Source: Candidatus Methylopumilus sp. (GTDB lineage Bacteria > Pseudomonadota > Gammaproteobacteria > Burkholderiales > Burkholderiaceae_B). From it: DNA of 54,717 nucleotides. Of this stretch, positions 1 to 54,717 are shown piece by piece. The position numbers and the translations under genes are program-made. Location: assembly GCA_021738045.1 (NCBI GenBank), contig JAIPCU010000002.1, positions 1 to 54,717 on the forward strand, written 5' to 3'. Below the pieces are notes generated by a model that was given only the letters and a program-made list of their open reading frames with translations, made no database searches and was not told the DNA's origin. The stretch's first letter is position 1. Every line of letters begins with the position of its first letter.

Positions 1-903
1 GCGGCTTTTCCTGAGCGGGCAGTGACACTGATTGCACCGTTTCCAGCCGGTGGTGCTGCTGACGTGATCGCACGACTACTGGCCAGGCAGCTTGAAGTGC
101 AACTCGGCAAACCAGTGATCGTTGAAAACAAAGCAGGCGCAGGTAGCGTGATTGGTGCAGCCTATGTCGCCAATGCTAAACCTGATGGGTACACCATCTT
201 GCTCGGCGCAAACTCAACCTTTGTGCTGAACCCCGCGTTAATGCCCAAGGTGCCTTACGATGCGGCAGTTGATTTCGATGCCATTGGCAAAATGGGTACG
301 CTCGGTTTAGCGTTATTGGTCAATCCGCAAGTTCCGGCAAAAAACGTCGCAGAACTGATCGCCCTGATTCGTGCGAACCCCGATAAGTATTCGTATGCGA
401 GTTATGGCAACGGCACCACCTCAAACTTTGCCGGTGCAATGTTCAATTCAGTCACTGGCTTAAACGTGATGCACATCCCTTACAAGGGCAGCACACCCGC
501 CATGAACGATACGATCGGCGGGCAAGTCCCGATGGCGTATGACACGATTTTGGCGACGACACCGCAACATAACGCGGGTCGCGTTCGGGCGCTCGCAGTC
601 ACCAGTATCAAGCGTTCAGCCTTATTGCCCAATATCCCCACTTTGGCAGAGTCTGGCTTAAAAGACTTCAACATTGTGGCTTGGCAGGCCGTGGTCGGCC
701 CAAAAGGCTTACCCGCTGACGTCAAAGCTGTTTTACAAAAGGCCTTGAAAGCTGTCATGGAAGATCCCGCCTTCGTCGAGAAGATGGCGGCAACAGGCTT
801 TGATGTCAGCTGGAGTCCAGCCGACGACTGGGCACAAATGATTCGTTCTGAAATTGCTGAAACCAAAGATATGGCTGCCAAAGCCAAAATCACAATCGAA
901 TAA
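1..903 (+). CDS. Bug/TctC-family tripartite tricarboxylate transporter substrate-binding protein, 5' truncated by window edge
   Basis: Frame is open from base 1 (AAFPERAVTLIAPFPAGGAADVIARLLA...), matching the Bug-family N-terminal motif; ends IRSEIAETKDMAAKAKITIE. Confidence 0.9.
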   Translation, partial: AAFPERAVTLIAPFPAGGAADVIARLLARQLEVQLGKPVIVENKAGAGSVIGAAYVANAKPDGYTILLGANSTFVLNPALMPKVPYDAAVDFDAIGKMGTLGLALLVNPQVPAKNVAELIALIRANPDKYSYASYGNGTTSNFAGAMFNSVTGLNVMHIPYKGSTPAMNDTIGGQVPMAYDTILATTPQHNAGRVRALAVTSIKRSALLPNIPTLAESGLKDFNIVAWQAVVGPKGLPADVKAVLQKALKAVMEDPAFVEKMAATGFDVSWSPADDWAQMIRSEIAETKDMAAKAKITIE

Positions 904-988
904 TTTTTTTGAAGTCTGATCGCGACAAGTTCTTTTGCGTTCTGACACAATCAGAATCAGCCTCACTTAACGTTTCTTTGGATTTCAC

Positions 989-1603
989 ATGCCACTGTTT
1001 TTGATTCGCCACGGCGAAACTTTGCTCAATGCCGCACGCACGGTGCAACCTGCCGCAACACCGCTTGCCCCACGCGGTCTTGCGCAGGCTGAGCTCGTCG
1101 CTGCGCGCGTGGTTGGGCTTAAACCTGCCGCGATCTTATCAAGTGATATGCCGCGCGCCTGGCAAACTGCCGAAGCCATCGCGCGCCATACAGGGCTCGA
1201 ACCTCTAAGCACTGAACTATTACGAGAACGTAACTTTGGTGATCTGCGTGGCCGCCCTTACGACACGCTGAGCTTTAACCCACTTGAGATGATTGAGGCG
1301 CCCGCCAACGGTGAATCGCTAGCCGAGTTTCACGAACGCGTCACCGAGGCGTTTGAGTATGCCGCGCGACTGCGTGTCACGCTGGATGGCCCGTTGGTTG
1401 TTGTTTGCCATGGCTTAGTGATTCATGCCATGCTGGCCAATTGCGTTGACGTAGGCAAACATCCAATACCTGCCCGCATCGGCAACACCTCAATCACCCG
1501 CGTCGTTGCGCAGCACCCCTTCACAGCTGAGTTCGTGAACTGTACGGCCCACCTCGACGGCACGGATTTAGCTGAAGATACTAAAAGTTTATCGGGCGGC
1601 TAA
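989..1603 (+). CDS. Histidine phosphatase family protein (phosphoglycerate mutase-like)
   Basis: N-terminal LIRHGET motif, LRERNFGDLRGRPYD, and VVCHGLVIHAML second His motif. Confidence 0.88.
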   Translation: MPLFLIRHGETLLNAARTVQPAATPLAPRGLAQAELVAARVVGLKPAAILSSDMPRAWQTAEAIARHTGLEPLSTELLRERNFGDLRGRPYDTLSFNPLEMIEAPANGESLAEFHERVTEAFEYAARLRVTLDGPLVVVCHGLVIHAMLANCVDVGKHPIPARIGNTSITRVVAQHPFTAEFVNCTAHLDGTDLAEDTKSLSGG

Positions 1604-1646
1604 ACACGTTGAACGGTTAGCGCCCTACCCACTTGAGCGTTGTCAG

Positions 1647-2876
1647 TTAGCGAACGCCGAACAGATTTTTTATTTTCTGCCAGAGGATACTGAACATGAC
1701 ACCAACAGGATTGATAGCTTGAGCCTGCGGTGTCTCGAGAGTGTCTGGGTATGCTAAACGCTGCGACACATTCCTACCAAAATCCGCCACCATTCGTCGC
1801 ACAAACTCTTGTACTAAGCCAGAACGTGAAAACTGTGCCAACGGCCCCTGCAGGGTGTAGAGTAACTCTACAGCAACGCGTGTGTTCGCAGCACTAAGCG
1901 CTTCAAGTTGATAGCGCACATCACCGGTCGCACGCGACTGGCTGACCGAATCCTGGCCCGCACCCTTCAAGACCGCAACACGTTGAGCCGCATCACGCTC
2001 GATCGTGGCGCTGCCTTTGAAGGTTGCAGCCATTGGGCCGAACTTAATCGCAATCTTGCCTGCGACCTGCTCAGGCGTCTCGCTCTCGATTTGAGCGCCT
2101 GGCAAACAACTCGCAACAGCTTTTAAATCGGACATGAAAGCCCAAACTGCGTCAACGCCAAACGGAACGTCAAACGACGCATTGACCTTCGTGCCTTTTT
2201 GCTGAACCTGTTGCTCTCGACCCAGTGTGTCTGCTACACCGCCCATGATGACAGGGTTGACGGGCAGTTGCTCACTCGACTCAGAGGGTGACCGCAGCTG
2301 ACGCTTGGCCTCAAAACTCGTGAAACCTTGCGCAAGCTGTGGGGCGTCAATTGGCTCTGCTCTTCCCTCGGCAATCGCTACGCGCAACAACTGAACCTGG
2401 GCATCAGGATGCTCGCGCAAGTCTTGTAACACCGCTAAGATCGCCGAGACAATTCCCATGTAGCCCGTACAACGGCACAAATTGCCCGCCAGTTCAATGC
2501 GCACGCGCTGCTCATCAGCTTGTGGCAAACGCAAAATAATATCGCGCGCGGTTGCCAGCATGCCGGGTGTGCAGTAGCCACATTGCAAAGCGTGATGGGC
2601 TTGAAAGGCAGCACGTAGGCGCGACATCACGGGGTCAGACTCATAACCCTCAATCGTGGTGATAGACCGTCCTTCGCAGGCTACCGCGTAAGTGATACAA
2701 GCCCTCACTGGCTCGCCGTCAAGCAATACCGTACAAGCGCCACAGACACCGTGTTCGCAGCCAAGGTGGGTACCTGTGAGCTGCACCGTGTCACGCAAGA
2801 AATCACCCAAGTGGGTACGATCAGAGACCGCCTTCTGAATCGTGTTGCCATTCACCGTTAACGTAATGATGTTCAT
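1647..2876 (-). CDS. 2Fe-2S subunit of xanthine dehydrogenase/CO dehydrogenase family fused to a C-terminal CoxG/SRPBCC domain
   Basis: N-terminal ferredoxin and 2Fe-2S helical domains (GCEHGVCGACTVLLDGEPVRAC; CGYCTPGM; GNLCRCTGY), then about 200 aa of CoxG-like sequence (FDVPFGVDAVWAFMSDLKAVASCLPGAQ) and an amphipathic tail. Confidence 0.88.
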   Translation of the reverse strand: MNIITLTVNGNTIQKAVSDRTHLGDFLRDTVQLTGTHLGCEHGVCGACTVLLDGEPVRACITYAVACEGRSITTIEGYESDPVMSRLRAAFQAHHALQCGYCTPGMLATARDIILRLPQADEQRVRIELAGNLCRCTGYMGIVSAILAVLQDLREHPDAQVQLLRVAIAEGRAEPIDAPQLAQGFTSFEAKRQLRSPSESSEQLPVNPVIMGGVADTLGREQQVQQKGTKVNASFDVPFGVDAVWAFMSDLKAVASCLPGAQIESETPEQVAGKIAIKFGPMAATFKGSATIERDAAQRVAVLKGAGQDSVSQSRATGDVRYQLEALSAANTRVAVELLYTLQGPLAQFSRSGLVQEFVRRMVADFGRNVSQRLAYPDTLETPQAQAINPVGVMFSILWQKIKNLFGVR

Positions 2877-3712
2877 GCGTGTGCACCGAAGGCCTGCTTG
2901 AGACAGCGCGTCACAGCTGCAGCTGCCATGCGGCGCCCGAGTGTATCAAGTTGGTCAATATTCTGTCGTAAGGCAGCGTCAATCGCAGCATCAGACGCGG
3001 CAACTACACCGCTGCGGGCGACTGCACTGGCAAGCGCCTCAAGTGCTACCGGTGCACCATCTAAGGCGCCTACAACAATCTGCGCTGTCGCACTGACGGG
3101 TTCAAAATAAGCCGCACAACTGGCTTCGGCGAACTCGCCTGTCTTTCGACAAAATTTGTAATAGCCCCAACGGGCTTGAGCACTCAAGAGCGGTAGATGA
3201 AGCGCGGTAATCGCCTCGCCTTCGCCCAAAACAGTCGTGTAGGCCGCCAACATAAAGTCTTGCATCTTGATTAGACGCGGCGCCTGTTCAAAGGCACATA
3301 TTTCAACCTGCGCATCGAGCGCCCGTGCGGCAAGAACCCAGTCGGCCGCTGGATCGGCATGCGCCAAACTACCGCCCACCGTGCCACGATTGCGCACTGA
3401 GCGATAGGCGATACGCGCAGCCATCTCTTGAACAGGGTGTCCGCGCAAAAGTTCAAAACGACCATCTTCAATTTCGGCGTGCGTCACCGACGCACCGACC
3501 CGTACGCGCCCTTGAACCAGATCCACGCTGCGTAATTCATTTAGACGAGAAACATCTAGCACTTGCGCCGGGCGTGCCAGACGCAAGTTCAGCATGGGGC
3601 CCAAGGATTGACTCCCCGCCATTAATTTAGCTTGCCCCCCAGAACTCGCGAGCGTTTGTAAGGCCTGCGCCAAGGTGGCGGGTTTCACATAGTCGAACTG
3701 GGCGGCTTTCAT
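2873..3712 (-). CDS. FAD-binding (CoxM/CutM-type) subunit of xanthine dehydrogenase family protein
   Basis: N-terminal MKAAQFDYVKPATLAQALQTL, LMAGSQSLGPMLNLRLARP and RNRGTVGGSLAHADPAADW motifs; 4-bp overlap with the downstream gene. Confidence 0.9.
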   Translation of the reverse strand: MKAAQFDYVKPATLAQALQTLASSGGQAKLMAGSQSLGPMLNLRLARPAQVLDVSRLNELRSVDLVQGRVRVGASVTHAEIEDGRFELLRGHPVQEMAARIAYRSVRNRGTVGGSLAHADPAADWVLAARALDAQVEICAFEQAPRLIKMQDFMLAAYTTVLGEGEAITALHLPLLSAQARWGYYKFCRKTGEFAEASCAAYFEPVSATAQIVVGALDGAPVALEALASAVARSGVVAASDAAIDAALRQNIDQLDTLGRRMAAAAVTRCLKQAFGAHA

Positions 3713-6078
3713 CGCGGCACATCCGTTTTTTGTTCAAGTGCTTCCAGCACGCGTCTTGGAGTCAGTGGCGTGCGTGCAAGTTCAGTGGCACCGACTCTGC
3801 GCAGGGCATCATTGACTGCACCAAAAATCGCCGCGGGTGGTGCAATCGCGCCGCCCTCGCCCATTCCCTTTGCGCCAAACTCTGTGTGAGGCGAAGGCGT
3901 TTCAAAATGATCCATTCGTATATTAGGGACCTCAGTGGCGCCAGGCATCACATAGTCGGCAAGAGTCGAGGCCAGTGGTTGCGCAAGTTCGTCGTAACGC
4001 ATTTCTTCATACAACGCCGTACCAATCCCCTGCGCGACCCCACCGATAGTTTGCCCTTCAACCACCATCGGATTGACGAGCACGCCACAGTCTTCAACGA
4101 CCACATAATCCAAAATTTCAACCCCACCCATTTGCGGATCGACCGCCACCAGTGCCACGTGTGTGGCATAACTAAAGGCACCCGTATCCACGCGCGGCTT
4201 GTAGCCAACGGTCGCCTCTAACCCCGCCGGGTCTACATCGGGCGGTAAGAGTTGGGGGCTCAGATACCAGGCTTTTGCGATATCACTCAAAGACACTCGA
4301 CGCTCGCCGCAACACACAGAGCCGCTTTCAAGAGCGACGTCGGTCACTTTAGCTTTCAACAAATGCGCGCCAATGTTCAACAGTTGTGGCAGAAGTTTTT
4401 GGCAAGCTTGCGAGACGGCACCACCAGACATCACCAGCGAACGCGAGGCATAGGTGCCACTTGAATAAGGGGTCTGCCCTGTATCGCCGTGCATCACACG
4501 CATTTTAGAAAGCTCAATCCCCAAGACTTCGTGTGCAATCTGAGCAAAGGTGGTTTCCATCCCTTGCCCATGAGAATGCACACCCACTCTGATTTCAAGA
4601 CCGCCATCAGGCGTCATGCGCACCATCGCCTGGTCAAAACCAGGAACAATAGGCATCCCCCAAGCGGCAAATACCGAAGTGCCATGCGCCGATTGCTCGG
4701 TATACGTTGCCAAGCCGACACCAATTAAACGCCCATCGGCTTCGCCTTGCTGTTGGCGAGCGCGCACGGCTTTGACATTAATCATCTCAAGTGCGCGTCT
4801 GACACTCGCCGGATAATCACCACTATCAAAATGTTTATTTGCAACGTTCACATAGGGCATTTGCTCGGGTTGCACGAGATTTTCAAGACGAATCTCCCAA
4901 GGCTCGCGACCCACCTCAAGCGCTAGTGCGTTAAGCGTGAGTTCCATGGCAAAACACACACCGGTGCGCGCCACGCCTCGATACGGTACAAAACCAGGCT
5001 TATTTGTGGCAACGCACTGCGTGACGCAGCGATAGCCATCGAAGGCATAAGGTCCGGGCAAATTACCGATCGCTTGGCCTGGCTCAATCCCAATCGTAAA
5101 GGGCCAGACTGAATAAGCACCACCATCAATCGTAATCTTTGCATCGAGCGCAAGTAAACGTCCGCGACGATCTGCGTAGGCCGTCATTTCGTAATGATGC
5201 TCGCGGGTATTGGCCCCCGCGATCAAATGTTCACGACGATCTTCAAGGTAGCGAAACGGCTTACGATACGTCTTGGCAAGCCAGGCCACGCACAACTCTT
5301 CTTGCTGCAGCACGCACTTATAGCCGAACGCCCCGCCCACATCAGGCGAAATCACGCGCACCTGCCCCTGATCCATCTGCAAATATTGCGCCAGTGCTGT
5401 ACGAATCAAATGCGGCACTTGGGTGGCGCTGACCACCACCAACTGATTGGCTTGATGATCCCAATAGGCGAGTACAGCTTTACCCTCAAGCGGCACCATG
5501 CACTGACGTGACAAGCTCATCTTTCGATGGACCACAACTTCAGCCTGCGCAGCGAGTACATCAAAATTCTTATCAACCGACAACGTCACAAAGGCGTTGT
5601 CTTTCCATTGCTCATGCACCAGATTGTCAGTGGCTTGCATGGCACTCAAGACCTCTGAATACGCTGGCAGCTCTTGATATTGCACCTGCACGGTTTCGAG
5701 TAGGTCTTCAGCCTCAGCACGCGTTGGCGCGAACCCCATCACAACAGGCTCACCCACAAAGCGCACTTTATCTCGCGCCAAAGGCGGGTGTGCTGACAAC
5801 TGATAGGTCGGTAATGACGAGTCAGCGGCAATATCCAGCACATCGCTCAAGTGCGCACGCGTGAACACCGCGTGCTGACCCGCGGGTGCAATCTCAATCG
5901 CCGTCAGACGGGCGTGCGCCAGCGGGCTGCGCATAAAAGCCACTTCAGACAACCCAGGCATCACCATATCTGCAACAAAATTTGCTTTGCCATGCAGATG
6001 ACGATCATCTTCTTTGCGCAATACCCGTGCCCCGATGCCTTGGGGCTTGATGCTCGCGGTGTTACCTGGATGTCCCAT
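3709..6078 (-). CDS. Molybdopterin-binding large subunit of xanthine dehydrogenase/CO dehydrogenase family (not CO-type active site)
   Basis: GGAFGYK cofactor-binding motif, PYRGVAR active-site loop, C-terminal GAKGMGEGGAIAPPAAI catalytic Glu motif. Confidence 0.9.
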   Translation of the reverse strand: MGHPGNTASIKPQGIGARVLRKEDDRHLHGKANFVADMVMPGLSEVAFMRSPLAHARLTAIEIAPAGQHAVFTRAHLSDVLDIAADSSLPTYQLSAHPPLARDKVRFVGEPVVMGFAPTRAEAEDLLETVQVQYQELPAYSEVLSAMQATDNLVHEQWKDNAFVTLSVDKNFDVLAAQAEVVVHRKMSLSRQCMVPLEGKAVLAYWDHQANQLVVVSATQVPHLIRTALAQYLQMDQGQVRVISPDVGGAFGYKCVLQQEELCVAWLAKTYRKPFRYLEDRREHLIAGANTREHHYEMTAYADRRGRLLALDAKITIDGGAYSVWPFTIGIEPGQAIGNLPGPYAFDGYRCVTQCVATNKPGFVPYRGVARTGVCFAMELTLNALALEVGREPWEIRLENLVQPEQMPYVNVANKHFDSGDYPASVRRALEMINVKAVRARQQQGEADGRLIGVGLATYTEQSAHGTSVFAAWGMPIVPGFDQAMVRMTPDGGLEIRVGVHSHGQGMETTFAQIAHEVLGIELSKMRVMHGDTGQTPYSSGTYASRSLVMSGGAVSQACQKLLPQLLNIGAHLLKAKVTDVALESGSVCCGERRVSLSDIAKAWYLSPQLLPPDVDPAGLEATVGYKPRVDTGAFSYATHVALVAVDPQMGGVEILDYVVVEDCGVLVNPMVVEGQTIGGVAQGIGTALYEEMRYDELAQPLASTLADYVMPGATEVPNIRMDHFETPSPHTEFGAKGMGEGGAIAPPAAIFGAVNDALRRVGATELARTPLTPRRVLEALEQKTDVPR

Positions 6079-6172
6079 GCTTCACACTCTATTCAAACAA
6101 GGTTTAAAGCGTAATCAACGACAGTCGAGTATTCAAAGCGTAACCATCGTTGATCAACTATTTAACGCATCA

Positions 6173-7267
6173 TCAACGACGATTCACCGCTGCGAAGGTG
6201 TAGTTATCCAGCGTTGCCTCAGCCAAACGGAACCAGCTGGCTTCGCTCTGCTGAAACTTCTGCCACTCGGGGAAAATCGTAGCGAAATCTGGATTCTTAG
6301 CCGAGAGTTCTTTCCAGAGCTCTTGCGAGGCTTGATAGGTCGCATCCATCACATCTTTAGAGAACAGATTCACCTTGGCACCGCCGCCGATCAATTTGCG
6401 TAACGCCTCTGGATTTTTAGCGTCGTAATTCGCAAGCATCTTGAGCGTTTGCTCGTTACAGGCAACTTCGAAAGCGGCCTGATACGAAGGTGGCAAGGCT
6501 GCAAATGCTTTGTCATTGACCATCGTCGTAATCGATGCGCTACCTTCAAACCAACCAGGCGCATAGTAAAAAGGCGCAACTTTATTCAAACCAAGCTTTT
6601 CATCATCGTAAGGGCCAATCCATTCGGCTGCATCGATCGTCCCTTTTTCTAGCGAAGAATAAATATCAGCTGGGGGGATCTGCTGCGGAACGGCGCCAAG
6701 TTTTGAGAGCACCATACCGCCGATGCCACCAACACGAATTTTTAAACCTTGAAGGTCAGCAACAGACTTGATCTCTTTACGATACCAGCCGCCCATCTGC
6801 ACACCTACGTTGCCGCAGGTGAAATTAATGATGTTGTACTTTTTGTAAACTGCACGCACAAGCGCCAAACCACCACCGTACAATAACCAGGCGTTATGCT
6901 GTCGCGCATTTAAGCCATAGCTCAGACCCGTATCAAATGTCAGAGCGGTATTTTTTCCGATGAAGTAAGTGCTTAAGGTGTGGTTGCACTCAACCGTGCC
7001 GTTACTGACACCATCCATACTTTGAGGTGCCGGCATGATTTCGCCGCCAGCAAAAACGCGAATCTCAAACTTGCCGTCGGTAAGTTGAGCAACACGCTTA
7101 CCGAGTTCTTCGGCCGAGCCATAAATCGTATCCAGCCCTTTAGGCCAACTCGTTGACATGCGCCATTTGACAGTAGGACTGGTTTGCGCGAAGGCTGGCG
7201 CGCCGATTGCAGCTAAGCCAGCGCCAGCGGCTGTAGCAGTTTTGGTAAGAAAACGACGTCGTTGCAT
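6173..7267 (-). CDS. TRAP transporter substrate-binding protein (DctP family), Tat-like signal
   Basis: MQRRRFLTKTATAAGAGLAAIGAPAFAQ signal; FEIRVFAGGEIMPAPQSMDGVSNGTVE, DAAEWIGPYDD and periplasmic DctP-like body. Confidence 0.9.
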   Translation of the reverse strand: MQRRRFLTKTATAAGAGLAAIGAPAFAQTSPTVKWRMSTSWPKGLDTIYGSAEELGKRVAQLTDGKFEIRVFAGGEIMPAPQSMDGVSNGTVECNHTLSTYFIGKNTALTFDTGLSYGLNARQHNAWLLYGGGLALVRAVYKKYNIINFTCGNVGVQMGGWYRKEIKSVADLQGLKIRVGGIGGMVLSKLGAVPQQIPPADIYSSLEKGTIDAAEWIGPYDDEKLGLNKVAPFYYAPGWFEGSASITTMVNDKAFAALPPSYQAAFEVACNEQTLKMLANYDAKNPEALRKLIGGGAKVNLFSKDVMDATYQASQELWKELSAKNPDFATIFPEWQKFQQSEASWFRLAEATLDNYTFAAVNRR

Positions 7268-7343
7268 GCGAATCCCCTAGAGAGAAGTTAAGTGAGCATA
7301 CTGATAGGTCAAAAAAATATCAACAACTGTACATCTTGCGGCG

Positions 7344-8888
7344 TCAGGGTTTGACGCCGTAACCACCTCCGCCCGGCAAGCCTAGCTCGAGAATATCGCC
7401 CTCGACCATATCGACTACGCCTTTTGGATGTTCGACTGCCTGACCATTGAGTAACACATGGCCAGTGCGCCCCGCTTGTCCGCCTTCGATACCTTTCGCG
7501 GGTACGCGTGTTCGTTCTGTTAATAAAGACACGCGCAGGCGACCGGTCCAGCGCGACTGAAACGAAACTTTTTGTCCCATACCGCCGCGATGGATACCCT
7601 CGCCTCCCGAGCCTTCGATCAGGCTCTTGCAACCGAAGAGCACCGGCGAGAGCATCTCTGCGACTTCGATCGGTGTGTTTGAAATATTGGCCGGAAATCC
7701 TGAGGTGGGTGGTCCATCACGATCACGCATCGCCCCCATGCCGCCATTAAAAAAGAGAATGCTCGAAAACGAGGTACCAAGCGCAGGATTCACGCCGCGC
7801 ATCAGCACCGACCATAGCGGCGTGCCACTGTCGGCCTGCACACGCTCAGGCATCACCTTGGCAAGCGCTTCAAAGACCGCAGCTTGTAGTTGATGTCCGA
7901 TCAAATGCCTGGCACCCACTGCGGCGGGCGGCTTCGCATTGACGATGGTCCCTTCAGGGGCGATCACCTTAAATAAGCGGGTGAAGCCGTCGTTGTTCGG
8001 AATACCTGGCGACAACAAGCATTTGAACGGGTAGATCGTATAGGCATAGGTATGGTTGAAGGTCTCATTGATACCAAATCTCACCTGCGCTGTACTGCCG
8101 CTGTAATCGACCGTCACGCCCTCGTGGCTGACGGTAATCTTGGCTTGAATCTTGATCCGCTCATCCCAACCATCTGACTCGACCGAGCCATGATAGACAC
8201 CCGGTGGAATCTTTCGTAACTCACGCAAGGCCGCATCTTCAGAGGCCTTAAAAATTGCACCAGCAATCTCGTTGATATCGCCTAAGCCGTACTCTTCTAA
8301 TAACTCTGTTAAACGACGCTCGGCGACGCGCAACGCCCCTACCTGGGCTTCGATATCACCACGCACTTGTTGCGGCAAGCGCACGTTGGCTTCAAGCATC
8401 TGCATGACCCACGGGTTAAACACCCCAGCCTCGGCAAGCTTGATCACTGGAAACCGAATCCCTTCTTCATACACTTCGCCCGCATCGGCAGACCACTGAC
8501 GACCCCCCACATCCGACAAATGTGCCACCGCCATCGCGAATGCCACTAAGCGGTCACCAAAAAAGATAGGCGCAACCATCGTGGCATCAGGCAAATGGCC
8601 AGTGCCGATCCAAGGGTCATTGGTAAACAGAATATCGCCTGGCTTCAAAGACTCTTGGGGAAACACTTTCAAGATCCCTTTGAGCGACAAAGGTGCTGTC
8701 CCGATGAAGCCTGGGATACTGAGAGCCGACTGCGCGACTAACCGCGCTTCGGGATCGAGCAGCACGCAGGCAAAATCATTCGACTCTCGCACGACTGTTG
8801 AGAAGGAGGTGCGTTTAAGCGTTGCCCCGGCCTCGTCGGTAATCGCGATCAGCCTGTTCCAGTAAATCTCTAGATCAATCGGGCTCAT
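7344..8888 (-). CDS. Hydantoinase B/oxoprolinase family protein
   Basis: MSPIDLEIYWNRLIAITDEAGATLKRTSFSTVVRESNDFACVLLD, FTNDPWIGTGHLPD, GGGGYGVKP C-terminus. Start placed at the internal Met giving the family N-terminus. Confidence 0.9.
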   Translation of the reverse strand: MSPIDLEIYWNRLIAITDEAGATLKRTSFSTVVRESNDFACVLLDPEARLVAQSALSIPGFIGTAPLSLKGILKVFPQESLKPGDILFTNDPWIGTGHLPDATMVAPIFFGDRLVAFAMAVAHLSDVGGRQWSADAGEVYEEGIRFPVIKLAEAGVFNPWVMQMLEANVRLPQQVRGDIEAQVGALRVAERRLTELLEEYGLGDINEIAGAIFKASEDAALRELRKIPPGVYHGSVESDGWDERIKIQAKITVSHEGVTVDYSGSTAQVRFGINETFNHTYAYTIYPFKCLLSPGIPNNDGFTRLFKVIAPEGTIVNAKPPAAVGARHLIGHQLQAAVFEALAKVMPERVQADSGTPLWSVLMRGVNPALGTSFSSILFFNGGMGAMRDRDGPPTSGFPANISNTPIEVAEMLSPVLFGCKSLIEGSGGEGIHRGGMGQKVSFQSRWTGRLRVSLLTERTRVPAKGIEGGQAGRTGHVLLNGQAVEHPKGVVDMVEGDILELGLPGGGGYGVKP

Positions 8889-8907
8889 GCCAGACTCCTT
8901 TGTTGTT

Positions 8908-11034
8908 TCATGCTGCACGACCTTGGCGGGCCCCGAGAGTGATTCTTAGATTACCGTGAGCATCTAAGGTAAAGACATCGCCTGGACCAATCACCACAGT
9001 CGAGCCGGGTTGTTCAACCAACGCGGGACCCTCATAACGTTGCGCGGCGCGCAACTGCTCGAGCGACAGCACCGGTGTTTGTACATAGCCCTCGATATCC
9101 GGAAAAAATACCTGCCGCGAACGCTCGGCCTGTGCAGGCTGGTCGACGAGCGCTTGCGACGAACGCACCTCGGCATTGAGTGCCGCACTTGCAGAGGCCT
9201 CGACCCGCCAATTCACAGCTTCGACCCGCTGCCCGACCAGTTTTCCGCCAAAGCGGGCCGCATAAGCCTGGGCAAACGAAGCTTCGATGGTGCTTTGTTC
9301 AGATTGCACCAAGTGCGCAGGCAATTCAGTTTCGACTTCAAACCCTTGGCCAACGTAGCGCATATCCGCGCTACGACGAAACGTGATCCTCTCGCGCGCG
9401 ACACCCGCAGACGCTAATTCTTTGCTCAAGGCATCTTCCATTCCTTGCAGTAGCGCCTCAATCGCAGACCAGTCCATCTCGCTTAAGCGCGCATAACGCG
9501 TGCGAACCATGTCCATTTTCATTGGGGCAACCAGCAAGCCAAAGGCAGAAAACACACCTGCATTGGCTGGTACCAACAAATCTGAACAACCACTGCGACG
9601 TGCGACTTCGCGCGCGTGAATCGGGCCTGCGCCACCAAAGGCGAGCAAGGTATAACGTCGAATGTCGCGGCCATTTTCGACTGCATGAATTTTTGCGGCC
9701 ACTGCCATATGCTCGCAAACAATCCGATGAATCCCGTTGGCCGCTTCGACAATACTCAACCCTAAGGGGCGGGCGATATGTTCTTCGATCGCTTGCTCGG
9801 CTAAATCTAGACGCAAACTCACGGCACCGCTTAACGTACCTTGTGGATCTAAATAACCCAATACCAGCGCAGCATCGGTGACTGTGGGGCGAGTGCCGCC
9901 CAGACCATAACATGCAGGCCCCGGGCTTGACCCTGCGCTATGCGGGCCAACTTTCAACAAACCTGTCGTATCAACGTGAGCGATGCTGCCACCGCCGGCG
10001 CCGATCTCAATCAGGTCGATCGTAGGCAAACGCACCGGCAGCCCGCTGCCTTTTTTAAACCGTTGCTGACGCGCCGCTTCAAACTCTGTCGTAATCGACG
10101 GCCGCCCGTTCGAAATCAAACAGGCTTTGGCTGTGGTGCCGCCCATGTCAAAGGCCATCACGTTCGGGGTCTTTGACACCCGAGCAGAATGCGCCGCGCC
10201 CAAGGCACCCGCTGCCGGCCCCGACTCAAGCATACGAATCGGCATACGCTCGCCAAGCTCACGAGAAATGACACCACCGTTTGACTGCATGATGTGCAAA
10301 GTCGCGTTCAGCCCAATTGCCCGCAGGCCGTCTTCAATCGCCCCGAGGTAACTGCCAACCATGGGCATGACACAGGCGTTGAGCACAGTCGCGACGGTGC
10401 GCTCGTATTCACGGATTTCACCTAACACTTCAGACGATAGTGAAATCGACAACTCGGGCGCGATCCGTTGTGCGATCGCTTTCACACGCTGTTCGTGAGC
10501 GGGATTGGTAAAGCTATGTAAAAAGCATACGGCGATGGCACGCACCCCAGCATCGCGTAACTGACAGACGACACGCTCGACCTCTTGGTCTTGCATGGCA
10601 ATCACGACCTCACCTGCAGCATCGACACGTTCGCGGACTTCGGCCCGCAACGCGCGCGGTACGATCGCGTCAGGCCCTGGCGCCGTCAAGTCATACAAGT
10701 CGTAGCGCAACTCGCGTGCGATTTCGATCACATCACGAAACCCTTCGGTTGTGATTAAGCCGGTGACAGCACCCTTACGCTCAATCACAAGATTAGTGAC
10801 CGCAGTCGTGGCCCCCACCACGACGTCGGTGACTTGCGAAAGGGTCAGGCCGTGCTCTTTTAACAAAGCCAGTAAGCCCAAACGAATGGGCATCACGACA
10901 TCTGGCGCACCCGTCAGAACCTTTGAGGTGAAGATAGTGCCATCGGTACCGAGCAATACCAAGTCGGTAAAGGTGCCCCCGATATCAAAGGCAAAACGAT
11001 ACTGCTGGCCAGAAGCTAACGCCTGAGCACTCAT
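8908..11034 (-). CDS. Hydantoinase A/oxoprolinase family protein (ATP-dependent)
   Basis: FDIGGTFTDLVLL, MAFDMGGTTAKACLI, GAGGGSIAHVD, TLLAFGGAGPIHA motifs. Confidence 0.92.
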   Translation of the reverse strand: MSAQALASGQQYRFAFDIGGTFTDLVLLGTDGTIFTSKVLTGAPDVVMPIRLGLLALLKEHGLTLSQVTDVVVGATTAVTNLVIERKGAVTGLITTEGFRDVIEIARELRYDLYDLTAPGPDAIVPRALRAEVRERVDAAGEVVIAMQDQEVERVVCQLRDAGVRAIAVCFLHSFTNPAHEQRVKAIAQRIAPELSISLSSEVLGEIREYERTVATVLNACVMPMVGSYLGAIEDGLRAIGLNATLHIMQSNGGVISRELGERMPIRMLESGPAAGALGAAHSARVSKTPNVMAFDMGGTTAKACLISNGRPSITTEFEAARQQRFKKGSGLPVRLPTIDLIEIGAGGGSIAHVDTTGLLKVGPHSAGSSPGPACYGLGGTRPTVTDAALVLGYLDPQGTLSGAVSLRLDLAEQAIEEHIARPLGLSIVEAANGIHRIVCEHMAVAAKIHAVENGRDIRRYTLLAFGGAGPIHAREVARRSGCSDLLVPANAGVFSAFGLLVAPMKMDMVRTRYARLSEMDWSAIEALLQGMEDALSKELASAGVARERITFRRSADMRYVGQGFEVETELPAHLVQSEQSTIEASFAQAYAARFGGKLVGQRVEAVNWRVEASASAALNAEVRSSQALVDQPAQAERSRQVFFPDIEGYVQTPVLSLEQLRAAQRYEGPALVEQPGSTVVIGPGDVFTLDAHGNLRITLGARQGRAA

Positions 11035-11036
11035 AC

Positions 11037-12353
11037 TTAGCCTTTAACTTTTGAGAGCTTGATACCACGCACAAAGCCGTTTTCGAATTTCTTAGACTCA
11101 AACACGTTATCTTTAATCGCGAAAAACTCTTGTAACGCGCGCTGCTCTTCGGTGGTCGTGTGCATGGTGGTGGCATCAAATGGGCAGGTTTGCGTGCACA
11201 TTTCACAACCGATACAGTTGGCATGTATCGATTCGACTGAGCCGTCACCCTGCGCCAAGGCATCGTAAAAACAAGTTTGAATACAAATCGTGCAGCTTGG
11301 ATTCTTACAGGCCTCAGAGGCAATTTCACTGTGCATGCGTGGCTTACGAAATTGCTCGCCATAATCCTTCACCGCTGCGCGCGACGCAATGCCCGTCATT
11401 GAGGCGATATCTGGATAGCCGTGGCTATCCATAAAGTTGTCAAGCCCCGTGATCATGCTGGGCAGGTACTTGATCCCCTTGAGCATCAGCACCGATCCCA
11501 CTTGAACGAGTGGCGCGCCCGTCATAATGAACTCGACGATATCTTTATGATCATAGATGCCGTTCGATCCGGTAATGGGCATGCCCAATTCTGTATAAAT
11601 ACGGTTGACCCAACGCAGCGACAAGGCTTTGGCCCAGACTCCACCAATCCCGGCAGGCCCGCCTAAGCGTGGCAAACCGGTTTCGATGTCAACAGAAAAA
11701 CCGGTGTAACGATTCGTAGCGGTCACACCCGCCGCACCCGCCTCTTTCACAGCGCGTGCAACATCCAACACGCGCGATTGATCAGGCGTGAGTTTGATCA
11801 CAACAGGGATCTTGACGGCCTCGCAGACGCGCGCTGTCACCTCGCGCGCAATCTCAGGCTCTTGCCCAATCATCGAGCCGCCATGCACACCAGGCATCAT
11901 GGCAGGATGCGGACAGCCGAAGTTAAGCTCAACCATGGGCAAGCCGCAATCTTCGATCGTGCGACAAATGTCGATCCAGCTTTGCATGGTTTTTCCGCCA
12001 GCACTACCGATCAAATGAGAGCCTTGATCTTGCGCGTACTTGTTCAAGTCTTTTAAGTGCGGAATCCATTCGCGCAGGGGCGTACTTGAGTATCCCGAAC
12101 GGCTGTAGAACACAAAATTCTTGTTGACCTTACCTTTAATCAGTTCATTTTTTTCATTCAAAATTGCGTACTTTGAATTTTGCGTCAAACGCGCCATGTC
12201 CTCGATGTCGGTGAGGGTTTTGATGATCATGCCACCCGCACCCGCATCGACACATTCGCGAATCACTTCGGGGCTATTGGTCGTTTCGAGCGACGCAATC
12301 ACCACCGGATTTTTAAATTTGACGCCACAAAAATCTAAAGAGAGATCAGCCAC
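11037..12353 (-). CDS. Dihydropyrimidine dehydrogenase catalytic-subunit-like protein (PreA-like) with C-terminal 2x[4Fe-4S] ferredoxin domain
   Basis: DHOD-like FMN barrel (MVELNFGCPH, VVIKLTPD, GVTATN, GSNGIYD) plus C-terminal CTICIQTCFYDAL...CIGCEMCTQTCPFDA. Confidence 0.82.
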   Translation of the reverse strand: MADLSLDFCGVKFKNPVVIASLETTNSPEVIRECVDAGAGGMIIKTLTDIEDMARLTQNSKYAILNEKNELIKGKVNKNFVFYSRSGYSSTPLREWIPHLKDLNKYAQDQGSHLIGSAGGKTMQSWIDICRTIEDCGLPMVELNFGCPHPAMMPGVHGGSMIGQEPEIAREVTARVCEAVKIPVVIKLTPDQSRVLDVARAVKEAGAAGVTATNRYTGFSVDIETGLPRLGGPAGIGGVWAKALSLRWVNRIYTELGMPITGSNGIYDHKDIVEFIMTGAPLVQVGSVLMLKGIKYLPSMITGLDNFMDSHGYPDIASMTGIASRAAVKDYGEQFRKPRMHSEIASEACKNPSCTICIQTCFYDALAQGDGSVESIHANCIGCEMCTQTCPFDATTMHTTTEEQRALQEFFAIKDNVFESKKFENGFVRGIKLSKVKG

Positions 12354-12409
12354 GTGTTGCCCCTAAATTAAGCGAAATTGAATAAATTAAATAAAAGACG
12401 TCAGAACCC

Positions 12410-13021
12410 TCAGGGCTCACCCACCCGACGCCCGCGCGCCTTTAACGCTTCGCCGCCCGGACGCAGCGAGGTGCGGCCACTTTCGTTATTACCCTCGACC
12501 AATCGCCCCAGAAGCTCCATGAACACCTGACGATCTGCGGGATTGAGCGGACTGAGCAATTGCTGTTGCGACAACTGCATATCTTTTTGATAGCGTTGTA
12601 CGAATTTTTTTCCGTCTGGCGTAGCCAAACATAATTTACGTCGACGGTTCTGCGGATCGACGACCCGCGTAAGCAGGTTGCGGTCTTCAAGGCGTCTGAG
12701 AATTTCGGCAACGTTGGCTGGATCGAGCCCAAGCTCAGCACCAAGGGTGGCCTGATCGATACCGGGCCGGTTGATTAAAATGCTCAGCAAGCCAAACTGC
12801 ACTGGGGTCACTTGCCCATCGGCCACGCGTGCCGAAAACATGGCCACATGAATTTGATGCAATCTGCGCACTAAGTAGCCTGGACGATCCCAAATCGTGT
12901 GGTTGGCGGCAGGGGTAGCAGCCACTTTGGATACCGCGGGCACAACCACCAGAGCAGGCGGCGAACTCGCCGCCGCTTTGCGGCCCAACTTCGCTTGCAC
13001 CACACGCACACTTTTCGTCAC
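12410..13021 (-). CDS. MarR family transcriptional regulator
   Basis: Winged-helix MarR pattern: TPVQFGLLSILINRPGIDQATLGAELGLDPANVAEILRRLEDRNLLTRVVDPQNRRRKLCLATPDGKK. Confidence 0.88.
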   Translation of the reverse strand: MTKSVRVVQAKLGRKAAASSPPALVVVPAVSKVAATPAANHTIWDRPGYLVRRLHQIHVAMFSARVADGQVTPVQFGLLSILINRPGIDQATLGAELGLDPANVAEILRRLEDRNLLTRVVDPQNRRRKLCLATPDGKKFVQRYQKDMQLSQQQLLSPLNPADRQVFMELLGRLVEGNNESGRTSLRPGGEALKARGRRVGEP

Positions 13022-13043
13022 GGCAGGCCTTGATCAACGGTTT

Positions 13044-13067
13044 GTATACTGATTGTTCGTATACTGA
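13044..13067. promoter_or_regulatory. Direct repeat GTATACTGA x2 (15-bp spacing) upstream of the MarR gene; candidate operator
   Basis: GTATACTGA at 13044-13052 and 13059-13067, just upstream of the marR-like start; each contains the palindrome GTATAC. Confidence 0.4.
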
Positions 13068-13135
13068 CAGTTGATTGTCAAACCAACCCAACCGTGTTGT
13101 CAAGTAAAAATCAGGCAGGGTTTACGCGCATTTGG

Positions 13136-14410
13136 TTACAACAAACTATCGGCCCAAATATTACGGGCCCAGCCCCAGGCATACACGCCTTCTAACTCAC
13201 TGGGGGCCGCCGACACGCCGCCCGAACCCGCGACAGTTTTATACGTCTTGTCTGACGCACTGTACTGATGAACGCTGGCCACATGCACGACTTTTGTGGC
13301 ATCGACAAAGCTATAGCAAGTGTTGTTTAACACCGGCTGAGGGTTAAGGGCAAACCCTCGTAACTCAGCCACAATGGCGGCCGCAGCGACCTTGGCATGC
13401 TGATTTGCCATATGTGCCGACTTGGGCATAAACGCAGCGTTTTGTGTCGAATCCCCCAAAATATGGATATCTTTGGCTGCCGTTGATTCAAAGTTCAAAA
13501 AATTCACCTGCGCCCAGCGTTTATTTGAGTTCGCTAAGCCCGCTTGCACAATTAACTCAGCCGCACGCATGCGTGGCAAAACATTTAACACGTCAGCTTG
13601 GACCGAGTCTTGAATATCAAAGCGAAGCATCTTGGTCGCACCCTCGACTCTGACCAGATTATGCGATGCGCGATATTCAATCATGCCTGGGTACAAATCG
13701 GCCCAAGCCTTCTTAAACAAGCCGGGCTTTGACACGACATCTTCGTTCGCATCCAGAATCAAAACCTTAGATTTAGGTTTATGCTTTTTAAAATATGCGG
13801 CAACTTGGCAAGCTCGCTCATACGGGCCGGGCGGGCATCTAAAGGGTGCCTCTGGAATGCTCAGCGCAAACACGCCACCATCCGGCATGTCTTGTAGTTG
13901 CTTTTGTAATGCAAGTGTTTCAGGCCCCGCCTTCCAAGCCTGCAGCGTTGCCCCCAACTGGTTCGCCTGCACCAAGCCTTCGATGCTATTCATCATCAAA
14001 CCAATGCCTGGCGACAACACTAATTTATCGTAATTCAGCGTCGTGCCAGCGTGTAATTGCACAAGCTTTTTAAGCGGATCAATCGCAGTCACCCAGTCGC
14101 GCACCAACGAGACACCGTGCTGCTTTTGCAACGCGTCGTACGAAACGGTCAACTCAGGCAGCGTGCTTGACCCCCCCAGTACCAGGTTAGAAAGAGGGCA
14201 AGACACGAACGACAACTCGGGTTCAATCAAGGTGACGTTTGCATTGCCCTCAGACCAGAGGCGAAGATATTTTGCCGCCGTAGCCCCCCCATAACCGGCC
14301 CCAACCACCAGTACTCGAGCCGACTTTAAATCGGCACGTACAACTGCTGGAAACGCTAGACTAGCGCCCAACAGTGCTCCGGTGCGCTGTAAAAACTGAC
14401 GACGTTTCAT
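13136..14410 (-). CDS. FccB/SoxF-type flavocytochrome c sulfide dehydrogenase flavoprotein, Tat-exported
   Basis: MKRRQFLQRTGALLGASLAFP Tat signal; VLVVGAGYGGATAAKYLRL; SCPLSNLVLGG with redox Cys; RCPPGPYERACQVA; HILGDST. Confidence 0.87.
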   Translation of the reverse strand: MKRRQFLQRTGALLGASLAFPAVVRADLKSARVLVVGAGYGGATAAKYLRLWSEGNANVTLIEPELSFVSCPLSNLVLGGSSTLPELTVSYDALQKQHGVSLVRDWVTAIDPLKKLVQLHAGTTLNYDKLVLSPGIGLMMNSIEGLVQANQLGATLQAWKAGPETLALQKQLQDMPDGGVFALSIPEAPFRCPPGPYERACQVAAYFKKHKPKSKVLILDANEDVVSKPGLFKKAWADLYPGMIEYRASHNLVRVEGATKMLRFDIQDSVQADVLNVLPRMRAAELIVQAGLANSNKRWAQVNFLNFESTAAKDIHILGDSTQNAAFMPKSAHMANQHAKVAAAAIVAELRGFALNPQPVLNNTCYSFVDATKVVHVASVHQYSASDKTYKTVAGSGGVSAAPSELEGVYAWGWARNIWADSLL

Positions 14411-14434
14411 GTTGATTGACCTCGGGATAGTCTT

Positions 14435-15364
14435 CTAAGGGCGAACGCCTGGGCTCTCGAGCAGCATAGCGCGTGCACGCCAAGCTAAAAACAATTCAAG
14501 TTCAAGCAACTCGGTTGAGCCAAACGCAAAAGGCTCTGCGCGAACGCCTACCAGACAATTACGCAAGCGTCGCTCGAGCGAACCCACCGTCTGCCATTCA
14601 AGCCGGTAGATTGGATACGCTGTTGGATGCGCCTGAGGAATCGGATTGCCGGCAAGTTTTTGCCCAGCGCGCTCGGCATGGCATTGAGCACAAGAGAGGT
14701 TTAACTGACCCATGCGCTGATTAAATAAACGTTGGCCTGCGGCTAGCGAAGCCTCGTTGGCCGCGGTACGCTCAACGGTAATCGGCATGCCTTTAGACTG
14801 AGTCGCGACAAAAGCCGAAAGTGCCAGTAATGGTTTGCTCTCAGCAGCAAAGGGCGTTGCGCTTTGCTGCTCAGTGCGACACTGATTGATGCGCCCCGTC
14901 AGGCTGAGTAGTTGACCCGCAGTACTGACCTTAGGGAAACTTGCTGCGACACCTTTCATCGATACCGTAGCATCACCATGACACGAGGCACAAGATTGAT
15001 TTTTTTTACCCGCGATCTCTTGCCACAAGACCTGCCCATCCAAGACCGCAAACGTGGCCGGATTTAAGAGAGGATCATCTTGCATTGCCTTGGTATCAGG
15101 CGACATCAAGACGTAACTTGATTGACGCTCAGCCCCAACCGGATCGGCTTGCGACGAGGCGTGACAGGGCAGCAAAATAGCGAGCGAAAAAAGAATAGCT
15201 AGCGACAGCCGCTTTTCGAGCAGACAAGACAAAAAAACTTGCCACACCCAAGGCATCTCGTTGCTCTCAAGCCTCTCGTTGCGCTGAAGCCTCTCGCTGC
15301 GCTGAAACATCTCGTTGCGCTGAAGCCTCTCGTTGCTCTGAAGCGCCTGGCTGCTCCGAAACAT
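14435..15364 (-). CDS. soxA: SoxA-type diheme c-type cytochrome (sulfur oxidation)
   Basis: Two CxxCH motifs (CASCH, CAQCH) and terminal NCLVGVRAEPFAFGSTELLELELFLAWRARA characteristic of SoxA. ATG at 15364 overlaps the soxZ stop (TGATG); ATG at 15256 immediately before the signal peptide is an alternative start. Confidence 0.87.
   Translation of the reverse strand: MFRSSQALQSNERLQRNEMFQRSERLQRNERLESNEMPWVWQVFLSCLLEKRLSLAILFSLAILLPCHASSQADPVGAERQSSYVLMSPDTKAMQDDPLLNPATFAVLDGQVLWQEIAGKKNQSCASCHGDATVSMKGVAASFPKVSTAGQLLSLTGRINQCRTEQQSATPFAAESKPLLALSAFVATQSKGMPITVERTAANEASLAAGQRLFNQRMGQLNLSCAQCHAERAGQKLAGNPIPQAHPTAYPIYRLEWQTVGSLERRLRNCLVGVRAEPFAFGSTELLELELFLAWRARAMLLESPGVRP
15254..15361 (-). repeat. 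18-bp x 6 tandem minisatellite, in frame at the 5' end of soxA
   Basis: Units (+ strand): catctcgttgctctcaag / cctctcgttgcgctgaag / cctctcgctgcgctgaaa / catctcgttgcgctgaag / cctctcgttgctctgaag / cgcctggctgctccgaaa. Confidence 0.95.
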
Positions 15365-15663
15365 CACGTCACAGTGAGCGTACTGGTTGTGCTCGAAGCG
15401 TAGCCATTGTCGCCAGACCACTTGAATTCTAGTGTGCCGCTTTCGATCGCAGTGGTTGTAAACACAATCAACGGATTCGCACCCATTGCCGGGTGCAACT
15501 CGACACGAAACACCTCAACGCCATTATAGGTACAACGAAAATCGCGAATGATATCGCGAGGAATCCGCTGACCGGTCTCAGTGTGCCGAAAACCAGACTC
15601 CATATCGTGTTGCACAATGATACGGATCTCAAGAATTTCGCCCTTTTTAGCCGTTGTGGGCAT
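15364..15663 (-). CDS. soxZ: SoxZ thiosulfate oxidation carrier complex subunit
   Basis: MPTTAKKGEILEIRIIVQHDMESGFRHTETGQRIPRDIIRDFRCTYNG...; typical SoxZ length and motifs. Confidence 0.88.
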   Translation of the reverse strand: MPTTAKKGEILEIRIIVQHDMESGFRHTETGQRIPRDIIRDFRCTYNGVEVFRVELHPAMGANPLIVFTTTAIESGTLEFKWSGDNGYASSTTSTLTVT

Positions 15664-15694
15664 CGTGACAATCGTACGAGAGGTCTTATTCACA

Positions 15695-16138
15695 TTACAC
15701 CTCAGTGCAGGCCGCAAGCGTCACTAAGGTCGCTGCGTCACCTTGCCAAAAAGAACCATCACCCATTTGTGCGATTGCCCTGACGCGTTGCGAATCGCCC
15801 AAACGAATGCGGGTGGTAATCGCTGCGCGCCCGGCGCGAGGCGACAAGAAAAAACTCACAACGTTGGGCAAAGGATTACCTTCAGCCACGATATGAATGG
15901 CTCGCACATAATCTGCCTCAGTCATCGGGCTTTGTACAGACACCTTCATGGTGACCAGATTACCGTTCTCAACCAGCGGCGGGATCTCGAGCGTCACGCG
16001 ACCGACCTGAGCCGAGCGACCACCCAAAATTTTGTCAACGGCTTGCGTGGCATCGTCGACCGTCGCAAACGCATTCAATGTTGGCAACACGCTGGCGGCT
16101 GCCGCACTTATCACAAAGGTTCTTCGAGTGACTGTCAC
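15695..16138 (-). CDS. soxY: SoxY-like sulfur carrier protein with non-canonical C-terminus
   Basis: Tat-like N-terminus TRRTFVISAAAASVL; SoxY fold (IPPLVENGNLVTMKVSVQSPM...HIVAEGNPLPNVVSFFLSP); ends LVTLAACTEV instead of GGCGG. Confidence 0.83.
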   Translation of the reverse strand: MTVTRRTFVISAAAASVLPTLNAFATVDDATQAVDKILGGRSAQVGRVTLEIPPLVENGNLVTMKVSVQSPMTEADYVRAIHIVAEGNPLPNVVSFFLSPRAGRAAITTRIRLGDSQRVRAIAQMGDGSFWQGDAATLVTLAACTEV

Positions 16139-16575
16139 GGTTTTAAGCTCACTAAAAAAGCTACAACGTCTTCGATGTCTTGCGCCGTCAAGATTGCTTT
16201 ACCTGCAAACTGCGGTGCAATCCGCGTAAAACCCTCTGCACGAAAATAAGAGGGCATGATGGTATTTGGATTAAAGCGACTCGCATCGACGATGCGAGCA
16301 CGCAACTGCTCTGCCGACAAGGCTGCCGAACTAGCCGCCAAATCTGGGGCAAGCGTGCCCTGAAAACGTTCTTCAGGAAACGGCCCGCTATGACACAGTA
16401 TGCATAAACCGCCCTGACGACTCAACACCAGAGCGCGCCCACGTACCGTATCCCCCGGTTGCCCCGACAATGAAGCGTTGATCGCATCACCGACAAAGAC
16501 CTGGGCTTGCAGGGGGCTGGGGCAGGCAAGCCAGAAACTGGCCACTAACGCCCATCCAGCACCCCATTTCGTCAT
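16135..16575 (-). CDS. soxX: SoxX-type monoheme c-type cytochrome
   Basis: Sec signal; GRALVLSRQGGLCILCHSGPFPEERFQGTLAPDLA; RFNPNTIMPSYFRAEGFTRIAPQFAGKAILTAQDIEDVVAFLVSL. Confidence 0.87.
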   Translation of the reverse strand: MTKWGAGWALVASFWLACPSPLQAQVFVGDAINASLSGQPGDTVRGRALVLSRQGGLCILCHSGPFPEERFQGTLAPDLAASSAALSAEQLRARIVDASRFNPNTIMPSYFRAEGFTRIAPQFAGKAILTAQDIEDVVAFLVSLKP

Positions 16576-18761
16576 ACCAAAGTCATACCACTATTTTTCA
16601 AAGGCACAGTGCGCAAACGCTTACCCGTTGCACGGTAAATCGCGTTGAGCACAGCGGGCGCTGCCACACAGATCGTGGGCTCGCCGATACCGCCCCAGTC
16701 TTTGCCACCGCCTTCGATAATAATCGTCTCAACCGGAGGCATCTGCGCCAAGCGGATCGAGCCAAACGTATCAAAATTTTTCTGTTCGATACGGCCGTCT
16801 TTCACTGTGCACTCTTCTTCAAACAACGCCGACAATCCGTACACAAACGAGCCAGACACTTGACGCTTAATTTGCGCAGGGTTCACGGCGTAGCCACAAT
16901 CGGTGGCAGCCACGATGCGATGAATTTTTACCTTGGTGCCGTCGGTCACAGATAGTTCGCACGCTGCGGCCACATAGCTACCAAACGCCATCATTTGCGC
17001 AACACCCCGAAACACGCCAGGCGCAGCAGGTTTTGTCCAGCCAATACCATCTGCCACCGCGTTGAGCGCGGCAAGATTACGGGGAAACTTGCCCATAAAC
17101 TTACGACGAAACTCAACTGGATCTACACCCGCAGTTTCAGCAAGCTCATCCATAAAACATTCGATGAAGATCGCGTTTTGGTTAATGTTCACACCACGCC
17201 AAAAACCTGGTGGCACGGCCGTATTACGCATCGCATGATCAATCAACTGATTCGGAAACTCGTAGCCGAAGCCATGCTCTCCACCGTCGAACACACCTTG
17301 AAAGACGATAGGATCACGGCCTTTCTGTTGCGCGACGATTGCAGGGCGCACCGCCGCCAAGATCGATTGCCCCGACAGGCGCATATGCACGCCGGTCAAG
17401 TTTTTATCCTTATCGAAGGCGCCTGTTAGCTTGCACATCATGACCGGATGATAACGACCCTGAGTCATATCTTCTTCGCGTGTCCAGATGAGTTTGACCG
17501 GGGTGCCAGGCATTTGCTTAGCAATATTGACCGCCTGGGTGGTGTAGTCTTGAAACGCGCCACGACGACCAAACCCGCCACCTAGATTAATTTTGTACAC
17601 CTCACACTTTTCAGCGGGCAAGCCTGAAGCCGCAATCACAGCAGCTAACGAGGCCTCGCCGTCTTGCGTTGGTACCCAGGCTTCGCAACGTTCTGACGTC
17701 CACTTCGCCGTCGCGTTCATTGGCTCCATGGGGGCGTGATTCAAAAATGGATAAAAGTAAGTCGCCTCGGTCTTTTTAACGGCAGCGGTCAGAGCAGCTT
17801 TGGTATCACCACGCGTGTTACCGACAAACGCCTGCTCTGCAGTCAAGCCCTCTTCAAGCGTCTTGGCGATCGAAGCACTTGATAGTGTTGCATTTGGGCC
17901 CTCGTCCCACACAATCGGAAGTTGATCGAGCGCTGTCTTAGCAATCCAAAACGTCTCGGCCACGACAGCAACGGCGGTCTCACCGACCTTCACCACCTTC
18001 TTGACACCCTTCATGCCAGTCACTTTGCTTTCATCAAAGCTTTTGACCTTGCCACCAAAAACGGGGCATTCTTTGATGGTCGCAACCAACATGCCAGGCA
18101 TCGTTAAATCGATGCCATAGACCTGCTTGCCGGTCACCTTATCGGCAAACGTATCGATACGGTTCATCGACTTGCCGATGATCTTCCACTGTTTGGGATC
18201 TTTCAGCGTGATCTCGGTGGGGACAGCAATCTTTGAGGCGGCCTCAGCCACTTTGCCGAACGCCACTTTACGACCGCTTGGCTTGTGCGTGATCACACTT
18301 TCTGCAGCCACACACTCTGCAACCGGCACCTTCCATTCATCTGCAGCCGCTTGCACCAACATCATGCGGGCAGCAGCGCCGCCTTTGCGAACATATTGTT
18401 CTGAAGTACGAATACCGCGGCTACCGCCTGTTGAAAAATCACCCCAGACGCGCTTGCGCTTGAGGCTCTCGCCGGGCGTTGGGTACTCAACCGTGACTTT
18501 GCTCCAGGCACACTCGAGCTCTTCGGCCACCATCTGAGCCAAACCAGTAATGGTGCCCTGCCCCATCTCTGAGCGCACGACGCGCACGATCACGGTGTCA
18601 TCGGGCTTAATAACGACCCATGCGCCGATTTCCGGGGTGGCACCTGCGGCAAGCGCAGAGCCGATAAAAGGAATTTGCAAACCAAGTGCCAGTCCAGTAC
18701 TGACGGCTGTTGTGCCAACAATAAACTGACGACGTGAAGGATTCGGGACGCGTGCATTCAT
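16572..18761 (-). CDS. Xanthine dehydrogenase family molybdopterin-binding subunit, IorB-like, Tat-exported (paralog 1)
   Basis: MNARVPNPSRRQFIVGTTAVSTGLALG Tat signal; VVRSEMGQGTITGLAQMVAEEL; GGGFGRRG; PPGFWRGV; GGIGEPTICVAAPAVLNAI. Overlaps soxX start by 4 bp (ATGA). Confidence 0.9.
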   Translation of the reverse strand: MNARVPNPSRRQFIVGTTAVSTGLALGLQIPFIGSALAAGATPEIGAWVVIKPDDTVIVRVVRSEMGQGTITGLAQMVAEELECAWSKVTVEYPTPGESLKRKRVWGDFSTGGSRGIRTSEQYVRKGGAAARMMLVQAAADEWKVPVAECVAAESVITHKPSGRKVAFGKVAEAASKIAVPTEITLKDPKQWKIIGKSMNRIDTFADKVTGKQVYGIDLTMPGMLVATIKECPVFGGKVKSFDESKVTGMKGVKKVVKVGETAVAVVAETFWIAKTALDQLPIVWDEGPNATLSSASIAKTLEEGLTAEQAFVGNTRGDTKAALTAAVKKTEATYFYPFLNHAPMEPMNATAKWTSERCEAWVPTQDGEASLAAVIAASGLPAEKCEVYKINLGGGFGRRGAFQDYTTQAVNIAKQMPGTPVKLIWTREEDMTQGRYHPVMMCKLTGAFDKDKNLTGVHMRLSGQSILAAVRPAIVAQQKGRDPIVFQGVFDGGEHGFGYEFPNQLIDHAMRNTAVPPGFWRGVNINQNAIFIECFMDELAETAGVDPVEFRRKFMGKFPRNLAALNAVADGIGWTKPAAPGVFRGVAQMMAFGSYVAAACELSVTDGTKVKIHRIVAATDCGYAVNPAQIKRQVSGSFVYGLSALFEEECTVKDGRIEQKNFDTFGSIRLAQMPPVETIIIEGGGKDWGGIGEPTICVAAPAVLNAIYRATGKRLRTVPLKNSGMTLV

Positions 18762-18771
18762 GGTTGACCCC

Positions 18772-19224
18772 TTAAGCTTTAGCGACTGAGTGAATCGCGG
18801 CGCGAACTTCTTGGAAGCTGCCGCAACGACAAATGTTGGTGATCGCCGCATCAATATCGGCATCAGTAGGCTTAGGTTTTTTAGCCAGCAAATCAGTCGC
18901 TGCCATCAACATACCTGACTGACAAAACCCACACTGAGGAACTTGATGATCGATCCAGGCTTGCTGCAGCTGTGTCAATTTGCCATCTTTGGCCAGGCCT
19001 TCAATCGTTTGAATTTGTTTGCCCACAGCGACACTCACAGGCAACACGCACGAGCGAATGGCTGCGCCATCCATCATGATCGTACAGGAGCCACATTGAG
19101 CAATGCCGCAACCGTACTTTGTGCCGGTCAGACCGACTTGCTCTCGAATGACCCACAAGAGTGGGGTATTTGGATCGACATCCACGCTATGCGCTTTGCC
19201 GTTTACGATCAACTGAATCGCCAT
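18772..19224 (-). CDS. 2Fe-2S small subunit, IorA-like (paralog 1)
   Basis: GTKYGCGIAQCGSCTIMMDGAAIRSC; PQCGFCQSGMLMAA; ITNICRCGSFQ. Confidence 0.92.
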   Translation of the reverse strand: MAIQLIVNGKAHSVDVDPNTPLLWVIREQVGLTGTKYGCGIAQCGSCTIMMDGAAIRSCVLPVSVAVGKQIQTIEGLAKDGKLTQLQQAWIDHQVPQCGFCQSGMLMAATDLLAKKPKPTDADIDAAITNICRCGSFQEVRAAIHSVAKA

Positions 19225-19344
19225 CGAGAGACTCCTGAAAATTGAGCAAGAAAGTTTAGAAACAAATAACTAACGAATATGGCGCGAGTGTATCGCCAAA
19301 AAATGAACCCGTCAGTCACAACCTTACAGAATAAAACCCCCGTC

Positions 19345-21591
19345 TTACGCCAAGGTCAAACCATGCTTGCGCAAGGGCAGATCTCTTGCGGGTTTACCCG
19401 TAGCTGCGAAGATTGCGTTCAAGACTGCGGGCCCGACAACACAGATCGTAGGCTCGCCAACACCCCCCCAGAAGTCGTGTGTCGGCACCAACACGCACTC
19501 GACCTTCGGCGTATCCTTAAGTTTTGCTAAGGGATACGAGTGGTAGTTGTTTTCTTTGACTTGCCCGTTTTCAATCGTGATGTCTTCATTAAAAATTGCA
19601 GATAAAGCCATGACAACCGAGCCCTCAATCTGGGCTTTGACCTGCGAAGGGTTCACAAAGTGCCCCGAATTCAAAGCAAACACCATGCGATGCACTTTGA
19701 CCTGACCGCTGGCCGACACCGACACCTCAGCGGTGGCTGCCGAGTAGCTGCCATAGCCCATAAACTGCGCAATGCCGCGATGCTGTCCTGCCGGTAGCGG
19801 CTTACCCCAATCACCTTTCTCAGCAACCGCATCTAAGACAGCGAGGTGTTTGGGATGGTTTTTCATGAGATCGCGACGAAACGCCAAAGAATCACGGCCG
19901 GCTGCACGCGCGCACTCTTCAATGAAGCATTCCATGTAAATACCGTTTTGATTGGTATTGACGCCCCGCCACGGTCCAACCGGCACATGACTATTGCGCA
20001 TCACGTACTCGGTTAAGAGCGACGGAAAGGTGTAACCCAATTGCGCATCGCCCGGCGCTTCGTAAAACCCTTGCAGTTGCCGCACATCTTTATTGTTTCT
20101 AATGGCTGACGGGTTTAAATAAGCATTGATTGACTGGCCAGAGACGCGAACATGAAACCCCGTTAAATTACCTTTGTCATCAAGACCTGCAGACATCTTG
20201 GCCATCGAAATCGGGCGAAAGAAGTCGTGTGTCATATCCTCTTCGCGACTCCAGACCATCTTAATCGGAATGTTCGGGTACAACTTGGCAATCGCCACGG
20301 CGTGATGCATAAAATCTTGTGTACCGCCGCGTCGGCCAAGCCCACCGCCCAAGTCCATCGTCTTGATGTCACAATTTGCCAAGGGCAGACCCGACGCTTC
20401 AGACAGCGCGGCCATCGAGGCTTCGGCGTTTTGCGTCGGCACCCAAGCGTAGGCGCGATCACCGCTAATCTGCACGACGCAATTCATCGGCTCCATCGTG
20501 GCATGAGCCAAAAACTGGCTGCTGTACACCGCCTCAACTTTTTTGGCTGAGGCTTTGATGGCGGCCAGTGCGTCACCTTCTTTACGCTGCCAATAGTCGC
20601 CCTCGGCGCCCAAACCATCTTTTAAGGCTGCCGCGATTGTCGTGCTCGAGACCTTTGCGTTCTGACCTAAATCCCAATCAATCAAAAGATTATCCAAGGC
20701 GTTTTTTGCACGCCACCACGTGTCAGCCACCACAGCCACAGTTGAATCATTGACTTTGACCACACCTTTCACACCGCGCATGGCTTTGACCTTTGATTCA
20801 TCAAAGCCCACGAGCTTGCCGCCGAACACCGGGCAGCTTTTGACTGCTGCGCATAACATTCCTGGGAGACGTAGGTCGATACTAAAGACCTTGGCACCGT
20901 TCACCTTATCTGCGGTATCCAACCGCGCAACAGCAGTCCCTGCAATCTTCCAGTCTTGAGGCTTTTTCAAAACAATCGATTTTGCTTCGGGGGGCGTTAG
21001 CTTTGCCGCCGCATCAGCGACCTTGCCGTAGCTCACGGTACGTTTTGTCTGGGCATGCGTGATGACGCCTTGGCTGACCGTTAATTCTGACACAGGCACT
21101 TTGAACTGCTCAGCAGCCGCTTGCAAAAGCATCAACCGCGCCGCAGCACCACCGCGGCGCACATAGTCGTGCGAATCACGAATACCCCGGCTACCGCCAG
21201 TCGCCATTGCACCCCAGGCACGCTTGCGGGCTAAATTTTGCCCCGCAGAAGGCGCTTCATAGGTCACTTTTTTCCAGTCGCAGTCAAGCTCTTCGGCGAC
21301 CAACTGGGCTAGTCCTGTGCGCGTGCCCTGCCCCATTTCAGAGCGAACGATACGAATCACCACGGTATCGTCGGGTTTAATCACCACCCACAGGTTCACC
21401 TCGTCAGCAGTCAACGCAGGCGCAGTGGCCTGTGCCAGGGCTGGACGCGCATGCATCAACCCAAGTGCCAGACCTGCGCCAACGGTGGCGGTGCCGATCA
21501 AAAACTGTCGACGAGCAGGGTGTAAAGGGCTGTTGGCTAGACGCTTGACATTGCGTGTTGCGCCAGGGGCCTTACTGATGTGGTTTGTCAT
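19345..21591 (-). CDS. Xanthine dehydrogenase family molybdopterin-binding subunit, IorB-like, Tat-exported (paralog 2)
   Basis: PARRQFLIGTATVGAGLALG signal; VRSEMGQGTRTGLAQLVAEEL; GGGLGRRG; REEDMTHDFFRP; VGPWRGV; GGVGEPTICVVGPAVLNAI. Confidence 0.9.
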   Translation of the reverse strand: MTNHISKAPGATRNVKRLANSPLHPARRQFLIGTATVGAGLALGLMHARPALAQATAPALTADEVNLWVVIKPDDTVVIRIVRSEMGQGTRTGLAQLVAEELDCDWKKVTYEAPSAGQNLARKRAWGAMATGGSRGIRDSHDYVRRGGAAARLMLLQAAAEQFKVPVSELTVSQGVITHAQTKRTVSYGKVADAAAKLTPPEAKSIVLKKPQDWKIAGTAVARLDTADKVNGAKVFSIDLRLPGMLCAAVKSCPVFGGKLVGFDESKVKAMRGVKGVVKVNDSTVAVVADTWWRAKNALDNLLIDWDLGQNAKVSSTTIAAALKDGLGAEGDYWQRKEGDALAAIKASAKKVEAVYSSQFLAHATMEPMNCVVQISGDRAYAWVPTQNAEASMAALSEASGLPLANCDIKTMDLGGGLGRRGGTQDFMHHAVAIAKLYPNIPIKMVWSREEDMTHDFFRPISMAKMSAGLDDKGNLTGFHVRVSGQSINAYLNPSAIRNNKDVRQLQGFYEAPGDAQLGYTFPSLLTEYVMRNSHVPVGPWRGVNTNQNGIYMECFIEECARAAGRDSLAFRRDLMKNHPKHLAVLDAVAEKGDWGKPLPAGQHRGIAQFMGYGSYSAATAEVSVSASGQVKVHRMVFALNSGHFVNPSQVKAQIEGSVVMALSAIFNEDITIENGQVKENNYHSYPLAKLKDTPKVECVLVPTHDFWGGVGEPTICVVGPAVLNAIFAATGKPARDLPLRKHGLTLA

Positions 21592-21602
21592 GGTCAGCCT
21601 TC

Positions 21603-22100
21603 TTATGCTTTAGTAACGCCAGTGGTTGCGTAATCATTTAACACGTCGGCCAATTGTTTTTGGCCCGCCGCGACATGGATACCGTCACGGATACGTTGAT
21701 AGGTGCCGCAGCGACAGATATTGGTCATCGCAGCGTCAATATCAGCATCGGTGGGCTTGGGCACGCGCTTGAGCAGGGCGACCGCGGCCATGACCTGACC
21801 CGACTGACAGTAGCCACACTGGGGGATATCAAGCGCAATCCAGGCCTGTTGGATCGCATGGCTGGAGTCTTTAGAGAGCCCCTCGACGGTGGTGATCGCC
21901 TGACCGGCAGCACTGGCCACCGGGATCGAACACGAGCGCACCAATTCACCGTTCAGTTGCACAGAACAGGCGCCACATTGAGCGACACCGCAGCCATATT
22001 TAGTACCAGTCAACCCGAGCACTTCTCGCAACGCCCACAACAAAGGCATATCTGGTTCAACGTCAATATTGTGAACGGTGCCGTTTACTTTGAGTTCCAT
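21603..22100 (-). CDS. 2Fe-2S small subunit, IorA-like (paralog 2)
   Basis: [53 protein letters not shown]. Confidence 0.92.
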
Positions 22101-22310
22101 GAACAGTGCCCCAAGTCAGAAGAATGACGGTCGAATATACCCGAGCGCATCACTTAAGTCAGCAGAGTTTTTATAGACCTTAAAACATGTTTAATATTTT
22201 TAGACAGACGGCTTCTTCACACACCAAGAGTGATGCGCCTAGGGCATATCGCGGTACTTCAAGTGTCAAAAAACCGCAATGTTTCTAGAACCACTCTGGG
22301 CGCCAGGCAC

Positions 22311-22811
22311 TTAATGCATATGTAAACGTGCAAAACTCTCAAAATCATGTGCAGGGATTGGCCGGCTATACAAATACCCTTGAAACGCCAGGCAACCGAT
22401 ATCTTGCAAGAACTCTTGCTGCCCTAAGGTTTCTACGCCCTCGGCTATGACCTCTAAACCCAAAGAGTGTCCAAGCGTCACGATGGTGCGTGCGATCGCC
22501 GCACCGTGGGCATCGGTCAACATATCGCGCACAAACGACTGATCGATTTTGAGCTGATCAAGCGACAAGCGCTTCAAATAATTGAGCGACGAATAGCCCG
22601 TACCAAAGTCATCCAGCGACACCGCGATACCAATATCTTTAAGCGAAGCAATCTTGCGATTAACATCACCCAAATCATTGACAAGCATGCTTTCAGTAAG
22701 TTCGAGCTTCAGCCGTTCGGGTGGTGCTCCACTGGCTTTTAGCGCACTCAGCAAACACTCAACTGAGCTAAGATCATGAACAGTGCAGGCGCTATGTATC
22801 CCTACCCTCAA
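22311..22811 (-). pseudogene. C-terminal fragment of an EAL-domain (c-di-GMP phosphodiesterase-like) protein, 5' truncated
   Basis: LKLELTESMLV, SLDDFGTGYSSLNYLKRLSLDQLKIDQSFVRDM, EVIAEGVET, GYLYSRPI. The N-terminal half of the domain (including the EAL signature) and any sensor are absent. Confidence 0.78.
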
Positions 22812-22872
22812 CAGGGTGGTGTTGCGCGCCTTGGGTTAAAGAGCAAACTGAAAACAACTCGAGACAGTCAAC

Positions 22873-23865
22873 ATGAAAAATCAACACGTAATTTTGGTCA
22901 GCCGCCCAACCGGTTGGGTGACCCCTGAAAACTTCAAACTCGTTGATGCAGACATGCCTGTGCCAACCAACAACCAAGTCCTGATTCGTAACCAATGGTT
23001 ATCGCTTGACCCCTATATGCGCGGTCGCATTTCTGATGCAAAGTCTTACGCACAGGGCGTCAATCCAGGCGAGGTCATGGTGGGTGGTGCGATCGGTGAA
23101 GTGATTGAATCCAACTCGCCAGACTTCAAGGTTGGTGAAACTGTCTTGGCTGCCACCGGCTGGCGACTCTATGGCACGATCAACGCCAAAGGTGTGACCA
23201 AAATTGATACCAGTAAAGTCAGTCCAACCGCTTACTTAGGTATCCTTGGTATGCCTGGCATCACAGCCTGGACCGGTCTGATTGATATCTGCCAACCAAA
23301 AGCAGGCGAAACCGTCGTGGTTGACGCTGCCTCGGGCGCTGTGGGTAGTGTGGTGGGGCAACTTGCCAAACACGTTGGCTGTCGGGTGGTTGGTATCGCA
23401 GGTGGCGCTAAAAAGTGTCAGTACGTTGTAGACGAGTTGGGCTTTGACGCCTGCATCGATCACCGCGCCAGTGACTTTGCCGAACAACTTGCGGCAGCCC
23501 TACCTAAAGGTATCGACTGCCTGTTCGAAAACGTTGGTGGCGAAATTTTTGAACGCTTACTCACTCACATGAATACCTTTGGTCGAATCGCGCTGTGCGG
23601 CATGGTGTCTGAGTTCAATCGCGATCCTCATGCTTACCATACGCTGCGCGCCATTTTGGTCAGCCGCTTACGCGTGCAAGGTTTTATCGTGTCAGACAAA
23701 CTCGACACCTGGCCAGCGATTCGTTCGCAGCTTTACGACCTAGTGGTCGCAGGCAAGCTGAAGTTTCGCGAATCAGTTGCGCTCGGCCTTGGCAGCGCAC
23801 CCGAGGCACTTGTCGGTATGCTCAAGGGCGAGAATTTTGGCAAACAACTTGTGAAGTTGGTGTAA
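22873..23865 (+). CDS. NADP-dependent oxidoreductase, CurA/leukotriene B4 dehydrogenase-like MDR family
   Basis: SLDPYMRGRISDAKSYA; VVDAASGAVGSVVGQLAKHVGCRVVGIAGGAKKC; FENVGGEIFE. Confidence 0.92.
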   Translation: MKNQHVILVSRPTGWVTPENFKLVDADMPVPTNNQVLIRNQWLSLDPYMRGRISDAKSYAQGVNPGEVMVGGAIGEVIESNSPDFKVGETVLAATGWRLYGTINAKGVTKIDTSKVSPTAYLGILGMPGITAWTGLIDICQPKAGETVVVDAASGAVGSVVGQLAKHVGCRVVGIAGGAKKCQYVVDELGFDACIDHRASDFAEQLAAALPKGIDCLFENVGGEIFERLLTHMNTFGRIALCGMVSEFNRDPHAYHTLRAILVSRLRVQGFIVSDKLDTWPAIRSQLYDLVVAGKLKFRESVALGLGSAPEALVGMLKGENFGKQLVKLV

Positions 23866-23944
23866 CGCACTGACTGTGGCTGCCATGATGCCCTAGCGCC
23901 GTTTGGCGCGCAGCGCGCATGGCGTTTACCCGGGGCGAGCTGTG

Positions 23945-24514
23945 CTACAACACGCCGCCCACATTAAATAGTGCCATCAAGCCGAGTACGACAAACAACC
24001 CGGCTGCAATCAAATGCACAGTGCGCATTGGCACGATGCGTGTCACGCGCTCGCCCAACAGCACGGCCGGCACGTTGGCCAGCATCATGCCAAAGGTGGT
24101 GCCAATGACCACTGTAACGAGTGACGAATACTGAGCCGCCAAAGCAACCGTCGCAAATTGCGTTTTGTCGCCCATCTCGGCTAAAAAGAAAGCGATCAAC
24201 GTTGTGAGAAAGACCCCGCCCTTCTGTACCGCTTGCGTGTCATCGAGTTTGTCAGGGATCAGGATCCAACCCGCCATCGCCAAAAACGAGACACCTAAAA
24301 TCCAACGCATCACCTGTGGCCCAACCCAGTGCATCAGCCATGAACCCAAGGCACCTGCGACACCATGATTGAGTAGCGTTGCCACCAGAATACCCAAGAT
24401 AATCGGCACAGGTTTACGAAAGCGTGCCGCTAGCACCAAGGCCAGTAACTGCGTTTTGTCGCCCATCTCTGCGAGCGCGACAATACCAGTGGACATCAAA
24501 AAAGCTTCAATCAT
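23945..24514 (-). CDS. TMEM165/GDT1 (UPF0016) family membrane protein, putative Mn2+ exporter
   Basis: Two ExGDKTQ motifs (ALAEMGDKTQLLALVLAARF and LAEMGDKTQFATVALAAQ) characteristic of UPF0016. Confidence 0.92.
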   Translation of the reverse strand: MIEAFLMSTGIVALAEMGDKTQLLALVLAARFRKPVPIILGILVATLLNHGVAGALGSWLMHWVGPQVMRWILGVSFLAMAGWILIPDKLDDTQAVQKGGVFLTTLIAFFLAEMGDKTQFATVALAAQYSSLVTVVIGTTFGMMLANVPAVLLGERVTRIVPMRTVHLIAAGLFVVLGLMALFNVGGVL

Positions 24515-24531
24515 TTTTTACCTGAGTGGCG

Positions 24532-24607
24532 ACTTGAGTTGAAATGCTCGTTGAACGAACAAGTCGAAAGACCCGTTGAACACTTGAGTCGAAAGACTCG
24601 TTGAAAG
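24532..24607. repeat. Three imperfect tandem units (about 22-27 bp) in the 5' leader of the GDT1-family gene
   Basis: acttgagttgaaatgctcgttgaacga / acaagtcgaaagacccgttgaac / acttgagtcgaaagactcgttgaaaga. Confidence 0.8.
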
Positions 24608-24638
24608 AATGAGACGTCGATCAGCAGACGCACTTACC

Positions 24639-25103
24639 TTATAAAAATCGATCTAGGATACGGCGGCTATTCTTATCAAGTGCCTGCATATCAGGCAAGA
24701 TAAACCTGAGGCCATGACTATCAGTAATGATCAGCGTCGAACCAGTTAACCGTCGGATATCTTCTTCGCCCTTGAGGATCAGCTTTGTGGCACCCCGATC
24801 AGTCACGATATCCCAAGTGCTGGGCGTTGAAAGCGTTGACACACTGACAATCCGTTGAATCGTCGGCATCATCTCGCGCAAAGCGATCTCTTCGGTGATC
24901 AACTCACGCATCTCTTGGGGTAATGCACTGAGCTCATCTACCCAAGCGATTTCTTTGCCTTCTGTACTCATGAACGCCACAAACTGCTCGGGTGCTTGCA
25001 ACGGAAACGCACGCACCGGCACGACCCCTTCAAAGACACGTCCGTCTTGAAGCGTGACCAACAGGCGACCCGCTTGATTACGCGTTAACAAAAAATCAGA
25101 CAT
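24639..25103 (-). CDS. DUF1854 family protein, cyanophycin-locus associated
   Basis: MSDFLLTRNQAGRLLVTLQDGRVFEGVVPVRAFPLQAPEQFVAFMSTEGKEIAWVDELSALPQEMRELITEEIALREMMPTIQRI; overlaps the end of the ABC transporter gene by 8 bp. Confidence 0.83.
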   Translation of the reverse strand: MSDFLLTRNQAGRLLVTLQDGRVFEGVVPVRAFPLQAPEQFVAFMSTEGKEIAWVDELSALPQEMRELITEEIALREMMPTIQRIVSVSTLSTPSTWDIVTDRGATKLILKGEEDIRRLTGSTLIITDSHGLRFILPDMQALDKNSRRILDRFL

Positions 25104-27459
25104 CTGCGGCCCCTTGTCGATTATCGGGGGCAGCGGCTGGCAAAGGAGCAGGCTTGGCGTCTGCAACAACCTTGCTGGCAGAGGTTTCGAGCGGGCTCTG
25201 GATCACAACACCTTCAACTCCGGTCAGGCGCGACTGAGCCTGGTACAAATCGTGGTACGCGCCGCCGCGAGCCAGTAAGTCGTCATGGTTACCAATCTCG
25301 ACAATCTCGCCACGATCAAGCACGACCAAACGATCGGCCTTGCGCAAGGTACTCAAGCGATGTGCGATCGCAATTGTGGTGCGACCTTGAATCAGGTTAT
25401 CCAGAGCTTCTTGGATCTCCATCTCGGTGGTGGTGTCAACCGATGAGGTCGCTTCATCCAAAATGAGAATCCGTGGATCAATCAGTAGCGCGCGCGCGAT
25501 TGAGATACGTTGACGCTCGCCGCCAGACAGCGCTTGACCTCGTTCGCCGACGAGTGAATCGTATCCTTGAGGCAGTCGCAAAATAAACTCGTGCGCACGC
25601 GCTGCACGCGCCGCCGCGACAATCTCTGAACGCGTTGCCTCAGGTTTACCGTAGGCGATGTTTTCAGCAATCGTGCCGAAAAACAAGAACGGCTCTTGCA
25701 ACACCAAACCAATGTTTCGCCTGAACGAGGCAAGCGAGTAGGCTCGGATATCAACGCCGTCCACTTTGATCCCACCCTCGGTGACATCATAAAAACGGCA
25801 AATCATATTCACCAGCGAACTCTTGCCCGAACCGCTGTGACCCACTAAGCCGATCATCTCGCCCGCGCCGATACTTAAATTGACGTTGCGCAATACCGTT
25901 CTGCTGCCGTAGCGAAAGCCAACATTGCTCAACTCAATACGCCCTTCTACACGCTCAAGCGGCACGGGACGCTGTGCATCGGGCACGCTCGACACGTGAT
26001 CCAAAATATCAAAAATACGCTTGGCTCCAGCAGCCGCTTGCTGCGTGTGCGACACAATGCGGCTCATTGAATCTAGTCGCGTGTAAAACCGGCCGATATA
26101 AGCCAAAAAGGCTGCCAGTACGCCAACCGTGATGGTGCTACTTGCCACCTGTGAAATACCGAAAATCCAAACCACCAGCAAGCCAATTTCAGTTAAGAAA
26201 GTCACAGAGGGCGCAAAGAGTGCCCACACTTTATTGATACGATCGTTGACCGCGAGATAACGGTCATTCGCTTCGCGAAACCGCGCGACTTCGCGGTGCT
26301 CTTGCGCAAACGCTTTGACCACCCGAATACCCGGAATCGTGTCAGCCAGCACGTTGGTCAGTTCGCTCCAAGAGCGATCAACCTTTTCAAAACCAAAGCG
26401 CAAACGATGGCGCACCAAGTGAATCATCCAGATAATCACTGGTAACGGGATGAGCGTGGTCAGCGCCAACCATGGATCAATCGAGATCAAGATACATGCC
26501 GTCATCACGATCATCAGCACGTCGTTGGCAAAATCAAGCAAATGCAACGACAAAAAGATATTAATGCGATCGGTTTCACTGCCAATGCGCGCCATCAAGT
26601 CACCGGTGCGCTTACCGCCAAAGTATTGCAATGACAGCGTTTGCAGGTGACTGAAGGTGGCGGTGCGCAGATCAGCGCCGATTCGTTCGCTCACCCAAGC
26701 AAGCAAGTAGGTACGGGCCCACCCAAGCAGCCAAGCCAACAACCCCGCGACCACCAGCCCAGTTAAGTACAACGCCACCAAATCGTAGTTAATCGGCTTG
26801 CCATTTTGAAACGGAATCAAAATGTCATCCATCAACGGCATGGTCAGATACGGTGGCACCAGTGTTGCCGCCGTCGAGAGCAAGGTCAGAATAAAGCCGA
26901 CAATCAGAGGCAATTTGTAAGGCCGAGCAAAACGCGCCAAACGCAACAGCGCCCAAGTATCACTCGGCCCCGCCTGCTCAGTGTCACAAACAGCACACTC
27001 ATCCTGGTCAAGCGCGAAAGGCGTACCGCAGGTTGGGCAAGAGGCAGCAGTGCTCTGCTGTGTATGCAGAGGGTCTGCTAGTTTTTGCTGAAGTTGAGTG
27101 AAGAGCTCGATCAGGCGACCCACCGCAGGCGACATGCCAAGCGTGTGACGCCAGACACTTAAGCGCAGCGCCCCTTCAAAGAGCTCGATGGTACCGACCC
27201 CCGCGTGGTCGCGATGCTGCAATAGTTGCGTGGTGGTAATCGGGAAAACAGCCCAGTCATGCGCCATCGACTCGCGCGATACCAATCGACTGGGCGTCAA
27301 AAACAAGATGCCCGCAGAGAATTGCAAATTCGAATCGAGATCGGGTTCGAGCCAGGCTAAGACTTTTTCGCCCGGTTCTAGCAAAGACTTGATCGCAACG
27401 GCCCAAGCCGTCGGCAGCGTTGACTCAAACGCAGGGTCGGCGGTTGGAAGGGGTGTCAT
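25096..27459 (-). CDS. ABC exporter (fused TMD-NBD) with N-terminal zinc-ribbon-containing domain, cyanophycin-locus associated
   Basis: N-terminal CPTCGTPFALDQDECAVCDTE; ABC TMD; GLVGHSGSGKSSLVNMICRFYD Walker A; LSGGERQRISIARALL signature; ILILDEATSSVD Walker B. Confidence 0.92.
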   Translation of the reverse strand: MTPLPTADPAFESTLPTAWAVAIKSLLEPGEKVLAWLEPDLDSNLQFSAGILFLTPSRLVSRESMAHDWAVFPITTTQLLQHRDHAGVGTIELFEGALRLSVWRHTLGMSPAVGRLIELFTQLQQKLADPLHTQQSTAASCPTCGTPFALDQDECAVCDTEQAGPSDTWALLRLARFARPYKLPLIVGFILTLLSTAATLVPPYLTMPLMDDILIPFQNGKPINYDLVALYLTGLVVAGLLAWLLGWARTYLLAWVSERIGADLRTATFSHLQTLSLQYFGGKRTGDLMARIGSETDRINIFLSLHLLDFANDVLMIVMTACILISIDPWLALTTLIPLPVIIWMIHLVRHRLRFGFEKVDRSWSELTNVLADTIPGIRVVKAFAQEHREVARFREANDRYLAVNDRINKVWALFAPSVTFLTEIGLLVVWIFGISQVASSTITVGVLAAFLAYIGRFYTRLDSMSRIVSHTQQAAAGAKRIFDILDHVSSVPDAQRPVPLERVEGRIELSNVGFRYGSRTVLRNVNLSIGAGEMIGLVGHSGSGKSSLVNMICRFYDVTEGGIKVDGVDIRAYSLASFRRNIGLVLQEPFLFFGTIAENIAYGKPEATRSEIVAAARAARAHEFILRLPQGYDSLVGERGQALSGGERQRISIARALLIDPRILILDEATSSVDTTTEMEIQEALDNLIQGRTTIAIAHRLSTLRKADRLVVLDRGEIVEIGNHDDLLARGGAYHDLYQAQSRLTGVEGVVIQSPLETSASKVVADAKPAPLPAAAPDNRQGAADV

Positions 27460-27532
27460 CTAGGCGGCACGCGTTGCCCATCAGTCGGCACGAACAACTG
27501 CAGCGGGAAGCGCTTCATTAGGGGCCAACAAG

Positions 27533-27555
27533 TTCGATTGAAAAATTCGATTGAA
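27533..27555. repeat. TTCGATTGAA direct repeat x2 (13-bp period) in the cphA2-like/ABC divergent intergenic region
   Basis: TTCGATTGAA at 27533-27542 and 27546-27555. Confidence 0.75.
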
Positions 27556-27659
27556 GTGAATCTTGCAAGTATAACGACCAACGCCCACCGAAACTACTCT
27601 TAGCCTCGTAAGTTGCTCTTGTTTGGCGATTTTGCTGCGATAATGATGGATTCAAGGTA

Positions 27660-27676
27660 TTGTTGCGACGCAACAA
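27660..27676. promoter_or_regulatory. Inverted repeat TTGTTGCG-A-CGCAACAA immediately upstream of the likely cphA2-like start
   Basis: Perfect 8-bp arms around one central base, ending 8 bp before ATG 27685. Confidence 0.5.
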
Positions 27677-27684
27677 ATGATGTA

Positions 27685-29859
27685 ATGACAACTAAAAGCA
27701 AGATCGTGTTCGAGCAAATCGTCAATTTGCTAGGGCCCAACAGTTGGACCTATCGCCCAGTGCTCGAGGCATGGGTAGATTTTGCCGCGATTGAAAACCA
27801 CCCGCCAACGCACAAGACCGCCGCTTTAGCGCGATTACTCGCCTGGGTGCCCGAGTTGGCACAATCGCATCTAAACCCCGAAGCCTCGCCCGGTACGCAA
27901 GGCACTCTAGCCGCGGGGCTCTGGTCGCCTCAGATACTCGAGCATCTGACCCTCACCTTGCAGTCGCTAGCAAATATGCCTGGTGGCTTTGGTGATACAC
28001 ATCAAACCTCTGAACCAACCCTGTATAAAGTCGTCGTACGCGCGTGGCACCCAAGCGTGACCACCTACGCACTGCACGCCGCTCGCGACTTGCTTGAAGC
28101 GGCTTTTAACGATGCTCAGGCTAACGTCGACGCCACGATCGCGCGTCTGCAAGACCTGCGCCACAAGCATTGCCTGGGCCCCAGCACCGCCTGCATCGTC
28201 GACGCCGCCGATGACCGCGATATCCCGGCCATCAGACTCAATACTGGCAACCTATTACAACTTGGCTACGGCATCAATCAACGGCGTATCTGGACAGCCG
28301 AAACCGATCGCACCGGAGCCATCGCCGAAACCATCTCGCGTGATAAAGATCTCACGAAATCTTTACTGCAAGCCTGCGGCGTCCCTGTCCCCACCGGTCA
28401 GGCTGTCGACTCCGCCACTGAGGCTTGGGAGGCAGCGCAAGAGCTCGGCGTTCCAGTTGTCGTTAAACCGAGCGACGGCAATCATGGGCGCGGGGTCTTC
28501 ACCAATCTCAGTACGCAGCAAGAAATCGAACAAGCCTACAACGTTGCCGTTCAAGAAGGCTCGGGCGTGTTGGTTGAACGCTTTATTTTGGGACAAGAGC
28601 ATCGCCTACTGGTGGTGGGTGGCAAATTGATTGCCGCAGCCAAGGGTGAATATGCACAAGTGACGGGCGACGGCGTCAGTTCGATCAAAACGCTAATTGA
28701 TACGCAACTCAACGCCGATCCGCGTCGTGGTCACGAAGAAGACCAACCATTAAATTATGTGCGACTCGACTCGGCGGCCCAACTAGAAATTGCCCGACAA
28801 GGCTATACACCGCAAACGATTTTGTCACTGGGGCAACAGGCTGTCATTCAACGCAACGGCAACGTTGCGGTTGACTGCACCGAGCTGGTGCATCCCGATG
28901 TCGCCGCCCTCGCCTGCACGGCAGCACGCATCGTGGGGTTAGATATCGCCGGGATCGATCTCGTGGCACTCGATATTTCAAAGCCCTTACAACAACAGGG
29001 CGGTGCAATTGTTGAAGTCAATGCGGGGCCTGGCTTGCTGATGCACTTAAAACCTGCCACTGGCACACCGCGTCAAGTTGGGCGCGATATCGTCGCGCAC
29101 AGTTTTGCGCTTGGTGACATGGCGCGCGTACCAGTGATCGGCATCACAGGCTCGCAAGGCAAAACCATGACGGGTAAGCTGCTGTTTCGCCTGTTGACAC
29201 TACATGGCTGGCGCTGTGGCCTCGCCAGCAGTGCCGGGCTATTTGTAGACAAACGACTCTTGCACAGCGGTGACTGCGCCAATTTTGAAAATGCGCGACT
29301 GGTTCTCATGAACCGTGAAGTGCAAACCGCAATTATTGAAAATGGTGCACACCAGTTACTCAGCGAAGGCCTAGCCTACGAGCGCTGCGAGGTTGGCATC
29401 ATCACCCAGATTGACTGGGCAGAAGACCTAGACGCCTACAAAATTCACAGTCACACCGAACGCGTCAAGGTGTACCGCACCCAGATGGACGTCATCCTGC
29501 CCAAAGGCATGGCGGTGCTCAATGCCGACGACCCACACATTGTTGAGCTTGCGCGCCATTGCGATGGCCAAATCACTTGGCTCTGTCTAGCGGGCGACGC
29601 CCCACTGATCCAAGCGCACCTTGCGCAAGGTCAGCGTGTTGTGTCGCTGATCGACGGTAAGCTGGCCTTGCTAGAGGGCACGCGCCAATACGTGCTTTGC
29701 TCAATCGACGCGATCGGCATCACCAAACTCGGGACGGATACGACGCAAACCTATAACGCGCTGGCCGCCGCTGCGGCGGCCTGGGCGCTTGGGCTGACCC
29801 CGGATTTAATTCACGCTGGCTTACTCAGTTTTGATCCGAATACTGCAGTGCCTCAATAA
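27685..29859 (+). CDS. CphA2-like cyanophycin synthetase paralog (ATP-grasp domain retained, Mur-ligase-like domain degenerate and C-terminally short)
   Basis: LLGPNSWTYRPVLEAWVDF N-terminus; ATP-grasp region VVVKPSDGNHGRGVFTNL; IVEVNAGPGLLMHLKP; altered P-loop GSQGKTMTGKL; ends before the Mur C-terminal domain. Confidence 0.87.
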   Translation: MTTKSKIVFEQIVNLLGPNSWTYRPVLEAWVDFAAIENHPPTHKTAALARLLAWVPELAQSHLNPEASPGTQGTLAAGLWSPQILEHLTLTLQSLANMPGGFGDTHQTSEPTLYKVVVRAWHPSVTTYALHAARDLLEAAFNDAQANVDATIARLQDLRHKHCLGPSTACIVDAADDRDIPAIRLNTGNLLQLGYGINQRRIWTAETDRTGAIAETISRDKDLTKSLLQACGVPVPTGQAVDSATEAWEAAQELGVPVVVKPSDGNHGRGVFTNLSTQQEIEQAYNVAVQEGSGVLVERFILGQEHRLLVVGGKLIAAAKGEYAQVTGDGVSSIKTLIDTQLNADPRRGHEEDQPLNYVRLDSAAQLEIARQGYTPQTILSLGQQAVIQRNGNVAVDCTELVHPDVAALACTAARIVGLDIAGIDLVALDISKPLQQQGGAIVEVNAGPGLLMHLKPATGTPRQVGRDIVAHSFALGDMARVPVIGITGSQGKTMTGKLLFRLLTLHGWRCGLASSAGLFVDKRLLHSGDCANFENARLVLMNREVQTAIIENGAHQLLSEGLAYERCEVGIITQIDWAEDLDAYKIHSHTERVKVYRTQMDVILPKGMAVLNADDPHIVELARHCDGQITWLCLAGDAPLIQAHLAQGQRVVSLIDGKLALLEGTRQYVLCSIDAIGITKLGTDTTQTYNALAAAAAAWALGLTPDLIHAGLLSFDPNTAVPQ

Positions 29860-29874
29860 TCACAGGAAATTGTT

Positions 29875-32451
29875 ATGGATGTCTCTCGTATTCGTGCCCT
29901 CCGCGGGCCAAATTTATGGACACGGTTAACTGCCATCGAGGCAGTCGTGACCTGCACCGATCGCGAGGCCAACTTAGACCAGTTGCCAGAATTTTTGACG
30001 CAGCTGCGTGCCCGCTTTCCTGATGTCAAATCTTTGCGCCCCTTCGGTCACAAAGACCCAATCACGATGGCGCATGCACTCGAGGCAGTGAGCTTAGGCT
30101 TACAGGCTGCTGCGGGCTGCCCCGTAGCCTTTGGTCAAACAATGTCAACGCCCGAACACGGTGTCTTTCAAATCGTCTTTCAGTACACCGAAGAACCCGT
30201 TGGTAGACTAGCATTGGATCTGGCCCAGACTTTATGCGTGGCGGCATTGAATAACGAGCCGTTTGACATTACTCAGGCACTATCGCGTTTGCGTGAACTC
30301 GACGAAGACGTTCGACTCGGACCCAGCACAGGTTCAATCGTCAACGCTGCGACCGCGCGCGGGATTCCCTATCGTCGACTCACTGAAGGCAGTTTGGTGC
30401 AGTTTGGTTGGGGCAGTAAACAACAGCGTATTCAAGCCGCAGAAACTGGCAACACAAGCGCCATCGCTGAAGCGATTGCACAAGATAAAGATCTGACCAA
30501 AATGTTGCTCGAGGCAGCCGGCGTGCCGGTACCACGTGGTTTTGTCGTCGAAGATGAAAATGAAGGCTGGGACATCGCCAATAAAATTGGCTTACCCGTG
30601 GTGGTCAAGCCGCGCGACGGCAATCAAGGCAAAGGGGTCGCCGTCAATATCGAAACCCGCGAGCAATTAAACGCAGCGTTCAAGGTCGCCTCAGAGATCA
30701 GCCGCGATGTGATTGTTGAGCAATATATTCCTGGTCACGACTTTAGAATGTTGGTGATTGGCAATCAACTTGTAGCCGCGGCACGACGCGATCCTCCTAC
30801 CGTCATTGGTGATGGCAAACACACCGTGGCGCAACTCGTCGATCAGGTCAACGCAGACCCACTGCGCGGAGACGGCCACGCCACTGCATTAACCAAAATC
30901 CGCTTTGATGAGATTGCTTTGGCCACACTCGCCACGCAAGGGCTCGACGCTCAATCCATTCCTGAAAAAGGCAAGCGCGTCTTGCTGCGAAATAATGCCA
31001 ACTTAAGCACTGGCGGCAGCGCAACCGATGTCACCGACGAGGTGCATCCCGAACTTGCGGCTCGCATGGTCACTGCTGCCCAAATGGTCGGCTTAGATAT
31101 CGCGGGTGTCGATCTCGTTGCCGAAACCATCTTAAAACCGATGGAAGAGCAGCGTGCCGGCATTGTCGAAATCAACGCGGCACCGGGCTTGCGTATGCAT
31201 TTAAGCCCCTCGTTTGGCAAACCACGCCAAGTCGGCGAAGCGATTATTTCAAGCATGTTTGCTGCAGGCGACAACGCGCGCATACCCGTTGTCGCAGTCA
31301 CTGGCACCAATGGCAAAACGACTACCGTACGTCTAACGTCGCATCTGCTGCGTACCAGCGGAAAACGCGTTGGCATGACCAATTCAGATGGCGTGTATAT
31401 TGAGCAACGCTGCATCGACACGGGCGACTGTAGTGGGCCACGCAGTGCGCGCAACGTACTGCTGCATCCTGATGTTGACGCCGCTGTGTTTGAAACGGCC
31501 AGAGGCGGAATTTTGCGCGAGGGCTTAGCCTTTGACCGCTGCGATGTCGCGATTGTCACCAATATCGGCGTGGGTGACCATCTCGGAATGAACTTTATCA
31601 ATACCGTTGACACACTTGCCCTGCTCAAGCGAGTCATCGTTCAAAACGTGGCACCCCACGGTACAGCGGTGCTCAACGCCGCCGATCCCATGGTGGCAAA
31701 AATGGCAGAGGCCTGCCCCGGCACGGTTATCTTTTTTAGCCTTGACCGCCTTCATCCGGTTCTGAACACTCATCGAGCTCAAGGTAAACGTGTGGTGTTC
31801 TGCGACAACGGCCAACTCGTTTGCAGCGAGGCAGGGCAAGACCATTCAATCGCGTTAAGTGCCATCCCCCTGACGCGCAACGGTACGATTAGTTTTCAAA
31901 TCGAAAATGCCATGGCGTCGGTCGCTGCGGCCTGGGCCCTGGGGCTTAGCTGGAAAACAATCGAAGCCGGCATGGCCACCTTCGTCAACGACGCCCAGAC
32001 CGCCCCCGGGCGCTTTAACGTCTTTGACTATCGCGGCGGCACGATCATTGCCGACTACGGTCATAACCCCGATGCTGTTCAAGCGCTTGTGCAGGCGATT
32101 GAAAGCATGCCCGCCACCAAGCGCACTGTCGTCATTAGTGGAGCGGGCGATCGACGCGACGAAGATATCTCTCGCCAAACCGAGATTTTGGGCGAAATTT
32201 TTGACGAAGCGATTTTGTACCAAGATCAGTGCCAACGCGGACGCGAGGATGGTGAGGTCTTAGCGTTACTGCAATTAGGCTTAAAACATGTCTCGCGCAC
32301 AAAAGAGATTCAAGAGATTCGCGGCGAGTTTCTTGCCATTGACACTGCGTTAGCCAAACTGAAACCGGGTCAGCTTTGCCTGATTTTGATTGATCAAGTG
32401 CAAGAAGCGCTTGATCACATCGCTAAGAGAATCGCCGAAGACCAGAATTAA
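29875..32451 (+). CDS. cphA: Cyanophycin synthetase
   Basis: MDVSRIRALRGPNLWTRLTAIEAVV; VVVKPRDGNQGKGVAVNI; VVAVTGTNGKTTTVRL; C-terminal FNVFDYRGGTIIADYGHNPDAVQAL and VVISGAGDRRDED. Confidence 0.95.
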   Translation: MDVSRIRALRGPNLWTRLTAIEAVVTCTDREANLDQLPEFLTQLRARFPDVKSLRPFGHKDPITMAHALEAVSLGLQAAAGCPVAFGQTMSTPEHGVFQIVFQYTEEPVGRLALDLAQTLCVAALNNEPFDITQALSRLRELDEDVRLGPSTGSIVNAATARGIPYRRLTEGSLVQFGWGSKQQRIQAAETGNTSAIAEAIAQDKDLTKMLLEAAGVPVPRGFVVEDENEGWDIANKIGLPVVVKPRDGNQGKGVAVNIETREQLNAAFKVASEISRDVIVEQYIPGHDFRMLVIGNQLVAAARRDPPTVIGDGKHTVAQLVDQVNADPLRGDGHATALTKIRFDEIALATLATQGLDAQSIPEKGKRVLLRNNANLSTGGSATDVTDEVHPELAARMVTAAQMVGLDIAGVDLVAETILKPMEEQRAGIVEINAAPGLRMHLSPSFGKPRQVGEAIISSMFAAGDNARIPVVAVTGTNGKTTTVRLTSHLLRTSGKRVGMTNSDGVYIEQRCIDTGDCSGPRSARNVLLHPDVDAAVFETARGGILREGLAFDRCDVAIVTNIGVGDHLGMNFINTVDTLALLKRVIVQNVAPHGTAVLNAADPMVAKMAEACPGTVIFFSLDRLHPVLNTHRAQGKRVVFCDNGQLVCSEAGQDHSIALSAIPLTRNGTISFQIENAMASVAAAWALGLSWKTIEAGMATFVNDAQTAPGRFNVFDYRGGTIIADYGHNPDAVQALVQAIESMPATKRTVVISGAGDRRDEDISRQTEILGEIFDEAILYQDQCQRGREDGEVLALLQLGLKHVSRTKEIQEIRGEFLAIDTALAKLKPGQLCLILIDQVQEALDHIAKRIAEDQN

Positions 32452-32486
32452 AAAACCACGCTCTCTTCGTATTGAAGAGAGCGTGG
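32450..32486 (-). terminator. Rho-independent terminator of phaR (minus strand), overlapping the cphA stop codon
   Basis: 13-bp perfect stem CCACGCTCTCTTC-gtatt-GAAGAGAGCGTGG (32456-32486), followed on the minus strand by TTTTTT (32450-32455). Confidence 0.9.
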
Positions 32487-32600
32487 CGGGATGACCTGTT
32501 CAAACCTCGTTGTCTAAAGAGAACTGCTAGCCACTGTCACGAGAAGCAGTGAAGCGTAGGCTCGCTTGCTCGTCAAGTTTGCGCGCTAAAAAAGAAGCTT

Positions 32601-33170
32601 TTAAGATTTCGCTTTGTCGCCAGCACCACCAGCAGCGAACGGAAACGCCGGAAACATCGCACGAGCCTGCTCTTGCAGTTTGTCTTGCATCTGCCCGAAC
32701 AAATCCTTGCTTTGCTCAACGTATGAATTCATCATATTTTGCATGACCGGTGTTTGGCCACTCATAAATTGAGTCCAAGCCTCGGGCGACAATTGGGTAT
32801 TCCCAAACAAACCTTTCGATTGATCTGCTAGGCGATCTTGCACTTCCATAAACGTCTGGATATTTTTTTCGAGGTAAGTACCCATCATCCCTTGCATGGC
32901 ATGACCATAAAATCGAATGACCTGAGCCAGCATGACCGACGAAAACATCGGCATACCACCGCTCTCTTCTTCGAGAATAATTTGGAGCAAAATACTACGC
33001 GTAAGATCTTCTGCAGACTTGGCATCTACGACTTTAAAGATCTCACTTTTAAGCACTAACTGTTTAACATCTGCCAACGTGATGTAGGTGCTAGTTTGCG
33101 TGTCGTACAGACGACGATTAGGATATTTTTTTATCAGACGTACGGATGCGTCTGTTGCCGCTTCGGTCAT
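32601..33170 (-). CDS. phaR: Polyhydroxyalkanoate synthesis repressor PhaR
   Basis: VRLIKKYPNRRLYDTQTSTYITLADVKQLVL DNA-binding domain; FGNTQLSPEAWTQFMSGQTPVMQNMMNSYVEQSKDLFGQMQ. Confidence 0.94.
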   Translation of the reverse strand: MTEAATDASVRLIKKYPNRRLYDTQTSTYITLADVKQLVLKSEIFKVVDAKSAEDLTRSILLQIILEEESGGMPMFSSVMLAQVIRFYGHAMQGMMGTYLEKNIQTFMEVQDRLADQSKGLFGNTQLSPEAWTQFMSGQTPVMQNMMNSYVEQSKDLFGQMQDKLQEQARAMFPAFPFAAGGAGDKAKS

Positions 33171-33238
33171 GCATGCCTCCAAAAATAACTATGTCATAAC
33201 AAACGATAGGTTGTTAGCAGCGCCAACAACCTACGGCC

Positions 33239-33976
33239 TTAACCCATGTGCAAACCACCGTTCAACGAAAAATCAGCACCGGTTGAAAACCCTGATTCTT
33301 CTGATGCAATCCACGCCACAATCGAGGCAATTTCTTCAGGACGCCCAAGTCGCTTCACCGGAATCGTTGCGACAATTTTTTCAAGAACTTCGGGGCGTAT
33401 TGCACGCACCATATCGGTGCCAATATAACCGGGCGACACCGTATTGACTGTCACGCCTTTACTGGCAACCTCTTGCGCAAGCGACATCGAAAAACCATGG
33501 ATCGCCGCTTTCGCGGTGGCGTAATTCGATTGCCCAAACTGACCTTTTTGCCCGTTAACCGAACTGATATTGATGATGCGACCAAAACCGCGATCGACCA
33601 TGGCTTCAATCACTTGTTTCGTCACGTTAAACAAACTATTCAGATTCGTATCCATCACGGCTCGCCAGTCGTCGGCCGACATTTTACGAAATACGCCATC
33701 GCGTGTGATCCCAGCATTGTTCACCAGAATATCGACTGGGCCATGCTCAGCCACGACCGCTTTAAACGCAGCTTCACATGAGTTCCAGTCTGAGACATTA
33801 CCGACAGAGGCATAAAACTTATAGCCGAGTGCTGCTTGCTCGGCCAACCATTGTCCGTAGTCACGGCTCGGGCCACAACCCGCAACAACCGTCATTCCTT
33901 CTTTTGCCAACCGCTGACAAATAGCAGTCCCGATCCCACCCATTCCACCGGTTACATACGCTAGCTTTGCACTCAT
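33239..33976 (-). CDS. phaB: Acetoacetyl-CoA reductase
   Basis: MSAKLAYVTGGMGGIGTAICQRLAKEG; SSVNGQKGQFGQSNYATAKAAIHGFSMSLAQE. Confidence 0.93.
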   Translation of the reverse strand: MSAKLAYVTGGMGGIGTAICQRLAKEGMTVVAGCGPSRDYGQWLAEQAALGYKFYASVGNVSDWNSCEAAFKAVVAEHGPVDILVNNAGITRDGVFRKMSADDWRAVMDTNLNSLFNVTKQVIEAMVDRGFGRIINISSVNGQKGQFGQSNYATAKAAIHGFSMSLAQEVASKGVTVNTVSPGYIGTDMVRAIRPEVLEKIVATIPVKRLGRPEEIASIVAWIASEESGFSTGADFSLNGGLHMG

Positions 33977-34017
33977 CCTCATCTCCTTTTGCCGCGCTGA
34001 CACGGCATTGACCAACG

Positions 34018-35640
34018 CTAGACTGCTCGAACCTTGACGTAAGACCCCGGAGCTTTTTCAAGCACGGGATATGATTGATTACCCAATGTTTTTGAAGCTT
34101 TGACACGCTTGCCGCTGTGAGTTGCCAACCAGTCGCCCCAGTCACGCCACCAACTGCCAGGATACTCAGTCGCTTGCGCAAACCATTTTTCAGCAGCTTG
34201 ACCCTTGACAGGTTTGTCGGCAACCCAATAGTTGCGCTTGTTTTTTGCTGGTGGATTAATCACCCCAGCGATATGCCCCGAGGCACCTAGCACAAAGCGA
34301 TTAGGGCCAGGAAAAATTTCCGTCGAGGCAAACGCCGAGTGCCACGGCACAATGTGATCTTCGCGCGAACCGTAGAGATAAGTCGGCACTTTGACTTTAC
34401 GCAAATCGATTGGCACGCCGCAGCTTGTCAGCGCATTGGGTTGGCTTAATTTATTTTCGAGATAAGTATTTCGAAAATACCACGTGAAAAATGGCCCAGG
34501 CAAATTCGTGCTGTCGCCGTTCCAGAACAATAAATCGAAGGCAACCGGCGACTCGCCCTTTAAATAATTGGATACGACGTAATTCCAGACCAACTCGTTG
34601 GGTCGCAGAAATGAAAACGTGGTGCCAAGCTCGCGCGCCGACATCAAACCACCGTGTCCGATTTGTTGCTCGCGCAGGCTGGCATGCTGTTCATCGACAA
34701 ACACCCCAAGCGGGCCCGTTTCTTTAAAGTCAACCATTGAGGTCAATAGCGTTAAAGACGCCACTGGACTTTGCCCCTTGGCCGCGGCGACAGCCAAGCC
34801 TGCGGCAAGCATGGTGCCACCCACACAAAACCCCAACGCATTGATCTTGCTTTGCCCAGAAATCTCTTGCGTCACGTTAAGCGCGGTCAGGATTCCCTCT
34901 TGAAGGTAATCATCCCAGGTCGCTTTTTCGATGCCATCCGTATCTTCTGCAAGCGGATTGCGCCAGGACATCAAGTACACGGTAAAGCCTTGTGCGACAG
35001 CATCACGTACAAACGAATTTTCGGGTTGCAGATCGAGAATGTAAAACTTATTGATGCAGGGCGGCACCAACAGAATCGGACGCTGATACACCGTCGGTGT
35101 TGTAGGCGAATATTGTATTAATTGAAAAAACTTGTTTTGAAAAACAACCGACCCGGCAGAGGTGGCCACGTTTTCACCCACGACAAATTTACTTTCGTCA
35201 CTTTGTGAAATACGCCCTTTTTGAATATCACCGATTAGATTCGAGACGCCCGCAACGAGAGTTTCGCCGCCAGACTCGAGCAGCGCGGCTTGTGCATCAG
35301 GATTGGTCGCCAAAAAATTAGCCGGCGACATCGCGTCGATCCACTGCATCACTGAAAAATGTAACCGGTCTTTGAGCTCTGGCGAGGCGTCTGAAACATC
35401 GACCAACTTTTGCATGGCGTTTGCCGACAAAAGGTATAGGTGAGCCATGAGTAAATGCGGCGGGCTCGAGGCCCAAGCCGGCGCGGCAAACCGACGGTCT
35501 TTAATCGCCGGCAAATGCCCTTGAGTCGCCTCTTGGGATAATCGTTGCCAAGCTTGCATGAAGTCGTGTTGGACCGACGCGAGCGCCTCTTTTGAAATCC
35601 CGGGCGGTGGCGCCAACCCCTCTGGAAACGGAAAATTCAC
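34018..35640 (-). CDS. phaC: Class I poly(3-hydroxyalkanoate) synthase
   Basis: GFCVGGTMLA lipase-like box; LVPPCINKFYILDLQPENSFV; HIAGVINPPAKNKRNYWV. Confidence 0.94.
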   Translation of the reverse strand: MNFPFPEGLAPPPGISKEALASVQHDFMQAWQRLSQEATQGHLPAIKDRRFAAPAWASSPPHLLMAHLYLLSANAMQKLVDVSDASPELKDRLHFSVMQWIDAMSPANFLATNPDAQAALLESGGETLVAGVSNLIGDIQKGRISQSDESKFVVGENVATSAGSVVFQNKFFQLIQYSPTTPTVYQRPILLVPPCINKFYILDLQPENSFVRDAVAQGFTVYLMSWRNPLAEDTDGIEKATWDDYLQEGILTALNVTQEISGQSKINALGFCVGGTMLAAGLAVAAAKGQSPVASLTLLTSMVDFKETGPLGVFVDEQHASLREQQIGHGGLMSARELGTTFSFLRPNELVWNYVVSNYLKGESPVAFDLLFWNGDSTNLPGPFFTWYFRNTYLENKLSQPNALTSCGVPIDLRKVKVPTYLYGSREDHIVPWHSAFASTEIFPGPNRFVLGASGHIAGVINPPAKNKRNYWVADKPVKGQAAEKWFAQATEYPGSWWRDWGDWLATHSGKRVKASKTLGNQSYPVLEKAPGSYVKVRAV

Positions 35641-35736
35641 ATTGAGACCTTTTTATCTTGTTGGCGGTGTCATCGTGCGCTGCAAGATCCGTATTGTCAA
35701 CCCCCAAAATACGCTTGACCGGGCAGCCAAAATCAG

Positions 35737-36522
35737 TCAAATACCGCCTAACCACGCAAGCGTCGCCATCCGTCCCGTCTGGCGATCGCGTCGATACGAA
35801 AAAAACTGCCGCTGCGAGTCATTTACCGTACACAGGCCACTATTTTCGACCTGTGTCACGCCCATTTGCGCAAGACGCCAACACGCTAGACCCGCTAAAT
35901 CTGCACGCCATTTGCCTGGTTCAAGGGGGTCTGGCAAAAAATACCCCGCCTGCTCAGCGCCCTTGCCCTGAAAAGCCACCCGGACATCCTCGCCCACCTG
36001 AAAAGCTTGCGCGCCGATACCGGGGCCGACCCAAGCACGCCAACCTGACGCCGTCGGGAGCTTGGCTTGCATCAACTGCAAGGTCGCCTCTAATACGCCG
36101 GCGGCAAGGCCTTTCCAGCCAGCATGGGCCACCCCAACGACGGTACCAGCCTGATCCGCCAGCACCACCGACAGGCAATCAGCCGTCAACACCGCCAACA
36201 CCCGCCCTGGCGTGGTAGTGACCGAGGCATCGGCCGCCGGAGGCCCTTGGTTGACCTCAAATAGCTGTGGGTCGTCTGCATCTACCACGCGAACCCCGTG
36301 CACTTGCTTGAGCCAGGCAGGTTCGGTGGGTAGCAGTTGTCTCAGGCGCTTGCGATTTTCATGCACGCTGGCAGGGTTGTCCGGGGTGCCAAGACCCAAG
36401 TTGAACGTGTCGTAAGGCGGCGTGCCCACTCCGCCACCGCGGGTCGTACAAAAGAGTTGAACACCCTGCCAAGCTTGCTTTGGCCGGATCAGGGGAAGAG
36501 CGGACTGAGTGGTTGAAGACAT
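35737..36522 (-). CDS. pgeF: Peptidoglycan editing factor PgeF / polyphenol oxidase family (YfiH-like)
   Basis: LFCTTRGGGVGTPPYDTFNLGLGTPDNPASVHENRKRL; WLKQVHGVRVV; ADCLSVVL; GVAHAGWKGLAAGVLE; NSGLCTVND. Confidence 0.92.
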   Translation of the reverse strand: MSSTTQSALPLIRPKQAWQGVQLFCTTRGGGVGTPPYDTFNLGLGTPDNPASVHENRKRLRQLLPTEPAWLKQVHGVRVVDADDPQLFEVNQGPPAADASVTTTPGRVLAVLTADCLSVVLADQAGTVVGVAHAGWKGLAAGVLEATLQLMQAKLPTASGWRAWVGPGIGAQAFQVGEDVRVAFQGKGAEQAGYFLPDPLEPGKWRADLAGLACWRLAQMGVTQVENSGLCTVNDSQRQFFSYRRDRQTGRMATLAWLGGI

Positions 36523-36608
36523 AATGGGCACTGAAAGAGTGACTGACGGCGACGGCTGCAGGTTGGGCACTTAAAGTTTGGCTTGCGACACTAAGCGCAT
36601 CGCGGACA

Positions 36609-37568
36609 CTAGGACTTCCAGCTGATATGTTCGATGACCTTGAGCATATCAGCTGCAGGCGCGGCCGTAAATTCGACCATTCCTGCGCCGCTGGGATCCT
36701 CAAACCTCAATTGATGTGCGTGCAACATCTGCCGGGCGGCACCTTCAATGGCCCGACCACCGTACAACGTGTCACCCAAGAGAGGGTGCCCCAAACTCGC
36801 CAAATGGGCTCGAATCTGGTGTGTTCTGCCAGTTTCTAGCCGACAAGTCACTTCAGAAATATTCGAGCCACCATATTCGCCCACCCTGACAAGCTGATAG
36901 TGTGTCACCGCGGTTTTGGGTGCGCTCAGGCTATCGACTGACATACGCACTGGCACTTTGGGGTCTCGTCCGATCGGGCGGTCTATCGTGCCCTGCTCAA
37001 GCATGCGCCCATGAGCCAGCGCCAAATACTGGCGCCCCATGGTGCGAGCCTGTAACTGACGCACTAAATGGGTTTGTGAGACCTCGTTTCGTGCAATCAC
37101 CAGCAATCCTGACGTGTCTTTATCCAGGCGATGCACGATTCCGGCACGCGCAACGTGAGTCAATTCGGGATAGCGGTGCAGCAAGCCATTGAGCAAGGTT
37201 CCCGACCAATTCCCCGCGCCGGGGTGTGTCACCAGCCCAACCGGCTTATTGACAACAATCCAATTGACCGTTTCACCTAGTACATCAAAATCAACAGGTT
37301 GCGGCACAAAAGCATGATCTTCTGGGGCCGGCTGCTCGTAGACCGTGATCACATCGTCTTCGCGCAGCGTTTGCCTAAGTTTGGCGACTTTACCGTTCAC
37401 CAGCACGTGCCCGCCCTGAATCCACGTCTGCAACCGGCTTCGAGAATGTTGTGGCACCAGCTGCGCCAGGACCTTATCCAGTCGCTCGAGCGGCATTTCG
37501 TCGGTTACCAGAAAAACCTGAGGTTCGTCGTCGGGCGCAATATCTTCAGAAATTGGGGTGTCGGTCAT
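36609..37568 (-). CDS. rluD: 23S rRNA pseudouridine synthase RluD family
   Basis: S4 domain SRLQTWIQGGHVLVNGK; GIVHRLDKDTSGLLVIARN; CRLETGRTHQIRAHLASLGHPLLGD. Confidence 0.92.
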   Translation of the reverse strand: MTDTPISEDIAPDDEPQVFLVTDEMPLERLDKVLAQLVPQHSRSRLQTWIQGGHVLVNGKVAKLRQTLREDDVITVYEQPAPEDHAFVPQPVDFDVLGETVNWIVVNKPVGLVTHPGAGNWSGTLLNGLLHRYPELTHVARAGIVHRLDKDTSGLLVIARNEVSQTHLVRQLQARTMGRQYLALAHGRMLEQGTIDRPIGRDPKVPVRMSVDSLSAPKTAVTHYQLVRVGEYGGSNISEVTCRLETGRTHQIRAHLASLGHPLLGDTLYGGRAIEGAARQMLHAHQLRFEDPSGAGMVEFTAAPAADMLKVIEHISWKS

Positions 37569-37621
37569 TGGGACTCGTCTTATAATCAGCACAGAATGCT
37601 AACACCAAGGATCATTTCGTG

Positions 37622-38467
37622 ATGGGTCGCAACACTATTTCTTTGTTTCAGTCGCGCACTGCAACCACCTGGGCTAACGGGCTCATGGTTTTATTTGTCG
37701 CTTTACTGATTGCAGGTTGCGGCACCAAAGGGCCTGAGTACGATCCCACCGCCAGCTGGAACGTCGAGCGCCTGTTTGAAGACGGCAAAGCCGAAATGAA
37801 CTCGGGCAACTGGCGGCTAGCCAAAGAGCGTTTTATGCAAGTCGAAACGCGCTTTCCGTTCGGTGCCTACGCGCAACAATCGATGTTGAACTTGGCCTAT
37901 GTGCAATGGAAAGATAAAGAGCCCGAACTGGGTTTGGCCACGCTCGGCCGCTTTCAGCAGCAATATCCCAGCCACCCCGCGACAGACTATGCGCTATACC
38001 TGCGCGGCTTGATCAACTTTACGCCCCCAAGTGCGGTGTTTGCCACCGTCACCCGTCAAAATCCCGGAGAGCGTGACCCCAAGGCATTACGCCAGTCGTA
38101 CGCAGCTTTTAACGAACTTGTTGAGCGTTTTCCTGAAAGCCGTTACGCAACTGACTCACGCAAGCGTCTCGAATGGCTGATCAACACGATGGCCGAAAAC
38201 GAGATGCTCATCGCGCGTTATTACTACGAACGGTTTGCCTATGTTGCTGCCATCAATCGGGCGCAAGTGGTCATCACCGAGTTTCAAGGCGTGCCTTCCT
38301 CTGAACCGGCGCTCTACATCATGATGATGTCTTACGACAAACTGAAGATGACTGATTTGCGCAACGATACCGAACGCGTGTTACTTGCAAACTTTCCGAA
38401 TACGACCTTAATCGCTAAAGGCTTTCCTGGTAAATACAGTGCCTGGAACCCACTGCGGTTGTTTTGA
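37622..38467 (+). CDS. bamD: Outer membrane protein assembly factor BamD
   Basis: Lipobox LIAGCGTKG; NSGNWRLAKERFMQVETRFPFGAYAQQSMLNLAYVQWKDKEPELGLATLGRFQQQYPSHPATDYALYLRGL. Confidence 0.93.
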   Translation: MGRNTISLFQSRTATTWANGLMVLFVALLIAGCGTKGPEYDPTASWNVERLFEDGKAEMNSGNWRLAKERFMQVETRFPFGAYAQQSMLNLAYVQWKDKEPELGLATLGRFQQQYPSHPATDYALYLRGLINFTPPSAVFATVTRQNPGERDPKALRQSYAAFNELVERFPESRYATDSRKRLEWLINTMAENEMLIARYYYERFAYVAAINRAQVVITEFQGVPSSEPALYIMMMSYDKLKMTDLRNDTERVLLANFPNTTLIAKGFPGKYSAWNPLRLF

Positions 38468-38555
38468 GAAAGCGGTTAGGCTCTGAAGCCCTAGCCCTTC
38501 TGCACAAGGCGAGCCCGCCAGACGGCTTTTCAGTCAGACGGTCAGAGCAAGCGTA

Positions 38556-40553
38556 TCAAGACTCTTGCTCGGCATGGCGTGTATAAAACGCCACGGCCTC
38601 ATCCAGTGAACGGGTGCGTGCAAAAGGTGGTAAGCCGCGCCACAGCTGCTTGCCATAAGGCTTATCGACAAGGCGCGTATCACCCACCATCAACACGCCC
38701 CAGTCGGTTTCGCTTCGAATCAAGCGACCTGCACCCTGTTTGAGCGCAATCGCCGCCTCTGGCAGTTGATATTCCAAAAACGGATTGCCACCACGACTGC
38801 GGCAGGCCCGCAAACGTGCTTCAAGCACAGGGTCATCCGGCGGTGCAAAGGGCAGTTTATCAATCGCGACTAAGGTCAGACGATCGCCCTGAACATCAAT
38901 GCCCTCCCAGAAGCTTGCACTACCGACTAGTACAGCATGATCCAGCGTACGAAACCGTTCGAGTAAGTCACGGCGCGTGCCATTACCCTGCCGCATGAGT
39001 GGCCAGGTGATGCCCAGACGGTCATACGCATCACCAATCAAACCGGCCACGCGTTCGACCGCACGCAGCGTGGTGCACAGCACCAGCGCCCCGCCCTGAC
39101 TCGCTTGAATTAAGGGCATTAGTGTATCGACAAAGGCTGGCAAAAAATCAGCAGATTGCGGTGGCGGCAATTGTTGCGGCACGTACAGTAGCGCCTGAGT
39201 CGGATAATCAAACGGCGACTCAAGCCGTAGAGTTTGCGCATCGTCTAAGCCTAAGCGCGAAGTGAAATGTGAAAAATCACGATGCACGGATAGCGTCGCT
39301 GACGTAAAGATCCACGCCTGACCGCCTTGCCGATAACGCGAAAACGCTTCAGCAACGGATAAAGGTGCCGCGTGCAAACGCACGTGATGCAAGCCACACT
39401 CAACCCAGCGCACGACCTGCTGCAGATCTTCGATGGGCGCACGCGACTCGCGACCAGGCTGCCCCCACTTTGCCAAGCGTTCAGCCAATTCTTGGCAGGT
39501 GCGCGCCGCCGCCGCTAGGTCTGGATGTTTTTCTTCGACGCTTGCGAGCATTTTGCCGATTTCGTCGAGTGCCAGCTGTAAGGTTGCTCGCGCAGCGTCA
39601 AAGACCTCGGGTTCAGGAAACGCCTCGAAGGTCACACGCTTCGAGGGCATCTGTTCAAGCCCGGCGCAGGCCAAGCGCAACTCGCGAGCGTTGTGCTCAA
39701 CCCGGCGCGCTTGTTCAGACCAGTTGGTAAGCTCTCGGGCGTGCGCGAGACCAGCAATCTCAATGAGCTTAGCCAGATCCAACAACTGATGGGTTGAGAG
39801 GCTGTTGCCCAAGAAACGCGTCGCGGTATCGGGCAATTGATGCGCTTCATCAAACACCACGGTGTCAGCTGCGGGTAGCAAGTCGGTGATGCCCTCGTCG
39901 CGCAACATCAAATCAGCCATAAACAAGGCGTGATTAATCACGACCACGTCGGCCTCTTGCGCTTGCCGGCGCGCCTTCAACACAAAGCAATCACGAACAT
40001 TCGGGCAATCTTGACCCAGGCAATTTTCGCGCGTTGAGGTCACACGCTGCCAGATTTCGGCTTCTTCGGGCACTGAGGGTAAATCAGCACGATCACCCGT
40101 GGTCGACTGCTGTGCAAAGGTGTGGATATGGCGCAATTGCTGCACTTCAGCCCGCGACTTTAAGCCACGATCTTCAGTTTGAAATTTTTCAAGGTGATAG
40201 TGGCATACATAATTGCCACGCCCCTTCAGTAAGGCAATCGATGCAGGCACACTCAGAGCATCGCGCACACGCGGCAAATCGCGTGCAAACAACTGATCTT
40301 GCAAGGTGCGGGTGCCGGTCGAGACCAACACTTTGCCGCCCCCCAGCAATGCGGGTACTAAATAAGCCCAGGTTTTACCGGTGCCGGTGCCGGCTTCAGC
40401 GACCAAGGTTGAGCGTTCGGCGATCGTGCGCTCAACCATCTGGGCCAATTCGATTTGTGAAGGTCGCACGCGAAAGCCTGGCGCAATCGCCGCAAGTGGC
40501 CCTTCGAGCGAAAAAAGCTGAGAAATCGACTGATCTGACATAAGTGGCACCAA
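38556..40553 (-). CDS. DinG/YoaA-family ATP-dependent DNA helicase
   Basis: VAEAGTGTGKTWAYLVPAL Walker A; VVINHALFMADL; VFDEAHQLPDTA; SFWEGIDVQGD; KQGAGRLIRSETDWGVLMVGDTR; Fe-S cysteines. Confidence 0.92.
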   Translation of the reverse strand: MVPLMSDQSISQLFSLEGPLAAIAPGFRVRPSQIELAQMVERTIAERSTLVAEAGTGTGKTWAYLVPALLGGGKVLVSTGTRTLQDQLFARDLPRVRDALSVPASIALLKGRGNYVCHYHLEKFQTEDRGLKSRAEVQQLRHIHTFAQQSTTGDRADLPSVPEEAEIWQRVTSTRENCLGQDCPNVRDCFVLKARRQAQEADVVVINHALFMADLMLRDEGITDLLPAADTVVFDEAHQLPDTATRFLGNSLSTHQLLDLAKLIEIAGLAHARELTNWSEQARRVEHNARELRLACAGLEQMPSKRVTFEAFPEPEVFDAARATLQLALDEIGKMLASVEEKHPDLAAAARTCQELAERLAKWGQPGRESRAPIEDLQQVVRWVECGLHHVRLHAAPLSVAEAFSRYRQGGQAWIFTSATLSVHRDFSHFTSRLGLDDAQTLRLESPFDYPTQALLYVPQQLPPPQSADFLPAFVDTLMPLIQASQGGALVLCTTLRAVERVAGLIGDAYDRLGITWPLMRQGNGTRRDLLERFRTLDHAVLVGSASFWEGIDVQGDRLTLVAIDKLPFAPPDDPVLEARLRACRSRGGNPFLEYQLPEAAIALKQGAGRLIRSETDWGVLMVGDTRLVDKPYGKQLWRGLPPFARTRSLDEAVAFYTRHAEQES

Positions 40554-40644
40554 GAATCTAGGCGGATCATACCGCCTCAGCTGAATAAGAAGTCTTAGTG
40601 TGGCAAAATCGTCCGTTTGCCTCAGCTAAAAAGCCCTCACTCCA

Positions 40645-43269
40645 ATGACTGAATCGACTTCTGCCAAAACTGCCACCAAAGCCACTGACACAACTGCCGC
40701 CACCAAGAAGACCGCGGCTGCGCCTGGTGGGACTGCCACTGTGAGTGCCGCTGTCGCCTCTGCCGGCACACCTGTCACTGCGGGCACTTCTGCAACGTCT
40801 GCTAAGTCCTTAACAACAGCAAAAGCCTCTGCGTCTCTTGCAACTTCAGGCCCGCTTGTTGACGCGGGGTCTGTCACGGCAACCTTCAGCGCGCCCGTCA
40901 CGTCACAAGAGGCTGAGGTGCGGATTGTGGCGCAGTTAGCGCAAGAGCTTGGTATTCGTGCCGCGCAGGTGCTGGCCGTGATTGAATTACTGAACGACGG
41001 CTCGACTGTGCCGTTCATCGCCCGCTATCGCAAAGAAGCCACCGGCGGTTTAGATGACACCGTGTTGCGCAATTTAGATACGCGGCTGTTGTACTTGCGC
41101 GACCTCGAAGAGCGTCGTGCGGCGATCTTGGCGTCGATTACAGAACAAAACAAACTGACCCCTGAACTTGAAAAGTCGATCCAACAAGCTGACACCAAAC
41201 AGCGCCTTGAAGACCTCTATGCCCCGTTCAAGGTCAAACGCCGTACCCGTGCGCAGATTGCGCGTGAGGCGGGGCTAGAGCCCCTGGCCGATGGCATTTT
41301 GGCTGATCTGCAATGCGATCCAGCCGTACTGGCCACGCAGTACTTCAACGCCGAGGCTAATATCAACGACGTCAAAGCCGCGCTGGATGGGGCCCGCGAC
41401 ATTTTGGCAGAGCGCTACGCTGAAAATGCTGATTTGCTCAGTGACATGCGCACACACTTATGGTCGCATGGGTACCTGTATTCAAAGGTAGCCGACGGCA
41501 AAGAAGCCGATGGCGCAAATTTCAGAGACTGGTTTGATTTCAACGAACCTCTGCGCACCCTACCCTCACATCGCATCTTGGCCATGTTGCGTGGCCGTCA
41601 ACAAGGCGCCCTCGAATTACGCATTGGTCTCGAAGCCAGTCAAGATATTCTGGTGCCACACCCTTGCGTCGAACGCGTTGCCAACTTTTTAAAACTCGGC
41701 AAAGATTTGTTCTCAGCAGCGCCGTCTGCGCGTGCCAAGTGGTTAGCAGACGTTGCCCGTTGGACCTGGCGCGTCAAGCTCTTAACCATGTTCGAATCTG
41801 AAATGGTCACGCGTCTGCGCGAAAGCGCCGAAACCGAGGCGATCCGCGTGTTTGCAGCCAACTTGAAAGATCTGCTGCTCGCGGCACCTGCAGGCCCGAA
41901 GGCTGTGTTGGGTTTAGATCCCGGCATTCGTACCGGCGTCAAAGTCGCTGCGATTGATCACACCGGCAAGGTCGTTGAAACCGCAACCGTGTATCCGTTT
42001 GAACCGCGTCGTGATCGCGCCGGTACGCTGGCGGTGTTGGCAACGCTCGCACGCCGTCACAACATCGAACTCGTTGCAATCGGCAACGGCACCGCCTCGC
42101 GCGAAACCGAAAAACTTGTGGTCGATTTAATGTCGGCTCAGCCTGATCTTAAATTAACTCGCGTGGTGGTCTCTGAAGCGGGGGCTTCGGTGTATTCGGC
42201 CTCTGAGTTAGCCGCGCTTGAATTTCCGGATCTTGACGTGACCTTGCGTGGCGCCGCGTCAATCGCGCGTCGCTTGCAAGACCCACTGGCCGAGCTCGTC
42301 AAGATCGAACCTAAAGCCATTGGCGTGGGCCAATATCAGCACGATTTGAATCAGCGCGAACTAGCGCGCTCGCTTGACGCTGTGGTTGAAGACTGCGTCA
42401 ACGCCGTTGGCGTAGATGTCAACACGGCATCAGCCGCGTTGTTGGCCCGCGTCTCAGGGCTCAACAGCACCTTAGCCAAAAACATCGTCAGCTACCGCGA
42501 CGAAAAAGGCGCGTTCGCCAATCGCAAGGCGCTTAAAGAGGTTTCGCGTTTTGGTGAAAAAGCCTTTGAACAAGCCGCCGGTTTTTTACGTGTTCAAAAC
42601 GGTGACAACCCTCTGGATCGCTCATCCGTTCACCCTGAGGCCTATCCAGTGGTTGAACGGATTTTGAAAAAAATTGCCAGCGAGATGAAAGATGTGATTG
42701 GCAACCGCGACAAATTAAAAGGCTTATCACCTGCAGAGTTCGTTGACGAAAAATTTGGTGTCCCAACCGTACGGGATATTTTGCTCGAACTCGAAAAGCC
42801 TGGCCGCGACCCGCGCCCAGAATTTAAGACGGCCACGTTCAAAGAAGGCGTTGAAACGCTGAACGACTTAATGCCAGGGATGATTCTTGAAGGCGTTGTG
42901 ACCAACGTGGCAAACTTTGGCGCCTTTGTGGATATCGGTGTGCATCAAGACGGCTTGGTGCATATCTCGGCACTCGCTGAAAAATTTGTGAGTGATCCGC
43001 GTGATGTCGTACGCGTGGGTCAAACGGTGCAAGTACGCGTGCAAGAAGTTGATATCGCGCGCAAGCGCATTGCACTGACGATGCGGTTGAATGATGATGC
43101 ACCACCGGCGAGGTCGATGGCTGCGGGTGGTGGCCCAAGCGGGGGCAACGGCGGCGGGTCAGGTGGCAACGCTAACCGCGGGGCACGCAAACCGAACACA
43201 ATGAGCTCACCTGATCCCAGCCCCGGCGGTGCGATGGCAGCGGCCTTTGCCAAGCTAAAAAAATCGTAA
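40645..43269 (+). CDS. Tex family RNA-binding transcription accessory protein with low-complexity N- and C-terminal extensions
   Basis: STVPFIARYRKEATGGLDD; VLGLDPGIRTGVKVAAID; GVGQYQHDLNQ; S1 domain MILEGVVTNVANFGAFVDIGVHQDGLVHISAL. Confidence 0.95.
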   Translation: MTESTSAKTATKATDTTAATKKTAAAPGGTATVSAAVASAGTPVTAGTSATSAKSLTTAKASASLATSGPLVDAGSVTATFSAPVTSQEAEVRIVAQLAQELGIRAAQVLAVIELLNDGSTVPFIARYRKEATGGLDDTVLRNLDTRLLYLRDLEERRAAILASITEQNKLTPELEKSIQQADTKQRLEDLYAPFKVKRRTRAQIAREAGLEPLADGILADLQCDPAVLATQYFNAEANINDVKAALDGARDILAERYAENADLLSDMRTHLWSHGYLYSKVADGKEADGANFRDWFDFNEPLRTLPSHRILAMLRGRQQGALELRIGLEASQDILVPHPCVERVANFLKLGKDLFSAAPSARAKWLADVARWTWRVKLLTMFESEMVTRLRESAETEAIRVFAANLKDLLLAAPAGPKAVLGLDPGIRTGVKVAAIDHTGKVVETATVYPFEPRRDRAGTLAVLATLARRHNIELVAIGNGTASRETEKLVVDLMSAQPDLKLTRVVVSEAGASVYSASELAALEFPDLDVTLRGAASIARRLQDPLAELVKIEPKAIGVGQYQHDLNQRELARSLDAVVEDCVNAVGVDVNTASAALLARVSGLNSTLAKNIVSYRDEKGAFANRKALKEVSRFGEKAFEQAAGFLRVQNGDNPLDRSSVHPEAYPVVERILKKIASEMKDVIGNRDKLKGLSPAEFVDEKFGVPTVRDILLELEKPGRDPRPEFKTATFKEGVETLNDLMPGMILEGVVTNVANFGAFVDIGVHQDGLVHISALAEKFVSDPRDVVRVGQTVQVRVQEVDIARKRIALTMRLNDDAPPARSMAAGGGPSGGNGGGSGGNANRGARKPNTMSSPDPSPGGAMAAAFAKLKKS

Positions 43270-43288
43270 GTGTTCGGTAGGTTAGTCG

Positions 43289-43312
43289 CTTGCACTCAGC
43301 GCTGAGTGCAAG
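43289..43312. repeat. 24-bp perfect palindrome between convergent tex and trpS
   Basis: cttgcactcagc|gctgagtgcaag. Confidence 0.85.
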
Positions 43313-43386
43313 TGATGCCTAGCTAGGACATGCAGCTAAACACACGATTAGTGTGCGCTGCGGGATTGCTGCGGTTCATGCTGAGC

Positions 43387-44754
43387 CTATTCGCTAGGCT
43401 GCATGGCCACCGTTAAGGCAGCGATCAATTGTTCACGCCGTTCGGTCGAAGCACTATCGGGCGCTGTGGCAATCACTTGCTCGCCTTGCACGATTGACAA
43501 ACCCAGAGCGCCCTCGAGCTTAATACTGGCCTGCGCGCCTGCTTGCTGCAAAGCACGCATCGCCGCGCCAGCTAGTTTAGGATCAGCAAAGGCAATCGAA
43601 CAAAATAACTCAGTGCCATCTTGCGCCAGCAGGCGGAACCGAAACTGACCGCTTTCGTCGCGAAAGGTGACATACCGAGCGCTTTTGCCTGGAGCTTTTT
43701 CTTTTTTAGCGGGTTGTGAAGACGTTGCCGTACGCGAAGTTGCTAAGCTGCGTAAGCCAACCGCCTGCCGCAATTCTTGAATAAAAGGTGTTGCAATCGC
43801 GCGCGCTTTGCGAGCCCCCTCTTGCAAGATGTCTTCGATACGATCTGGGTGCGACATCAAGTCTTCGTAGTGCGCACGCAGTGGGCCCATTTCTTGCTCG
43901 ATACGTTGGCACAAGCGCTTTTTCGCATCGCCCCAACCCATACCTGCCGACAACTCAGCGTGAAAATTAGCGGTCTCAGAGGGCTGTGCAAAGGCCTTGT
44001 AGATCAGATACAGGTGCGAGGCATCTGCATCCTTCGGTTCACCGGGGCCTCGCGAGTCGGTCACAATTTTGGCGATGGCAGAGTTTAGAGCTTTGGCACC
44101 GCCTTCAAATAAAGGCACGGTATTGCCGTAGCTTTTAGACATCTTACGACCATCCAGGCCTGGCAAGGTCGCGACGTCCTCAGAGATCACGGCCTCGGGT
44201 AATACAAAAAAATCACGCCCTTGACCAAACAAATGATTAAAGCGTTGGGCGATGTCACGCGCCATTTCAAGATGCTGCGTTTGGTCGCGGCCGACTGGCA
44301 CCTTGTGCGCGTTAAACATCAAAATGTCAGCAGCCATCAAAATGGGGTACGAGAACAAGCCCATATTGATACCATCATCGGCTTCGACGCCTTTTGCAGC
44401 GTTTTGATCGACAGAGGCTTTATAAGCGTGGGCGCGGTTCATTAAACCTTTAGCCGTCACACAAGTGAGCATCCAGCAAAGCTCTGGAATCTCGGGGACA
44501 TCAGACTGGCGATAAAACGTGACACGTTTGGGATCTAGCCCCGAGGCCAACCAGGTTGCTGCGATTTCAAGCCGCGAGCGGGCAATCAGCGCTGGGTCTT
44601 CAGACTTGATCAGTGCGTGATAATCGGCCAAAAAGAAGAAAGCATCAACGTTTTGCTGTTGGCTAGCCTGTATGGCCGGACGGATCGCCCCCACATAATT
44701 ACCGAGGTGCGGCGTGCCAGAAGTGGTGATGCCAGTCAGAACGCGGGTGTTCAT
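43387..44754 (-). CDS. trpS: Tryptophan--tRNA ligase with an extra C-terminal DUF1508/YegP-like segment
   Basis: [21 protein letters not shown] (HIGH-like), [16 protein letters not shown] (KMSKS); about 110 aa extension [22 protein letters not shown]... Confidence 0.93.
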
Positions 44755-44840
44755 AGAGGGACCAAGTGCTGAGGTTTAAAAAGGCAGCTAAGCTGTAAGT
44801 GTACCGTTTAGGGTTGCTGGCGGCAGCGCAAAACCTAAGC

Positions 44841-45932
44841 TTAGATGCTGACGGTATCGCGGCGCTCAGAGTCTAGATATTCTTTGGATTGCATTTCAAG
44901 AATGCGAGATACCGTACGGTGAAACTCATTAGACATCGGACCCGAGGTGTAAATTTCATCGGGTTCGCACGCAGCTGACATAATTAGCTTGATTTTATGG
45001 TCGTAAAACACGTCAATGAGCCAGGTGAAGCGCCGCGCTTCAGACGCTTCGCGTGGCCCCATCTTGGGCACATCAGACAAAATCACCGCATGAAAGCGAC
45101 TGGCTAACTCAAGGTAATCGTTTTGCGAGCGTGGGCCGCCGCACAGTGTTGCAAAATCAAACCAGACCACACTCCCCGCACGCTGTTTGGCACGAATTTC
45201 TCGGTGCTCAATCAACAACACCGGATCTTGTGCCGCAGTATCTGCCAACTGAGTAAAGGTCGACTGCAGCGCTTCATCAGCCTGAGCCCCACCAGGGGTG
45301 TGGTAACACTTCACTTGCTCGAGGGTACGCCTGCGATAGTCAATGCCGGCATCCACATTCAAGATATCCATACGGTCTTGAATCAGTTTAATCGCGGGCA
45401 ATAAGCGATCACGATGCAAGCCATCAGGGTATAGCGTAGAGGGTTCGTAATTTGAGGTCATCACAAACGAGGTGCCAAACTCAAAGAATTTCAATAACAA
45501 GCGGTACAGAATCATCGCGTCAGCCACATCTGACACATGAAACTCGTCAAAACAAATCAGGCGGTAGTTTTTTGAAATACGACGTGCGACTTCGTCAAGC
45601 GGATCTTGCATGCCTTTGACTTCGTCAAGCTGGCGATGCACGCTGCGCATGAACTCATGAAAGTGCAACCGCGTCTTACGTGTGACCGGAACGGTAGCGT
45701 AAAAAGCATCCATCAAAAAGCTTTTACCTCGGCCGACCCCACCCCACAAATACACACCACGCGGGATCTCTGGGCGTTTAAAGAAGCGCTTTACCGCGCT
45801 TGAGCGCTGCTCTTTAAAAATGGCCCAGTCGTCATAGTAGCGCTGCAGGCGAGCAACCGCCGCCCGCTGCGCTGGGTCTGAGTGGTACCCCCGCTCAGCG
45901 AGGGTGTGCTCGTAGGATTCAAGAACGTTCAA
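44841..45932 (-). CDS. zapE: Cell division protein ZapE (AFG1-like ATPase)
   Basis: GVYLWGGVGRGKSFLMDAFY; HFHEFMRSVH; ICFDEFHVSDVADAMIL; TSNYEPSTLYPDGLHRDRLLPAI. Confidence 0.93.
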   Translation of the reverse strand: MNVLESYEHTLAERGYHSDPAQRAAVARLQRYYDDWAIFKEQRSSAVKRFFKRPEIPRGVYLWGGVGRGKSFLMDAFYATVPVTRKTRLHFHEFMRSVHRQLDEVKGMQDPLDEVARRISKNYRLICFDEFHVSDVADAMILYRLLLKFFEFGTSFVMTSNYEPSTLYPDGLHRDRLLPAIKLIQDRMDILNVDAGIDYRRRTLEQVKCYHTPGGAQADEALQSTFTQLADTAAQDPVLLIEHREIRAKQRAGSVVWFDFATLCGGPRSQNDYLELASRFHAVILSDVPKMGPREASEARRFTWLIDVFYDHKIKLIMSAACEPDEIYTSGPMSNEFHRTVSRILEMQSKEYLDSERRDTVSI

Positions 45933-45941
45933 AAGTGTTTC

Positions 45942-47369
45942 TTAAAAATTCAGCGTACGCTTATCCACTGCCAGAGCCGCTTCTTTCATCGACTCTGACA
46001 ACGTAGGATGCGCATGGCAGATACGGGCAATGTCTTCAGCCGCCCCTTTGAACTCCATGATGGTCACAGCTTCGGCAATGAGCTCAGAGGCCATGGGGCC
46101 AATGATGTGCACGCCTAACACTTCGTCGGTTGTGGCATCTGCCAAGATTTTGACGAACCCAGTTGTGTCACCTAAGGCGCGCGCCCGACCATTCGCCAAG
46201 AACGGAAAGCTACCGGCCTTATAAGCACGGCCACTAGCTTTGAGCTGTTGCTCGGTTTCACCCACCCAAGAAATCTCGGGTGAGGTGTAAATGACCCAAG
46301 GGATCGTATTGAAATTGACGTGACCATGTTGCCCGCTAATACGTTCGGCAACCGCGACACCCTCTTCTTCGGCTTTATGCGCCAACATTGGGCCGCGCAC
46401 CACATCGCCGACAGCCCACACGTTTGGTAAATTAGTTTTGCAATCGCCATCGACCATGACGAAACCACGCTCATCGAGTTGCAAGCCAACCGCATCGGCC
46501 TGCAGGCCACCGGTGTAGGGCACACGCCCAATCGAGACAATCAATTTATCGACCACTAGCTTTTGTTCAGCACCTGCTGCGTCGGTATAAGGCACAGTGA
46601 CGCTTTTAGCGCCGGCCTTAATTTCACCTAGCTTAATGCCGGTTTGAATCGCCAAGCCCTGCTTGGTAAAGATCTTGAATGCTTCTTTTGCAACCTGCTG
46701 ATCCACTGCTGCCAAAAATTCTGGCATCGCTTCTAATACGGTCACCTCGGCACCCAAACGGCGCCAGACGCTGCCCATTTCTAGGCCAATCACACCAGCA
46801 CCAATCACACCCAATTTTTTAGGGACGGCTGCAATATTCAGTGCCCCGTCATTGGACAAGACCTGCTTCTCGTCAAAGGGTAAGCCTGGCAGTTCGCGGG
46901 CCGACGACCCCGTTGCGATCACGATATGTTTGCCCACGATATCGGCTGTTGTCGTGCCGCTGACGTGAATCGCCCAGCCACCCTCTGCCTTGCCAGTGAA
47001 AGCACCTTTGCCGTGAAAGAACGTGATCTTGTTCTTTTTGAACAGATACAAAATGCCGTCGTTGTTTTGCTTCACAACGCTGTTTTTGCGGCCAAGCAAC
47101 TGTTCGAGATTCAGGCTGACGCCTTTGACCTCAATGCCATGCTCTGCAAAATGATGGTTGACCTGATCGTAGTGCTCTGAAGACTGCAGCAAGGCCTTTG
47201 ACGGAATACATCCGACGTTGGTACACGTGCCCCCTGGAGCCGGGCCGCCCTTACCGTTTTGCCAGGCATCAATGCACGCCACCGACAACCCTAACTGGGC
47301 CGCACGAATCGCAGCGATATAGCCGCCAGGGCCCGCACCGATCACTACAACATCAAATTGAGTAGACAT
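45942..47369 (-). CDS. lpdA: Dihydrolipoyl dehydrogenase
   Basis: VVVIGAGPGGYIAAIRAAQLGL; GGTCTNVGCIPSKALL; AVGDVVRGPMLAHKAEEEG; CHAHPTLSE. Confidence 0.95.
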   Translation of the reverse strand: MSTQFDVVVIGAGPGGYIAAIRAAQLGLSVACIDAWQNGKGGPAPGGTCTNVGCIPSKALLQSSEHYDQVNHHFAEHGIEVKGVSLNLEQLLGRKNSVVKQNNDGILYLFKKNKITFFHGKGAFTGKAEGGWAIHVSGTTTADIVGKHIVIATGSSARELPGLPFDEKQVLSNDGALNIAAVPKKLGVIGAGVIGLEMGSVWRRLGAEVTVLEAMPEFLAAVDQQVAKEAFKIFTKQGLAIQTGIKLGEIKAGAKSVTVPYTDAAGAEQKLVVDKLIVSIGRVPYTGGLQADAVGLQLDERGFVMVDGDCKTNLPNVWAVGDVVRGPMLAHKAEEEGVAVAERISGQHGHVNFNTIPWVIYTSPEISWVGETEQQLKASGRAYKAGSFPFLANGRARALGDTTGFVKILADATTDEVLGVHIIGPMASELIAEAVTIMEFKGAAEDIARICHAHPTLSESMKEAALAVDKRTLNF

Positions 47370-47381
47370 GAATATCTCGGT

Positions 47382-48611
47382 TTAGATTTCGAGTAGCAAG
47401 CGTTGTGGATCTTCGAGCGCTTCTTTCATCGCAACCAAGCCCAAGACCGCCTCACGGCCATCAATCATGCGATGGTCGTAAGACATTGCCAAGTAATTAA
47501 TTGGCCGAATCACGATCTGGCCTTTTTCAACCACAGCACGCTCTTTGGTGGCGTGAACGCCCAAGATCGCTGACTGAGGAGGATTGATAATTGGAGTGGA
47601 CAACATCGAGCCAAACACACCACCGTTTGAAATCGAGAACGTGCCGCCGGTCATCTCTTCGATACCAAGCTTACCCTCTGAAGCGCGCTTGCCAAAATCA
47701 GCGATTGTTTTTTCGATTTCGGCGATAGAGAGTTGATCAGCATTGCGCAGAATCGGCACCACTAGGCCACGTGGGCTGCCAACCGCGATACCGATATCAA
47801 AATAGCCGTGATAGATGATGTCTTTGCCATCGATCGACGCATTTAACACTGGGTAACGCTTGAGAGCTGCAACAGCGGCTTTCACAAAAAACGACATAAA
47901 GCCCAGCTTCACGCCGTGCTCTTTTTCAAATTTGTCTTTGTATAAATTACGCAGGTCAATCACGCCTTGCATGTTGACTTCGTTAAACGTTGTGAGAATG
48001 GCGTTATCTTGCTGCGATTGCAACAGACGCTCGGCCACGCGGGCACGCAAGCGACTCATGGGCACCCGCTGCTCAGGACGACCATCAAGCGATTGCGTCA
48101 TGGGCACCGAAGGGTTTGCCAAGGGCGCAGCCTTGACTGGCGCAGCTGCAGGGGCTGCCGAAGCACCAAGCGCATCGCCTTTCGTGATACGGCCGTCACG
48201 GCCTGAGCCCGACACGTTTGAAGCGGCTACGCCTTTTTCAGCAAGAATCTTGGCAGCGGCAGGAGACGCCACACCAGCGCTGCCGGCAGAGGCAGCGACG
48301 GGCGCTGCGACTGGGGCTGGCGCAGCTGCAGCAGTATTAGCTGGTGACGCTGTGACTGCAGCAGCTTTACCGGCCGTATCGATACGAGCAATCACCTCGC
48401 CCGACACCACCATACTGCCATCGGCACGCACGATTTCTGTGAACACACCCGAAGCCGGAGCCGGCACCTCTAGCACCACCTTATCGGTTTCAACTTCAAT
48501 CAGAATTTCGTCAGCGGTGACTGCCTCACCGGGTTTTTTCTTCCAGGTTAACAACGTTGCTTCAGATACAGACTCAGACAGTTGGGGCACAACTACATCG
48601 GTGATTGCCAT
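47382..48611 (-). CDS. sucB: 2-oxoglutarate dehydrogenase E2, dihydrolipoyl succinyltransferase
   Basis: Lipoyl domain VETDKVVLEVPAPASG; Ala/Pro linker; GGTFSISNGGVFGSMLSTPIINPPQSAILG; YDHRMIDGREAV. Confidence 0.95.
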   Translation of the reverse strand: MAITDVVVPQLSESVSEATLLTWKKKPGEAVTADEILIEVETDKVVLEVPAPASGVFTEIVRADGSMVVSGEVIARIDTAGKAAAVTASPANTAAAAPAPVAAPVAASAGSAGVASPAAAKILAEKGVAASNVSGSGRDGRITKGDALGASAAPAAAPVKAAPLANPSVPMTQSLDGRPEQRVPMSRLRARVAERLLQSQQDNAILTTFNEVNMQGVIDLRNLYKDKFEKEHGVKLGFMSFFVKAAVAALKRYPVLNASIDGKDIIYHGYFDIGIAVGSPRGLVVPILRNADQLSIAEIEKTIADFGKRASEGKLGIEEMTGGTFSISNGGVFGSMLSTPIINPPQSAILGVHATKERAVVEKGQIVIRPINYLAMSYDHRMIDGREAVLGLVAMKEALEDPQRLLLEI

Positions 48612-48661
48612 TTTTTTTCCGTGAGGGATCGTAGTATTTCGGTAAAGTCGCTTAGGCTAGA

Positions 48662-51529
48662 TTATTTAGTCAGCATGAACACTTTGAACTTGCCAAAGGC
48701 TTGATCAACCAACGCCTTTTGCTGTTCTTGATGCTTAGCTAAATAACCGACGGCGGGCGAGGCAGACGCTGGGCGCCCGGCATAACCCAGCTTTTGGCCA
48801 GCTGACATGTTTTGGTAAAGATGGTGTTGCACGTAAAACCAGGGGCCCTGGTTTTGCGGCTCGTCTTGCACCCAGACCACTTCAGTTGCCTTGGGATACT
48901 TGCGCAACTCAGCCTCAAAGGTTTTATGGGCGAAGGGATACAGCTGCTCAACGCGAATAATTGCAACCGAGTCGTCTTTACGATCAGCACGACCGTGCAC
49001 TAGGTCGTAATAAACTTTACCCGAGCACACCAAGACACGCTTGACCGAAGCGGCTTTAATCTGCGCATCGAGCTCGGGGATGATTGGCTGAAACCGACCA
49101 GACGACAGATCTTTAAGAGGAGAGCCAGCATCTTTATTACGCAGCAATGACTTTGGCGTCAAAATGACTAGCGGCTTACGGAACTTGCGTACCATCTGAC
49201 GGCGCAACAAATGGAAAATTTGTGAGGCTGTCGTTGGCTGAACCACTTGAATATTGTTGTCAGCACAAAGCTGCAAGAAGCGCTCGATGCGCGCGGATGA
49301 ATGCTCAGGCCCTTGACCTTCGTAACCGTGCGGCAGCATCAGAGTCAAACCAGACTGACGACCCCACTTGGCCTCACCAGACACGATGAACTGGTCAATC
49401 ACGACTTGAGCACCGTTCACGAAATCGCCAAACTGGGCTTCCCAGATCGTGAGGGTGTTGGGATCTGCACAAGAGTAACCGTACTCAAAACCTAACACGG
49501 CCTCTTCGGACAAGACCGAGTCAATGACGGTAAACGGTGCCTGCTCAGCCGAGACATTTTGCAACGGAATATAAGTGCCATCATCCCAGCGCTCACGATT
49601 TTGATCATGCAGTACCGCGTGACGGTGAGTGAAGGTGCCGCGACCTGAGTCTTGGCCTGTAATGCGAATTGCGTACCCTGCCTTGACCAGCGTTGCGAAG
49701 GCCAAATGCTCGCCCATCCCCCAGTCAAGATTTTGTTCGCCATGTGCCATTGCACGACGATCATTGAGCAACTTTGTGACCAGTGCGTGAGGCGTAAACC
49801 CAGCAGGCGTCTGAGTCAGAGCTTCACCGATACTTTTGATTTCAGCTAACGGCACGCCTGTATCGGCTTGGTCTGTCCACTTCGCATTTAAGAACGGTGT
49901 CCAATCAATGGCGTACTTACTTTTGTAATTTGTTAAGACAGGCTCGATCGTGCGCTGGCCGTCTTCCATGTACTGGCGATAGTCTTTGACAAGTTGATCG
50001 CCCTCGCCTTGTTTAAGCACACCCTGTGCAGTCAGTTTGTCTGCGTAGAGCTTACGCGTGCCAGGATGCGCGCCAATGCGCTTGTACATCAAGGGCTGCG
50101 TCAGCGAAGGGGTATCTTGTTCGTTGTGACCGAGTTTACGGAAACACACGATATCCACGACCACGTCGCGACCAAATTTCATTCTGAAATCGAGCGCCAA
50201 CCGAGTCGTAAACGCAACCGCTTCAGGATCATCACCATTTACGTGAAACACTGGCGCTTCGATCATCTTTGACACGTCAGTGCAATAGATCGTTGAGCGT
50301 GTATCGCGCGGATCTGAAGTCGTAAACCCGATCTGGTTGTTAATCACGAGATGAACCGTGCCGCCAGTACCGTAACCACGGGTCTCGGCGAGGTTGAGGG
50401 TTTCCATGACGACGCCCTGCCCGGCAAAAGCCGCGTCGCCATGCACCAGCACGGGCAACACTTGCTTGTAGCCGTCAGCACCGCGACGCTCTTGACGCGC
50501 GCGCACGCTACCTTCAACGACGGGGTTCACGATTTCAAGGTGCGAGGGATTAAACGCGAGTGACAGATGCATCGGACCGCCACGCGTAGACAGGTCGCTT
50601 GAAAAACCGTTGTGGTATTTCACATCACCATCGCTTAAACCTTCGGCGTGATGACCTTCGAATTCGGCAAACAAATCACCAGGCATCTTGCCCATGATAT
50701 TGACCAGCATATTCAAGCGACCACGATGCGCCATGCCGACCACGATTTCTTGAACGCCCGCTTCACCCGCATGGTGTACGAGTTCATCCATTGAGGCAAT
50801 AAAACTATCGCCACCCTCAAGCGAAAAGCGCTTTTGTCCGACGTACTTTGTGTGCAAATAACGCTCAAGGCCTTCGGCTTCAGTGAGCTGTTGCAGCAAA
50901 TTACGTTTGCCTTCGGCTGAAACCGTTGGCGCCGACAGGGTTGACTCAAGGCGCTCTTGCACCCAACGTTTCACTGCAGGATCAGACGCATGCATGAACT
51001 CGGCGCCGACCGAACGACAATAGGTATCACGCAAGGCTTTGAGAATATCGCGCAAGGTCATGGTGCTTGCGCTAGAAAAATAAGTATTGGCCGCCGAAAA
51101 AACCTGATCGAGATCGGTTTCATTTAAACCATAAAACGCAGGGTCTAATTCGGGGATCGCAGGACGATCGGTACGCTTGAGTGGATCGAGATCAGCCCAT
51201 CTTGAACCAAGTGAGCGATACGCTGCGATCAAAGACTGCACGTGCACTTGCTTGGTTGCAACGGCTAGATCAGATTCTTTTGCACGCTGTGCAAAGCCAT
51301 TTGTTTTAGCGCGAATCGCAAACGACTCAACAATTGGCGCGTGAGCTTGATCACGAGTTGCTGCTTGACCATCGGTCGCTGGCATATGCTGCAACTGATC
51401 GAAATAGCTTCGCCAGTTGTCTGGCACTGAGCCTGGATTGTCGAGATAAGCCTCATAAAGCTCTTCGACATATGGGGCATTACCCCCAAAAAGATAGGAG
51501 TTCTGTAGAGATTCGTGTTCTGATGACAT
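48662..51529 (-). CDS. sucA: 2-oxoglutarate dehydrogenase E1
   Basis: MSSEHESLQNSYLFGGNAPYVEELYEAYLDNPGSVPDNWRSYFD; VVGMAHRGRLNMLVNIMGK; GEAKWGRQSGLTLMLPHGYEGQGPEHSSARIERFLQLC. Confidence 0.95.
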   Translation of the reverse strand: MSSEHESLQNSYLFGGNAPYVEELYEAYLDNPGSVPDNWRSYFDQLQHMPATDGQAATRDQAHAPIVESFAIRAKTNGFAQRAKESDLAVATKQVHVQSLIAAYRSLGSRWADLDPLKRTDRPAIPELDPAFYGLNETDLDQVFSAANTYFSSASTMTLRDILKALRDTYCRSVGAEFMHASDPAVKRWVQERLESTLSAPTVSAEGKRNLLQQLTEAEGLERYLHTKYVGQKRFSLEGGDSFIASMDELVHHAGEAGVQEIVVGMAHRGRLNMLVNIMGKMPGDLFAEFEGHHAEGLSDGDVKYHNGFSSDLSTRGGPMHLSLAFNPSHLEIVNPVVEGSVRARQERRGADGYKQVLPVLVHGDAAFAGQGVVMETLNLAETRGYGTGGTVHLVINNQIGFTTSDPRDTRSTIYCTDVSKMIEAPVFHVNGDDPEAVAFTTRLALDFRMKFGRDVVVDIVCFRKLGHNEQDTPSLTQPLMYKRIGAHPGTRKLYADKLTAQGVLKQGEGDQLVKDYRQYMEDGQRTIEPVLTNYKSKYAIDWTPFLNAKWTDQADTGVPLAEIKSIGEALTQTPAGFTPHALVTKLLNDRRAMAHGEQNLDWGMGEHLAFATLVKAGYAIRITGQDSGRGTFTHRHAVLHDQNRERWDDGTYIPLQNVSAEQAPFTVIDSVLSEEAVLGFEYGYSCADPNTLTIWEAQFGDFVNGAQVVIDQFIVSGEAKWGRQSGLTLMLPHGYEGQGPEHSSARIERFLQLCADNNIQVVQPTTASQIFHLLRRQMVRKFRKPLVILTPKSLLRNKDAGSPLKDLSSGRFQPIIPELDAQIKAASVKRVLVCSGKVYYDLVHGRADRKDDSVAIIRVEQLYPFAHKTFEAELRKYPKATEVVWVQDEPQNQGPWFYVQHHLYQNMSAGQKLGYAGRPASASPAVGYLAKHQEQQKALVDQAFGKFKVFMLTK

Positions 51530-51727
51530 TTGACGCTTCACCTTGTCGGGTGCTTCACCCGTTACGATGCAGGAATACCTTCCGTTTACTCGGCCAAACC
51601 GATTTGCGGATAGCGGGCAGAAGGCGGTTGTTTTGAGCCTTAAAGTCCGGCGAGGAAGTATAACCCGAGGGGTCAATAAACCAACGGCTTTTGTGTAGAT
51701 AGCCTTTCATTATCGAAGGTTATTTTT

Positions 51728-51775
51728 ATAAGCGTTGTGCGAACGAAACAGATAAGCGTTGTGCGAACGAAACAG
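51728..51775. repeat. Perfect 24-bp tandem duplication upstream of sucA
   Basis: ataagcgttgtgcgaacgaaacag at 51728-51751 and 51752-51775. Confidence 0.95.
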
Positions 51776-51804
51776 GACTCAGACGCGAATGACTCGGTCG
51801 GGCA

Positions 51805-51828
51805 TAAAAAACGACCCGCAGGTCGTCT
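51805..51828 (-). terminator. Rho-independent terminator of gltA
   Basis: Minus strand: ACGACC-TGCG-GGTCGT stem (51811-51826) followed by a T-tract (51806-51811). Confidence 0.8.
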
Positions 51829-51877
51829 TTGCCGCCTTGCCTGCGCTAAGCGCACAAGCAAGGAGATCACCAGATAC

Positions 51878-53182
51878 TTACTTACGCTTTGGCACTGAGC
51901 GCGAGGTCGCACCTTGATACAACTGGCGAGGACGACCAATTTTGTACTCTGGATCAGAAATCATCTCGTTCCATTGTGCAATCCAACCCACGGTACGCGC
52001 CAACGCGAAAATCGCCGTAAACAACGCAGTTGGCACACCGATCGCGCGCTGAACAATGCCAGAGTAAAAATCGACGTTTGGATAAAGCTTGCGCTCAACA
52101 AAATACGGATCTTCAAGCGCGATACGCTCGACTTCCATGGCGAGTTTGAACAGCGGATCGTTTTCGAGGCCTAAGGCAGCCAATACCTCTTTGCAGGTTT
52201 GCTGCATCAACTTGGCGCGTGGATCGTAGTTTTTGTAAACACGATGACCAAAACCCATCAAACGAACGCCTGAGTTCTTGTCTTTGACTTGTTCCATGAA
52301 CTCGCCGACCTTGGACATCCCACCCTTCGCTTGCAGATCTTCGAGCATTTGCAAGCAAGCTTCGTTGGCGCCACCGTGAGCGGGGCCCCACAAGCAAGCA
52401 ACGCCTGCGGCAATGGCTGCAAAAGGATTGGTACCAGACGAACCGCATAAACGCACTGTCGACGTTGAGGCATTTTGTTCGTGATCAGCGTGCAGGATAA
52501 AAATGCGATCAAGCGCACGCTCGACAACAGGGTTCACAACGTATTCTTCGCAGGGTGTTGCAAACATCATGCGCAAGAAATTGCCGGTATATGACAAGCT
52601 GTTTTTCGGGTAGATGTAAGGCTGGCCTTGTGAATATTTGTAGGCCATTGCGACCAGCGTGGGCATCTTGGCGATCAAACGGATCGCTGCTACGTGACGA
52701 TGGTGCGGATTGGTGATGTCGTTAGAGTCATGATAGAAAGCCGACATGGCACCGACTAAACCAGTCAACACCGCCATTGGGTGCGCATCACGGCGAAAGC
52801 CACGCAAGAAAAACTGCATTTGCTCGTTGACCATCGTGTGATTGGTCACCAAGGTATCGAAGGCAAGCTTTTGCTTAGCATCCGGCAACTCGCTGTTCAG
52901 GATCAGGTAGCTGATATCCATGAAATCGCAATTGACGGCCAATTCTTCAATGGGATAACCGCGATACAACAACTCGCCTTTGTCGCCATCAATATACGTA
53001 ATGTCAGACGTGCACGAAGCTGTCGACAAAAAACCTGGGTCATACGTAAACATGCCGGTTTGGCCATACAGCTTACGAATATCAATCACCTGCGGGCCGA
53101 CCGTGCCGTCGTAGACCGGGAAGTCAAAGGAGGGGCTTCCGTCAGAGAACGAGAGCGTAGCTTTTTTGTCAGAGAGTTTCAT
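51878..53182 (-). CDS. gltA: Citrate synthase
   Basis: MLKSDKK-type start ([15 protein letters not shown]); [82 protein letters not shown]. Confidence 0.96.
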
Positions 53183-53215
53183 GAGTTGTTCCTTCTATAA
53201 TTTTTTTACGCAGGT

Positions 53216-53476
53216 TCATAACGCGCGAATATTGGCTAACACCGCGTGCACAGCTGGGCGATCTAACGCCCCCACCGGCTCGAGCCGAGCTAAAAGCAAG
53301 TCTAACAGCTCATTGTCACCCAATTCAAACAGCTGGGTAAGCGCCGACACATCCACATCAGTCAGGTCAGACTCGTAGGTATCTAGATACTTAGTCAGCA
53401 TCAGATCATTTTCGAGCAACCCTCGCCTAGCGCGCCAACGCAGCCTAGTGCGATCCATGTCGGTGAGTTGGCTCAT
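53216..53476 (-). CDS. sdhE: FAD assembly factor SdhE
   Basis: RLRWRARRGLLENDLMLTKYLD; short protein between sdhB and gltA. Confidence 0.92.
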   Translation of the reverse strand: MSQLTDMDRTRLRWRARRGLLENDLMLTKYLDTYESDLTDVDVSALTQLFELGDNELLDLLLARLEPVGALDRPAVHAVLANIRAL

Positions 53477-53491
53477 ACGTGTTGCACCCGA

Positions 53492-54208
53492 CTAAACCGT
53501 ACGACGCACAAGCATTTCTTTGATCTTACCAATCGCCAGCGAAGGATTCAGTCCTTTAGGGCAAACGTCGACACAATTCATGATGGTGTGGCAGCGGAAC
53601 AAGCGATAGGGATCTTCGAGGTTATCGAGGCGCTCAGCGGTGGCATGGTCGCGCGTATCGGCAATGAAGCGGTACGCCTGCAACAGGCCAGCGGGACCCA
53701 CAAACTTGTCGGGGTTCCACCAGAAAGACGGGCACGATGTTGAACAGCAGGCGCACAAGATGCACTCGTACAACCCGTTGAGTTCGTCGCGCGCCTCGGG
53801 GGTCTGCAAACGCTCTTTCTCGGGTGGCGGGGTGTCATTGATCAAATAAGGTTTGATCGAATGATACTGATTAAAGAATTGGGTCATATCCACGATCAGA
53901 TCGCGAATCACTGGCAAGCCGGGCAAGGGACGCAGCACAACCGGCTCAGTTAATTCAAGCATATTGGTGGTGCAAGCCAAACCATTTTTACCATTGATGT
54001 TCATTGCATCTGAGCCGCACACGCCTTCACGGCATGAACGACGCAACGTCAAACTGTCATCAACATCCATCTTGATGCGGATCAAGGCATCCAACAGCAT
54101 TTTGTCGGTTGGCTGCAGCTCGACTTCGAGCTTTTGCATATAAGGGCGCTCATCCTTGTCAGGATCGTAGCGGTAAATTTCAAACTTCACGATGCGTTTT
54201 GTGCTCAT
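53492..54208 (-). CDS. sdhB: Succinate dehydrogenase iron-sulfur subunit
   Basis: CREGVCGSDAMNINGKNGLAC; CILCACCSTSCPSFWWNPDKFVGPAGLLQAYRFIADTRD; CHTIMNCVDVCPKGLNP. Confidence 0.96.
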   Translation of the reverse strand: MSTKRIVKFEIYRYDPDKDERPYMQKLEVELQPTDKMLLDALIRIKMDVDDSLTLRRSCREGVCGSDAMNINGKNGLACTTNMLELTEPVVLRPLPGLPVIRDLIVDMTQFFNQYHSIKPYLINDTPPPEKERLQTPEARDELNGLYECILCACCSTSCPSFWWNPDKFVGPAGLLQAYRFIADTRDHATAERLDNLEDPYRLFRCHTIMNCVDVCPKGLNPSLAIGKIKEMLVRRTV

Positions 54209-54231
54209 GATAGGTATCCAGGTAACTTGTC

Positions 54232-54717
54232 TTAGAAGGTGCGCGACTTGGGCGGGAAGCTTTCAACGGTGAGTGGCTGCATTTGCACAGGCTTGTAATC
54301 GAGGCGGTTACCCTCTGAGTACCACAAGGTGTGCTTGATCCAGTTGTCATCGTCGCGTGTCGGGTGATCGTCAAGTGCATGGGCGCCACGACTTTCAGTA
54401 CGCGCTGCTGCAGAATGAATCGTTGAAAGCGCAACTTCAATCATGTTACTCAGCTCAAGTGCCTCAATACGCGCAGTGTTAAACACTTTTGACTTGTCAG
54501 TAAACGCAATATTGTCGACTTTTTCGGCCAGCGCATCGATTTTTGCTACGCCTTCTTTCAGCGAAGCCAGAGTGCGGAACACGCCACAGTGTTGCTGCAT
54601 GGCATTACGAATCTCGTTGCCCACGACTTGGGCTTTTTCGCCCTTGGTCCGAGATTCGAGTTTGTTGATACGCTCAACTGAAAAATCGACCGACTCTTGC
54701 GGCACAGGCTGATGCGC
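54232..54717 (-). CDS. sdhA: Succinate dehydrogenase flavoprotein subunit, C-terminal part (truncated by window end)
   Basis: RNAMQQHCGVFRTLASLKEGVAKI; ALELSNMIEVALSTIHSAAARTESRGAHALDDHPTRDDDNWIKHTLWYSEGNRLDYKPVQM; immediately upstream of sdhB. Confidence 0.94.
   Translation of the reverse strand, partial: AHQPVPQESVDFSVERINKLESRTKGEKAQVVGNEIRNAMQQHCGVFRTLASLKEGVAKIDALAEKVDNIAFTDKSKVFNTARIEALELSNMIEVALSTIHSAAARTESRGAHALDDHPTRDDDNWIKHTLWYSEGNRLDYKPVQMQPLTVESFPPKSRTF

Follow-up and report, generated by a model that had tools for sequence, protein, structure and literature searches.

A SoxY paralogue with an AAC-type carrier arm lies beside IorAB-type molybdenum hydroxylase genes and apart from soxB

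The window cluster and the arm of its SoxY

The stretch of DNA analysed (the window; 54,717 nucleotides, contig JAIPCU010000002.1 of Candidatus Methylopumilus sp., assembly GCA_021738045.1) carries on its minus strand the genes iorA1-iorB1-iorA2-iorB2-soxX-soxY-soxZ-soxA-soxF, followed by marR, preA, hyuA, and hyuB. The features of this cluster are collected in Table 1. No soxB was found at the window locus.

Table 1. Positions in the window of the genes and features of the sox-ior cluster, with the matches on which they were named
Feature	Position	Strand	Basis
MarR-family regulator, after soxF	12410..13021	-	PF01047 6.6e-13
SoxF-like flavocytochrome c sulfide dehydrogenase flavoprotein	13136..14410	-	PF21706 5e-43, PF09242 7e-23
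SoxA, two CxxCH motifs	14435..15421	-	TIGR04484 205.8 bits, cut-off 110
SoxZ	15364..15693	-	PF08770 4.5e-24; TIGR04490 76.7 bits, cut-off 76
SoxY paralogue with AACTEV arm	15695..16138	-	TIGR04487 189 bits, PF13501 4e-27
C-terminal arm TLAACTEV and stop codon	15695..15721	-	relatives: [A/S/P/G]-A-C-x-(mostly E)
SoxX c-type cytochrome	16135..16575	-	TIGR04485 74.9 bits, cut-off 61
IorB2, IorB-type molybdopterin hydroxylase subunit, Tat signal	16572..18863	-	PF02738, PF20256
IorA-type 2Fe-2S subunit	18772..19224	-	PF01799, PF00111
IorB1, second IorB, 51% identical to IorB2	19345..21591	-	Pfam and sequence comparison
Second IorA	21603..22100	-	Pfam

SoxZ clears the TIGR04490 cut-off only narrowly, and its gene, judging from homologues, likely starts at a GTG directly past the soxY stop. 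Between soxZ and soxA lies a tandem repeat (15254-15369, about five copies of an 18-base unit) through which the long soxA ORF runs; the real start of soxA is probably downstream of this repeat, near 15250.

IorAB has the MoCoBD domains and the 2Fe-2S subunit that define it as an XDH-family molybdenum hydroxylase, and the nearest solved chain to IorB2 was 8gy3_C, the large subunit of an aldehyde dehydrogenase (1.6e-67). Two IorAB pairs stand in tandem in the window (19345-22100 and 16572-19224); IorB1-type genes also occur alone, in Polynucleobacter genomes without IorB2 (L151, L152). Upstream of iorA1, an EAL-domain ORF (22311-22811, minus strand) matches positions 92-236 of 236, the N-terminal part of the domain being missing, and is possibly a remnant.

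Genes for hydantoinase A/B occur close to the cluster in the window (7344-11034) and in genomes of the family f58 (L042, L043). HyuAB, PreA and MarR were considered as members of the system and rejected: synteny, including that of marR beyond soxF, was held only among close relatives, and HyuAB at the two f58 clusters are only about 29% identical.

The window soxY (16138..15695) has a GTG start and encodes a protein of 147 amino acids with a Tat-like RR signal at its N-terminus. Its assignment to SoxY in the original prediction was borne out by Pfam (PF13501, E 4e-27) and by the solved structures nearest to it, which are the SoxY chains 2oxg/2ox5. The C-terminus is DAATLVTLAACTEV, with D-A-A-T-L-V-T-L-A-A-C-T-E-V as the last residues. 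Translation of the ORF confirmed the predicted non-canonical arm: the carrier residue Cys144 is a lone cysteine, fourth from the end, with no flanking Gly and with Glu in the tail.

When compared with NCBIfam models, the protein matched TIGR04487, 'SoxY-related AACIE arm protein', at 189.1 bits (cut-off 172) over positions 2-146 of 146. It remained below the cut-off of canonical SoxY, TIGR04488 (89.3 bits, cut-off 125), and far below that of the quinoprotein-associated SoxYZ carrier, TIGR04557 (61.1 bits, cut-off 140); soxZ is here a separate gene. The window SoxY is thus a member of a catalogued, uncharacterised family, and its altered arm is not new.

Relatives were collected with peptide patterns from which the arm was left out. 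An [A/S]AC arm with its Cys was present in all 80 relatives from this collection scan, in forms that include SACTEMV, AACTEV, AACTEEVI, AACLEE.. and AACIIG; plasmid copies widen the range to PACAEN and GACVETG. Over the 93 loci gathered in total the arm Cys was invariant and the arm took the form [A/S/P/G]-A-C-x-(mostly E). The AACTEV end itself was identical in independent MAGs whose proteins range from 96 to 66% identity. A frameshift, an assembly error or a degenerating pseudogene at the end of soxY, the first of which the original prediction had named as a possible refutation, was ruled out, because the same or similar ends recur in many independent assemblies and genera.

The arm had also been predicted to be stiffer than usual. 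This found no support: AlphaFold models gave a low-confidence coil beyond the last strand for the window arm and the canonical GGCGG arm alike, with mean pLDDT of the last block at 53 for the window SoxY and 63 for the canonical SoxY of the same genome.

Linkage to IorAB, separation from SoxB, and phylogeny

We examined the neighbourhood of AAC-arm soxY at 93 loci, comprising the 80 collection-scan relatives, 12 whole-genome neighbourhoods and the window. IorB adjoined the gene in 88 of the 93 (75/80 and 12/12 for the first two sets); the exceptions were three true absences and two truncations at contig ends. At 34 canonical loci with a GGCG[G/A] arm, no IorB was found beside soxY, and SoxB adjoined SoxY in most of them. 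The co-occurrence of the AAC arm with IorAB, proposed earlier as a check, is therefore clear. The three true absences belong to Polynucleobacter-group genomes in which SoxXYZA and the arm are unchanged and adjacent IorB2 is absent; they have only distant IorB copies elsewhere (52-54% identical), of the IorB1 type in the two examined.

The gene set is fixed as IorA-IorB-(SoxF)-SoxX-SoxY-SoxZ-SoxA, and its order is retained in Alpha- and Betaproteobacteria as well as in plasmid copies. The 80 relatives fall mainly in Polynucleobacter, Zwartia, Sheuella, Comamonadaceae, Bradyrhizobium, Afipia, Reyranella, and Hyphomonas, and the set was also found whole on plasmids of Neorhizobium, Methylobacterium, and Roseomonas. 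It has been carried as a module between the two classes and onto plasmids. Public entries for Neorhizobium galegae and Methylobacterium plasmids give the SoxY the product name 'SoxY-related AACIE arm protein' and place it in the same operon. Of 399 genomes examined in the phylum, 16 encode a protein scoring above the TIGR04487 threshold. Besides the window genome, these are four f5/g6 genomes of about 2 Mb and eleven f49 genomes of 6-9 Mb.

Some individual loci may be mentioned here. The plasmid pNgVX of Neorhizobium galegae (L171), typed as conjugative, holds the entire IorAB-SoxFXYZA module. MAGs titled Bordetella parapertussis (L052, L067) hold a freshwater betaproteobacterial cluster, and their species label seems doubtful. 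In Hyphomonas polymorpha (L128, 11594-17067), XdhC-like and molybdopterin-biosynthesis-like genes, recognized by eye, directly follow soxA. Odd SoxY ends, VATNGCK and VAASGCGM, were seen beside SoxF at L162 (G217) and L150 (G082), respectively.

The original prediction had also drawn on a missing soxB, and this held for the locus but not for the organism. The window genome (2.96 Mb, 82% complete) has a second SoxY on contig C203, in a cluster ordered soxC-soxD-soxY(GGCGG)-soxZ-soxA-soxX-soxB, where soxC, soxD and soxX were named by eye. Since this second cluster is complete, the organism does have soxB and a full canonical sox system, beside which the window cluster stands as a paralogous module. 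The separation is general. SoxB was found beside AAC-arm soxY at none of the 80 collection-scan loci, and in whole genomes it was distant or absent. It occurred elsewhere in 19 of 23 named genomes carrying the module, where it could consequently act in trans. No SoxB at all was found in five Hyphomonas-type genomes that carry the module, namely Hyphomonas polymorpha and four members of one family (f58) that are each about 100% complete, so the module can persist without it.

In a SoxY tree computed with the arm columns removed, the AAC-arm proteins formed a single clade (SH-aLRT 94), separate from canonical SoxY including the copies of the same genome. Because this clade is monophyletic, the link of the arm with IorAB may amount to one event in evolution. 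The SoxA proteins of these loci likewise formed a single clade (support 100), apart from the canonical copies of the same genome. They retain the heme-Cys ligand, as aligned to 1h31/2c1d, and the two invariant arginines.

Fourteen residues before the ligand Cys, the SoxA of AAC loci has Glu (90) or Asp (1) in all 91 readable cases. Among 31 canonical SoxA, 29 have Lys, Ser, Arg or Thr at this position and two, both from Bradyrhizobium, have Glu. By alignment on the spacing from the ligand Cys, this position is equivalent to Arg109 of TsdA, and the window SoxA has Glu there. Arg109 contacts thiosulfate in TsdA, and its counterpart in SoxA is stated as Lys or Ser (PMC4423706). The Glu was considered as proof that thiosulfate is excluded and rejected as such, because of the two canonical Bradyrhizobium SoxA; it serves as a clade marker and a hint rather than as proof of a different substrate.

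A candidate role for the module

The reading that we favour, while holding it to be somewhat short of probable, is that AAC-arm SoxY serves as carrier in a dedicated, SoxB-independent module made up of SoxAX, SoxYZ and IorAB, often with SoxF. In the canonical pathway, SoxAX forms an S-S bond oxidatively onto the carrier, SoxB hydrolyses off the sulfonate group, and the sulfane is oxidised by SoxCD, a relative of sulfite oxidases (PMC5336275). The window locus keeps SoxAX and SoxYZ, lacks SoxB and SoxCD and has IorAB in addition, from which we infer that IorAB would replace SoxCD/SoxB. By homology and by its retained heme-Cys ligand, SoxAX would load the arm cysteine with a thiol or a sulfane compound. 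The arm would then offer this cargo to IorAB, predicted to be an aldehyde-dehydrogenase-type molybdenum hydroxylase of the periplasm. IorAB would oxidise it with water as the oxygen source and pass the electrons to c-type cytochromes. SoxF would deal with released sulfide or sulfane. More speculatively, the A/S-A-C-x-E arm in place of GGCGG might reflect that entry into SoxB is no longer needed and that the arm has to fit IorAB; a cargo less anionic than thiosulfate would suit such an arm, and a small organic thiol or a thioaldehyde might be one.

On sequence grounds, the points that make this module the best reading are the distinct curated family, the IorB adjacency, the SoxY and SoxA clades, the plasmid units, the SoxB-less genomes, the Glu/Asp of SoxA and the kinship of IorB with a periplasmic aldehyde dehydrogenase. 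The three genomes without an adjacent IorB2, the SoxB encoded elsewhere in most module carriers, the Glu in two canonical SoxA and the possible single origin of the arm-IorAB link count against it. The conserved arm, its co-occurrence with IorAB and the absence of SoxB from the locus thus agree best with another partner or cargo for the carrier, as originally predicted. The wider proposal, that a SoxB-free periplasmic pathway is widespread in freshwater Burkholderiales (Polynucleobacter and relatives), Bradyrhizobium and Hyphomonas, in which an XDH-family molybdenum hydroxylase acts on SoxYZ-bound cargo, probably organosulfur, we regard as doubtful.

It is unlikely, in our estimate, that the cluster merely unites two functions in one regulon, with SoxXYZA and SoxF capturing sulfide or sulfane on the carrier and IorAB, independently of SoxY, oxidising an aldehyde or heterocycle of its own. 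The three genomes that keep SoxXYZA without IorAB in the cluster would fit such an arrangement, as would the two IorAB pairs of the window, the solitary IorB1 of other genomes and the aldehyde dehydrogenase nearest to IorB among solved structures. The tight gene order across both classes and on plasmids, and the lack of any IorB next to the canonical SoxY examined, speak against it.

We think it rather unlikely that AAC-arm SoxY is a redundant carrier of thiosulfate or polysulfide that receives its cargo from its own SoxAX and gives it up in trans to the SoxB of the canonical cluster, with IorAB incidental. The ligand Cys and arginines kept by the SoxA of AAC loci are consistent with this, and a SoxB is at hand in the 19 genomes and in that of the window. 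However, Hyphomonas-type genomes hold the module without any SoxB, and the AAC arm differs from the canonical one at every conserved position flanking the Cys. Moreover, the second soxY of B. diazoefficiens, which likely encodes an AAC arm, is dispensable for thiosulfate oxidation (PMC5748708).

A carbon cargo is improbable. The arm thiol would form a thiohemiacetal with an aldehyde, and IorAB would oxidise this to a thioester, in parallel with quinoprotein-linked SoxYZ-like carriers. IorB does resemble a periplasmic aldehyde dehydrogenase, and a part in carbon metabolism has been suggested for divergent SoxYZ next to alcohol, methanol and formate dehydrogenases (PMC11237559). However, sulfur is indicated by the frequent SoxF and by the unfailing presence of SoxAX, which is known to form S-S bonds oxidatively (PMC4423706), and the window SoxY scores only 61 of the 140 bits needed for TIGR04557.

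Comparison with known systems

In the literature we found no open paper discussing the AAC/AACIE arm, TIGR04487 or IorAB together with SoxY, no published function for TIGR04487, and no biochemistry for any protein of the AAC-arm module. Likewise, no AAC-type C-terminus was found in a SoxY proven in standard thiosulfate oxidation, which the original prediction had given as its refuting case. In B. diazoefficiens, thiosulfate oxidation depends on soxY1 alone and not on soxY2 (PMC5748708); soxY2 is likely the AAC-arm gene. A large SoxY phylogeny dropped sequences without 'GGC' as of poor quality (PMC11237559), a filter by which the AAC-arm clade would have been lost. For Polynucleobacter QLW-P1DMWA-1, sox genes in common with Bradyrhizobium japonicum and absent from Cupriavidus were reported in 2012 (PMC3308952, Fig. 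7), with a role in inorganic sulfur oxidation presumed and unconfirmed. Pnuc_1154-1157 are probably the four-gene SoxXYZA block. The passages of that paper on these genes give the inorganic-sulfur reading; the arm, the IorAB link and the absence of SoxB go undiscussed in them.

Four points are new here: the linkage to IorAB is fixed, SoxB lies apart, SoxY and SoxA are each monophyletic, and SoxA has changed. The IorAB link, the separation from SoxB and the near-fixed SoxA change make the role of the second soxY testable in culturable bacteria. If the favoured reading is true, inferring thiosulfate oxidation in freshwater metagenomes from an AAC-arm soxY, or from its soxA or soxX, would mislead.

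Among known systems, TIGR04487 is the closest: it has the same arm type, a full-length match and, in plasmid records, the same operon, the window member having AACTEV. To our knowledge, the solved periplasmic molybdopterin aldehyde dehydrogenase 8gy3, to which IorB is homologous over nearly its full length, has no Sox partner. Canonical SoxY (TIGR04488; Paracoccus pantotrophus, PDB 2ox5/2oxg) shares the fold, Tat-type export and the single arm Cys, whereas the window protein has AACTEV instead of GGCGG and an IorAB neighbour instead of SoxB/SoxCD. The quinoprotein carrier TIGR04557 is likewise a SoxY-type protein beside a dehydrogenase, but differs in being a fused SoxYZ.
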